From Eubacterium sp. (GTDB lineage: Bacteria > Bacillota > Clostridia > Lachnospirales > Lachnospiraceae), in assembly GCA_022769325.1 (NCBI GenBank), contig JALEKC010000157.1:1-45861 (forward strand): 45,861 nt of DNA. The letters are read 5' to 3'. Position 1 is the first letter of the stretch, and the number at the start of each line of letters is the position of its first letter. The position numbers were made by a program, and so were the translations under genes. The notes under the pieces are model-generated. The model saw only the letters and a program-made list of their open reading frames with translations, was not told the origin of the DNA and ran no database searches. This document shows, piece by piece, positions 1-45,861 of this stretch.

Positions 1-37
1 ATTTGCCATATATTTTTTATCTACAATGTAGTGCAGA

Positions 38-151
38 TTACACCGGTTCAATATCCTTTGCAAATTTTTCAGCAAGATCTACTGCTATTTCATATGTACG
101 TGTATAAAGATCAATGGTTTCAATTCTACAAACTTGAATTGGTAAATATCA
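38..151 (-). pseudogene. C-terminal fragment of an unidentified ORF
   Basis: Directly after the stop of the broken membrane-protein gene, the same reverse frame stays open for about 36 codons with a coding-like composition (it contains IETIDLYTRTYEIAVDLAEK) and ends in TAA at 38-40. There is no start codon or ribosome binding site in front of it. I do not recognise the family. It could be a leftover 3' end of a decayed gene or a chance opening. Confidence 0.3.
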
Positions 152-383
152 TTTTACATTTTTATATGAAATCACAATATGACTTGGTGCAAATAATGCT
201 GATGCACTAATCAATAGCACTGACCTACTCATAGTTCCACTAAACAGGAATAAAATAGAAGGAATAATAGAGAGGATTGTTCCATTTATTCTCAAAACCA
301 TCTTTGCACTTAATTGCAAATACAATATTGGGTATCATAATAACTACAATATAAATGAGCCCAAAAGTATTAAACCATTCCAT
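149..383 (-). pseudogene. Broken small multi-helix membrane protein gene (internal deletion and frameshift)
   Basis: An ATG at 383 opens a reading frame of 47 codons (MEWFNTFGLIYIVVIMIPN..., a hydrophobic helix) that hits TAG at 240-242. A second reverse frame in the same interval reads SIIPSILFLFSGTMSRSVLL and APSHIVISYKNVK before TGA at 149-151. From memory of the family, these look like the N-terminal and C-terminal ends of a roughly 140-residue conserved clostridial membrane protein, with the central helices missing and the two ends in different frames. An internal deletion that also shifted the frame explains this best. The 1-406 stretch holds no intact gene. Confidence 0.55.
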
Positions 384-406
384 ATTATCCTTCTCCACAA
401 ATTTTT

Positions 407-901
407 CTATTTCTCCCCCTCTATTACCGTTTTAACAAGTTGCCAGGCAATACTTCCTTCCCTTAACAAAGGTAACGCATCCTCACATCTCACCCATTCT
501 ACAGAATCGACCTCACCGGATAATTTAAATTCTTTCTTCCTTACAGTTGCCTTATATCCCAGCATTAACATTTCTTTTTTTTCATAAGGATAGCTGCCAA
601 TAAATTCCAAACTTTCCACATCTTGATCAATTTCTTCTTTCACTTCCCGAATTACGGTGTCCTCAGCAGCTTCTCCCATTTTCATAATTCCAGCAACACA
701 AACATGTTTTGTTGTGGAAACATAGTTTTGTCTTAACAAAGCCACTTCTCCATATTCATTTACAACAGCAGCAATAATACTGGTTGTAAACATATCCCAT
801 AATGGGATACTACAATTATCGCAATATGGAATCATTCCCTCATCACCAATTTCTTTATCGATAAGTTTTGTCCCACAGTGTGGACAATATGTAAAATGCA
901 T
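407..901 (-). CDS. NUDIX hydrolase with N-terminal zinc ribbon
   Basis: This 164-residue protein probably hydrolyses a nucleoside-diphosphate-linked substrate in the cytosol. A CxxC...CxxC zinc ribbon (Cys6, 9, 27, 30) precedes the Nudix domain. The Nudix box starts near residue 71 (GIMKMGEAAEDTVIREVKEE), keeping G-x5-E-x7-RE-x2-EE; the later conserved Gly is Asp (EEID). Zinc ribbon plus Nudix resembles the NudC (NADH pyrophosphatase) layout, but the protein is shorter and lacks the usual NudC tail motif, so the substrate is open. The start at 901 has a strong AGGAGG 7 bases upstream. It lies 11 bp behind the metallophosphoesterase gene and is probably co-transcribed with it and eda. Confidence 0.85.
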   Translation of the reverse strand: MHFTYCPHCGTKLIDKEIGDEGMIPYCDNCSIPLWDMFTTSIIAAVVNEYGEVALLRQNYVSTTKHVCVAGIMKMGEAAEDTVIREVKEEIDQDVESLEFIGSYPYEKKEMLMLGYKATVRKKEFKLSGEVDSVEWVRCEDALPLLREGSIAWQLVKTVIEGEK

Positions 902-912
902 CTGTTTTCCTC

Positions 913-2037
913 CTATAAACTTGTCTGGATATCCACCACCACATATTCCGACTTACATCCGGTTTTAAATTGAATTACCCAATCTGAAATACCCGATGTA
1001 ACGATAAAATTCGTCTGTTCTCTTGTTCTAAGGCCATATGTCATATCATTTTCTCCCGACCATTCTCCCACATAATTTATGGGGAAAAATTGTCCGCCAT
1101 GTGTATGTCCGGAGAGAACTAAATCCACTTTTGCAGCCTTCTGATTTTCATAATCGTGTGGCTGATGATCTAATACAATACTGTATTTGGAAGGATCCAG
1201 ATTTTTTGTCAACTCTTCCATGCTTTTTCTTTGACCGCCCTTTTGTTCTTCCGAACGATCTTTTCGCCCAATTAGATAAAATCGATTATCGATTAACTCC
1301 ACTTCATCTTCCATCACGTGTACACCATTTTTTTCCAATTCAGCCACTAAATCCTCGCCATCGTAACCACGATATTCCTTTCCATAATATCCCTTATCAT
1401 GATTACCAAACACATAATAAACTCCATATTTCGGTTTGAGTTTCCCCAGGGCACGACATGCATCTACCATATCTTGTTTTGATGTGTCATCATCCACATA
1501 ATCTCCAGTAATAACCACAATATCCGGATTTGTTTTCTGCATTTGCTCTACATATTTTTCCAGATCTTTTCCGTGAAATGTAGAACCAATATGAGAATCT
1601 GCAAACTGAACCACTCGAAAACTCCCCACATTTTTCTGTGTCTCAAGGACATATGGAACTTCCCAGACATGGTGTGCCAGAATCCAACCATAGGACAGTA
1701 ATCCCAGGGTTACAAGAATAGCAAAAAAGCCGACAACACTGTGTCTGCTTTTTCCCAAAGACGTCTTTCTTACTTTTTGTATCAGCCATAAGATACCATC
1801 GCCTAAAAGCCAGATGATGACAAGATGAATCATACATATGCAGGCATTTATTGTTCCCAGCCATAATAGAAGAATACCAAGAACAACTGCCACTGGAAGG
1901 ATACTTTCTATTCTACGAAGCCATTTATTTCCTTTGGAACATTTTTCCAAAATCGGGAAATCATAGATTCGTTTTGTCACGTAAAGTATAGAACCAATTG
2001 CCACAAGTTCCATGGCAAGCATAATAAAAATCCACAT
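913..2037 (-). CDS. Membrane-anchored metallophosphoesterase (YkuE-like)
   Basis: This 374-residue protein carries about four hydrophobic helices in its first 125 residues, followed by a calcineurin-like phosphoesterase domain. The two-metal ligands are visible in order: FADSHIG (Asp147, His149), GDY (Asp179), GNHD (about 211-214), a His in DHQPH, and GHTHGGQ near residue 310. Members act on phosphate esters at or near the membrane; YkuE of Bacillus is a comparison, but the substrate cannot be read from sequence. The ATG at 2037 has GAGGTGAT about 9-11 bases upstream. It follows eda by 28 bp and precedes the Nudix gene by 11 bp, so all three probably share the promoter at 2787-2814. Confidence 0.88.
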   Translation of the reverse strand: MWIFIMLAMELVAIGSILYVTKRIYDFPILEKCSKGNKWLRRIESILPVAVVLGILLLWLGTINACICMIHLVIIWLLGDGILWLIQKVRKTSLGKSRHSVVGFFAILVTLGLLSYGWILAHHVWEVPYVLETQKNVGSFRVVQFADSHIGSTFHGKDLEKYVEQMQKTNPDIVVITGDYVDDDTSKQDMVDACRALGKLKPKYGVYYVFGNHDKGYYGKEYRGYDGEDLVAELEKNGVHVMEDEVELIDNRFYLIGRKDRSEEQKGGQRKSMEELTKNLDPSKYSIVLDHQPHDYENQKAAKVDLVLSGHTHGGQFFPINYVGEWSGENDMTYGLRTREQTNFIVTSGISDWVIQFKTGCKSEYVVVDIQTSL

Positions 2038-2065
2038 CTTTTGTCATCACCTCTGCTTAAAAACA

Positions 2066-2704
2066 TTAGGCACGAACTCGTTTTACAAGCTCCGCTGCAT
2101 CTTTCGTCATTTTTTCGATTTCATCAAATTTACCGGCACTTACCAAATCTCCTTTTACCATCCAGCTTCCGCCACAAGCCAGAATCCGATCGTATTTAAG
2201 ATATTCTTCCACATTTTCAAGATTGATTCCACCGGTTGGCATAAATTTAAGAGTGGTATAAGGTGCTGCCACTGCTTTAATCATCTTAAGACCTCCTGCC
2301 GGTTCTGCAGGGAAGAACTTAACCACATCCAGACCCATCTCCAAGGCTTGTTCCATTTCACTAGGTGTCTGGGTTCCCGGTGTAACCGGAATATTTTTAT
2401 CAAGGCAGTACTGAACCACTTTAGGATTCAATCCCGGACTTACGATAAATTTGGCTCCTGCGGCAACCGCACGATCTACCTGTTCTGTGGTCAAAACTGT
2501 TCCGGCTCCTACTAACATCTCCGGATATTTTTCAGACATAATACGGATGGACTCCTCTGCTGCAGCAGTACGGAATGTCACTTCAGCACATGGAAGACCT
2601 CCATTGCACAATGCCTTTGCCAAAGGCTCTGCATCCTTTGCATCATTCAATACAACGACTGGCACAATACCAATCTTTTCAATTTTTTCTAATACTGCGT
2701 TCAT
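2066..2704 (-). CDS. eda: KDPG / 4-hydroxy-2-oxoglutarate aldolase
   Basis: This class I aldolase cleaves 2-keto-3-deoxy-6-phosphogluconate to pyruvate and glyceraldehyde-3-phosphate, the last step of Entner-Doudoroff and uronate catabolism. At 212 residues it has the usual family length. The proton-transfer Glu is in EVTFRT (Glu41) and the Schiff-base Lys in VVKFFPAE (Lys129); GAGTVLT and FIVSPG are also typical. The ORF track starts 38 codons earlier, but that extension runs through a sigma-A promoter (2787-2814). I therefore use the ATG at 2704, which has AAAGGAAG about 8 bases upstream. No other Entner-Doudoroff or uronate genes are nearby. Confidence 0.93.
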   Translation of the reverse strand: MNAVLEKIEKIGIVPVVVLNDAKDAEPLAKALCNGGLPCAEVTFRTAAAEESIRIMSEKYPEMLVGAGTVLTTEQVDRAVAAGAKFIVSPGLNPKVVQYCLDKNIPVTPGTQTPSEMEQALEMGLDVVKFFPAEPAGGLKMIKAVAAPYTTLKFMPTGGINLENVEEYLKYDRILACGGSWMVKGDLVSAGKFDEIEKMTKDAAELVKRVRA

Positions 2705-2786
2705 ATGTATTCTTCCTTTCTTCCGGTTGATTCCGGCTATACAAATTCTAGATTTATCCACATTAATAACATGTGATTCCATTCTT

Positions 2787-2814
2787 ATTATACCGTGTTC
2801 CAAAGGATTGTCAA
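2787..2814 (-). promoter_or_regulatory. Sigma-A promoter of the eda operon
   Basis: On the minus strand TTGACA (2809-2814) and TATAAT (2787-2792) are separated by 16 bp, an almost perfect consensus, about 80 bp upstream of the chosen eda start. It rules out the longer N-terminus given in the ORF track. Confidence 0.85.
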
Positions 2815-2904
2815 CCATTTAAGCAAACAATTTACATCGTATTTTGTATATTTTTTCTCTTTAAGGAAATGCTAATAAAAAAGCAAAAAAGGAGCAAAAA
2901 TATT

Positions 2905-3363
2905 ATGCAATTAACAGAAAAAGAACAAAGTGTAATCAAAGACCTCCAAACCCAGGAAAAAACCTGTGTGGAAAAGTACCAGTTTTATGAATCTTCTGCC
3001 AATGACCCGGAATTAAAAAAATTGTTTCACCAAATTGGGCAAGAAGAACAAGAACATTTTGACTCCCTTACCGATGTCCTCAAAGGAAATGTTCCAAATG
3101 TAGAAGCTGTACAAACCGGTTCTCCCGGGTACACGCCAAACGCAACCTATGATAAAGGATGCAATTCCGAAGAAAAAAAACATGACCAATTTTTATGTAC
3201 GGATTCGATTGCAACAGAAAAACTGGTTTCCACTACCTACAACAGCGATTTATTTCAATTTGCTGCCACCAACATTCGAAAATTATTAAATCACATACAG
3301 ACCGAAGAACAAAATCATGCAGAAATGATTTACAAATACAAAACCGCCAACAACATGGTGTAA
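2905..3363 (+). CDS. CotF-family spore-coat / ferritin-like protein
   Basis: This 152-residue, all-helical protein has two ferritin-like Glu/His signatures, EEQEHF near residue 50 and EEQNHAEM near the C-terminus, separated by a Gly/Pro/Asn-rich loop. It matches the CotF-type coat proteins common in Clostridia. Whether it binds metal or coats spores is not shown by the sequence. The ORF track begins at 2773, but the ATG at 2905 has a proper AAAAAAGGAG 10 bases upstream, and the earlier part overlaps the divergent eda promoter. It is monocistronic and followed by a strong terminator. Confidence 0.8.
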   Translation: MQLTEKEQSVIKDLQTQEKTCVEKYQFYESSANDPELKKLFHQIGQEEQEHFDSLTDVLKGNVPNVEAVQTGSPGYTPNATYDKGCNSEEKKHDQFLCTDSIATEKLVSTTYNSDLFQFAATNIRKLLNHIQTEEQNHAEMIYKYKTANNMV

Positions 3364-3370
3364 AAAATCA

Positions 3371-3407
3371 GGCAACATGACCTGCATGTCATGTTGCCGT
3401 TTTTTTA
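3371..3407. terminator. Bidirectional rho-independent terminator
   Basis: A perfect 11-bp stem (GGCAACATGAC / GTCATGTTGCC, loop CTGCAT) is followed by eight bases GTTTTTTT on the plus strand and by a TGATTTTTT run on the minus strand. It sits between the convergent CotF-like gene and ABC permease gene, so it can end both transcripts. Confidence 0.9.
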
Positions 3408-5945
3408 TAAAACCTCTTCTTTTAATGTATCTATAATGGAATCTCCACGCAATTTATAGATGGAATAATACATGGAAAAACCAATGATCAAAAATACTAC
3501 AACAATCACTGCCAGATACATTTTCCACGGAATAGAAAATGGAACAATGGCCGCATTCAAACGTTCATTCATGAAATAACACAATACAATGCTCACCGGA
3601 ATTGACACAATCAATGCACGTTCGCCATAAAAGAAACTTTCCAGGCAAATCATTTTTCGAAAACCTTTGGGGGTAATTCCCACCGATTTTAACATAGCAA
3701 ATTCTTTTCTGCGAAGCATAATTCCGGTTGAAATTGTATTGATAATATTGGCAATGGTAATCAAGGTAATCAATACGATAAATCCATAGATAAATACCTG
3801 CATAATAAAAATAACCGTATTCATAGTTTGATACATCGCTATATAATCATGGACGCTTCCCTGAGTAAAGTTGCCCTCTTCCAATACTTTTTCAATCTCC
3901 TCCGAAACTTTTTCATGCTGGTCTGTAATAACCCCCAGTACAGAACTTTCCATATGATACATCTGCTCATAGGCACTTTCCGGCATAAAGGCCGAGACAC
4001 ATCCAACAGGATTCAAACGACAGGAAAGTAGATTAGGATTATAGGATGCGAAATCCATAACTTCAAATTCTTCCTGACCTTTTTCTCCTTCTGAGATGAA
4101 TTTCTGGTGTCTCATATTTTCGGTAAATACTTTTTTTCCGCCTTTCGTATGAGAAACATTATTCATAAGAATTACTTTCCCTTTTCCGTCATAATATGGC
4201 TTAGAATCAATGCTATTTTGGTTGCATAATTCACGAAAAGCATCATCCTCCAATAAATTGATATATACCCAGATTCCGTTTTTGAATACATCTGCATAGT
4301 CTGGAAAAATATTCTCTTTTACAAACAATTGTTTTGCCCCATTCTCCCCGCTTTCTACATCATAATATACACAAACATTCGTAACTCCAATTACATCCTT
4401 GACATCTTCGATTTTCTCAATTGCTTCTTTCGCTTTGTCTCTTTCTTTTTTCGATACATATACCGTGATTTGATGTGGCTGGCTATCCTGCATTCCATTG
4501 GCCTCAATCATGGATTGACAAAAGAAATTAACACATAAAAACAGTATCACAGAAAAACCAATGGACCGGGTAATAATTTTGGCTTTTCGACTATTTCTCT
4601 TTAAATTCTTATGAGCCAGTTCCCCTTCATATCCAAAAATATAACGGATATATACCGGAGTCCGCAATCTCTTTTTCCGAATTCGAATTTCCTTGGTCTG
4701 ACGAATTGCCTCCATAGGCGAAATCCGGGAAGCTTTTCTTGCCGGAATCCATGCAGAAATAAATACTGTCAGGACACTAATCAGGATTACTGCAATGATA
4801 ACCCATATAGGAATCACGGTGTTCATAGAAAATGTATCTTCTCCGATTCCTTCTATCATTCCCGTGGAAATAATTTTTCCTCCAATTATCTGCAGCGTAA
4901 TGTGAATGCCAAGAATCCCTACCAAAATCCCCAATACCAATCCGGCTAAGGTCTGTAATAAAACCTCAAAATAAACAGAATTTCTTTTTTGCTTTTTGGT
5001 TGCTCCCACGCTGGCAAGCATACCAAGATAGCGTACTCTCTCTGACAAAGACATGGCAAATGCGTTGTATATCAGTAAAATCGACGCCACCATTACAATT
5101 GCCAAGGCAATCCCCACTACCGGCAACATGGATTTAAACATTTCACTATTCTTATCAAAAGCAAACTTTGTTTCCAAAAACATAGTGTTGATATCATATT
5201 CACTTATTCTATATTTTTTCAATATTGCTTTCATCTCTTTGAGTGAATTATAATCCAGCTTTTTCAGCGTAATTGCCCCATCAAATAGCCCAGACTTTTC
5301 TTGCTGGCTCATCCCACGAATCATAGTGGTATTTTGTGTGGGAATATTTTGATGCAAAATGGCAGTTACTTTTACGACTCGTTTGTTGGTTTCTTCAAAT
5401 TGTTCTTCCGAATTATAGTTTCCATAATAGGGCTGTTTTTCACCCTCCTTCATCAGAAAACGGTTACCAAAAGAAAGTTCCATCGTATCCCCTGGTTTTA
5501 GGGACAATTGGTTTTTTTCAATTATTTTTTCTTCCAATGCCACCTCATTTTCATTCACAGGCAAGGTTCCTTCATATGGACAGGTCACTAATTGACGAAA
5601 TCCTGTTTCATCTGCCGCCATAATATTTCCGCCGCCATTGCGAAAATTTTGGGCTCCAGGAACTTGAAATCCATTTTCATCCGGCAGCATATAAGCTCCT
5701 GCCATAGTCACCCGCTCATCTTTTTGCAACTGTTGCTGCTGCTCTCGTGAAATCTGTGACACTCTTGCCTGACAATTACCATCCGAATAAAGACACAATT
5801 GACCTTCCATGTCAAAAAAAGATGCCAAACTGACAAAAATAGCCGTTATCAAGGCCACCGAAGCGGCGATACCGATGGTCGTTACGATGGTACGGCCTTT
5901 ATTCATTTTCATATGACGGAGTGTCAATTTATTCATAATATTCAT
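3405..5945 (-). CDS. ABC transporter permease, FtsX/MacB-like (Bce-like module)
   Basis: This 846-residue membrane subunit has one N-terminal helix (about 19-44), an extracytoplasmic domain of some 220 residues, three helices, a short link, another helix near residue 460, a second extracytoplasmic domain of about 200 residues, and three C-terminal helices. That is a duplicated FtsX-type (8-helix) layout. Each half carries the cytoplasmic coupling motif of the family (LGMLASVGATKKQ; LKSVGITPKGF). Its gene overlaps the ATPase gene by 4 bp (ATGA), so the two form one transporter. Together with the adjacent two-component system it probably senses or removes a cell-envelope-active peptide. The canonical BceB has 10 helices and one large domain, so this is a relative in role rather than a BceB orthologue. 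Confidence 0.85.
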   Translation of the reverse strand: MNIMNKLTLRHMKMNKGRTIVTTIGIAASVALITAIFVSLASFFDMEGQLCLYSDGNCQARVSQISREQQQQLQKDERVTMAGAYMLPDENGFQVPGAQNFRNGGGNIMAADETGFRQLVTCPYEGTLPVNENEVALEEKIIEKNQLSLKPGDTMELSFGNRFLMKEGEKQPYYGNYNSEEQFEETNKRVVKVTAILHQNIPTQNTTMIRGMSQQEKSGLFDGAITLKKLDYNSLKEMKAILKKYRISEYDINTMFLETKFAFDKNSEMFKSMLPVVGIALAIVMVASILLIYNAFAMSLSERVRYLGMLASVGATKKQKRNSVYFEVLLQTLAGLVLGILVGILGIHITLQIIGGKIISTGMIEGIGEDTFSMNTVIPIWVIIAVILISVLTVFISAWIPARKASRISPMEAIRQTKEIRIRKKRLRTPVYIRYIFGYEGELAHKNLKRNSRKAKIITRSIGFSVILFLCVNFFCQSMIEANGMQDSQPHQITVYVSKKERDKAKEAIEKIEDVKDVIGVTNVCVYYDVESGENGAKQLFVKENIFPDYADVFKNGIWVYINLLEDDAFRELCNQNSIDSKPYYDGKGKVILMNNVSHTKGGKKVFTENMRHQKFISEGEKGQEEFEVMDFASYNPNLLSCRLNPVGCVSAFMPESAYEQMYHMESSVLGVITDQHEKVSEEIEKVLEEGNFTQGSVHDYIAMYQTMNTVIFIMQVFIYGFIVLITLITIANIINTISTGIMLRRKEFAMLKSVGITPKGFRKMICLESFFYGERALIVSIPVSIVLCYFMNERLNAAIVPFSIPWKMYLAVIVVVFLIIGFSMYYSIYKLRGDSIIDTLKEEVL

Positions 5946-6634
5946 GACATACTCCCCCCATTCTTACAGTCCTTTACAATTTTTCCATCTTCTATTTCAA
6001 TGACACGATCCGCCGACAAAGCGATTTTTTCATCATGTGTAATAATAATGACAGTTTGATTGAATTCCTGATTAAAGGAACGAAGCAATGAAATAATCTC
6101 TGCGCTATTCTGGCTATCCAGATTGCCCGTGGGTTCATCTGCCAGCAAAAGAGCCGGATTATTCATCAATGCGCGTCCAATGGAAACCCGTTGCTGCTGA
6201 CCACCCGACAATTGGTTTGGCAGATGTCGGAGACGTTTCTCAAGTCCCAACCGCTCCACCAAATCCTTCAACTGTCTTTGATCCGGCTTATTCCCATCTA
6301 AAAGAAGGGGCAAGGTCAAATTTTCCTCTACTGTCAAAATCGGAATCAAATTATAGAACTGATAAATCAACCCGATCTGACGTCTCCTAAAAATTGCCAA
6401 TGCCGTCTCATCCAAGGTTGAGATATCCGTCTGGTCAACAATCACCTGACCCTCCGTTGGAACATCCACCCCTCCAAGAATATGAAGCAAAGTAGATTTT
6501 CCCGAACCGGATGGACCGACAATTGCTACAAATTCACCATGCTGCACTTCAAAAGAAATATCATCCAATGCCTTTACTAACGTATTCCCCTCTCCATAGG
6601 TTTTCGTCAAATGTTTTACTTCCAGAATATTCAT
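5942..6634 (-). CDS. ABC transporter ATP-binding protein (Bce/MacB type)
   Basis: This 230-residue nucleotide-binding subunit has Walker A GPSGSGKST (about 40-48), Q-loop IYQFYNL, signature LSGGQQQR, Walker B LLLADEPTG with catalytic Glu, and the switch His in IITHD. The NLDSQNS sequence after Walker B is typical of the LolD/MacB/BceA class. It energises the overlapping permease. It starts at 6634 behind AAGGAGAG, and a BceR-type operator lies about 80-90 bp upstream. That makes separate, response-regulator-driven transcription of the transporter likely. Confidence 0.93.
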   Translation of the reverse strand: MNILEVKHLTKTYGEGNTLVKALDDISFEVQHGEFVAIVGPSGSGKSTLLHILGGVDVPTEGQVIVDQTDISTLDETALAIFRRRQIGLIYQFYNLIPILTVEENLTLPLLLDGNKPDQRQLKDLVERLGLEKRLRHLPNQLSGGQQQRVSIGRALMNNPALLLADEPTGNLDSQNSAEIISLLRSFNQEFNQTVIIITHDEKIALSADRVIEIEDGKIVKDCKNGGSMS

Positions 6635-6673
6635 TCTATTCTCTCTCCTTCCATTTCATTTCTATATTTTCAG

Positions 6674-6693
6674 TGTAACATGGTCACCTTACA
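6674..6693. promoter_or_regulatory. Second, wider TGTAA/TTACA inverted repeat
   Basis: TGTAA-N10-TTACA lies between the BceR-like site and the ABC ATPase gene. Its half-sites match those of 6711-6724 but the spacing differs. It could be a second weak binding site near the promoter, or chance in AT-rich DNA. Confidence 0.35.
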
Positions 6694-6710
6694 TCTCCGT
6701 GAAAGAAAAA

Positions 6711-6724
6711 TTACAATTTTGTAA
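6711..6724. promoter_or_regulatory. BceR-type operator TTACA-N4-TGTAA
   Basis: TTACAATTTTGTAA is a perfect inverted repeat with the TNACA-N4-TGTAA pattern known for BceR-like regulators of Firmicutes peptide-resistance transporters. It sits in the 126-bp gap between the kinase gene and the ABC ATPase gene, upstream of the latter. The partner regulator is probably the one encoded at 7740-8423. Confidence 0.65.
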
Positions 6725-6760
6725 GAATGATAAAGTAAAGTACTCGACGCTATGGAGGAT

Positions 6761-7753
6761 TTATACAATCATTTTATAAAATCGGATTTCAAACTCCGTT
6801 CCCTTTCCCAGTTCACTTTTTACCAGAATTTTCCCTTGCTCTCTCTCAATAATAGTCTGAGCAAGGGCTAGTCCTATACCGATACTATCTTTCTTCGCTT
6901 TTTTTCCATTATAAAACCGCTCAAATATGTGTGGCAATTCCTCTTTATCTATTCCACACCCATCATCCCGAATAAGTACAGACTGGAACAAATTACAATC
7001 TCTTGTCTGTATTTCCAGATTTCCTCCATTTTCCATATGTTCCAAACAATTCTTTATGATATTACCAAGAGCTTCTGTAGTCCAGTTGAAATCACCTTGT
7101 ATGCTACCGGAGGCCACATCGGTTTTTAAGGATATATTTCTTACATCCATCATTAATAAATAAGGTTCAACACTGGCATGAATCAACTCATCCAAAGGAA
7201 TTGAAACGTTATGAAATTCCACTGTCCCTGCATCTAATTTTGACAATTTCAACAAATTGGTTATCAGCCATTTCATCTTTTCCAATTGACGCTCCACCAC
7301 CTGAAGAAATTGCTTTCTTTTTTCTTCTTCCTTCTCTTTTTCCAACAACTCTGTCATTACCATCATGGACGTCAAAGGTGTTTTTAATTGATGGGAAATG
7401 TCTGCCAGAGAATCTGCAAGAAATCTTTTGTCTTTTTCTAACATGGTATTTTGCGAACGAAGTAAAACGATAACTTTGTACAAATTATTTTTTAAGATTG
7501 ATATTTCTCCCTCTTCATTGTCGGAAATATCAAGTTCATAATGCCCCGCGCAAACCAACGATAAATAGGAATTTAATTGTTTTAATTTTTCCTTTCTTTT
7601 GTTTATTTCCCATATAAATATTCCCAGCATCATACTCCCACCTATGACAAAAATCATAGCACACCATGGATTGATAAAAAGGCAGAAAACTGCCCCTGTA
7701 AGTATAATAAAACCTCCGAAAAAAATTATATTACGCAAACTAGTATCCTTCAT
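6761..7753 (-). CDS. Intramembrane-sensing histidine kinase (BceS-like)
   Basis: This kinase of about 330 residues has two N-terminal helices (about 9-27 and 30-48) joined by only a few residues (NPWC), so it has no extracellular sensor domain. That is the hallmark of kinases that sense through a partner ABC transporter. The H-box is DISHQLKTP (His121), followed by N-box NIIKNCLEH, G1 DDGCGID, F-box IFERFYNG and G2 GIGLALAQ. The ORF track starts at 7828, inside the regulator gene. I use ATG 7753, which overlaps the regulator's stop by 14 bp and suggests translational coupling. The ribosome site there is weak, so a start a few codons away is possible. Confidence 0.88.
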   Translation of the reverse strand: MKDTSLRNIIFFGGFIILTGAVFCLFINPWCAMIFVIGGSMMLGIFIWEINKRKEKLKQLNSYLSLVCAGHYELDISDNEEGEISILKNNLYKVIVLLRSQNTMLEKDKRFLADSLADISHQLKTPLTSMMVMTELLEKEKEEEKRKQFLQVVERQLEKMKWLITNLLKLSKLDAGTVEFHNVSIPLDELIHASVEPYLLMMDVRNISLKTDVASGSIQGDFNWTTEALGNIIKNCLEHMENGGNLEIQTRDCNLFQSVLIRDDGCGIDKEELPHIFERFYNGKKAKKDSIGIGLALAQTIIEREQGKILVKSELGKGTEFEIRFYKMIV

Positions 7754-8423
7754 CTTCGATTCGGTACCCCCTTCCCCGTATGGTCTGAATATATTCCGGT
7801 TGGGACGGATTTTCTTCAATTTTATCACGCAATCGCTTGATATATACAGTCAACGTATTATCATTGACGAAATCTCCCTCAACATCCCATATATTTTCAA
7901 GCAACTGGTTTCGACTCAATATCATTCCCTTATTATTGAGAAGAATAAGTAACAGACGATATTCCATGGCCGTCAATTCAATCTCCTTCCCATCTTTTTC
8001 CACTCTTCCTTCATTGGTATAGATACATAGTTTTTTATAACGAAGCACACCATCTGCTGTTTCTTTTGTATAGCGACGAAGGACACTTTTCATCCGGGCC
8101 AGAAGTTCTCGTACTCGAAATGGTTTGGTTATATAATCATCGGCTCCAAGTTCTAATCCCATCACAACATTGACTTCTTCTTCCATTACCGTAAGAAAAA
8201 TAACAGGATAATCCCCTTGGGCTTTGATTTTACGACAAACATCATATCCGCTTCCATCCGGCAATGTAAGATCCAATATATAGAGAGAAAAAACATTTTG
8301 CACAATAATTTCTTCTGCTTCCCCAACTGTTGAAGCATGAGTCACCTGGTATCCTTCCTGCTCCAGAGAATATACAAGCCCCATGGCAATTGCTTCATCA
8401 TCCTCCAGCAAAAAAATGTCCAT
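7740..8423 (-). CDS. OmpR/PhoB-family response regulator (BceR-like)
   Basis: This 227-residue DNA-binding regulator has an N-terminal receiver (acidic Asp8/Asp9, phospho-acceptor Asp51 in ILDLTLPDG, Lys near 101 in YITKPF). Its C-terminal winged helix ends in the typical YIKRLRDKIE...IRGRGYRIE. It pairs with the overlapping kinase gene. The ORF track extends upstream into the cellulase gene. The ATG at 8423, preceded by AAAGGAGAG, is the real start and lies 13 bp behind the cellulase stop. The likely target is the TTACA-N4-TGTAA site before the ABC genes. Confidence 0.92.
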   Translation of the reverse strand: MDIFLLEDDEAIAMGLVYSLEQEGYQVTHASTVGEAEEIIVQNVFSLYILDLTLPDGSGYDVCRKIKAQGDYPVIFLTVMEEEVNVVMGLELGADDYITKPFRVRELLARMKSVLRRYTKETADGVLRYKKLCIYTNEGRVEKDGKEIELTAMEYRLLLILLNNKGMILSRNQLLENIWDVEGDFVNDNTLTVYIKRLRDKIEENPSQPEYIQTIRGRGYRIEDEGY

Positions 8424-8436
8424 CGTCCTCTCTCCT

Positions 8437-10731
8437 TTACCGAATAATAGCCTTTTTCCCAATTCCTCTCCCACGCAATATTTTCTTATATTGTTTCTTC
8501 TTTGTCTTAGAAAAACCACTCTTTGGCAAGGTCACTTTTACCTTTTTATAAATACCGGCAAAGGCCTTTTGCCCCACTCGTTTCATGGTTAATTTTTTGG
8601 ATTTTATCGTTATTTTCTTTAAGTTTTTACATTGGTAAAATGCCTTTGCACCAACTTTTCTAATATTTTTTCCAATTACAACTTTGGTTAGTTTTTTATT
8701 TCCGGCAAAGGCTTTTGCTGCTATGGATGTAACCGGATATTTTTTACTGCCAATGGTTACTTTGTCCGGAATTGTAATCTGGGAAGTATTTTTATTGTAA
8801 GAACAAAGTTCCACCCCTTCTACACCATCTATTTTACTCATACAAAATGCCATATCCGGAGCATCTTTAGCAATTAAAATCTTACCGGAAGGGCTTACTG
8901 CCTTTTCATTCAGCGATTCGGATTCTGGCAGTTGCATCTGAGTGTTTGCACTGGCACTTGGGGTTGGTTCTGTACTGCTTCCCGGCTGACTGCTGACACT
9001 TGGGGTTGCACTGGCACTTGGCATTGGTTCTGTACTGCTTCCCGGCTGACTGCTGGCACTTGGGGTTGCACTGGCACTTGGCGTTGGTTCTGTACTGCTT
9101 CCCGGCTGACTGCTGGCATTTGGGGTTGCACTTGCACTTGGCTTTGGTTCTGTACTGCTTCCCGGTCCTGCGCTGGCACTTGGGGTTGCGCTGGCACTTG
9201 GCTGTGGCTCTGTACTGCTTCCCGGTCCTGCACTGGCACTTGGGGTTGCGCTGGCCGTGGGCTGCTCCCCATTTTTTCCTCGATATGTATTAATCAGCCA
9301 TGCTCCGGTAGCACCTAAATCCTCATTGGTAAATCCATTTATTTTACTTGTTTTCGGCGAAAGCATCGACGCACTTTCATCTTTTTTACTTAAACTCCAA
9401 CAACAATAACTAATTCCTTTTTCTTCAAAAAAGTCAATCCAACTGTCGGCTTCCTCCAAATCAAATCCACCATTTCCTGAAGCATCACAAACACCAAATT
9501 CCGTACAAAATACTGGGGTTCCAGCATCCAATGCGGTTCGAACTTTTTCACGTAAACTGTCTCCATGGGTACCGGAATAAAAATGAATGGTATACATTAC
9601 ATTGGGATCATCTATTTTTCCTCCATCTGTTGCCACTGCATCCACATCCTGGGACCATGTATTGGTTCCCACAATAATAATAGCATCCGGATCGTTGGCG
9701 CGGATGGTATTTACCACCTCCACTGCATAGGGGCGTATCTGATTCCAAGGTGTATTCGTCGGTTCATTACATATTTCATAGATGATATTACTTTGATCCT
9801 TATATTTTTTCGAATACATATCAAAGAATTCTATGGCCTTGGTTTTCGTGGTATTGGGATCTTCATTATGAATATGCCAGTCTATGATAGCGTACATACC
9901 AAGGTCGGTCAGATCCGATACCCCTTGCTGAATATGGTTATCCAGTTTTTCCTTAGAACCTTCTGTATATCCACCCTGGGTAACGTAATTCACAAGACGT
10001 ACCATATTAACGCCCCACTCATCGCGAAGATTTTGAAAGGCCGTTTTATTGAGAAATGTTTCGCCAACATCCCAATGCATTCCGTGGGTACTGGCACCAC
10101 GTAAAGTAAAGGGCTTACCACCAGCATCTTTAATCTGCAATCCGTCTACATGAAGTGCTCCATGTTTTCCATAGGGTGTATCCTTATAAGCCAAATCCTG
10201 GGTCTGTCCGGTTAATGTATAGTGGCACTGATACCCATCCAGATAGGTATTTCCATAGCCCACACTACCTTCGTCATCTCCGCCATTGCTTTGGTCTCCA
10301 TACTCATAGGCTATATTTCCTTCGTTAAAAGAAACTTGTCCTGTAAATCCCAGTTTAAAATCTCCATCCACTTTGTATGTAGTTCCCGGTGCTACTACTT
10401 TTCCATTTCCCTGTCCTTTCACAACAAGTTTCCCATTCTCTTTGGAGACTTGACAACCAAAACATTTACTATATTTTGAAATATCGCTTACCGAGAGTTC
10501 AATTGACCAATCATGAATAGATTGGGAAGAATGGTTCGTTACAGCCAGTGAATACTCATACCAATATTCATTGTCACACCGCTCTGTCAGAGTAATGGTC
10601 ACTTCGTTGTTTGCCGAAGTAAAGTTTTTTACACTCTCCGCTTTTATCACATTGGGCTGCCATGAAAAAATCCCCAAAAAAAGCGCTACAACCAACATCC
10701 TTGCAATATTTCTTCTTTTCATTTCTTTCAT
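8437..10731 (-). CDS. Secreted GH5 cellulase with CBM-like domain, S/T/P linker and BspA-type repeats
   Basis: This 764-residue extracellular endo-beta-1,4-glucanase has a signal peptide (cleavage near residue 31, after VIKA). A beta-rich domain of about 110 residues resembles a family 2 cellulose-binding module. The GH5 domain (about 165-490, subfamily 2-like) carries the acid/base Glu in EICNEPT, the nucleophile in CTEFGV, and DWHIH. Next come a 105-residue Ser/Ala/Thr/Pro linker of five 20-residue repeats and a C-terminal region of LRR_5/BspA-like units (AAKAFAGNKKLTKVVIG). The C-terminus is strongly basic. No LPxTG motif or SLH domain is visible, so any wall attachment would be by the repeats or charge. 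ATG 10731 has GAGAGGAAG upstream. It lies 16 bp behind the DUF3877-like gene. Confidence 0.92.
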   Translation of the reverse strand: MKEMKRRNIARMLVVALFLGIFSWQPNVIKAESVKNFTSANNEVTITLTERCDNEYWYEYSLAVTNHSSQSIHDWSIELSVSDISKYSKCFGCQVSKENGKLVVKGQGNGKVVAPGTTYKVDGDFKLGFTGQVSFNEGNIAYEYGDQSNGGDDEGSVGYGNTYLDGYQCHYTLTGQTQDLAYKDTPYGKHGALHVDGLQIKDAGGKPFTLRGASTHGMHWDVGETFLNKTAFQNLRDEWGVNMVRLVNYVTQGGYTEGSKEKLDNHIQQGVSDLTDLGMYAIIDWHIHNEDPNTTKTKAIEFFDMYSKKYKDQSNIIYEICNEPTNTPWNQIRPYAVEVVNTIRANDPDAIIIVGTNTWSQDVDAVATDGGKIDDPNVMYTIHFYSGTHGDSLREKVRTALDAGTPVFCTEFGVCDASGNGGFDLEEADSWIDFFEEKGISYCCWSLSKKDESASMLSPKTSKINGFTNEDLGATGAWLINTYRGKNGEQPTASATPSASAGPGSSTEPQPSASATPSASAGPGSSTEPKPSASATPNASSQPGSSTEPTPSASATPSASSQPGSSTEPMPSASATPSVSSQPGSSTEPTPSASANTQMQLPESESLNEKAVSPSGKILIAKDAPDMAFCMSKIDGVEGVELCSYNKNTSQITIPDKVTIGSKKYPVTSIAAKAFAGNKKLTKVVIGKNIRKVGAKAFYQCKNLKKITIKSKKLTMKRVGQKAFAGIYKKVKVTLPKSGFSKTKKKQYKKILRGRGIGKKAIIR
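8947..9261 (-). repeat. 60-bp minisatellite encoding the cellulase linker
   Basis: Five head-to-tail 60-bp units plus 15 bp (315 bp in all) encode PSASATPSASAGPGSSTEPQ and close variants. The units fall into two sub-types: AGPGSSTEP on the N-terminal side and SQPGSSTEP on the C-terminal side. Because the unit is a multiple of three and stop-free, several overlapping shadow ORFs appear here on both strands. Confidence 0.97.
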
Positions 10732-10747
10732 AAGTTCTTCCTCTCTT

Positions 10748-11293
10748 TCATTTTTTTAATTCTTCATATTCATTTCGTGTAAAACGATGATACGTCAGTC
10801 CAAAATCATCATCCTCCACGCAATACACATATCGTTCCGTGGTTTCTTTTCCAAAATATAACACAGTCCCCAATCCATCATGGACCATATTCTCCCGACA
10901 AAGAACATCCCCCTGCTCCTTTGCAAAAGTTTCAAAGCACTCCACCACCTCTTCCAACGTTGCTGTGGGCCTTTGAATCACCTCCAAAAAACGCTTTAAA
11001 AAAGTAGGGTCTGGAACCGTCTCTGCGATATGAATCACTCCCTCTTCCGGAATTTCGATTCCATAACGTTCCTTTTCTTTCCAAAAATGCAAATCTCCAA
11101 AAAGCTCTTTTGTTTCTGTCTGAAACTGCGTCAGGGATTTCTCAAGTGTTTCAATCGACGCCTCTCTTTTAAGTCCCAGCAAATCTTTTAAATCCTCCAG
11201 AGGATAAAATAAATCCATTTTCTCCCTCTGCACTCCAATTTTCAACTGCCATTCCTTTACGGTATCTACCATATGCTGCTGTAATTCTGACAT
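10748..11293 (-). CDS. DUF3877-like conserved protein of unknown function
   Basis: This 181-residue, acidic, soluble protein has no signal peptide or membrane helix. It looks like the DUF3877 family of Lachnospiraceae, recognised from memory and without a profile search. Visible features are an N-terminal helical half (KEWQLKIGVQREKMDLFYPL) and a C-terminal half with VLYFGKETTERYVYCVEDDD. No catalytic motif stands out. It starts at 11293, 11 bp after the S41 protease stop, and ends 16 bp before the cellulase start, so it is probably co-transcribed with both. I assign no function. Confidence 0.7.
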   Translation of the reverse strand: MSELQQHMVDTVKEWQLKIGVQREKMDLFYPLEDLKDLLGLKREASIETLEKSLTQFQTETKELFGDLHFWKEKERYGIEIPEEGVIHIAETVPDPTFLKRFLEVIQRPTATLEEVVECFETFAKEQGDVLCRENMVHDGLGTVLYFGKETTERYVYCVEDDDFGLTYHRFTRNEYEELKK

Positions 11294-11304
11294 GGTTCCC
11301 TCCT

Positions 11305-12528
11305 TTATTGTCCTTCGATTATTTGAAGTCCTCGCTGCAATTGCGTATCCTCTTTTTCAAGCTCCGCTGTATCTTTTTGAATAGATTCTTCTTTCGTATA
11401 TTCTATAACTTCATCCGGTTCAATCCCCTTTTTATGAATACTTTCTCCATTGGGCAGATAATATTTTGCAGTTGTCAATTTTAAACCTCCGCCACAACTG
11501 CCTTTCAGAGAAAACAAGGTTTGAACGATGCCTTTTCCAAAACTTTTGGTTCCAATCAATGTAGCTACCCCTCGAGTTTTTAAGGTTCCTGCAAATACTT
11601 CGGAAGCACTGGCACTATTTCCATTTATCAGTACCACCATTGGTTTCTTATAACTTTCTTTATCATCGGAATGATATACTTTATCTCCATCTTTTTTGCT
11701 TTTTTCCGTAATTAAATCCCCTTTTGGCAGAAGGCGGTTCAACATATGAATGGCCGATTCCAAGGACCCTCCACCATTGTCCCTTACATCTATTACCAGC
11801 CCTTTTATCTCCTCCTTTTCCAACGCAGTAACTGCTTTGGAAAACTGCTCATCCGTTTCATTGTCAAATTCTGTTATCCGTATATATCCGGCATTTCCTA
11901 TTTGTTTAGATTCCACGGAAATAACATTCACTTTTTCACAGGAAACTTGCAAAGAAAGCCGCTGTTCTTCTCCTTCCTTTGTCCGAAGAATATCTATGAC
12001 AAAGGTTTTTCCTTCATTTTTATCATTTTTGATCAAGGAAACAACCTCATTTAAACTTTTTCCTGTTAAATCGGTTCCAGCCACCGCTTTGAAAATGTCC
12101 CCAGCCTGCATTCCTGCCTTTTGCGCCGGTCCCCCCGCTGTAACCTTGGTTACAGCAATACTTCCATCCTCTTTTTGTTGAAGCGTAACACCAATTCCTA
12201 CATAGGAACCATTGATGTCCTTTAATTTCTCATCATATTCACTTTGAGTGTAGTAAGCAGAATACTTATCTCCCAGGGAAGAAACCATTCCCTTGGCCGC
12301 TCCATTGGCAAGATCTTCTTCCGTATAATCTCCCTGATAATATTTTTTAATGCATTTTTCAATGGTCTTTGTCTTATCATATGCTTGGGTTGCCGCATTC
12401 CCGGACACCGTGATGGAAATGCCAAAATATCGAAAAATATTAATTAGGCAAAGCATCAATATAGCACCACAAAATATCCCCATAATAAAGGTACTTTTTG
12501 TGGTCTTTTCTTTTCTTATCTGCAACAT
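11305..12528 (-). CDS. S41 C-terminal processing peptidase (CtpA/CtpB-like)
   Basis: This 407-residue serine protease is anchored by one N-terminal helix (about 13-33) and works outside the membrane. A PDZ domain (about 105-190: GSYVGIGVTL, AGGPAQKAGM) precedes the S41 core with VIDVRDNGGGSLE. The catalytic Ser is in NGNSASASE (Ser307) and the Lys in TKSFGKG (Lys332). Their spacing of 25 residues equals that in known tail-specific proteases. In many Firmicutes a CtpB-like gene follows ftsEX and an M23 hydrolase, as here. However, a terminator-like hairpin separates it from the M23 gene, so it may head the next unit with the DUF3877-like and cellulase genes. AAGGAG precedes the ATG. Confidence 0.92.
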   Translation of the reverse strand: MLQIRKEKTTKSTFIMGIFCGAILMLCLINIFRYFGISITVSGNAATQAYDKTKTIEKCIKKYYQGDYTEEDLANGAAKGMVSSLGDKYSAYYTQSEYDEKLKDINGSYVGIGVTLQQKEDGSIAVTKVTAGGPAQKAGMQAGDIFKAVAGTDLTGKSLNEVVSLIKNDKNEGKTFVIDILRTKEGEEQRLSLQVSCEKVNVISVESKQIGNAGYIRITEFDNETDEQFSKAVTALEKEEIKGLVIDVRDNGGGSLESAIHMLNRLLPKGDLITEKSKKDGDKVYHSDDKESYKKPMVVLINGNSASASEVFAGTLKTRGVATLIGTKSFGKGIVQTLFSLKGSCGGGLKLTTAKYYLPNGESIHKKGIEPDEVIEYTKEESIQKDTAELEKEDTQLQRGLQIIEGQ

Positions 12529-12551
12529 CTTTCACTCCTTCATTTGGATTG

Positions 12552-12595
12552 CTTTAAGAAAACAGCCTGAATTCGAGAACTCCCCTTCAGGCTGT
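12552..12595 (-). terminator. Rho-independent terminator after the M23 peptidase gene
   Basis: On the minus strand ACAGCCTGAA, a 14-base loop and TTCAGGCTGT form a perfect 10-bp stem followed by TTTCTTAAA. It lies 13 bp downstream of the M23 gene and 24 bp upstream of the S41 start. The short T-run suggests partial termination. Confidence 0.7.
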
Positions 12596-12607
12596 ATCAT
12601 TCAATAA

Positions 12608-13894
12608 TTAACTTTGACTCACATAATTTAACGGGTCTACATAACTACCATTTACGGTTACACCAAAATGAAGGTGCGGGCCGGTAGAAATCCCTGTAGA
12701 ACCTACGTTTCCAATGACATCCCCCTGTTGTACGGTATCTCCTACCTTAACAGACAATTTGGAGCAATGCATATATACGGTATACAAACTATTTCCATGA
12801 TATATCATAATATAATTTCCCGCACTGGAACTGTATGTGGCTGTCACCACAGTTCCCGCTCCCGATGCCACAATCGGCGTTCCGGAAGAGACTGCAATAT
12901 CTACCCCCTTATGGTACGTGCTGGCTCCTTCTGTAGGACTGGTCCGGGAACCAAATTTGGAAGAAATTCTTCCTGACACCTTAAGTGGCCAACGCAATTC
13001 ACCTGTATTGGCAGCATAGGAATCATTTCCTGTAGCCGGATCCGCACCAGAGGTATTTGTATTGGAACCAGTGGCCGCTTTACTGCTCTTCTGTGCTTTT
13101 TTGGCTGCTTCCTGTCTTGCAATTTCCTGTTGTTTTTTCAAAAGCAGAGATTCTACTATTTGCTCCTGCTTTGCCACCTGGGCATTGAAGGTCTGAACAC
13201 GTTTATCTGTCACATGAATCGCAGAATTCAATTTCTTTACTTCATCTTTTTTACTGCTCTTTAGTTTTTTCAATGAATTCTGATCTGCAACCGCTTCATC
13301 CTGCAGACTGCAGATTTCATCCACCTTTGCTTCCATCAGACTTTGTGAATGCTCAATCTCTGTCATCCGCTGTGCATATTCTTCAAACACTTTGGCATCG
13401 TATTCGGATATTTTCTCCACGTATTCGGAACGATTGAGAAAGTCCCCAAAGCTGGCTGCACTGAAAATGACATCCACATATCCATCATTTCCATTTTCAT
13501 ACATATATTTTATTCGTTTTTTCATGATTTCATACTGCTCTTTTTGCTTTTCCTGTAAATTGGAGCATTCTTCCTGAATCTTAGCCAATTCCTTACGGGA
13601 CTTTTCAATCTGCTTTTTTAACCCCGCAATGGTATCAGACATCTTTTCTATTTTTTTGTCCACTTTTTCAATATAATTTAAAATATTTCCCTTGCTTTTT
13701 TCCAATTCCTTCAAATCTTTTTCCAGATTTTCCAGATGGCTCTCTGCTTTCTTTTTCTCTTCTTCTGCTTTTTGAATCTGCTGATCAAAATCTGCCGTTC
13801 CTTCTTCCGCCTGAACCGGAAGATTCAGATTGGATAAGCAATACGCAAAAACCATAGATAATACCAAAGCCATTGCTACAATTTTCTTCTTCAT
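12608..13894 (-). CDS. M23 peptidoglycan hydrolase with coiled coil (EnvC/PcsB-like), FtsEX partner
   Basis: This 428-residue exported protein has a signal peptide (about 1-29), long paired coiled coils (about 35-270, KAESHLENLEKDLKELEKSK), a low-complexity Ser/Thr/Asn link and a C-terminal LytM/M23 endopeptidase domain (about 300-425). The zinc ligands are present in YHKGVDIA (His, Asp) and GPHLHFG (HxH), with the catalytic His in YMHCSKL, so the enzyme looks active. Coiled coil plus LytM behind ftsE and ftsX is the FtsEX-activated hydrolase layout (EnvC, CwlO, PcsB). In these the transporter switches wall cleavage on during division or elongation. It starts 20 bp after ftsX. Confidence 0.93.
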   Translation of the reverse strand: MKKKIVAMALVLSMVFAYCLSNLNLPVQAEEGTADFDQQIQKAEEEKKKAESHLENLEKDLKELEKSKGNILNYIEKVDKKIEKMSDTIAGLKKQIEKSRKELAKIQEECSNLQEKQKEQYEIMKKRIKYMYENGNDGYVDVIFSAASFGDFLNRSEYVEKISEYDAKVFEEYAQRMTEIEHSQSLMEAKVDEICSLQDEAVADQNSLKKLKSSKKDEVKKLNSAIHVTDKRVQTFNAQVAKQEQIVESLLLKKQQEIARQEAAKKAQKSSKAATGSNTNTSGADPATGNDSYAANTGELRWPLKVSGRISSKFGSRTSPTEGASTYHKGVDIAVSSGTPIVASGAGTVVTATYSSSAGNYIMIYHGNSLYTVYMHCSKLSVKVGDTVQQGDVIGNVGSTGISTGPHLHFGVTVNGSYVDPLNYVSQS

Positions 13895-13914
13895 GCTACT
13901 ATCCCCCTTTTCTT

Positions 13915-14832
13915 TTAGATATCCAAATGCTTTCTTACCGTAAAGAAACTACCTAAAAAGCCTACGCCAATTCCGATTACAAGGCAAGTAGGAACCAGCA
14001 CACTAAATACAGTTCCCGCCGGTAAAAATGTCATCCAGCTTGAAATCATGTCGAATTTTGTCTTAATATACTGTACGATAGATGAATAACTGATCAATAA
14101 AATAATAAGCGGAATCAATGCTCCCACAAAACCAATTACCACACCTTCTACAATAAAGGGTGCCCGGATAAAAAAGTCAGAGGCTCCCATCAACCGCATA
14201 ATACCAATTTCTGCACGACGCACGGTAATTCCGGTTGAAATGGTGGACTGAATCAAAAATACAGAAACGGCCAATAAAATCACAATGATGGCAATGGAAA
14301 TATAACTTACCAAACGGCTGGCATTGGTAAGACTTTTTGCCGTATCCGCCGACTGTTTTACAAGGCGAACTCCCGCAATTTCCCGAATATAATTTGCCAA
14401 TTCATCCTGCTTGGATAAATCCTCGACATAAACCTGATACGAAGCGGAGTCTGCCAGAGGATTATCACCGGCAAAACTTTCTACCAAATCCGGATTGTCT
14501 TTAAAATTTTCTGCAGCAAACTGCTTCCAGGCTTCCTCTGCCGACACGAATTCAACATGATCTACTTCATCACGGGCTTTAATGGCTTCTCCAATGGAAT
14601 CCATCTGTTTCTGTGAGGCACCTTCCTCAAAAAAAACGGTAAGTCCTACCGAAGATTCTACTTCTTTTATCATATGCTGAAAATTACCTACGATAAAATA
14701 AAACATACCAAATAAAAACAAACATGCTGCCATGGTACTAATGGATGCAATGGTAAACATCTTATTTTTGCGCAAACTTTTCAACCCTTGACGCACGCTA
14801 TATAAAAATACACTAATCCCTCTCATATTCAT
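13915..14832 (-). CDS. ftsX: Cell-division protein FtsX
   Basis: This is the membrane subunit of FtsEX (about 305 residues). It has one N-terminal helix (about 25-50), an extracytoplasmic domain of about 110 residues (FFEEGASQKQMDSI), then three helices and a short C-terminus; the ERR/VRRAEIGIMRLMGAS loop that contacts FtsE is clear. The ORF track starts at 14871. The ATG at 14832 (MNMRGISV) has AAAGGTGG just upstream and overlaps ftsE by 20 bp; ATG 14826 is the alternative. The complex relays ATP hydrolysis to the wall hydrolase encoded next. Confidence 0.93.
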   Translation of the reverse strand: MNMRGISVFLYSVRQGLKSLRKNKMFTIASISTMAACLFLFGMFYFIVGNFQHMIKEVESSVGLTVFFEEGASQKQMDSIGEAIKARDEVDHVEFVSAEEAWKQFAAENFKDNPDLVESFAGDNPLADSASYQVYVEDLSKQDELANYIREIAGVRLVKQSADTAKSLTNASRLVSYISIAIIVILLAVSVFLIQSTISTGITVRRAEIGIMRLMGASDFFIRAPFIVEGVVIGFVGALIPLIILLISYSSIVQYIKTKFDMISSWMTFLPAGTVFSVLVPTCLVIGIGVGFLGSFFTVRKHLDI

Positions 14833-15523
14833 AGCCACCTTTTTTATCATCACGGACAACGGTTCCCTCATTCAGTGTTACCACGCGTTTTTGCATAATA
14901 TCTACAATGTCATTGTTGTGGGTCACTACAACAACCGTCGTTCCCATCTTATTCACTTCCTGCAAAAGCATCATAATTTCCCAGGCATTCTGCGGATCCA
15001 GATTTCCTGTTGGCTCATCCGCAAGAAGAATGGTTGGCTGATTTACCAAAGCTCTCGCAATGGCCACACGTTGCTGCTCACCACCGGACAATTCATTGGG
15101 ATAGGCATCTGCCTTATCGGTTAATCCCACAATGGTCAACATGGTCGTCACATTGCGAATCATTTCTCTCTTGCTTCTTCCAATGATTCTTTGTGCAAAG
15201 GCAATATTTTCAAAAACCGTGCGGTCTTTCAGCAAACGAAAATCCTGGAAAACTACACCAATGTTTCGTCGATACAACGGAATCTGTTTACGCTTTAATT
15301 TATTTACAAGTCTTCCTGCAATATACAGTTTTCCGGAGGTGGGGTCCAATTCTTTAAGCAACAATTTAATAAACGTAGACTTTCCGGAACCACTTTTCCC
15401 CACAACAAAGACAAACTCGCCATTTTTGATTTGCAAGGTAACATGTTTTAAAGCATCTACACCAGTTTGATATTGCTTACTTACATCATCCAGTGCGATA
15501 ATCGGCAATTGATTTGCTGTCAT
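14813..15523 (-). CDS. ftsE: Cell-division ATP-binding protein FtsE
   Basis: This 236-residue ATPase subunit has Walker A GKSGSGKST, Q-loop VFQDFRLL (the FtsE-typical DFRLL), signature LSGGEQQR and Walker B LLADEPTGNLD with switch His in THN. Its gene overlaps ftsX. It lies 43 bp behind the CdaR-like regulator gene and is preceded by AAAGGATG. Confidence 0.95.
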   Translation of the reverse strand: MTANQLPIIALDDVSKQYQTGVDALKHVTLQIKNGEFVFVVGKSGSGKSTFIKLLLKELDPTSGKLYIAGRLVNKLKRKQIPLYRRNIGVVFQDFRLLKDRTVFENIAFAQRIIGRSKREMIRNVTTMLTIVGLTDKADAYPNELSGGEQQRVAIARALVNQPTILLADEPTGNLDPQNAWEIMMLLQEVNKMGTTVVVVTHNNDIVDIMQKRVVTLNEGTVVRDDKKGGYEYERD

Positions 15524-15566
15524 CTTTTTTCATCCTTTCCCTTTTTCCGATTTCATTTAATTTCCA

Positions 15567-16655
15567 TCAATAATCGATGGTTTCCAGATAGTTCATATAT
15601 TTAACAACCATAAGTGCAATCTTAAAGGTAATGGCATCATCAAAAACCCGCAAGTCAAGTCCGGTACTTTTTTGAAGTTTATCCAGGCGATATACCAGTG
15701 TATTTCTATGGATATATAATTGTCTGGAAGTCTCCGAAACATTCAAATTATTCTCAAAGAATTTATTAATCGTAGTCAATGTCTCTTCATCAAACTGATC
15801 CGGAGTTTTTTCTTCGAAAATTTCCTTGATGAACATCTTACAAAGAGGCATGGGAAGCTGGTAAATCAAACGCCCAATTCCAAGATTACTATAAGCAATT
15901 ACATTTTTATCGCTATAAAAAATCTTTCCCACATCCAGAGCCATCTTCGCTTCTTTGTGAGAGCGGGATACTTCTTTTAAATCCTTCACAATGGTTCCAA
16001 AAGCCACATGTACCCGCGACATAGCCTCTGTATTGAGCATATCTACGATGACATGTGCTGTCTTTTCCAAATCCTCTATCTGATCCCGTTCCCCAATCTC
16101 CTTGACAAGGATAATATTTTTTTCATCCACCGCAGTAATAAAATCTTTGGTTTGAGTGGCAAACATACTTCGAACCGTCTCAAGAGCCCCGGAATCTTTT
16201 TCTTTATTCGTCTCAATCAAAAATACCACACGTCTGGCATTCATCTCAATATGCAATTTTTTGGCACGGTTAAAGATATCAACCAAAAGAAGATTGTCCA
16301 ACAATAAATTCTTGATAAAATTATCTTTATCATATCTTTCTTTATAGGCAACCAGAAGTCCCTCTATCTGCAATACAATCATTTTCCCTATGGTATACGC
16401 TTCCTCCGAATCTCCTCGGATTATTACAACATATTCTAATTGACCTTCATCATATACCTTAAAATAATGACATCCTTTTACAACCTGACTGTCTGCCGGC
16501 GACTGGATAAAACTCAATTCATCCTCTTGACTCAGTCTAAAATCATCCGATGTTGTGGCCAATGTATTTCCTTCTGCATCCGTTACGCATAAATCATTTT
16601 TTATAATCCCCTTAATACCTTCAATTGTATTTTGTAAAATCTGATTTGATATCAT
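15567..16655 (-). CDS. CdaR/PucR-family transcriptional regulator
   Basis: This 362-residue regulator has an N-terminal domain of the sugar-diacid-recognition type, a central GGDEF-like segment found in CdaR/PucR proteins, and a C-terminal PucR helix-turn-helix (about 300-350: LNVSETSRQLYIHRNTLVYRL). The effector is unknown. It starts at 16655 behind GGAGGTG and has its own promoter. Its position directly ahead of ftsE suggests shared transcription with the division genes, which is unusual for a family best known for diacid or purine catabolism. Confidence 0.85.
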   Translation of the reverse strand: MISNQILQNTIEGIKGIIKNDLCVTDAEGNTLATTSDDFRLSQEDELSFIQSPADSQVVKGCHYFKVYDEGQLEYVVIIRGDSEEAYTIGKMIVLQIEGLLVAYKERYDKDNFIKNLLLDNLLLVDIFNRAKKLHIEMNARRVVFLIETNKEKDSGALETVRSMFATQTKDFITAVDEKNIILVKEIGERDQIEDLEKTAHVIVDMLNTEAMSRVHVAFGTIVKDLKEVSRSHKEAKMALDVGKIFYSDKNVIAYSNLGIGRLIYQLPMPLCKMFIKEIFEEKTPDQFDEETLTTINKFFENNLNVSETSRQLYIHRNTLVYRLDKLQKSTGLDLRVFDDAITFKIALMVVKYMNYLETIDY

Positions 16656-16689
16656 TACTACACCTCCAAAAAAAGTCTACTCTTGTCGC

Positions 16690-16717
16690 ATTATATTATA
16701 TTGTATCATTTTTTCAA
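16690..16717 (-). promoter_or_regulatory. Promoter of the CdaR-ftsEX operon
   Basis: TTGAAA (16712-16717) and TATAAT (16690-16695) on the minus strand are 16 bp apart, about 35 bp upstream of the regulator start. It begins just downstream of the msmK-type gene's terminator. Confidence 0.65.
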
Positions 16718-16721
16718 AAAA

Positions 16722-16758
16722 AAGGCAAGCAAAAAGGGATGCCATTTGGCATCCCTTT
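16722..16758 (-). terminator. Rho-independent terminator of the sugar ABC ATPase gene
   Basis: The perfect 11-bp stem AAAGGGATGCC / GGCATCCCTTT has a 4-base loop and is followed on the minus strand by TTTTTGCTTGCC. It lies 28 bp after the stop of the 16787-17899 gene. Confidence 0.88.
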
Positions 16759-16786
16759 AGTATCACTTACCTATGTAAGAGAAATT

Positions 16787-17899
16787 CTAGTTTGTAATGG
16801 TAACCTCAGTTTCTTTATCGAAGAGGTGAATCTTCTCAGCATCCAGAGCAATCTTAATGGTATCACCAGGACGAGCAGTTGTACGAGGATTAACACGTAC
16901 TGTAATATCAGTATCTTCGATTGTGAAATACAAGAATACTTCTGCACCAAGCATTTCATAAACTTTAACTGTAGCTTCCAATGTAGTATCTGGAGAATTA
17001 CTGATAAACATTTCTTCATCTTTAATATCTTCTGGACGAATACCAAAGATGATATCTTTATCTTCATATCCATTTTCAATCAATTTCTTAGCTTTGCTCT
17101 CTGTAAGTTTGATGGAATTGTTTCCAAATACAAGAAGAACATCGGAACCGGAAACGGTTACTCTTGCTTTGATGAAGTTCATCTGAGGTGAACCGATGAA
17201 TCCAGCAACGAAAAGGTTGTTTGGACGCATATACAAATCCAATGGGCTGTCAACCTGCTGTACGATACCGTCTTTCATAACAACGATACGAGTACCAAGT
17301 GTCAAAGCCTCTGTCTGGTCATGTGTTACGTAGATAATTGTTGTTTCCAGTCTCTGATGAAGTTTGGAAATCTCAATACGCATCTGTACACGAAGTTTTG
17401 CATCCAAGTTGGAAAGAGGCTCATCCATAAGGAATACTTTAGGATCACGAACGATAGCACGACCCATAGCAACACGCTGTCTCTGTCCACCGGACAAAGC
17501 CTTTGGTTTACGGTCAAGCAAATGCTCGATATCAAGAATCTTAGCTGCCTCATGTACGAGACGGTTAATCTGATCCTTTGGAACTTTTCTTAATTTCAAA
17601 CCGAATGCCATATTATCAAATACGGACATATGTGGATACAAAGCATAGTTCTGGAATACCATGGCGATATCACGGTCTTTTGGCTCTACGTCATTTACTA
17701 ATTTGTCTCCAATCCAAAGCTCACCGCTTGAAATCTCTTCCAAACCAGCAATCATACGAAGAGTAGTTGATTTACCACATCCAGATGGACCTACGAAAAT
17801 GATAAATTCTTTATCTTCAATTTCAAGATTAAAGTCCTTAACAGCGTGAAAGCCGTTTGGATATACTTTGTTAATGTTTTTTAATGATAAACTTGCCAT
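16787..17899 (-). CDS. ugpC: Carbohydrate ABC importer ATP-binding protein (MsmK/UgpC type)
   Basis: This 370-residue ATPase is of the kind that serves one or several CUT1 sugar importers. It has Walker [11 protein letters not shown]-loop [10 protein letters not shown], signature LSGGQRQR, Walker [13 protein letters not shown], switch His THDQ, and a C-terminal OB/TOBE regulatory domain (about 240-370). No permease or binding-protein genes are nearby and the gene has its own terminator. It is therefore probably a shared orphan ATPase like MsmK, and the UgpC symbol is only the family name. Codon choice is cleaner than in the neighbours, with repeated GTA/CGT/AAG, as expected for high expression. 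AGGAGG precedes the ATG. Confidence 0.9.
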
Positions 17900-17996
17900 T
17901 GCATGTTCCTCCTGAAAATATTTTTTTCATAACATCTGTATTTAATACTATACACTATTTTCAAGAAAAACTCTATATCTAAAATTCATAAATAAT

Positions 17997-18031
17997 AAAA
18001 AAATCTTTGTATAATTTGCATAAGATTTTTT
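17997..18031. terminator. Possible AT-rich terminator after the YitT gene
   Basis: AAAAAAATCTT and AAGATTTTTTT flank a 14-base loop and form an A/T-rich stem ending in a T-run on either strand. It overlaps the yitT stop codon. Only one G-C pair supports the stem, so it is weak. Confidence 0.4.
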
Positions 18032-18905
18032 ATGACATTTCATGCCAAAACCCCTCTCCCAGTACCTCTTTTGCATCAGAAACAATAAAAAAAGCATTTT
18101 TATCGGCACATTTCACAATTTCCTTTAATATAACCGCTTCTTTTTTAGACACAACGCACATAAGAACTGTTTTGTTGGTTTTCGAATACATTCCCCTCCC
18201 TTCTAAACCCGTAATTCCTCTTCCTAATTGCCGGAACACTTCTTCTGCAATGCTTTCCGAATCGTCGGATATGATATAAGCAACTTTGGCAAATTTCAAC
18301 CCCTCCACAATGGCATCTGACACCTTTCCTGTAACAAAAACTGCCACTACGGCATACAATCCTATCTCCAAGCCAAATACAAACACGCCGGCAGCCACAA
18401 TTACCGTATCAATGAGAATCAATCTTTCTGGAGCTCGTAATCCCAGCATAAATCTACCTGTTAATGTACTTAAAAGATCACTCCCTCCTGTAGACGCCCC
18501 CTGGGAAAATACAAGACCGATTCCGACACCATTTAATGTCCCCCCAACCAATGTTGCCATCAAATAGTCCTGTTTTACAATATCATAAGTGGGAACCACC
18601 ATTAAAAAGAAAGAAAAACAAATTGCCGCATAAATGGTTTTCCGTATAAACATTCTTCCTTTTTGATAATACCCCCAGATAAAAAGAGGAATATTCAGTA
18701 CCAGCGTGGTGAATCCTACGGAAATTCCTGGTGAGTTCTCTGTCTGTGTCATTTTTTTTACTAGAATTCCAATACCGGAAAAACCACCTGTGACCATGGA
18801 AAGAGGTTCATAAATCACATTGATTCCCACTGCCATAAAAAATGTACCTGCTGTTAAAAGCAGGTACGTCTTCCAAAGGTTTCTCTTATTGTTCTTGATT
18901 TTCAT
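18030..18905 (-). CDS. YitT family membrane protein (DUF2179 C-terminus)
   Basis: This 291-residue protein has five or so membrane helices with the conserved VTGGFSGIGILV and GASTGGSDLL segments, then a cytoplasmic DUF2179 domain (about 205-285, TGLEGRGMYSKTNKTVLMCV). The family's transport role is unsettled. The ORF track begins at 19073 inside the TagA-like gene. I use ATG 18905, with AAGGAG about 11 bases upstream and 37 bp after the previous stop. It is the last gene of a three-gene unit. Confidence 0.88.
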   Translation of the reverse strand: MKIKNNKRNLWKTYLLLTAGTFFMAVGINVIYEPLSMVTGGFSGIGILVKKMTQTENSPGISVGFTTLVLNIPLFIWGYYQKGRMFIRKTIYAAICFSFFLMVVPTYDIVKQDYLMATLVGGTLNGVGIGLVFSQGASTGGSDLLSTLTGRFMLGLRAPERLILIDTVIVAAGVFVFGLEIGLYAVVAVFVTGKVSDAIVEGLKFAKVAYIISDDSESIAEEVFRQLGRGITGLEGRGMYSKTNKTVLMCVVSKKEAVILKEIVKCADKNAFFIVSDAKEVLGEGFWHEMS

Positions 18906-18942
18906 CTCCAGACAACTCCTTTTGAGCATCGGACTGCTCCAA

Positions 18943-19668
18943 CTACTTTTTGATATTATAGTTGTCCATTTTCTTTTGAAATATTCGTTTTCTCCAGTTG
19001 ACAGAGTAAGGAACACGAGCAATGCTGGCATATAATTTTCCGAGATGAAGCCGTTTGATGATATTGGGTACATGAATATTTTCTCTTAATATCATATCCA
19101 TAACTCCACTTAATACTACACCCAATTTTGCATTTATCATATGACGATTATGTTCCAAAAAAACCTCCGCCTGCTCTCCTTGCATAGCCATCAAAATCAA
19201 GTCCGGCACCTTGGTATTGATTTCATTAACCAGCGCCTCTTCAGTAATGTTGGAATCCATGGAATACACTCCCGTTATTTCCATATCAACATAACTTTTT
19301 TTGATATAACGGTAAACAATTTTTGCTTCTTTTTTGTTTCTTAAAATCAAGAAACATTTTTTATTTTTCAGTAAGTCCTTTGCCATCAAGCGATGAGCAA
19401 TTCGATAATCAACCACCATTCCACCTGATTCAAGGACATCCACATGATACATACTCAAAATTGCCTTTTCTCCGGGCAAAACCAAATCTGCCTGCTGCAA
19501 TACCCGTTGAACCACCGGCTCCTCTTCATATTTATCAATATAGTCTAAAGAGATTAAATGCACCACCCGAAATAAATCACCGGAAAGATATTCTGCCATT
19601 TTCTCACAAAAAGTTTCTTCGGTCAAAAGATCCAGTTCCAAGTCCATAATTTTCAAACTTGTTCCCAT
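18943..19668 (-). CDS. TagA/WecG/CpsF-like protein lacking catalytic residues
   Basis: This 241-residue protein has the fold-level pattern of WecG/TagA glycosyltransferases, which add ManNAc or ManNAcA to a lipid-linked sugar. Recognisable parts are QQADLVLPGEKAI, MEITGVYS, DLILMAMQGEQAEVF, LGVVLSGVMDM and a basic amphipathic C-terminus. The family's PDG motif, with the catalytic Asp, reads PGE; the Gln of GxPxQE reads Ala (GEQAE); and the GVGGxFD motif is eroded to LSGVMD. It is probably a non-catalytic relative, though a changed mechanism is possible. ATG 19668 follows AAAGGAG, 35 bp after the LCP-like gene. Confidence 0.7.
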   Translation of the reverse strand: MGTSLKIMDLELDLLTEETFCEKMAEYLSGDLFRVVHLISLDYIDKYEEEPVVQRVLQQADLVLPGEKAILSMYHVDVLESGGMVVDYRIAHRLMAKDLLKNKKCFLILRNKKEAKIVYRYIKKSYVDMEITGVYSMDSNITEEALVNEINTKVPDLILMAMQGEQAEVFLEHNRHMINAKLGVVLSGVMDMILRENIHVPNIIKRLHLGKLYASIARVPYSVNWRKRIFQKKMDNYNIKK

Positions 19669-19703
19669 GACTACTCCTTTCTTTGTTGCACAAGTCCATC
19701 CAA

Positions 19704-20810
19704 CTATTTTAAAGCATCCTCTGTTCCCAATACAATCTCTACATCCGCTCCATTGGTCAAAGAATCGGCTTCCTGAATAATCGGATTTTTGAAATAATCT
19801 TTCAAATAGTGGCCCCACCTTTTTCTGCGAGCATAAATCGTTGTCTGTTTCTGAACGGCACCGGTATAGTCCCCAACTCCCATAACATATAAACCATCTT
19901 TTTCCAGTTTTTCTTTGTAAGCAGCAGCCAGTCCATTAATCTTGCTTCCATTGGTAATTTGAATACTGCGGGATTTCAACTTGTCAAATCCTGTCGTTGC
20001 AGTTGTTCCATCCACAGATTTTTGAGGAGTGGTACGTGCTTCCGTTTCCCAAATCTGATCAATCATTTTTTTTGTCTTTTTGCCATCCAGGGTTGCACTT
20101 CCTTTTATTTCTTCCGCATAGGCCCGGTGTGCATAGATACAATCTCTTTTTACTTTTATAAGCCCCGATGCATATTGCTGTTTCTGGCTCAACGTAATAT
20201 CCGATATCAAACTGTCCCATTCGTCTTCAATAAAATCTTTCATGGATTCTTCACTGCCATCTGTCGGCACCGTTTCCAGATATTCCTGGTTGGGACGAAA
20301 AGCACCATCTTTCTTTTCAAATCGCTTTTCGAATTCCACCGAATCCAATGCCGTAAAATAACCAATTTCCACATCTAATTCTTTCTGTAGCAACAAAATG
20401 CCGTATTCATAAGCGACATCTCCCTTAAAATACTGGTTGATATCCCGAAGGGTGACAATCTGTGGCATCGTAGGACTAATCTTCTGATATTCCTCAAAAG
20501 CCTTTGCATCCAGTGAAATCTGTGTTTTATTAGGAATCGTGATATAATCCAGATTTCCCGTTTCTTTATCAAATAATTCAAGTACGATTGCCCGCACAAG
20601 ATTGGTATCCTTTTCGACGCTATAGATCAAATTGCTGGACTCCGAACCGGTATCCACGGTAATCACATGCTCATACCGGGTACTTCTCTCCTCTTTTGTT
20701 GTGACTTTAAACCATAATGAAGTCAAAAAATAGCTTGCCACACCAACACCTACCAGCAAAGCCATGATTCCAATTGTTTTTCCAAATACTTTTAAAAATA
20801 TTTTCGCCAT
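19704..20810 (-). CDS. Degenerate LCP-like protein with LytR_C domain
   Basis: This 368-residue single-pass protein (helix about 11-32) has an extracellular part in two regions. The first (about 45-250) follows the LCP fold order (IVLELFDKETGNLDYITIPN, ELDVEIGYFTALDSVEF), but the conserved PRD motif reads PNK and no RxRH-type cluster is seen. The second (about 265-365, SIQITNGSKINGLA...VEIVLG) resembles the LytR C-terminal domain. LCP enzymes move lipid-linked polymers onto peptidoglycan; this one probably cannot. Compare the intact LCP at 34610-36100. It begins a three-gene unit with the TagA-like and YitT genes under the promoter at 20882-20910. Confidence 0.7.
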   Translation of the reverse strand: MAKIFLKVFGKTIGIMALLVGVGVASYFLTSLWFKVTTKEERSTRYEHVITVDTGSESSNLIYSVEKDTNLVRAIVLELFDKETGNLDYITIPNKTQISLDAKAFEEYQKISPTMPQIVTLRDINQYFKGDVAYEYGILLLQKELDVEIGYFTALDSVEFEKRFEKKDGAFRPNQEYLETVPTDGSEESMKDFIEDEWDSLISDITLSQKQQYASGLIKVKRDCIYAHRAYAEEIKGSATLDGKKTKKMIDQIWETEARTTPQKSVDGTTATTGFDKLKSRSIQITNGSKINGLAAAYKEKLEKDGLYVMGVGDYTGAVQKQTTIYARRKRWGHYLKDYFKNPIIQEADSLTNGADVEIVLGTEDALK

Positions 20811-20881
20811 ATTTTATCCCGTCCTTAAAATCTTTTTCCTAAGATTTGTTATCTTTTTTGCATGACATAAATAACAGACCT

Positions 20882-20910
20882 ATTATATCAAAAAACTTCA
20901 TCGTATACAA
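20882..20910 (-). promoter_or_regulatory. Promoter of the LCP-like / TagA-like / YitT unit
   Basis: TTGTAT (20905-20910) and TATAAT (20882-20887) are 17 bp apart on the minus strand, about 70 bp upstream of the LCP-like start. Confidence 0.7.
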
Positions 20911-21005
20911 GTTTTTTTGCATTTTTTGTTTTTCATCTTTCTTTTCCTTGCATTTCATGATACACTGAAACTAATTTTAACAAGTCAAAAGAAAGGAAAA
21001 TAATC

Positions 21006-21737
21006 ATGTCGATAACTGCAATTATAACCGGTGCATCCCGGGGAATCGGTGCTGCCACTGCACAAGTTCTTGCCAGAGAGGGCTATCAATTATTTTTATG
21101 TGCCAGCCATTCCGGTAAGGAATTGATGGCTGTGAAAGAACAATGCGAAGCTCTGGGAGCTTCCTGCACTACATTTCTTGGCGATTTGTGCCAGCCGGAA
21201 ACAGCCATGCAATTGGTGAATACTGCTTTGGATGCGTATCCCACTATCGATGTTCTTATTAACAATGCCGGCATCTCTCATGTGGGCCTGGTAACTGATG
21301 CATCCAAAGAAGACTGGAATCGTGTCCTTTCTGCCAATTTATCTGCCGCATTTTTTCTCTGTCAGGCAATCCTTCCCCACATGATTCACCGCAAACAAGG
21401 AAAGATAGTAAACATCTCCTCCATCTGGGGTGTTCATGGTGCCTCCTGTGAAGTGGCCTATTCTGCCTCCAAAGGCGGGCTCAATACATTGACGAAGGCG
21501 TTGGCAAAAGAGGTGGCTCCCAGTGGAATCTCTGTAAATGCCATTGCCTGTGGTATGATTGATACCCGAATGAATGCCTGCTTTTCCCGGGAAGAAATCA
21601 ACGATATCTGCGAAGAAATCCCCATCGGTCGTATGGCTTCCCCGGAAGAAACCGGAGAATTCATCTCACTTTTGTTAAAAGCTTCCCCTTATATGACCGG
21701 ACAGATTATTGGTTTCGATGGTGGTTGGGGAGTCTAA
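21006..21737 (+). CDS. SDR-family oxidoreductase (FabG-like)
   Basis: This 243-residue classical short-chain dehydrogenase has the NAD(P) motif TGASRGIG (about 8-15), NNAG, and the catalytic Ser-Tyr-Lys (SSIWG; YSASK). The C-terminus GQIIGFDGGWGV is that of 3-oxoacyl-ACP reductases. It stands alone with no fatty-acid synthesis genes around it, so it could instead act on another ketone; FabG in fatty-acid synthesis is only the closest comparison. AAAGAAAGGAAAA precedes the ATG, and a terminator follows. Confidence 0.88.
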   Translation: MSITAIITGASRGIGAATAQVLAREGYQLFLCASHSGKELMAVKEQCEALGASCTTFLGDLCQPETAMQLVNTALDAYPTIDVLINNAGISHVGLVTDASKEDWNRVLSANLSAAFFLCQAILPHMIHRKQGKIVNISSIWGVHGASCEVAYSASKGGLNTLTKALAKEVAPSGISVNAIACGMIDTRMNACFSREEINDICEEIPIGRMASPEETGEFISLLLKASPYMTGQIIGFDGGWGV

Positions 21738-21801
21738 ATCCATTTTCTCGCTTCTGAAATGCTAGAAACTCTCGATTGCCCCTATCATACTATCTTGCTA
21801 T

Positions 21802-21849
21802 AAAAAAAGGAAAATTGCTCCTTTTCATCAGGAACAATTTTCCTTTTTT
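21802..21849. terminator. Bidirectional terminator between the SDR gene and hydA
   Basis: AAAAAAAGGAAAATTGCTCC pairs with GGAACAATTTTCCTTTTTTA, with one bulge, leaving A/T runs at both ends. It lies between two convergent genes and can serve both. Confidence 0.85.
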
Positions 21850-21854
21850 ATAAT

Positions 21855-23570
21855 TTATTTGCCATAATGAACATGCAGCAATTCATGTGAACGTTCTTTC
21901 AACATACCGGTTTCATACATGGAAACCAGTGTTGGATTTTCTTCTGATCTCTTTACAATAGCAGATTTATCCGCTTTGTACATACCATTTGCACGTTCTT
22001 CTTTCACACTGCGATAACCAAACGGCTGTCCGGCACCACCGATACATCCGTACGGACATGCCATAACCTCTACAAAGTCCAGCTTCTCTTCTCCTTTTTG
22101 CAACTTTTCAATTAATTTTTCTGCATTACCAAGGCCATTTACCACACCCACGCGTAATGTAGTTCCTGCAACTTCAACTTCTGCAACTTTTGTACCTTCC
22201 AGGCCTCGAATACCAGAGTACTGTATTTCACGCAGAGCTTCGTTGTTTTTGTCAGCAACATGTCGAAGAGCAGCCTCCATGACGCCTCCGGTTACTCCAA
22301 AAATAACACCGGCACCTGAACTAATAGAAAATGGCATATCCGGCGCACTTGGTTCAATTTCATCAAATTGAATTCCCAATTCTTTTATCATCAGAATCAA
22401 CTCTTTCGTTGTAATGACATAATCTACATCCGGTACCTCATTCCGTTTAAATTCATCTCTTGCCGCCTCATATTTTTTTGCAACACACGGCATAACAGCA
22501 ACAGAAACCGTCTCCAAACCTGCTTCTTCATCCGCTGGTTTGTAATACTCTTTTAACACTGCACCAAACATTTCCATCGGAGATTTACAAGTGGAAACAT
22601 AAGGCAGAAGCTCAGGATGCTTGGTTTCCACATAACGCACCCAAGCCGGACAACAAGAGGTAAACAACGGAAGACTGTTTCCCAATGGATACTTCTGCTC
22701 TCCATTTTTCAATTTATAGACCAATTCATTGGCTTCTTCCACCACAGTTAAATCTGCGCTGAAACTGGTGTCGAATACCGTATCAAATCCCAGCATGCGA
22801 AGAGCTGTAAATATCTTACCAATGGAATTTTTTCCAGGTGTCAGACCAAATTCTTCTCCAATGGCCACACGAACTGCCGGTGCAATCTGTGCAACTACAC
22901 GTTTTCCAGGTGCATACAAAGCCTGCCACACTTCGCGCAGATCATTTTTAATCGTAATGGCTGCCGTCGGACAAACCGCTGCACACTGACCACAATTCAC
23001 ACAATCCGTCTCCGCAATCTTCTTACCAAATGCCGGGCTGACAATCATATCTGCCCCACGGAAAGCAAAATCAATAGCACCTACATTCTGTACTTCATTA
23101 CACATACGAACACAGTCACCGCAAAGAATACATTTACTTGGATCCCTCACAATGGAAAGGGAGGAATCGTCGATGCAGCGCTCTGGATGTGTATTTGGAA
23201 AACGTACTTTGGAAAGACGAAAACGAGTTGCCAACATCTGAAGACGGCAATTTCCGTCTTTATCACAAACTGTACAATCTCGACAATGAGATGCCAGAAG
23301 CAGTTCCAAAATCATTTTACGGTGCTGATGCAATTTTGATGTGTTGGTCTTGATAACCATCTTATCTCTTGGTGGTGTAGAACAGGATGCAATTACATTT
23401 CCTCTCTCATCTTCTACCACACACATACGACAGGCTCCATAAATGGACATGTCCGAATAATAACAAAAGGTCGGTACATGGATTCCTGCTTTACGAATCA
23501 CCTGCAATATATTTTTTTCATCCGTAAACTCCGTACGAATTCCGTCAATTATCATATATTTTTTAGACAT
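21855..23570 (-). CDS. hydA: [FeFe] hydrogenase catalytic subunit HydA (trimeric, NAD-linked)
   Basis: This 571-residue enzyme forms or oxidises H2. In order it has a [2Fe-2S] domain (Cys36, 47, 50, 63), a His-ligated [4Fe-4S] site (His95, Cys99, 102, 108), and two ferredoxin clusters (Cys147/150/153/157 and 190/193/196/200). The H-cluster motifs follow: TSCCPAWV, MPCVAKKYE and EVMACPYGCIGGAGQP. The third motif differs from the usual ACPGGC..GGGQP (Gly to Tyr and Gly to Ala). With HydB and HydC next to it, electron bifurcation between ferredoxin and NADH is likely. The track's GTG start is replaced by ATG 23570, 5 bases after AGGTGA. The HydEFG maturases are not in this window. Confidence 0.95.
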   Translation of the reverse strand: MSKKYMIIDGIRTEFTDEKNILQVIRKAGIHVPTFCYYSDMSIYGACRMCVVEDERGNVIASCSTPPRDKMVIKTNTSKLHQHRKMILELLLASHCRDCTVCDKDGNCRLQMLATRFRLSKVRFPNTHPERCIDDSSLSIVRDPSKCILCGDCVRMCNEVQNVGAIDFAFRGADMIVSPAFGKKIAETDCVNCGQCAAVCPTAAITIKNDLREVWQALYAPGKRVVAQIAPAVRVAIGEEFGLTPGKNSIGKIFTALRMLGFDTVFDTSFSADLTVVEEANELVYKLKNGEQKYPLGNSLPLFTSCCPAWVRYVETKHPELLPYVSTCKSPMEMFGAVLKEYYKPADEEAGLETVSVAVMPCVAKKYEAARDEFKRNEVPDVDYVITTKELILMIKELGIQFDEIEPSAPDMPFSISSGAGVIFGVTGGVMEAALRHVADKNNEALREIQYSGIRGLEGTKVAEVEVAGTTLRVGVVNGLGNAEKLIEKLQKGEEKLDFVEVMACPYGCIGGAGQPFGYRSVKEERANGMYKADKSAIVKRSEENPTLVSMYETGMLKERSHELLHVHYGK

Positions 23571-23588
23571 TCTTTTCACCTGACCTTT

Positions 23589-25478
23589 CTATCCTTCCTT
23601 TACTGCACCAAAGTTGCAGCCCTCTTTACAAGCACCACATTTGATGCACTTTGTCGTATCAATAACATGTGGTTCTTTTACCGTTCCGGTGATAGCTCCT
23701 ACCGGACACATTCTTGCACACTTGGTACATCCTCGACAAAGATCAGGATCAATCTGTAATGTCATCAATGCCTTACACTGGCCAGCGGGACATTTTTTAT
23801 CTACTACATGAGCAACATATTCATCCCGGAAATATTTGAGTGTACTAATAACCGGTGATGCCGCTGTTTTGCCCAGTCCGCACAATGCCGTCGCCGAAAT
23901 CGTATCTGCCAATTTTTCCAAAAGTTCGATATGCTCCATGGTTCCTCGGCCTTCGGTAATATCTGTCAAAAGTTCCAGCATACGCTTGGTCCCCTCACGA
24001 CAAGGAACACATTTTCCACAGGACTCATTTTGGGTAAAGTTCATGAAAAAGCGTGCCACTTCGACCATACAACTCTTGTCATTCATAACAACAAGACCTC
24101 CGGAACCAATCATAGCTCCAACTTTTTTCAATGAATCGAAGTCCAGTTTCATATCCAGATGGTCTTCCGTTGCACTGATGCAGAGACATCCACCGGATGG
24201 TCCACCAATTTGAACTGCCTTGAAGTCGCCACCTTTGACACCTCCTCCGATGTCAAAAATAACTTCTCTAAGAGTAGTTCCCATCGGCACCTCAATCAAT
24301 CCGGTATTATTAACATTTCCAGTCAGTGCAAATGCCTTGGTTCCATGATTATTTTCCGGTCCATATCCCTGATACCATTTAGCTCCGTTCAGAATAATCG
24401 GCGGCACATTACAAAACGTCTCTACGTTATTTAATACCGTCGGTTTATCAAACAAGCCATGTTCCACAGTTCTCGGTGGTTTGACACGAGGCATACCACG
24501 ATTTCCTTCAATGGAAGTTGTCAATGCACTTCCTTCTCCACATACAAAGGCTCCCGCTCCCTGACTGATATGAAGATCAAAGTCAAATCCGGAACCCAAA
24601 ATATTTTTACCAAGAAGTCCTTTATCCAATGCTTTATCAATGGCTGTCTGCAAGCGCTCAACTGCAAGAGGATATTCGGCACGCACATAGATATATCCAT
24701 GGTGCGCTCCTGTTGCGATGGCTGCAATCAGCATACCTTCAATGACACGATGTGGTTCTCCTTCCATCATGGAACGGTCCATAAATGCTCCTGGATCCCC
24801 CTCGTCTCCATTGCAGACAACGTATTTTTCTTCTTCTTTCTGGTCCAGAACCTGTTGCCATTTTCTTCCTGCCGGGAAGCCTCCGCCTCCACGTCCGCGA
24901 AGAGCCGATTCACTAATCTCATCCACAATTTGCTGTGGTGTCATATCAAATAAGGCTTTTGCTACTGCACTATAACCTCCAAGTGCTATGTACTCTGCGA
25001 TACTCTCCGCATTGATACGACCGCAATACTCTAGTGCAATACGGGTCTGCTGTTTATAAAATGGGATATCTTCCTGCTTTACATAGGATTTCAAAGTCTG
25101 ATCCGTATAAACCAGTCGCTCTACCACTTCATCCCCGACAATACTTTTTTCAATAATCTCTTCACAGTCTTCCACTTTAACTTTTAAATACAACCATCCC
25201 ATCGGTTCGATGCGAAGCAATGGTCCCATTTCGCAGAAACCATGACATCCGCTCTTTTTCAATCCGATGCTCTCATCATGTGGTTCTTTTTCCAAAGAAA
25301 GTGCACAACGTAGTCCCTTTTCCTCTATGATTTCTTTCATTTTGGCATAAATTTCCAAAGAACCCCCAGCCACACAACCGGTTCCTGCACATATCAATAT
25401 CTGCTTTCTTTGACTATTGAGAGAAGCCTGATACTCCTTTTGCTTTTCAATCAATTGCTCTCTGGTCTCAATTCTCAT
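23589..25478 (-). CDS. hydB: NADH-binding hydrogenase subunit HydB (NuoF-like)
   Basis: This 629-residue flavoprotein subunit has an N-terminal thioredoxin-like [2Fe-2S] domain (about 25-120, CAGTGCVAGG, CHGFCEMGP). The NuoF core follows with NADH/FMN motifs (RGRGGGGFPAGRKW, CNGDEGDPGAFMDR) and the N3-type cluster ESCGKCVPCREG. Two C-terminal [4Fe-4S] motifs follow: CRGCTKCARMCP and CIKCGACKEGC. This is the HydB layout of bifurcating hydrogenases and is longer than plain NuoF. The start at ATG 25478, with AAAGGTGG upstream, overlaps hydC by 11 bp; hydA follows after 18 bp. Confidence 0.95.
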   Translation of the reverse strand: MRIETREQLIEKQKEYQASLNSQRKQILICAGTGCVAGGSLEIYAKMKEIIEEKGLRCALSLEKEPHDESIGLKKSGCHGFCEMGPLLRIEPMGWLYLKVKVEDCEEIIEKSIVGDEVVERLVYTDQTLKSYVKQEDIPFYKQQTRIALEYCGRINAESIAEYIALGGYSAVAKALFDMTPQQIVDEISESALRGRGGGGFPAGRKWQQVLDQKEEEKYVVCNGDEGDPGAFMDRSMMEGEPHRVIEGMLIAAIATGAHHGYIYVRAEYPLAVERLQTAIDKALDKGLLGKNILGSGFDFDLHISQGAGAFVCGEGSALTTSIEGNRGMPRVKPPRTVEHGLFDKPTVLNNVETFCNVPPIILNGAKWYQGYGPENNHGTKAFALTGNVNNTGLIEVPMGTTLREVIFDIGGGVKGGDFKAVQIGGPSGGCLCISATEDHLDMKLDFDSLKKVGAMIGSGGLVVMNDKSCMVEVARFFMNFTQNESCGKCVPCREGTKRMLELLTDITEGRGTMEHIELLEKLADTISATALCGLGKTAASPVISTLKYFRDEYVAHVVDKKCPAGQCKALMTLQIDPDLCRGCTKCARMCPVGAITGTVKEPHVIDTTKCIKCGACKEGCNFGAVKEG

Positions 25479-25965
25479 CGTCCGCACCACCTTTCGCTTC
25501 TTCTTGAAGAGTCTGAATCAATTCCCTTGCTTTTTCCGGAGTCATAGCCGGATGCACATGATCATTCACCGTACATACCGGTGCCAGACCACAAGCGCCA
25601 AGACAGGATACTGTCTCCACTGTAAAAAGCATATCATCTGTTGTAGGCTTTGCCTCAGTCACTCCAAGGATTTTACGAAATTCTTCGAGAATTGGGACAG
25701 ATTTACGCACATGACAAGCTGTCCCATCACATATTTTAATTACATATTTTCCCTTTGGTTCCAATGAAAAATTCTCATAAAATGTGGCAACACCATAAAT
25801 CTTTGCTTCGCTCAATTTCAATTTTTTAGCAATGTAGCACAATGCCTCTTCCGGCAAATAATGATACTCCTTTTGAATGTCCTGCATAATCGCAATCAAA
25901 AGTGTAGGATCATAGTCGTGTTTTTGCAAAATTTCATCTAACTTTGCAATTTCTTGGTTTGTCAA
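25468..25965 (-). CDS. hydC: Hydrogenase subunit HydC (NuoE-like, TTG start)
   Basis: This 165-residue thioredoxin-fold [2Fe-2S] protein has the four ligands in CDGTAC and CLGAC, and a helical N-terminus of the NuoE type (YHYLPEEALCYIAKKL). It passes electrons within the HydABC complex. The ORF track begins 6 codons upstream at another TTG, but that codon overlaps the ribosome site AAAGGAGAAGG. The TTG at 25965 is correctly spaced from it. hydC is the first gene of hydCBA. Confidence 0.92.
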   Translation of the reverse strand: MTNQEIAKLDEILQKHDYDPTLLIAIMQDIQKEYHYLPEEALCYIAKKLKLSEAKIYGVATFYENFSLEPKGKYVIKICDGTACHVRKSVPILEEFRKILGVTEAKPTTDDMLFTVETVSCLGACGLAPVCTVNDHVHPAMTPEKARELIQTLQEEAKGGADDEN

Positions 25966-26023
25966 TTGTCCTTCTCCTTTCAAATAACATCTTTCGCTGT
26001 AAAAAACAACGTCCTATTGATAA

Positions 26024-26052
26024 ATTATATCATTATTTTGCTATTTGCACAA
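26024..26052 (-). promoter_or_regulatory. Promoter of hydCBA
   Basis: TTGTGC (26047-26052) and TATAAT (26024-26029) are 17 bp apart on the minus strand, about 55 bp upstream of the hydC start. The -35 lies just inside the 3' end of the yfhO-like gene, so hyd can be expressed independently of the surface-polymer locus. Confidence 0.7.
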
Positions 26053-28707
26053 TGACTTTTTGTTAATAATCACCAAAAAAATCGCAAAAACAAACCCGAT
26101 TACCGTCAAAATCACTCCCAATTTCAATCCCGGAGTCTCATAAACCAATTCGACACGCTGATTCTCCCCTTTTTTCAGATACGCTCCCACATACATTTTA
26201 TTGACTTTTTCAATCTCTGTCTCCACTCCATTGACATAAAGACGATAGCCCGCTCTATAAGGAACTGCCAGACATAGTATACCATCTTCCCGGGTTGAGA
26301 TGATACCGGAAAGCCGATTGTTTTCTTTTTTTATCTGGGTCATGGAATCTTGCATCAAATTTTGAACCTTCTCCTCGTATTGGTCCATCTTTACTTCCAC
26401 TATTTCAATATTTTCCAGTTTGTATCTGGCGGGTCCATTGATGCGAACATGCAATTCTTTGGTTTCCCTCTGGGCAACAGAACCTAATGTCACAAGATAA
26501 TTTTCCCGGTCCAAATGAAAATCATAGGTTTCATCGGAAATCACAAACTCCCTTACCAGATCATCCATGGTAACATTGACCCATCTTGTATTTTTTTCGG
26601 ATTCCAACAATTGAAGTCCCTGAAATCTCAAATAATACTCATAGCCCGGTCGCATGATAATCTCTGTAGAAAATGTCCCATTTTTTTTCTTAATCTTTAA
26701 CTTGCCATTCTTCCAGATAAAACTATTTCGTTCTGATATCGTAAAAGCAAGGGAAGATTTATCGGCCCTCTCTACCAGCTCCTGCATCCCGGATTGCTCT
26801 GCCTTCTTTTGCAATGGAGATTCATCTTCTACCATAACAGCACTTAACAATTCATTTTGCAAATCCAACGCATCTTCTTTTCCTGCCGTAGACTCTTTTA
26901 TATAGGCGTGATACACATATCCGATTGACACCGGATTGGGATTTTCATACAATGTCTTGCTGCGCTTTTCATATCCATAAGGAACCATGGAAGGTTCTTC
27001 GCATACCACATATTTTACTGCCGCCAATTGTTCCAAAACACTTCTTCCATCCATACCAATTAGCCGATGACCATACATTAAACCGGAAGAATTTTCCAAA
27101 GCAAGCATGCATTGGGAAAAGCCACTGCTGACAACACTATAATACACACTGCATCCCAGATAAGAATGAGAAGATGCTTTCATGGTTACTGCCCGATTGG
27201 GATTGAGCCCATGGTCTGTCATCACATCGACTCGTTCCATCTTTTCTGAATCAGCAGCCTCCGAAGCTTCCCGAACCGGCTTATTATCATATTGTTTTTG
27301 CACCGTCCCGGCTTCCAGATAAGTTTTCTGGATATTGGCACCAAAAGGCTGATACATCATATTTCCATTGGCAATCAAGTTCCCCAACAAAAGGAGCAAT
27401 AAGATTCTCTTCCTCTTCCTTTCCTCCATGGAGATGGTAAGGCAAATACAGGTTCCAAAGAGGAAAAGCATCATAGAAATATTCTGAGGAACACTGTCCT
27501 TTCCGGCTAATATAAAAGTTAAAATACAATAGATCCCTCCACACAGCCAAAGCCATTTTTCCCCAAATGAAGGAAAATGCAAAATTTCCGGCATCATTTT
27601 CACTGTCAGGCAGGCCAAAAAGAATGACGAAATAAACATAAAACGATTAGTAATATATCCCATTCCATTCATGAAATACCCGATTCCCGGGGAGCAAACC
27701 GCAACTGCCATCAAAACAAGGCCTGCTTTCCACCATTTCAACTCTTTCTTTTTTCCCACAAATAACAGAAACACTGCCACAAAAACCAAAGTCCCCATGC
27801 TAAAATACCAAACTGCACTGGCATCCTCTTTGGGCGTCACTGCCAAAAACTGTGTAAATAATTGTTCGTAATATTCTCCTTCATACAAAAGTAAAGAAGA
27901 AAAAGATACCTTTGCAGTGCCCCGACTACTTGAGAGAAACCCAAATAGGGATGGAACCAGAAGAACACATGACATAAACAGACCGGATAATGCCGGCAAA
28001 AAAAGGTCAAGGAATTGTTTTCCCATTACTTTTAGGTTATGATTCTTTTCTTTCACAATGTGAAAAATAAAATACAACACCGCAGCCATTACGATCATAT
28101 AAAAGAAATAATATCCACTCAGTGCACACAAACAGGTTCCAATGATAAGAATCATCGGTTTTCTGTATTTCCATATGCGCTCCATTCCCAGCAAAATGAT
28201 AGGAAGATAAATCATACCATTCAGAAAAAACGGATCTTTTATGGACCATAGTGAAAATCCACAAAAAACATATAAAAATGCTCCAAACAAGGCATAAAAA
28301 GAATTCCACTTCTTTTCACCTGCAAAGCACAAAAATGCAATGCCGGATGCATACAGACGCAACGCAATGAGAATTGCATACAACACTTCCATGCTGCTTT
28401 TTCCGGCAAAAAAGATGGCAAACAGAGAAAATGGATCCCCCAGACCATAATTACAAAAGGTGGTAATCACATCCTCTCCCTGTCCCACTGCATAGTCCAT
28501 CATCGGAAGAGAAAAATCCAAGTGAAGAATCCCGGAAAGCAAGGTCCGATAATATTTCCCAAGATATTGTAAGGCCGGATAGTATTGACGAAATCCATCT
28601 CCCTGCCAGACAAAGCTTTTCCCATTCATAATTAATCCACAAAAAGCTCCCGCAAATACAAGAACAAATAGGACGGAATAGATTAAAATCTGCTTTCTTT
28701 TCTTCAC
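26041..28707 (-). CDS. YfhO family membrane protein (GT-C-like), GTG start
   Basis: This integral membrane protein of about 888 residues has a dozen or more helices in its first 450 residues. A QGDGFRQYYP segment in the first extracellular loop recalls the acidic loop of GT-C glycosyltransferases. A C-terminal extracellular beta-rich part and a final helix follow. Related YfhO/CsbB systems glycosylate teichoic acids from polyprenyl-phosphate sugars. The track start (TTG 28734) overlaps the preceding gene. GTG 28707 has AAAGGAG 6 bases upstream and leaves a 16-bp gap, so I prefer it. It is the last gene of the surface-polymer locus, and the GT2 protein before it may be its partner. Confidence 0.85.
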   Translation of the reverse strand: MKKRKQILIYSVLFVLVFAGAFCGLIMNGKSFVWQGDGFRQYYPALQYLGKYYRTLLSGILHLDFSLPMMDYAVGQGEDVITTFCNYGLGDPFSLFAIFFAGKSSMEVLYAILIALRLYASGIAFLCFAGEKKWNSFYALFGAFLYVFCGFSLWSIKDPFFLNGMIYLPIILLGMERIWKYRKPMILIIGTCLCALSGYYFFYMIVMAAVLYFIFHIVKEKNHNLKVMGKQFLDLFLPALSGLFMSCVLLVPSLFGFLSSSRGTAKVSFSSLLLYEGEYYEQLFTQFLAVTPKEDASAVWYFSMGTLVFVAVFLLFVGKKKELKWWKAGLVLMAVAVCSPGIGYFMNGMGYITNRFMFISSFFLACLTVKMMPEILHFPSFGEKWLWLCGGIYCILTFILAGKDSVPQNISMMLFLFGTCICLTISMEERKRKRILLLLLLGNLIANGNMMYQPFGANIQKTYLEAGTVQKQYDNKPVREASEAADSEKMERVDVMTDHGLNPNRAVTMKASSHSYLGCSVYYSVVSSGFSQCMLALENSSGLMYGHRLIGMDGRSVLEQLAAVKYVVCEEPSMVPYGYEKRSKTLYENPNPVSIGYVYHAYIKESTAGKEDALDLQNELLSAVMVEDESPLQKKAEQSGMQELVERADKSSLAFTISERNSFIWKNGKLKIKKKNGTFSTEIIMRPGYEYYLRFQGLQLLESEKNTRWVNVTMDDLVREFVISDETYDFHLDRENYLVTLGSVAQRETKELHVRINGPARYKLENIEIVEVKMDQYEEKVQNLMQDSMTQIKKENNRLSGIISTREDGILCLAVPYRAGYRLYVNGVETEIEKVNKMYVGAYLKKGENQRVELVYETPGLKLGVILTVIGFVFAIFLVIINKKSLCK

Positions 28708-28723
28708 CTTATTCTCCTTTCTT

Positions 28724-31132
28724 TCATCCTCCAAGATATCTTTCTTTATCTCTTTTTATGCGAAGTTTGTCCTTGGTTGTGATTTTCCATTTTATCATCC
28801 GGCTTTCTTTTTTGCCAATGACAAGGCTCCGAATCACAACCAGAAACTGGATTTGGGGGCAATATTTCCGCATCCAGCTTGTAACACCTTCACACATCGA
28901 ATCTTTTTCAAATACAAAAATCGATTGTTCTCCTTTTTCCCGAATCTCCGGAAGTATCTTCTGAAAATCGGAAAAATTCAGGATTGCCGGAACATATACC
29001 ATTTTTCGTCGGCAATGTCCACCCTTTTTCGAAGACACATTATCGATAAAGGCAGACACCTGCTCTAACCAATCCTCCCAAACCACCTCTGGCTCGCTTC
29101 TTTCTTTCTTTTCCCTGGCTTTTTCATGAATCCATTGGAGTATGCCATCCAGAGAATCCCTTTCTTCCATGGAATTTTCTAAAAACTCACCCATGGGTCC
29201 CTGAGTCCACTGACGCTCACAATCGTTATAATTCCAACGACATACCGGTTTTCCCCAGGCTTTCATAACAAACAGTTCTCGCTCTGCTTCTCCTACCATG
29301 GCATCACAGCCCGCAAGCACCTGATAGGTTTCAGTCTGCTCCGGGAAAAAGCGTATATGTTTCCATCCCTCGTCCACCAGACGCCGGCGTATGGTTCTTG
29401 GATAATGGACCATCACCACTTCATTTTCCTGCAGATGTTCATCCAGATAAAGAAGTTGTCGCTTTAATTCACTTAAGAATAAAAAGTTTTTACTATCCTT
29501 CAATTCTGGAAACACTTTGGGAGATGGGGAATATGCCACCACAAAAGGTTCCTTCTTTTCCTTTTTCTTTCCGGGAAAACCAAGTTTCTTTAACGAGACA
29601 AACAGCCCTTTCTTTTCGCAGATTTCTCCCATGCAATAGGTGTCCAGACATTGTCGGAACCATTCTTTTCCTTCTTCCGGAAAAAGAATCCAATCTGCTT
29701 GAGCCAGACTAAATTGGATTCCCTGCATATTTTTTGCCTGATAGGTTGCATTTCGCCCCTCACCACGATAAAAGGGAAGAAAATCCATAAAAATAAATTT
29801 CTGCCCTTTCCTTTTGCGATAGTACCCCGGAAATGCCTGATTATTCATGACAATCTCCGCAGTGGAAAGTTTTTCCACATACTCTAGGGAAGAACTCAAA
29901 AGAACCTCCACTTCCCCTCCAAGGAGTTGTTGAAATTTCTCTTTTTTGGCTTCCTCGGCTGCCACAACACATACCTGATATTTTTTTTCTTTACTCAATG
30001 CACGGGCAAAATAATATCCGGTCTCGATGCAATCATTGCCATGATAAGATTCAATCAAAACCAATCCTTTCTCAAGAGGTCTGGTTTCTAAATAATCTTC
30101 AAACAGCTGTGCTTTTCGCACTTTTTTCTCTTTGGGTTTCAGGGATATGGATTTTTCTTCAAGTTCTATTTCTTCCAGCGTTTCTTTACTTTCTTCTGCT
30201 TTGCCTTCTTCCACTTTGTCTTGCTTAAAATGCCGATAACATTCCGATTCCTTCCACCCTGGAAAATATCGATTCATCAATTCATCTGCCCGCTGACGAA
30301 ATTCTTCTTCAAACGAAGTATCCTGAAATTCCTGCATTTCATCAAAACGTGCCTGAATATGGCGCAGATGGAAAAAAAGTAAAATATCCCGAAAGGTCTC
30401 AAAGGCACCCTTGTCCTTAAATTTCTCATCCACAATTTGCAGCGCATCCAAAATCTGCATATGTTTTCGATTGAATGTGCTCATGGTGCCGCCTTTTCTT
30501 CTCTTGATATAATAATACAATTTTTCATGAACACGCCCTACTTTCTTCGCTTCCAGAAAAAGGGGGAAAATGGCAGCGAGGTCCTCAAAAATAATGCCCT
30601 CAGGAAAGGCAAAACCTGTTTCTTTCAACAATTCTTTGCGATATAATTTATTCCATGGATAAGGGGCATTCAAGCGCAAAATGTCCGGATTTTCATACAC
30701 GCTTTGATCAAATGATCCACGACAGCCTGCCTGATATACTTGAATTTCCCCTGTCATATCATCACAGCCATAATATCCACAGGTTACTAAGTCACAGTCT
30801 TTTTCCTCTGCTTCTTTTTGCAGTTTCTCATACATTCTGGGATGTACAAAATCATCTGCATCTACAAATCCGATATAATCCCCTGTGGCATATTGGATTC
30901 CGTTGTTTCTTGCCACTGCTTGTCCCGCATTTTCCTGTGAAAACAAAAACACCTTTCCCTCATATCTCTCCACATATTCTTGTATAATCTCTCCGGTACC
31001 ATCTGTACTCCCATCATCAACCACGATAATTTCCATCTGGGAATATGTCTGATTGACAAGAGAATCCAAACATCTACGAATATATTTTTCAACATTATAG
31101 GCTGGTACAATGACACTGATTTTTTGTTCCAT
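28724..31132 (-). CDS. GT2 glycosyltransferase fused to a degenerate TagF-like domain
   Basis: This 802-residue cytosolic or membrane-associated protein begins with a complete GT-A domain (about 5-230): ISVIVPAYNVEKYI, VDDGSTDGTG, GFVDADDFV with the metal-binding DAD, and a basic acceptor region. After a charged linker (about 300-345) comes a region of some 400 residues resembling CDP-glycerol glycerophosphotransferases: IESYHGN, AEIVMNNQAFPGYYRKRKGQ. Their catalytic motifs are replaced: WHGT reads DFLPF, APTFRD reads YSPSPK, and TDYSS reads VGEAE. Only the GT2 half is likely to be catalytic. The start at 31132 has GGGAGG upstream; the gap to the ligase gene is 14 bp. Confidence 0.8.
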   Translation of the reverse strand: MEQKISVIVPAYNVEKYIRRCLDSLVNQTYSQMEIIVVDDGSTDGTGEIIQEYVERYEGKVFLFSQENAGQAVARNNGIQYATGDYIGFVDADDFVHPRMYEKLQKEAEEKDCDLVTCGYYGCDDMTGEIQVYQAGCRGSFDQSVYENPDILRLNAPYPWNKLYRKELLKETGFAFPEGIIFEDLAAIFPLFLEAKKVGRVHEKLYYYIKRRKGGTMSTFNRKHMQILDALQIVDEKFKDKGAFETFRDILLFFHLRHIQARFDEMQEFQDTSFEEEFRQRADELMNRYFPGWKESECYRHFKQDKVEEGKAEESKETLEEIELEEKSISLKPKEKKVRKAQLFEDYLETRPLEKGLVLIESYHGNDCIETGYYFARALSKEKKYQVCVVAAEEAKKEKFQQLLGGEVEVLLSSSLEYVEKLSTAEIVMNNQAFPGYYRKRKGQKFIFMDFLPFYRGEGRNATYQAKNMQGIQFSLAQADWILFPEEGKEWFRQCLDTYCMGEICEKKGLFVSLKKLGFPGKKKEKKEPFVVAYSPSPKVFPELKDSKNFLFLSELKRQLLYLDEHLQENEVVMVHYPRTIRRRLVDEGWKHIRFFPEQTETYQVLAGCDAMVGEAERELFVMKAWGKPVCRWNYNDCERQWTQGPMGEFLENSMEERDSLDGILQWIHEKAREKKERSEPEVVWEDWLEQVSAFIDNVSSKKGGHCRRKMVYVPAILNFSDFQKILPEIREKGEQSIFVFEKDSMCEGVTSWMRKYCPQIQFLVVIRSLVIGKKESRMIKWKITTKDKLRIKRDKERYLGG

Positions 31133-31146
31133 ACGAACCTCCCTTA

Positions 31147-32589
31147 TTATTCCACAATTTCTGCCAAAGAATCATCAAACAAATCCCCAAATGCAAACCA
31201 ATACATAAATGCCGGAAATATTTCAAATGGCAAAAACAGGCATTCTGTCATGGTCGCAATAACAAATCCAACGCAGATTGCCGGAATTAAAAATGCATAA
31301 GTGGCATTTCTTCGCCGATTGGTCAGATAAAACCGAATGGAACGAATGACACTTAAAATTGTAATTACCAAATACAAAAGCATGGCAGGAACACCATAGG
31401 TATAGGCAAACTGAAGCCAGTTATTGTGGGCATGGGACACTTTTTTCCCATTTACGGTCAACGTGATACGACGATGGCCTTTCCAATTCAATTTTTTCAT
31501 ATAGGCCTTATAAATGGTGATACGACCATTGGATATTTTATTCAAGGTAGAATTTCCATCTAAACTTGCCATCAATCTTCCGATAATACTATTTTCCTTT
31601 AGTTCCTTTTTTTCAGACCTTTCCGGAATTTGAACGCTTTCAATATTATCCGATTCTGCCAGCATTTTTTCGCCTATTCCCTCTATTTTTTCGCCATTGG
31701 ACATATAAAGAACGTCTTCTTCAAAAATAATAGGATGTCCAATCACTTTCGGAAGATGACGGACTCCTGCAAAAAAAACCGGATAACAGCAAATAGAAAT
31801 CCCAGTCAAAACCAGGAAACCTTTTATCGTCTCTTTCCATTTGTGACTCTTCTGACAGAGAACGATACGCAAAACAATCCAGAGCAGAAGGATTCCACTG
31901 ACGGTCAACATCGCGGTACGGGCCTGGGAAATGGAAATATAAAATATTACCAAAGCCAGTTGTAGATATGTAGGCCAGGCCTTACGCAGTTTTTTCCCGG
32001 TTTCCACATTCCAATCCAAATCTGACATGTAAATGGCAAAGATGACATATAAATATAACCCAAAGGTATTGGGATTGGTAAATATACCGGCGTAACGTCC
32101 CCCCTCAAAAAACGGACGAAACAAAAAAGAAATCAATGCCATCAATAAAAAAGACAACTTAACCGCATCTTTTAAACTTTTCCAAAGCAAATCCTTCCGG
32201 CTGTTATTTTGCCATACAAAAAACACCCCGGTAAAAACAAAAGCCAAAATAATCCCCAAACCACAGGCTTTTTTACTTACGAGAAAATCGGAAATGGTAA
32301 AGAGAATACACATTCCAAACCAGGCAACACTCAACCCCTTATGCCAGGTTCGTCTTTCCAACTTTCGATCCAGCGAAAATATGGCAATCAAAATCATAAT
32401 AAAAATTCCACATATTGTATTATAAAAATAACTCTCTTTCATAAGGACATATCGTACAATACAAAAGAGCACCAGGTCAGCCATAAAACAAGCCGTCAAT
32501 ACCCGATATCTCACTTTCGGCTGGATTTTCCGAACAAAAGGAATCCAGGGTGACAACAATCGGATAAATAAATCCTGTAGCCATTTCAT
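31147..32589 (-). CDS. O-antigen ligase / polymerase-like membrane protein (Wzy/WaaL type)
   Basis: This 480-residue protein has about 11-12 helices and one large extracellular loop (about 285-385). It ends in the family's SHAHNNWLQ motif, whose His is implicated in catalysis. Members transfer a lipid-linked glycan onto an acceptor or polymerise repeat units. The start at 32589 lies 19 bp after the phosphoglycosyl transferase gene. Whether it acts as ligase or polymerase cannot be told from the sequence. No Wzx flippase is encoded in the window. Confidence 0.85.
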   Translation of the reverse strand: MKWLQDLFIRLLSPWIPFVRKIQPKVRYRVLTACFMADLVLFCIVRYVLMKESYFYNTICGIFIMILIAIFSLDRKLERRTWHKGLSVAWFGMCILFTISDFLVSKKACGLGIILAFVFTGVFFVWQNNSRKDLLWKSLKDAVKLSFLLMALISFLFRPFFEGGRYAGIFTNPNTFGLYLYVIFAIYMSDLDWNVETGKKLRKAWPTYLQLALVIFYISISQARTAMLTVSGILLLWIVLRIVLCQKSHKWKETIKGFLVLTGISICCYPVFFAGVRHLPKVIGHPIIFEEDVLYMSNGEKIEGIGEKMLAESDNIESVQIPERSEKKELKENSIIGRLMASLDGNSTLNKISNGRITIYKAYMKKLNWKGHRRITLTVNGKKVSHAHNNWLQFAYTYGVPAMLLYLVITILSVIRSIRFYLTNRRRNATYAFLIPAICVGFVIATMTECLFLPFEIFPAFMYWFAFGDLFDDSLAEIVE

Positions 32590-32608
32590 TTTTTACTCAC
32601 CATTCCTC

Positions 32609-33286
32609 TCAATGCAAAATTGCAATCACCGTCTGAAATAGGATAACAATATCTTTCCAAAATGAAAATTCCCGGATGTATTCCAGATTATATTTCATTT
32701 TTTCCGGTAAAATCTGATTGCAATAAATTTCATCCGGATTTCCTTCCCCACTAAGCAGACGCTCCTCATCTTTATACCGGATACTTGCAGGAGACGTAAC
32801 CCCCGCCGGCATTAACAAGGTAGCATACATCTGGGGCGTATAGGCTTCCACATATTTTTCCACTTCCGGTCTGGTTCCCACAAAAGACATTTCTCCCTTC
32901 AGAATATTAAGGAGCTGTGGAAGTTCATCCAAACGTACTTTTCGCAAAAAATGTCCTACTCCTGTAACCCGGCTGTCCCCCTTGACTGTTACCTGACTTC
33001 CTTTTTGGGGAGCATCCGACACCATGGTACGAAATTTATATATTTGAAATCGTTTGCCATATGTAGTCACGCGGGTTTGCCGGAAAATTATCTCCCCCGG
33101 CGATGTACATTTCACGGCAATGGCGATGATAAGCATAAATGGACTCAGAAACACCAGCAAAAGAACAGAAAAAATAAGATCAAAAATCCGTTTTGCTACT
33201 AAACTGCCACGCTTTTTTTGAAGGATATCATAAAACTCTTTCACTTCTTCCCTCTGCATCTGCGCCGGCAACTTCTCCCATTTCAT
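32609..33286 (-). CDS. Priming phosphoglycosyl transferase (PglC/WbaP-like)
   Basis: This 225-residue monotopic enzyme moves a sugar-1-phosphate onto undecaprenyl phosphate to begin glycan assembly. It has the N-terminal re-entrant hydrophobic segment (about 38-60, RIFDLIFSVLLLVFLSPF), FRQTRVTTYGKRFQIYKFRTM, DELPQLLNIL and SFVGTRPE. At this size it is the minimal PglC-like core, not the long WbaP form. The neighbouring DegT aminotransferase suggests an amino-sugar substrate. The start at 33286 has GGAG about 8 bases upstream, and the gene is 4 bp from the aminotransferase stop. Confidence 0.92.
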   Translation of the reverse strand: MKWEKLPAQMQREEVKEFYDILQKKRGSLVAKRIFDLIFSVLLLVFLSPFMLIIAIAVKCTSPGEIIFRQTRVTTYGKRFQIYKFRTMVSDAPQKGSQVTVKGDSRVTGVGHFLRKVRLDELPQLLNILKGEMSFVGTRPEVEKYVEAYTPQMYATLLMPAGVTSPASIRYKDEERLLSGEGNPDEIYCNQILPEKMKYNLEYIREFSFWKDIVILFQTVIAILH

Positions 33287-33290
33287 GATA

Positions 33291-34523
33291 TTATCTCCGT
33301 CCTTTCACTTCTAATAAAGCTTCTTCAAAAACTGCTATTACAAAGTCAACCTGTTCATCGGTTAACTGGGTATGCAACGGCAACGAAATCTCATTGACAA
33401 ATTGCTGATAAGCATGAGGATAATCTTCTATATCAAATCCCATATTTCTATATGCGGTAAGCAAAGGAAGCGGCTTGTAATGCACATTTGCAGCCACACC
33501 TTTTTCCCCCATGGATTGAATGATGGCGTTCCTTATCTCTCCATCGATTCCCTCTACCCTCAGCAGATACAAATGTCCGCTAGAAATAGCATATTCTGAA
33601 TGATGAGGTAGATATATCAACTTCACTCCTGTTTTTTTAGAAATGTCATCCATTGCGTCATTGTATTTTTGAATTATTTCCTGACGTCGCTGCAACAATC
33701 CCTCGTATCTTTCCAGTTGAGCCAGCCCGATGGCTGCCTGAATATCTGTCATATTACATTTATATGCCGGAAATAAAATATCATACTCCCAGGCACCGGC
33801 TTTTGTCTTAGATAAGGCATCTTTTGTCTGTCCATGCAAAGACAATAGCATATATTCCCGGTATATCTCTGCGGAGTCAATGCCGGAAAGCGGTTTCCAA
33901 ACCACTGCTCCCCCTTCTGCCGTAGTAAGATTTTTTACCGCATGAAAGGAAAAGGAAGTAAAATCTGCCCACTGACCACTTCGTTTCCCCTCTTTCCAGG
34001 CGCCAAATCCATGAGCACTGTCTGCCAATACCAAAATTCTTCCTAACGCTTTCTGATAACGGTTTTCGGATGGTTGAAATTCAGATTGTTTCTTTTCCAC
34101 TATATCAAAAATTCTTTTATAATCACACAACACCCCGGCTACATCCACAGGAAGAATGGCTTTTGTAGCAGGAGTAATTGCCTTTTCCAACTGCTCATAA
34201 TCCATCTCCAGGGAATCTTTCTGTGTATCCACCATTACTAAACTAGCACCGGTATGGCAAATGGAACTTGCCGTAGCTGTATAGGTATAAGCCGTTGTAA
34301 TCACTTCATCTCCCGGACCAATACCAAATAACCGCAACGTCATCTCCATGCATGCCGTAGCTGAATTCAAGCAAACCGCTCCATCGGTATGGCAGTATTT
34401 AGCAATCTTTTTTTCAAATTCTTTTGTTTTCGGTCCCGTGGTAATCCAACCGGAACGAAGGGTATCCACTACCCCCTCTATCTCCTGTTGGGTAATATCC
34501 GGTGGGGAAAATAGTACTTTCAT
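33291..34523 (-). CDS. DegT/DnrJ/EryC1/StrS sugar aminotransferase
   Basis: This 410-residue PLP enzyme aminates a nucleotide-linked keto-sugar. The PLP lysine is in SFHAVKNLTTAEGG, the cofactor-binding Asp in LADSAHGFG, and the N-terminal LNSATACMEMTLRL is typical. A PglE/WecE/ArnB-like role is likely, but the matching dehydratase and acetyltransferase genes are not in the window. It starts at 34523 with AAAGGATG upstream and lies immediately before the phosphoglycosyl transferase gene, which would use its product. Confidence 0.92.
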   Translation of the reverse strand: MKVLFSPPDITQQEIEGVVDTLRSGWITTGPKTKEFEKKIAKYCHTDGAVCLNSATACMEMTLRLFGIGPGDEVITTAYTYTATASSICHTGASLVMVDTQKDSLEMDYEQLEKAITPATKAILPVDVAGVLCDYKRIFDIVEKKQSEFQPSENRYQKALGRILVLADSAHGFGAWKEGKRSGQWADFTSFSFHAVKNLTTAEGGAVVWKPLSGIDSAEIYREYMLLSLHGQTKDALSKTKAGAWEYDILFPAYKCNMTDIQAAIGLAQLERYEGLLQRRQEIIQKYNDAMDDISKKTGVKLIYLPHHSEYAISSGHLYLLRVEGIDGEIRNAIIQSMGEKGVAANVHYKPLPLLTAYRNMGFDIEDYPHAYQQFVNEISLPLHTQLTDEQVDFVIAVFEEALLEVKGRR

Positions 34524-34558
34524 GATTGTTACATCCTTTCTTTATTTCTCCAAAATGC

Positions 34559-34600
34559 AACAAAAGATTCCTGCATAATACAGAGGAATCTTTTGTTTTA
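34559..34600 (-). terminator. Hairpin terminator or attenuator after the LCP gene
   Basis: ACAAAAGATTCC and GGAATCTTTTGT form a perfect 12-bp stem with a 13-base loop, 10 bp downstream of the LCP gene. The T-run on the minus strand is poor (TTGCATTTT), so it may attenuate rather than fully stop transcription into the DegT gene. Confidence 0.65.
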
Positions 34601-34609
34601 TCTCATTTA

Positions 34610-36100
34610 TTAATCTTCATCACCTGGCATAGCAGTACTCTCATCCGCATCGTCGTCTTTTTCATTTTCTACAGACTCCGGTGTTGCTTCCAAAACTTTA
34701 TTGATTCGTTTTGTTATCTTGGCAACGGAATTATAGTCTGGTACACAAACATACAATTTTCTTGACTGATAAGAGTATGTCGTCTTACTTGCGCCGCTTC
34801 CTGCTGCATTTGCATATTTAATTGTCCATTGAGACATATCATCCAATTGCATTTTAGCAAGTGCCGTAATTTCTTTTGTCGACATATTGGTCTGGAAATT
34901 CTTGGACGCTGTCTTCAACAACTTCGCATAATTCGGAAGAATGTCCGGCGACATTGCTTTATTCAAAATTGCCTCAATCATATGCTGGTGATCTCTTCCT
35001 CGCTGATAATCACCATTGGAAAAATGATGTCTCTCTCGGCAAAATGCCAATGCCTGCTTTCCATTTACATGATTGTAACCCTTTTTGAAACTTGGTCCCC
35101 AATCCGAAGTAAAATCATAATCCGAATATACATTTACACCACCAAGCAAATCTACGATTTTCTTCACGCTTGTAAAATTAACGCGGACATAATAATCAAT
35201 CTTGATGTCATACAGATTTTCCAACGTACCAACGGAACAATCCACACCATGAATTCCTGCATGTGTCAGTTTATCCGGTATTCCATTGGATACGGTCAAT
35301 GGTACATAATAATCTCGTGGTGTCGATGTCAGCAAAATCTGTTTGGTATTTGGATTCACTGTCACAATCACATTTACATCGCTTCGACTAGTAGTCTTAA
35401 TGCTTCCATATACATCAATACCACTTAAATAAACATTAAATGGTGTCTTGGTAATATCATCTAGTTTTTCTTCTTCCTCCATCACGGTCTCTACCTTGTG
35501 GGTATTTAACACACGCGTATCATCGGAAAAGGTTTTATAATACTCTTCAATCGGACTACGGTTTGCTTCATTGATGATGATAGCATTTACCTCTTTGGCA
35601 TACAAGGCATCAATCAGGGTATCATTATCCTGATATTCCATAGTCGCCGGCTGCTTTCCTACAGCTGCCTGAACCTCTGCAAGTGCCTTGTCCGTATTGG
35701 CACGGTCGTTGGTAGCAAGGATTCCAAAGGTATAGTCCTTGGTGTCATAAATACTTTGCGCCGGATCGTCCTTCAAAACGATGCAAGAAATCTCATCCAC
35801 TTTCACCTGATGCCCTGCCATCTCATCAATGGCTGAATAAGTATCCACACAATAATATCCGCCACCGATGTAGAAAAGACAAATCAACGCACAAAATACA
35901 CGGCCTACGATATAAGTCTTATCCGTCATCTGGCTAAATATCCCATATGCCAATAAAAATAAGCAACCAACGATGAGAAGTACAATAAATTTCAATGGAA
36001 TAAAACCAACGTAAAATGCAACTCCAATCAATGCTGCACTAATCAAAAACTGAACGATTAAAAAAACAAGGCTCAGTTTTCTGCTAAGTAAAGTTTTCAC
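34610..36100 (-). CDS. LCP (LytR-CpsA-Psr) family wall-polymer ligase, GTG start
   Basis: This 496-residue protein has three N-terminal helices (about 10-90), an accessory domain and an LCP catalytic domain (about 245-410). The catalytic signatures are intact: SRSDVNVIVTV, STPRDYYV, DKLTHAGIHG, IDYYVRVNF, LLGGVNVYSD, and CRERHHFSNGDYQRGRDHQ with the Arg cluster. It transfers a lipid-linked anionic polymer or glycan onto peptidoglycan. The C-terminus is acidic (KDDDADEST). The start codon is GTG at 36100 behind GGAGG at ideal spacing. It has its own promoter overlapping the end of the TagB-like gene. Confidence 0.93.
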   Translation of the reverse strand: MKTLLSRKLSLVFLIVQFLISAALIGVAFYVGFIPLKFIVLLIVGCLFLLAYGIFSQMTDKTYIVGRVFCALICLFYIGGGYYCVDTYSAIDEMAGHQVKVDEISCIVLKDDPAQSIYDTKDYTFGILATNDRANTDKALAEVQAAVGKQPATMEYQDNDTLIDALYAKEVNAIIINEANRSPIEEYYKTFSDDTRVLNTHKVETVMEEEEKLDDITKTPFNVYLSGIDVYGSIKTTSRSDVNVIVTVNPNTKQILLTSTPRDYYVPLTVSNGIPDKLTHAGIHGVDCSVGTLENLYDIKIDYYVRVNFTSVKKIVDLLGGVNVYSDYDFTSDWGPSFKKGYNHVNGKQALAFCRERHHFSNGDYQRGRDHQHMIEAILNKAMSPDILPNYAKLLKTASKNFQTNMSTKEITALAKMQLDDMSQWTIKYANAAGSGASKTTYSYQSRKLYVCVPDYNSVAKITKRINKVLEATPESVENEKDDDADESTAMPGDED

Positions 36101-36153
36101 GATATACCTCCAGTTTATCTCTCATTTCGTAGTATTTTGTCTAAAACATAACT

Positions 36154-36182
36154 ATTATATACTATCCCTTTGAAAAAATCAA
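36154..36182 (-). promoter_or_regulatory. Internal promoter before the LCP gene
   Basis: TTGATT (36177-36182) and TATAAT (36154-36159) are 17 bp apart on the minus strand, at the 3' end of the TagB/F-like gene and about 55 bp before the GTG start of the LCP gene. Confidence 0.65.
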
Positions 36183-37274
36183 TGCAAAAAGTCGAGAAGT
36201 TGCATTTCCATCTAACAAAGGAAAATTTTTTGCAACAAAGGATTCATCCACATGATAATCCTTTGCTTTGAGACAATTCAATAACGCTTCTTCGCTTTCC
36301 AACACCGGACCTGGGACAAAATTCCGATAATCCCGGTAAAAGTTTCTGCCCCTCTGCTCAAATTCTTTTAAATCATAGGCATAAAAGAGCATCGGTCTTT
36401 CCAACAAACAATATTCAAATACGATAGAAGAATAATCCGTAATCAAAACCTCTGAAACTGCCAGAAGTGCCGCAATCTCCGAATAGTCAGAAACGTGATA
36501 TATCTTTCCTGCATAGGGTTCAAAAAAACTTTCCCGAATATTTTGAGCAACATGGGGATGAAGACGAATCAACAAAACTTCATCCTCTGCCAAACTCTCC
36601 TCCACTGCTTTCAGATTCAGATGCAGCGTGGGATTGGAAACTTCACTGTCACGAAATGTAGGGGCATACAAAATGCATCTCTTTCCCTGCAATTCCGGAT
36701 AGTCCCGGTAAAACTTCTTTTCCTTATCCTGCATATATTGTTTGTTTAGCATCAAATCCGTGCGGGGATTTCCAATTACAAAGATATGCTCTTTGTCAAT
36801 TCCAAATGCACTGGCATATTCTTTTGCAACATTTTCTGAATTCACAATCAAATGGGTAATCCTTTGATTGGCAAGGTATTCCAGTCTTTTCAAACTACCT
36901 ATGTTGACATCCTGACCAAACCGTTTGATGGTTCCGGTTCCGTGCCACAATTGAACCACTTTGGTATGCTTTGAAAAATTCAAATAGGCCATTGGCAAAA
37001 ACTCATTATCTAAAAAAACATAAGAGGACGTGGCCAAATGGTATGCCTTTTTTATAAAAAAATCAACGGGGTTCCGAATGGTATTTTTCCTGGTAAACCA
37101 AATCTGTTCATAGTCCGGTTTTTCCTGCCACAATCTTCGGGACACGATTCCAATATTTCCATCTTCTCCGGCATCATGGGTGGCAATCAGAAATACTTTC
37201 TTTTCTTTTTGTGGACAGAGGCGGAACATATAAAAAAATACTGCAAATAACAGATATCCTGCCTTCTTTATCAT
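36162..37274 (-). CDS. CDP-glycerol glycerophosphotransferase (TagB/TagF-like)
   Basis: This 370-residue membrane-associated enzyme moves glycerol-phosphate from CDP-glycerol to a lipid-linked acceptor. Its catalytic motifs are complete: LWHGTGTIKRFG, YAPTFRDSE, LIRLHPHV and ITDYSSIVFEYCLLERP. The short length, without a long N-terminal extension, is more like the primase TagB than the polymerase TagF, but this cannot be settled here. The start overlaps tagD by 4 bp (ATGA), in keeping with supply of CDP-glycerol by TagD. Confidence 0.9.
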   Translation of the reverse strand: MIKKAGYLLFAVFFYMFRLCPQKEKKVFLIATHDAGEDGNIGIVSRRLWQEKPDYEQIWFTRKNTIRNPVDFFIKKAYHLATSSYVFLDNEFLPMAYLNFSKHTKVVQLWHGTGTIKRFGQDVNIGSLKRLEYLANQRITHLIVNSENVAKEYASAFGIDKEHIFVIGNPRTDLMLNKQYMQDKEKKFYRDYPELQGKRCILYAPTFRDSEVSNPTLHLNLKAVEESLAEDEVLLIRLHPHVAQNIRESFFEPYAGKIYHVSDYSEIAALLAVSEVLITDYSSIVFEYCLLERPMLFYAYDLKEFEQRGRNFYRDYRNFVPGPVLESEEALLNCLKAKDYHVDESFVAKNFPLLDGNATSRLFALIFSKG

Positions 37275-37672
37275 GTTTCACTCTTCCCCAGTCCCAAATC
37301 TTCTTTGATTTTCGATGTAGAAATTCCTTCGGTTCTTGGAAGATATACAACCTCACAATACTCTTTCAAAAAGTCAAATTTTCCGGTCCAGTCATCTCCC
37401 ATGACAAACACATCTACTTGATTATTCACAACATCATCAATTTTTTGCTCCCATGTGTACTCCGGAAGCACTTCATCCACATATTTGATTGCCTCTAAAA
37501 TAATCTTGCGATCTTCAAAGGAATGATATGCCTTTTTCCCTTTAATCGCATTAAATTCATCGCTGGATAATACAACAATCAAATAGTCTCCAAGTTCCTT
37601 TGCACGTCGAAGCAGATTGATATGTCCCACATGCAACAAATCATAAGTTCCATACGTAATTACTTTTTTCAT
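37271..37672 (-). CDS. tagD: Glycerol-3-phosphate cytidylyltransferase
   Basis: This 133-residue enzyme makes CDP-glycerol from CTP and glycerol-3-phosphate. It has the nucleotidyltransferase motifs GTYDLLHVGHINLL, EDRK and RTEGISTSKI, and full family length. The ORF track begins 34 codons earlier. ATG 37672 is preceded by GGAGGG and is the correct start. It overlaps the TagB-like gene and lies 28 bp after tagH. Confidence 0.94.
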   Translation of the reverse strand: MKKVITYGTYDLLHVGHINLLRRAKELGDYLIVVLSSDEFNAIKGKKAYHSFEDRKIILEAIKYVDEVLPEYTWEQKIDDVVNNQVDVFVMGDDWTGKFDFLKEYCEVVYLPRTEGISTSKIKEDLGLGKSET

Positions 37673-37700
37673 CTTCTTACCCTCCGTAATCTTTTCATTT

Positions 37701-38462
37701 TCACGAATTATCCCGCTCCATACCAAGCTTTTCATCATACAAATCCACGATGTCTTCCACATCCCCCTGGGCAATCAAGCGGCCCTGCTCAAGTAAAATA
37801 CCTTTGTTGCACATGCGCAACACCTGATCTGTAGAATGGGATACGAATAAAACCGTAACACCCTTATCAAACATACTTTGAATTCGTGCCTCACATTTTT
37901 TTCGGAAGCGCTTGTCTCCCACACTCAATACCTCATCCAGAATAAGGATTTCCGGTTCTACCACCGTAGCAATAGAAAAGCCCAATCTGGCTTTCATACC
38001 TGACGAATAGTTCTTCACCGGCACATCTATAAACTTTCCCAGTTCAGAAAATGCCACGATATCATCATATTTTTTATCGATAAATTCTTTGGAATAGCCG
38101 AGAACAGCTCCGTAAAGATATATATTTTCCGCTCCGGTATATTGTTTATCAAATCCAGCTCCCAGTTCCAAAAGAGGAGCAATTTTCCCAAAGCATTCCA
38201 CTTTTCCTTCCGTAGGTTTCAGAACGCCGGCGATTACTTTAAGCAAGGTACTTTTTCCGGCACCATTGAGACCCATGATTCCTACACGATCCCCCCTACT
38301 TATCTCAAAATCTACATCTTTCAATGCCCAGAACTCTTGATACATCAATTCCTTTTTCAGCATTTTTATCACATATTCTTTGATATTGTCCACTTTTTGC
38401 GAACTCAAATTAAATTTCATGCTTACGTGATTCACACGCAAAGCGATTTTTTTCTTTGCCAT
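37701..38462 (-). CDS. tagH: Polysaccharide / teichoic acid export ABC ATPase TagH
   Basis: This 253-residue ATPase has Walker A GLNGAGKST, signature YSSGMKARLGFS (the SSGM variant of Wzt/TagH/RfbE exporters), Walker B ILILDEVLSVGD and switch His in SHS. It ends after the nucleotide-binding domain, without the C-terminal carbohydrate-binding extension of Wzt or the long tail of Bacillus TagH. Either ATG 38462 (5 bases after GGAG) or ATG 38480 could be the start; I prefer the first. It pairs with the TagG-like permease encoded 40 bp upstream. Confidence 0.92.
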   Translation of the reverse strand: MAKKKIALRVNHVSMKFNLSSQKVDNIKEYVIKMLKKELMYQEFWALKDVDFEISRGDRVGIMGLNGAGKSTLLKVIAGVLKPTEGKVECFGKIAPLLELGAGFDKQYTGAENIYLYGAVLGYSKEFIDKKYDDIVAFSELGKFIDVPVKNYSSGMKARLGFSIATVVEPEILILDEVLSVGDKRFRKKCEARIQSMFDKGVTVLFVSHSTDQVLRMCNKGILLEQGRLIAQGDVEDIVDLYDEKLGMERDNS

Positions 38463-38502
38463 AAAATCTCCGTCCTCCATCCGGTGGTCTTCTATTCTTC
38501 TC

Positions 38503-39324
38503 TTATATGTTCAAAATAAAGGTATCCTGCTTCTTATAGAACAAGATCATACCAAGTGCCAGTGCAGCAAAACTTACTCCAAAAGTATAACCTAGCATAA
38601 CCATATCAAAGGGTTGGCCAAACAAGGCACGTCGAAAATTATCAATAATTCCAAACAAAGGATTGAGCTTAATCAACATTCCCTTATAGCCTTTCAATCT
38701 ACTTGCAAAATAGAAAATCGCACTGCAATACATGATTAACATCAGCATAACACTCCATAAGTACTCAATGTCACGGAAAAAGACACAGAGTGTCGCCAAA
38801 ATCAGTCCCACTCCCACACAGAGTATCAGAAGGTTAATCAAAGGAACGATGGACAAAAACATATATCCATTCATAGGGGCCTTGTATGACCCTGTGAAGC
38901 AGAAAAATACCATAACCCCCACCAGAACCACAAGGGAAATCAGGAATATGACGAAATTCGACAAAATTCCGGACAATGGGTACATATATTTAGGTACATA
39001 TACTTTTTTTATCATCGCTCCATTGGCACGAATGGACTTCATCGCACTATTGGTGGATGATGAAAAGAACGAATATAGTAAACGTCCTGTCAGTACATAA
39101 ACTGGAAACGGCACTCCTATAAAAGCTTTATCCTGTCCTGTCCTGCCAAGCATTTCTTCAAATACAAAACTAAGTACCATCATGGTAAGAAGTGGTTCAA
39201 TCAGTGTCCACAATATTCCAAGATAGGATCTTCGATATTTTAATTTAATATTTTTCTTAGCCAGTTCTCCCAATAAATATCGATATCTGTTGAAGTTTTT
39301 TAAAACCTGCGACATAGTATCCAT
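38503..39324 (-). CDS. tagG: Polysaccharide / teichoic acid export ABC permease TagG
   Basis: This 273-residue ABC-2 permease has an N-terminal amphipathic segment with KYRRSYLGILWTLIEPL, six helices, and the family's NPLFGIIDNFRRALFG near the C-terminus. With TagH it would flip a lipid-linked polymer to the cell surface. It is the first gene of the locus, under the promoter at 39381-39410; AAAGGATGG precedes the ATG. Confidence 0.92.
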   Translation of the reverse strand: MDTMSQVLKNFNRYRYLLGELAKKNIKLKYRRSYLGILWTLIEPLLTMMVLSFVFEEMLGRTGQDKAFIGVPFPVYVLTGRLLYSFFSSSTNSAMKSIRANGAMIKKVYVPKYMYPLSGILSNFVIFLISLVVLVGVMVFFCFTGSYKAPMNGYMFLSIVPLINLLILCVGVGLILATLCVFFRDIEYLWSVMLMLIMYCSAIFYFASRLKGYKGMLIKLNPLFGIIDNFRRALFGQPFDMVMLGYTFGVSFAALALGMILFYKKQDTFILNI

Positions 39325-39380
39325 ACCATCCTTTTAATCTTTTATCATTTTTGGTTGCAAATTGCATTTTCAATCATTTG

Positions 39381-39410
39381 ATTATATCACTAATAATCAT
39401 ATTTCGTCAA
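39381..39410 (-). promoter_or_regulatory. Promoter of the surface-polymer locus
   Basis: TTGACG (39405-39410) and TATAAT (39381-39386) are 18 bp apart on the minus strand, about 57 bp upstream of tagG. Confidence 0.75.
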
Positions 39411-39437
39411 CTATATTATTTTTTCACTAACAAAAGA

Positions 39438-39465
39438 TTGACATATTTGACTCGTATGGTATTAT
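39438..39465 (+). promoter_or_regulatory. Promoter of the carboxyltransferase-MBOAT operon
   Basis: TTGACA (39438-39443) and TATTAT (39460-39465) are 16 bp apart on the plus strand, about 55 bp before the carboxyltransferase start. It is back to back with the tagG promoter, the two -35 boxes being only 27 bp apart. Confidence 0.75.
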
Positions 39466-39520
39466 TATATTTGTGATTTTATGTACATCTAACAACGAAT
39501 TTATGATTTAGAATGGAGAA

Positions 39521-41038
39521 ATGAACATGTATAACATGGAAAAACAACACAAATTAGGTAAATTACATGCATTAGAGCGAATTTGTCTTCTTCTTGATGA
39601 AGATTCTTTTCGTGAAATCGGCTCGAATATTACAAACTTAGAAGATGCTTTCAATATCAAAAAGGGCCAGTTTCCTTACGATGGTGTAATTACCGGCTAC
39701 GGAACCATTGGTGGCAAAAAAGTTGTCATCTATTCGGAAGACTTTACTGTAATCGGCGGTACACTGGGAAAACAGCACGGATACAAAATTGCCAATGCCA
39801 TTAAGATGGCCATTGAAAATCGTTGTCCGGTTATCGGAATCAACGATTCCGGCGGTGCACGTATTCAGGAAGGTGTCAATGCTCTTGCCGGGTATGGTGA
39901 AATTTTCTACTATAATACCATGGCATCCGGATATATCCCACAAATTTCAATCATTGCGGGAAACTGTGCCGGTGGTGCTGTATACAGCCCGGGAATCACA
40001 GATTTTATCTTTGTTATTGATGATATCAGCCAGATGTTTGTCACCGGTCCAAAAGTAATCAAGAGTGTGACCAATGAAGATATTACTGCATCCAGTCTCG
40101 GCGGTGCAAATGTTCATGCCCAACGCAGTGGTGTGGCTCATTTCCACAGCACTTCCGAAAAAGAATGTTTCAAAAAGGTACATCAGCTTTTGGATGTCAT
40201 TCCTCATTGTTATGAAGATGGATGCATCCATACAAAACCAGATACTTCTCTTCTTCCTTACAACAAGAATATGCAGTTTAATGAGGCATTATCCAATATT
40301 ATTCCGGAGAAGAGCAATCAAGCCTATGATATTCACAGTGTCATTGACGGCATTGTAGATGAAGACTCTTTTATAGAAGTTCAAGAGGAATTTGCCAAAA
40401 ATGTAGTGGTAGGTTTTGGACGATTGAAGGGAATTACCATTGGTATTGTATCTAACCAGCCAAACTTTATGGCCGGCGTCTTAGATTGTGATGCCAGCGA
40501 TAAAGCTGCTCGCTTTATTCGTTACTGCGACGCTTACAATATTCCGATTATTACCTTGACAGATGTTCCCGGCTTCCTTCCGGGCAAAGATCAGGAATAC
40601 AAAGGAATTATCCGTCATGGTGCCAAATTACTGTATGCTTATTCCGAAGCTACTACCATTAAGATTAATGTTATTTTGCGTAAAGCTTATGGAGGAGCTT
40701 ATATTGCCATGAGCAGTAAACATTTGCGTTCGGATTTTGTATATGCATGGCCTACCGCTGAAATTGCTGTTATGGGTGCCGATGGTGCTGCTGACATTTT
40801 ATATGGTAAGCAGATGAAAGCCATGAATCCGGCTGAAAAAGCAGCTTTCCGTCAGGAAAAGATTGATGAATACAATGAAAAATTCATGAATCCGGGAATT
40901 GCTGCCATGCACGGATATGTGGATGAAATCATCAAACCGGAAGCCACCAGAGAACGCTTATATGGCGACATTCTCATGCTGTCGGACAAGCGCTCTTTGG
41001 ATGCCATTCACAAAAAACACGGCAATATTCCGTTGTAA
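39521..41038 (+). CDS. Acyl-CoA carboxylase carboxyltransferase subunit (PccB/MmdA-like)
   Basis: This 505-residue protein contains both crotonase-fold halves of a biotin-dependent carboxyltransferase. Oxyanion-hole and CoA-site motifs are visible: NDSGGARIQEGV, AGNCAGGAVYSPG, DVPGFLPGKDQEY and YAWPTAEIAVMGADGAA. The residue matching the specificity Asp of PccB (GGAYDVM) is Ile (GGAYIAM), which in studied enzymes favours acetyl-CoA or a broader range. It could make malonyl- or methylmalonyl-CoA, or act as the alpha subunit of a decarboxylase. No biotin carboxylase, biotin carrier or membrane beta subunit lies in the window. TGGAG precedes the ATG; the MBOAT gene follows after 34 bp with no terminator between. 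Confidence 0.9.
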   Translation: MNMYNMEKQHKLGKLHALERICLLLDEDSFREIGSNITNLEDAFNIKKGQFPYDGVITGYGTIGGKKVVIYSEDFTVIGGTLGKQHGYKIANAIKMAIENRCPVIGINDSGGARIQEGVNALAGYGEIFYYNTMASGYIPQISIIAGNCAGGAVYSPGITDFIFVIDDISQMFVTGPKVIKSVTNEDITASSLGGANVHAQRSGVAHFHSTSEKECFKKVHQLLDVIPHCYEDGCIHTKPDTSLLPYNKNMQFNEALSNIIPEKSNQAYDIHSVIDGIVDEDSFIEVQEEFAKNVVVGFGRLKGITIGIVSNQPNFMAGVLDCDASDKAARFIRYCDAYNIPIITLTDVPGFLPGKDQEYKGIIRHGAKLLYAYSEATTIKINVILRKAYGGAYIAMSSKHLRSDFVYAWPTAEIAVMGADGAADILYGKQMKAMNPAEKAAFRQEKIDEYNEKFMNPGIAAMHGYVDEIIKPEATRERLYGDILMLSDKRSLDAIHKKHGNIPL

Positions 41039-41072
41039 TATTTATTAACCATGTTGATTTAAGGAGTTTATC

Positions 41073-42485
41073 ATGATTTTTTCAACTTATCAATTTGTAC
41101 TTATCTTTTTACCAATTACCTTTGCCGGTTATTTTCTTTTGCAACATTTCAAATATGAAACACTGGCAAAATTATGGCTTGTCTTGGCTTCCTTTTTCTT
41201 CTATGCACAGGGAAGTCCGGATTTCTTCCCGTTCTTTCTGGGAAGTGTCGTGGGAAACTACGTAGTGGGAAATTGTCTTAGCAAATTACAGGGAGCCGAG
41301 CACCGAATTGAACGAGGTCTCCTTTTTACCGCCGGCATTCTGGGGAATGTAGGATTACTGGGTTATTACAAATATACCGACTTCTTTATTAAGAATGTGA
41401 ATTTCATCGCCGGAACCCATATTCCTTTGCAGCATATCATTCTTCCCATTGGTATCTCCTTCTTTACCTTCCAGCTGATTGCTTTTTTGGTGGATTCTTT
41501 CCGGGGGGAAACAAAGAATTATGATATCATTGACTATTTGTTATTTATCACTTTCTTCCCGCAGTTGATTGTAGGACCTATTATCCATCATGCGGAAGTG
41601 GTTCCCCAGTTTGAGGACAAAAAGAACCATCGATTGAATTTTGATAATGTGGCTCTTGGTATTTTTATTTTTTCCATCGGCTGTTTCAAAAAAATGATGC
41701 TGGCAGACCCACTTACAACAGATGCTCAGGGATTTTTCAACAATGTTAATGACCATCTGCCATTTATCCAATCCTGGTTCCATTCCATTGAATATACCGT
41801 ATCCTACTATTTCGACTTATCCGGATATGCGGACATGGCAATTGGACTTGGATGGATGTTCAATATCAATATCCCTCAAAACTTTAATTCACCCTATAAA
41901 GCAAAAGATTTTCAGGAATATTGGCAGAGATGGCATATGACCCTTTCCCGTTTCCTGAGTTCTTATATCTTTCGAAATGTTTACCGTCGAGGTGTCAAAT
42001 ATCGTAACTATTATGTCGCTTCTATGTGTACCTTTCTCGTTTCCGGTTTTTGGCACGGCGCCGGCTGGACGTTTGTTGTTTGGGGACTTGTAAACGGTAT
42101 TTTGGTATGTATTGCTTCTTATCGAAACAAACATGATATGAAAACACCATTGTGGCTTGGTGTTCCACTTACCTTTATTCTCGCTGTTTTGGTGCGTGTT
42201 TTGTTTGTTTCCAATACCTTTACCGACGCTTGGTATGTCCTTCGTGGAATGTTCAACTTCTCTTCCCTTCATCTGTCTTCTATCAAGGATGCTTTGATGG
42301 GCAATTGGGAAATGTGGCTTTTAAACTTGTTTGGACTTGCTATTTGTTGGTTTGCTCCAACAACCAAGAAAATGACCGAACATTTCAAACCAAACTGGAA
42401 ATACCTTCTTTATGCAGCCACCCTGCTGATTATTTGTCTTCTCAACATGGATAAGGTTGTACAATTCCTTTACTTCCAGTTCTAA
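41073..42485 (+). CDS. MBOAT family O-acyltransferase (DltB/AlgI-like)
   Basis: This 470-residue multi-pass membrane protein passes acyl groups across the membrane to surface polymers. It has the catalytic His in SGFWHGAGWTFVVWG, the QYWQRWHMTLSRFL segment, and IGISFFTFQLIAFLVD, all standard for the DltB/AlgI/PatA branch. No dltA or dltC is present, so this is probably not the D-alanylation system. The two SGNH/AlgJ-like genes that follow fit an AlgI-AlgJ or PatA-PatB type of O-acylation. AAGGAG precedes the ATG. Confidence 0.93.
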   Translation: MIFSTYQFVLIFLPITFAGYFLLQHFKYETLAKLWLVLASFFFYAQGSPDFFPFFLGSVVGNYVVGNCLSKLQGAEHRIERGLLFTAGILGNVGLLGYYKYTDFFIKNVNFIAGTHIPLQHIILPIGISFFTFQLIAFLVDSFRGETKNYDIIDYLLFITFFPQLIVGPIIHHAEVVPQFEDKKNHRLNFDNVALGIFIFSIGCFKKMMLADPLTTDAQGFFNNVNDHLPFIQSWFHSIEYTVSYYFDLSGYADMAIGLGWMFNINIPQNFNSPYKAKDFQEYWQRWHMTLSRFLSSYIFRNVYRRGVKYRNYYVASMCTFLVSGFWHGAGWTFVVWGLVNGILVCIASYRNKHDMKTPLWLGVPLTFILAVLVRVLFVSNTFTDAWYVLRGMFNFSSLHLSSIKDALMGNWEMWLLNLFGLAICWFAPTTKKMTEHFKPNWKYLLYAATLLIICLLNMDKVVQFLYFQF

Positions 42486-42508
42486 ATTTATAGAAAGGTA
42501 TGACGGAA

Positions 42509-43660
42509 ATGAATGCAAAAAAATGGACAATAAGTTTTGTCATTATTATCCTTATATGTCTTCTCTTTATCATGGGAACCAATTTTTTTGTAGACCCTTA
42601 TGGCTATTTTGGTTCTTGTAAAGGGGAAAATTATACCATGGATGAGGAAGATTACCTGCGGGAACAAAAAGCAGAGCATATAAAATACCATGGCAATGAA
42701 TACGATGCCTTTTTAGTCGGTGGGTCCAAAGCCGGAGCCATTCATAGTGATAAATTATCTGAAATTGACGGATACAAGTACTATAATTGCTGGCTTTTGT
42801 CCGGAAATTTTGAAGACTATTACACCTATTGCAAATATATTATCAATACGGCTCATCCCAAAAAGATTCTCCTGCACATCTCGACTTCCGAGATTGCCCA
42901 ATTTGACCGGGAAGCTAAGGGAGATATCTACGAAGTTCCCGCCGTCATCAGCGGGAAATCCAAAGTGGCAGAAGTTACAAAATTCTTATTTAAAAATCTT
43001 TCTGTCAGTTGGGATACCATCACTTCCAAAGAAGAATCTTATCCGGTGCAAAAAACCGGAGAAAGAAATCTTTCGAAATATTATGCTTTTTATCAAACCC
43101 ATAAAGACAAAAATGCCTATTATGACTACCTGATGAAGGCACAAGTTGACCCCTATCTTCCCCGTTTAATCAATGGCACAAAAGATAAGGCGGATTTGGT
43201 CAATTCCAACATCACGTATTTAAAGAAAATCAAACAACTCTGTGATAAAAACCAGGTTGAGTTGAATGTTTTTCTTGGCTCCCTATTTATCGGTGAGATG
43301 GTGGGCTACGAGGGCAATAGTTTTTACAATTGGTTGACGCAAATGGTTGAAATCACCGGTGGACTATGGTGTTTTAATAATTATAATGATTTGGTCTACA
43401 ATCCATTTAACTATTATAATGCCAGACATTATTATTATGAAATGGGAGACCTTATGATTGAACGCATGAGTGGAAAATCCACGGCATATGATGATTTTGG
43501 TATCTATCTGACACCGGATAATATTGCTTCTGAAATTGCCACTCGACGTGCAAAAACAGAGGAAATTCGCCAATATTACAAAAAAACAGGCACCATTCCT
43601 CTCAGTGATTATGAGGATGCTTCCAATATCACAAGAAACAGCCCATATTTGAACCAATAA
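42509..43660 (+). CDS. SGNH/AlgJ-like surface protein, paralogue 1 (Asp to Asn in DxxH)
   Basis: This 383-residue protein has one N-terminal signal-anchor helix (about 8-28) and an extracellular domain that looks like the SGNH-type partners of MBOAT acyltransferases (AlgJ/DltD-like). The nucleophile motif is probably GGSKAGA. The expected block V DxxH reads NARH, so the catalytic Asp is replaced by Asn. The track start at 42500 sits too close to AAAGG. ATG 42509 aligns with the start of its paralogue (MNAKKW / MTTKKW). It follows the MBOAT gene closely and precedes paralogue 2 by 43 bp. Confidence 0.75.
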   Translation: MNAKKWTISFVIIILICLLFIMGTNFFVDPYGYFGSCKGENYTMDEEDYLREQKAEHIKYHGNEYDAFLVGGSKAGAIHSDKLSEIDGYKYYNCWLLSGNFEDYYTYCKYIINTAHPKKILLHISTSEIAQFDREAKGDIYEVPAVISGKSKVAEVTKFLFKNLSVSWDTITSKEESYPVQKTGERNLSKYYAFYQTHKDKNAYYDYLMKAQVDPYLPRLINGTKDKADLVNSNITYLKKIKQLCDKNQVELNVFLGSLFIGEMVGYEGNSFYNWLTQMVEITGGLWCFNNYNDLVYNPFNYYNARHYYYEMGDLMIERMSGKSTAYDDFGIYLTPDNIASEIATRRAKTEEIRQYYKKTGTIPLSDYEDASNITRNSPYLNQ

Positions 43661-43703
43661 AGATGAATTTCGAAAACATCGCAACAGAAAGGTTGGATTT
43701 TAT

Positions 43704-44846
43704 ATGACAACAAAAAAATGGTGTATTCGTTTTCTCTGCATCATAATTGCTGCTCTTCTATTCATTATGGGTGTGAACTATTTTTACGATCCCTATGGAT
43801 ATTTTCGCAGCCAAAGCGGCGATTGCTATGTTTTAGATGAAAATGACTACCTGCGAGAACAAAAAGCGCAACATATTAAACATTTCTCCGATCAATACGA
43901 CGCGTATCTGATTGGTGGGTCAAAAGCAGGTGCTCTTCGTACGGATAAATTAAAAGAACTAGATGGCTATAATTATTATAACTGCTGGGTTCTTTCGGGA
44001 AATTTCCAGGATTATGAAGCTTATACCAAATATATTGTAGAGCATACCAATGCCAAAAAGGTACTATTGCAAATCTCTACTTCGGAGATCAAACAATTTG
44101 ACCGCGAATCTCGTGGAGCTATTTACGAGACACCGGCCATTCTCAGTGGTTCTTCCAAAACCGAAGAAGTTTTTCAATTTTTATTTAAAAATTTAAAGGT
44201 TTCTTTCGAGGAAATGTTTGACTCTTCGCCATCGTACCCTTGCATGAAAACCGGCGAAAGAAATTTGACCAAATATTATAACTACTTTAATGAGCACAAA
44301 GGTTCCGAAGAATATTATAACTTCCTTTTGAAAAAGAAAGTGGATGAATTTTATAAATATTTGGAAAAAGGCACACCGGACCGCTCTTCTGTCGTCAGCC
44401 AGTGTATCGCCTCCCTCAAACGCATGAAAAAAATGTGTGAGAAAAAAGGTGTGGAATTTCAGATTTTCATTGGTTCCGTTTTTGCCGGACAGATGATTGG
44501 TTACGAAGGCAGCAGTTTTTATGAATTTTTACGGGAAGTTGTACAGGTTGGTGAGAATGTATGGTGTTTCAACACCTTCAATGACGTTGCCATGAATGTC
44601 TATAACTACTATGACATCTCTCACTATTACTATGAAATCGGTGATTTGATGATCGATACCATGGCAGGAAAAACGACTTCTCACGATGGATTTGGTATTT
44701 TACTGACTCCGGATAATGTGGAAGAAGAAATTACTCACAGACAGCGTGAATTGGCAAACTGGAAATCCTACTATGAAACCCATGGTACTCTTCCCTTTCA
44801 GGGAATGGAGAATGAACAAAGTCTGATTCCGAAAATATATGGGTAA
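43704..44846 (+). CDS. SGNH/AlgJ-like surface protein, paralogue 2 (intact DxxH)
   Basis: This 380-residue paralogue of the preceding gene has the same N-terminal anchor, NYFYDPYGYF start, GGSKAGA putative nucleophile motif and LRTDKL. Here block V reads DISH, so the Ser-His-Asp set expected of an SGNH acyltransferase or esterase is complete. The two proteins align without gaps over their last 80 or so residues. They have clearly diverged, which argues for an old duplication kept for different roles. AGAAAGG lies 13 bases before the ATG. It is the last gene of the operon and is followed by a strong terminator. Confidence 0.78.
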   Translation: MTTKKWCIRFLCIIIAALLFIMGVNYFYDPYGYFRSQSGDCYVLDENDYLREQKAQHIKHFSDQYDAYLIGGSKAGALRTDKLKELDGYNYYNCWVLSGNFQDYEAYTKYIVEHTNAKKVLLQISTSEIKQFDRESRGAIYETPAILSGSSKTEEVFQFLFKNLKVSFEEMFDSSPSYPCMKTGERNLTKYYNYFNEHKGSEEYYNFLLKKKVDEFYKYLEKGTPDRSSVVSQCIASLKRMKKMCEKKGVEFQIFIGSVFAGQMIGYEGSSFYEFLREVVQVGENVWCFNTFNDVAMNVYNYYDISHYYYEIGDLMIDTMAGKTTSHDGFGILLTPDNVEEEITHRQRELANWKSYYETHGTLPFQGMENEQSLIPKIYG

Positions 44847-44884
44847 AAACTAAGTAGGCTGACTTCTACTACTCCATTACACGT

Positions 44885-44920
44885 AAAAAAAGAATTGCAA
44901 AACCTGCAATTCTTTTTTTT
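44885..44920. terminator. Bidirectional rho-independent terminator
   Basis: AAAAAAAGAATTGCA and TGCAATTCTTTTTTTT form a stem with loop AAACC and A/T runs on both sides. It lies between the convergent SGNH paralogue 2 and lipoprotein genes. Confidence 0.9.
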
Positions 44921-44925
44921 GGCAA

Positions 44926-45249
44926 CTATTTTGTGATATCGTCTACTGCATCTTCTACACCATCTACCGTATCTTTTACTCCTTCTCCAACACCATCTAC
45001 CACATCATTCACTGCATTACCGCCTTTATCACCGTCTTCTGTAGCTTCTGCAGAAGCAGATGGTGTCTGACTTGCCTCTGTATCATCTGTTGCTTGTGGA
45101 GTATTATTTGGAGTTTCTGTGGCATTGTCTGTGGATGCCGCCGGTGCCGGTGATGTGGTGGTATTTTTATTATCATTACCACCACATCCTGTCAGCATAG
45201 CGGCCGTAAGACACATTGTAATTGCAAACATACTAAATTTACGTTTCAT
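44926..45249 (-). CDS. Small acidic lipoprotein with Ser/Thr/Pro spacer and repeated tail
   Basis: This 107-residue protein has a type II signal peptide with lipobox MLTGCGG, so it is probably lipidated on the outer face of the membrane. A low-complexity Thr/Ala/Pro/Ser stretch (TPSASAEATED) and a C-terminal tail of about four 7-residue units (VNDVVDG, VGEGVKD, TVDGVED, AVDDITK) follow; the tail could form an amphipathic helix. I assign no function. ATG 45249 has AAAGGAG at proper spacing, whereas the track's ATG six codons earlier is part of the ribosome site region. Confidence 0.8.
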   Translation of the reverse strand: MKRKFSMFAITMCLTAAMLTGCGGNDNKNTTTSPAPAASTDNATETPNNTPQATDDTEASQTPSASAEATEDGDKGGNAVNDVVDGVGEGVKDTVDGVEDAVDDITK

Positions 45250-45296
45250 GAGATTTCTCCTTTCCATTGCAAAATACTCATTTCATCTTTAGTATG

Positions 45297-45392
45297 TCAC
45301 TCTTTTTCTTCTTTATTCAAAATTTCATAAATTTCACAAACGATTTCCCGAATGGACTTATTGTCACAATCAATGGTTTGGTCTGCATAGGA
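45297..45392 (-). pseudogene. 3' remnant resembling shikimate kinase
   Basis: A 31-codon reverse frame between glgP and the lipoprotein gene reads YADQTIDCDNKSIREIVCEI and ends in TGA at 45297. This resembles the last helix and strand of shikimate kinases (ADxxIDTDGKSxEEVxxEI). It is preceded by an in-frame stop and has no start or ribosome site of its own. It is probably a leftover from a deletion or rearrangement after glgP. Identification rests on a short match from memory. Confidence 0.4.
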
Positions 45393-45396
45393 TTAA

Positions 45397-45861
45397 TTAC
45401 AAAGTAACTTTTTCCAATTTCCAAATTTCTTTTGCATATTCTTCAATAGTACGATCGGAAGAGAATTTTCCACTCTTTGCCACATTCAAAAGTGCCATTT
45501 TAGCCCACGCTTCACGGTCACGATAAGCGGCATCAACTTTCTTTTGTGCTTCCGCATAGGAGCGAAAATCTTTCAAAATAAAGTATTGATCTGGTCTATC
45601 ATATCCGTTGGAATCTAAAAGAGAAGAATATATTTCATGGAACAATTCCGCCTCTCCATAGGTTCCATCGATTAATTGATCTACCACTTTTCGAATGTCT
45701 GCATCGGAATTGTAAATCTCACGTGGTTGATATTGATTATTATGCTCAAAATCAATAACTTCCTGAGAAGAAAGCCCGAAAATAAATGCATTCTCTTCTC
45801 CTACTTCTTCCACAATTTCCACATTAGCTCCGTCCATCGTGCCGAGAGTAGGTGCTCCATT
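45397..45861 (-). CDS. glgP: Glycogen/starch phosphorylase, C-terminal part (runs off the window)
   Basis: The reverse frame is open to the window edge and begins with NGAPTLGTMDGANVEI, the highly conserved phosphorylase segment. It continues through EVGEENAFIFG, YGEAELFHEIYSSLLD and YFILKDFRSYAEAQ to a typical C-terminus (WAKMALLNVAKSGKFSSDRTI). The active-site PLP lysine and most of the protein lie beyond the edge. The enzyme releases glucose-1-phosphate from storage glucan. The ORF track's ATG at 45837 is internal. Confidence 0.95.
   Translation of the reverse strand, partial: NGAPTLGTMDGANVEIVEEVGEENAFIFGLSSQEVIDFEHNNQYQPREIYNSDADIRKVVDQLIDGTYGEAELFHEIYSSLLDSNGYDRPDQYFILKDFRSYAEAQKKVDAAYRDREAWAKMALLNVAKSGKFSSDRTIEEYAKEIWKLEKVTL

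Follow-up and report, generated by a model that had tools for sequence, protein, structure and literature searches.

The closest described counterparts of the locus analyzed here are LCP ligases, the glycosyltransferase TagA and LytR_C proteins of mycobacteria. The roles of the arginines in LCP proteins have been described (PMC7831098). In TagA, Asp65 acts as the base in a pocket that also contains Thr37, together with Asn39, Arg83, Gln167 and Glu168, and the C-terminal part of the protein is a membrane-binding appendage (PMC6493773). TagA is also part of the CsaB-TagA-TagO pathway, which leads to a pyruvylated secondary cell wall polymer (PMC6030368). VirR was reported to interact with LCP ligases and was proposed to be a scaffold (PMC11832169). 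Among the open-licence papers searched, we found no study of LCP pseudoenzymes or of LCP and TagA in Lachnospiraceae.

We analyzed a stretch of 45,861 nucleotides from Eubacterium sp. (hereafter, the window), in which an LCP-like gene (19704..20810) and a TagA-like gene (18943..19668) lie on the minus strand, separated by 35 bp. As originally predicted, the gene for a YitT family membrane protein with a DUF2179 domain is located behind the TagA-like gene, with its start at 18905 (18030..18905, minus strand; PF02588, E 6e-54; PF10035, E 2.5e-21). The original prediction also placed the pair under one promoter, but a sigma-70 scan detected no minus-strand site in the 195-bp gap upstream; the spacing and conserved gene order suggest co-transcription. 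The divergent neighbor, which synteny shows to be conserved with the cluster, is a ymfI-type SDR (EF-P 5-aminopentanone reductase; 21006..21737, plus strand), assigned by a match to NF047420 above the cut-off. The conserved downstream neighbors, all on the minus strand, are an MsmK/UgpC-type ABC ATPase (16787..17899), a PucR/CdaR-type regulator (15567..16655), and ftsE and ftsX (13915..15523). They are followed on the same strand by a PcsB-type M23 hydrolase (12608-13894) and a CtpA-type S41 protease (11305-12528). At the end of the FtsEX-PcsB block, CtpA is followed by a protein with DUF3877, a domain of the E. rectale type whose function is unknown (10748-11293). Although regulators of the PucR/CdaR type are mainly associated with the catabolism of sugar acids and purines, the placement of one immediately ahead of ftsEX is a conserved feature of Lachnospiraceae and of at least one sister family (CdaR-FtsE-FtsX block, L197-L236).

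The LCP-like protein (368 aa) was analyzed using Pfam, AlphaFold, Foldseek and hhalign, and consists of an N-terminal transmembrane helix, a degenerate LCP domain (residues ~57-254; 20049..20642, minus strand) and a C-terminal LytR_C domain (residues 282-363; 19722..19967, minus strand). LytR_C was the sole domain scored by Pfam (PF13399, E 7e-10) and is intact over the whole model (3-84/86), and PF03816 gave no Pfam match. The predicted membership in the LCP family was borne out by profile and structure comparisons. In hhalign, the profile of the LCP-like proteins matched ordinary LCPs with an E of 2e-6 and LCP+LytR_C proteins with an E of 1.6e-34 (probability 99.9%). The best PDB matches of the AlphaFold model (mean pLDDT 87) in Foldseek were TagT, TagU, TagV and Cps2A (E about 1e-7; TagT 6mpt, E 9e-8), and the C-terminus weakly matched the Rv2700 orthologue 6q10 (E 0.011) and Rv0431/VirR 2m5y (E 0.022). 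A PDB sequence search returned a pore-forming protein alone (E 0.08), which we judged to be a chance match.

The protein has the LCP fold and, as in VirR/Cei-like proteins, a membrane-anchored LytR_C domain; the Arg and Asp of the PRD motif and the pyrophosphate-binding residues of the RxR...GDxxR segment are absent. P-N-K replaces P-R-D at residues 93-95 (20526..20534, minus strand), and the loss extends beyond the predicted RxRH cluster to the whole RxR...GDxxR segment. Two catalytic LCPs remain in the window genome, and the catalytic LCP of this genome that we used as a comparator (34610..36100, minus strand) has both PRD and RxRH. The PRD Arg was found in none of 21 LCP-like relatives, compared with 30 of 30 catalytic LCPs in the same alignment, and the PRD Asp in one of the 21. 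The active-site segment, VR(F/Y)RKGY...(G/A)D(I/L)GRI, is absent from 19 of the 21 proteins. In L083 and L073 it is still of about full length, with the first two arginines gone; because these two proteins form a single group that is the first to diverge in the LCP-like clade, the loss of the arginines may predate the deletion. Some shortened orthologues at the LCP-like locus consist of LytR_C only (L075, L076 and L080) and others of the LCP half alone (L077, L079 and L082). Because LytR_C has been lost in some relatives, it is not the sole selected part.

The TagA-like protein (241 aa) shows the GT-E fold of WecG/TagA/CpsF proteins, with a basic C-terminal helix, in Pfam, AlphaFold, Foldseek and alignment analyses. 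Its start is the ATG at 19668, which has an AGGAG ribosome site; the longer listed ORF begins at an upstream GTG. The predicted TagA/WecG assignment was confirmed by a match to PF03808 above the cut-off (E 2.6e-12) and by the AlphaFold model (mean pLDDT 88), which matched the TagA structures 5wb4, 7mpk and 7n41 in Foldseek (TM 0.76-0.79 on target; 5wb4, E 3e-10). It is the sole PF03808 protein of the window genome, whose assembly is 87% complete.

The window protein has no equivalents of Thr37, Asn39, Asp65, Arg83 and Gln167, and Asp191 is replaced in most TagA-like relatives. P-G-E replaces P-D-G at residues 65-67 (19468..19476, minus strand), with Gly at the position of the catalytic base and the acid next to it. 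This replacement had been predicted for the window, and the alignments showed that the loss of Asp65 is general across the family: among 83 TagA-like proteins, the position is occupied by Gly in 53, Ala in 11, Ser in 7 and Asp in 2, whereas Asp is kept in all 38 canonical TagA compared (a set including one T. italicus sequence). The predicted Gln-to-Ala change in the GxPxQE motif (19168..19170, minus strand) is real in the window but restricted to its subclade, the nearest congeners having Ala or Gly. As Gln167 is retained in 61 of the 83 proteins, we rejected this change as a fixed one.

An alternative is that the TagA-like protein is a repurposed active enzyme, in which the acid has shifted to the next position (PDG to GD/GE) and a different sugar nucleotide or lipid is transferred or cleaved. 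An acid one residue past the lost Asp65 is present in 69 of the 83 proteins, Glu replaces Arg83 in 54 and Glu168 is retained in 64; together with the frequent Gln167 and the strong purifying selection described below, this is consistent with repurposing. Given the retained acid and, often, Gln167 and Glu168, some residual chemistry may persist. However, most relatives have other residues at the positions of Thr37, Asn39, Asp65, Arg83 and Asp191, and Gln167 is also gone in the window subclade. In the model, the acid is located just before helix 68-74 and may have only a helix-capping role. Moreover, TagO, and hence GlcNAc-PP-undecaprenol by that route, appears to be missing in the genus. We regard an active, repurposed TagA-like enzyme as unlikely. 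From the lost residues, we infer that both proteins of the pair lack enzymatic activity.

Sister families of Lachnospirales share the locus, with the order ymfI<>LCP+LytR_C-TagA-YitT-MsmK-CdaR-FtsE. We examined 29 sister-family loci, which came from the best matches of an order-wide search (28 of the 29 newly drawn). Thr37, Asn39, Asp65, Gly66, Arg/Lys83, Gln167, Glu168 and Asp191 are retained in TagA at all 29 loci, and YitT lies within 1.5 kb of TagA at 21. Eight genomes of a single sister family, f88, have an LCP+LytR_C gene upstream of this TagA at the shared locus, most of them with a divergent ymfI and with MsmK, CdaR and FtsE behind. This syntenic LCP has PRD in all eight genomes and the RxR motif in seven. 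At the f88 locus L378 (G531), the LCP+LytR_C protein has PRD, but its VRYRKGY-type motif is replaced by LLQYSPNY, and the TagA alongside is intact; LCP degeneration may have begun here independently, or this may be an early stage of it. Four f88 loci (L370, L371, L374 and L376) encode a predicted secreted protein of 156-188 aa and unknown function between LCP and TagA, as well as a second LCP upstream (PF03816 in the three scanned), both of which are missing from the Lachnospiraceae locus. In other sister families, a CsaB-type pyruvyl transferase precedes TagA (three checked by Pfam).

Phylogenetic trees were inferred with FastTree from one alignment each, and the supports given are those of FastTree. 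In the LCP tree, the LCP-like clade of Lachnospiraceae (0.994) is sister to the clade of syntenic LCP+LytR_C proteins (0.998). In the TagA tree, a single branch with a support of 1.0 and a length of 0.81 separates the 38 canonical TagA from 93 TagA-like proteins. The intact enzymes at syntenic positions in sister families, together with these placements, indicate that the two active sites disappeared in situ, from a locus whose products had once been functional enzymes.

TagO/WecA makes the acceptor of TagA. The window genome encodes a single PF00953 protein, which is MraY (TIGR00445 above the cut-off), as do four congeners checked. Of the 39 congeneric genomes, 38 gave exactly one PF00953 match, among them every one of the 26 with a completeness of 90% or more. 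PF00953 thus revealed no TagO/WecA match in the genus, the identity of MraY having been checked in five genomes. In f88, each of five genomes tested has two PF00953 matches, and the two checked are WecA-like. Because MraY alone was found among PF00953 proteins, the TagO-made acceptor of TagA is very probably absent from the genus, as scored by PF00953 only. A TagO/WecA enzyme to make the acceptor in the same cell, which would accompany an ordinary member of WecG/TagA/CpsF, was accordingly not found.

Both genes are under purifying selection and are kept rather than decaying. The dN/dS values calculated by NG86 among close congeners, which are approximate as several pairs are near dS saturation, were 0.01-0.14 for the LCP-like gene and 0.05-0.16 for the TagA-like gene, in the range of ymfI and yitT. 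Both parts of the LCP-like protein are constrained (0.04-0.11 in the LCP half and 0.01-0.11 in LytR_C). The original expectation that both genes are kept despite their lost active sites therefore agrees with the observed range of 0.01-0.16. An alternative is that the proteins are functionless relics, slowly decaying since the polymer pathway was lost. In its favor, various genera have repeatedly lost the TagA-like protein, YitT, or either the LCP or the LytR_C half of the LCP-like protein. However, the LCP-like gene, which is single-copy, has an open frame in all 37 congeners that carry it, and dN/dS is as low as in the neighbors ymfI and yitT. On the low values we rejected simple decay, and we consider the relic explanation highly improbable.

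The original prediction was that the two inactive proteins persist as a complex, which perhaps serves as a sensor or scaffold by binding lipid-linked intermediates of wall polymers. Several observations favor such a complex. In nearly all genomes with both genes, these are adjacent with short gaps, and both proteins are degenerate wherever both occur. Among 250 family genomes, the LCP-like protein was found in 31, the TagA-like protein in 82 (85 with three borderline) and both in 17 (18 with one borderline). Co-occurrence (17 of 31) is above chance (odds ratio 2.9, Fisher p 0.0075), in a test that ignores ancestry. Synteny across Lachnospiraceae, which the original prediction proposed as a check, holds in that the order ymfI<>LCP-like-TagA-like-YitT-MsmK-CdaR-FtsE-FtsX recurs, with the PcsB-type M23 and CtpA-type S41 genes next in the window; the nearest named relatives include Eubacterium xylanophilum, along with many uncultured Lachnospiraceae. 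It fails in that each protein is often present alone. The LCP-like gene is present in 37 of the 39 congeneric genomes and the TagA-like gene in 27; ten congeners keep the former without the latter, and about 65 other genera keep the latter without the former, with single genomes of limited completeness underlying these counts. In 34 of 40 regions around TagA-like matches, the gene directly precedes YitT and/or CdaR-FtsEX without an LCP-like gene. The two genes were thus not consistently kept or lost together, either in the genus or in the 250 family genomes, and an obligate complex of the two proteins is unsupported. Furthermore, in a subclade without the TagA-like gene, the dN/dS of the LCP-like gene is still 0.05-0.22.

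Topology also bears on this point. The LCP and LytR_C domains follow the N-terminal membrane helix, and no signal or transmembrane segment was found in the TagA-like protein, so the two folded parts are expected on opposite faces of the membrane. With such topologies, the proteins could make contact only across the membrane or by way of a third protein, perhaps YitT. Separate retention and topology make a direct complex the less likely arrangement, and we hold the predicted kept complex to be rather doubtful.

The explanation that we favor with moderate confidence is that both are retained pseudoenzymes with separable roles in the envelope, whose active sites were lost in place. In the ancestor of Lachnospirales, a functional LCP ligase (LCP+LytR_C) and a functional TagA would have been encoded, together with YitT and MsmK, beside CdaR-FtsEX. 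Both active sites would have been lost in the Lachnospiraceae line, and TagO/WecA as well in the genus of the window, after which purifying selection would have kept both proteins. The most likely mechanism for the LCP-like protein is that of a membrane-anchored extracytoplasmic scaffold, in which the intact LytR_C acts on the catalytic LCP proteins of the cell or on wall polymer; by analogy with VirR, a precedent from a distant phylum, it is probably a LytR_C scaffold. The basic C-terminal helix of the TagA-like protein is kept in the genus and corresponds to the membrane-binding appendage of TagA, which makes it plausible that the protein is peripheral to the membrane and binds a ligand. At the inner face of the membrane, it may have kept the ability to bind a lipid intermediate or a sugar nucleotide, and may report the bound ligand to the adjoining YitT/FtsEX-PcsB wall machinery. 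These two roles need no obligate complex. A speculative extension, to which we assign a low probability, is that the module derived from the ancestral LCP-TagA-YitT operon couples a pseudo-glycosyltransferase at the cytoplasmic face to a pseudo-ligase outside through YitT, senses the status of lipid carriers or sugar nucleotides, and sets FtsEX-PcsB hydrolase activity.

The locus offers a polarized case of two neighboring envelope enzymes that appear to have been inactivated in place yet kept, and the sister families that retain both enzymes intact make paired comparisons possible. If the scaffold interpretation is true, non-catalytic regulation by the LCP family would occur in common gut Firmicutes as well as in mycobacteria, and a gene that is widespread in Lachnospiraceae beside FtsEX, and probably annotated as a glycosyltransferase, would be mis-annotated.

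Compared with TagA/TarA (WecG/TagA/CpsF), the TagA-like protein shares the fold, PF03808 and the locus of canonical TagA in sister families, but lacks the equivalents of Thr37, Asn39, Asp65 and Arg83, as well as Asp191 in most relatives, and belongs to a genus with no TagO match. With regard to the CsaB-TagA-TagO pathway, several sister families have CsaB (PF04230)-TagA-YitT-MsmK at the locus, whereas the Lachnospiraceae locus has no CsaB and its TagA looks inactive. The LCP-like protein shares the transmembrane anchor, the LCP fold and the C-terminal LytR_C with LCP+LytR_C ligases, such as C. glutamicum LcpA and the syntenic LCP of sister families, the latter occupying the same genomic locus and forming the sister clade in the tree. 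It differs from these ligases in lacking the PRD Arg and Asp and the active-site segment. Like the LytR_C-only proteins VirR (Rv0431) and Cei (Rv2700) of Mycobacterium, it combines a membrane-anchored LytR_C with the apparent lack of LCP catalysis; the likeness spans different phyla, and the LCP-like protein is distinguished by still having the LCP fold, minus its active site.
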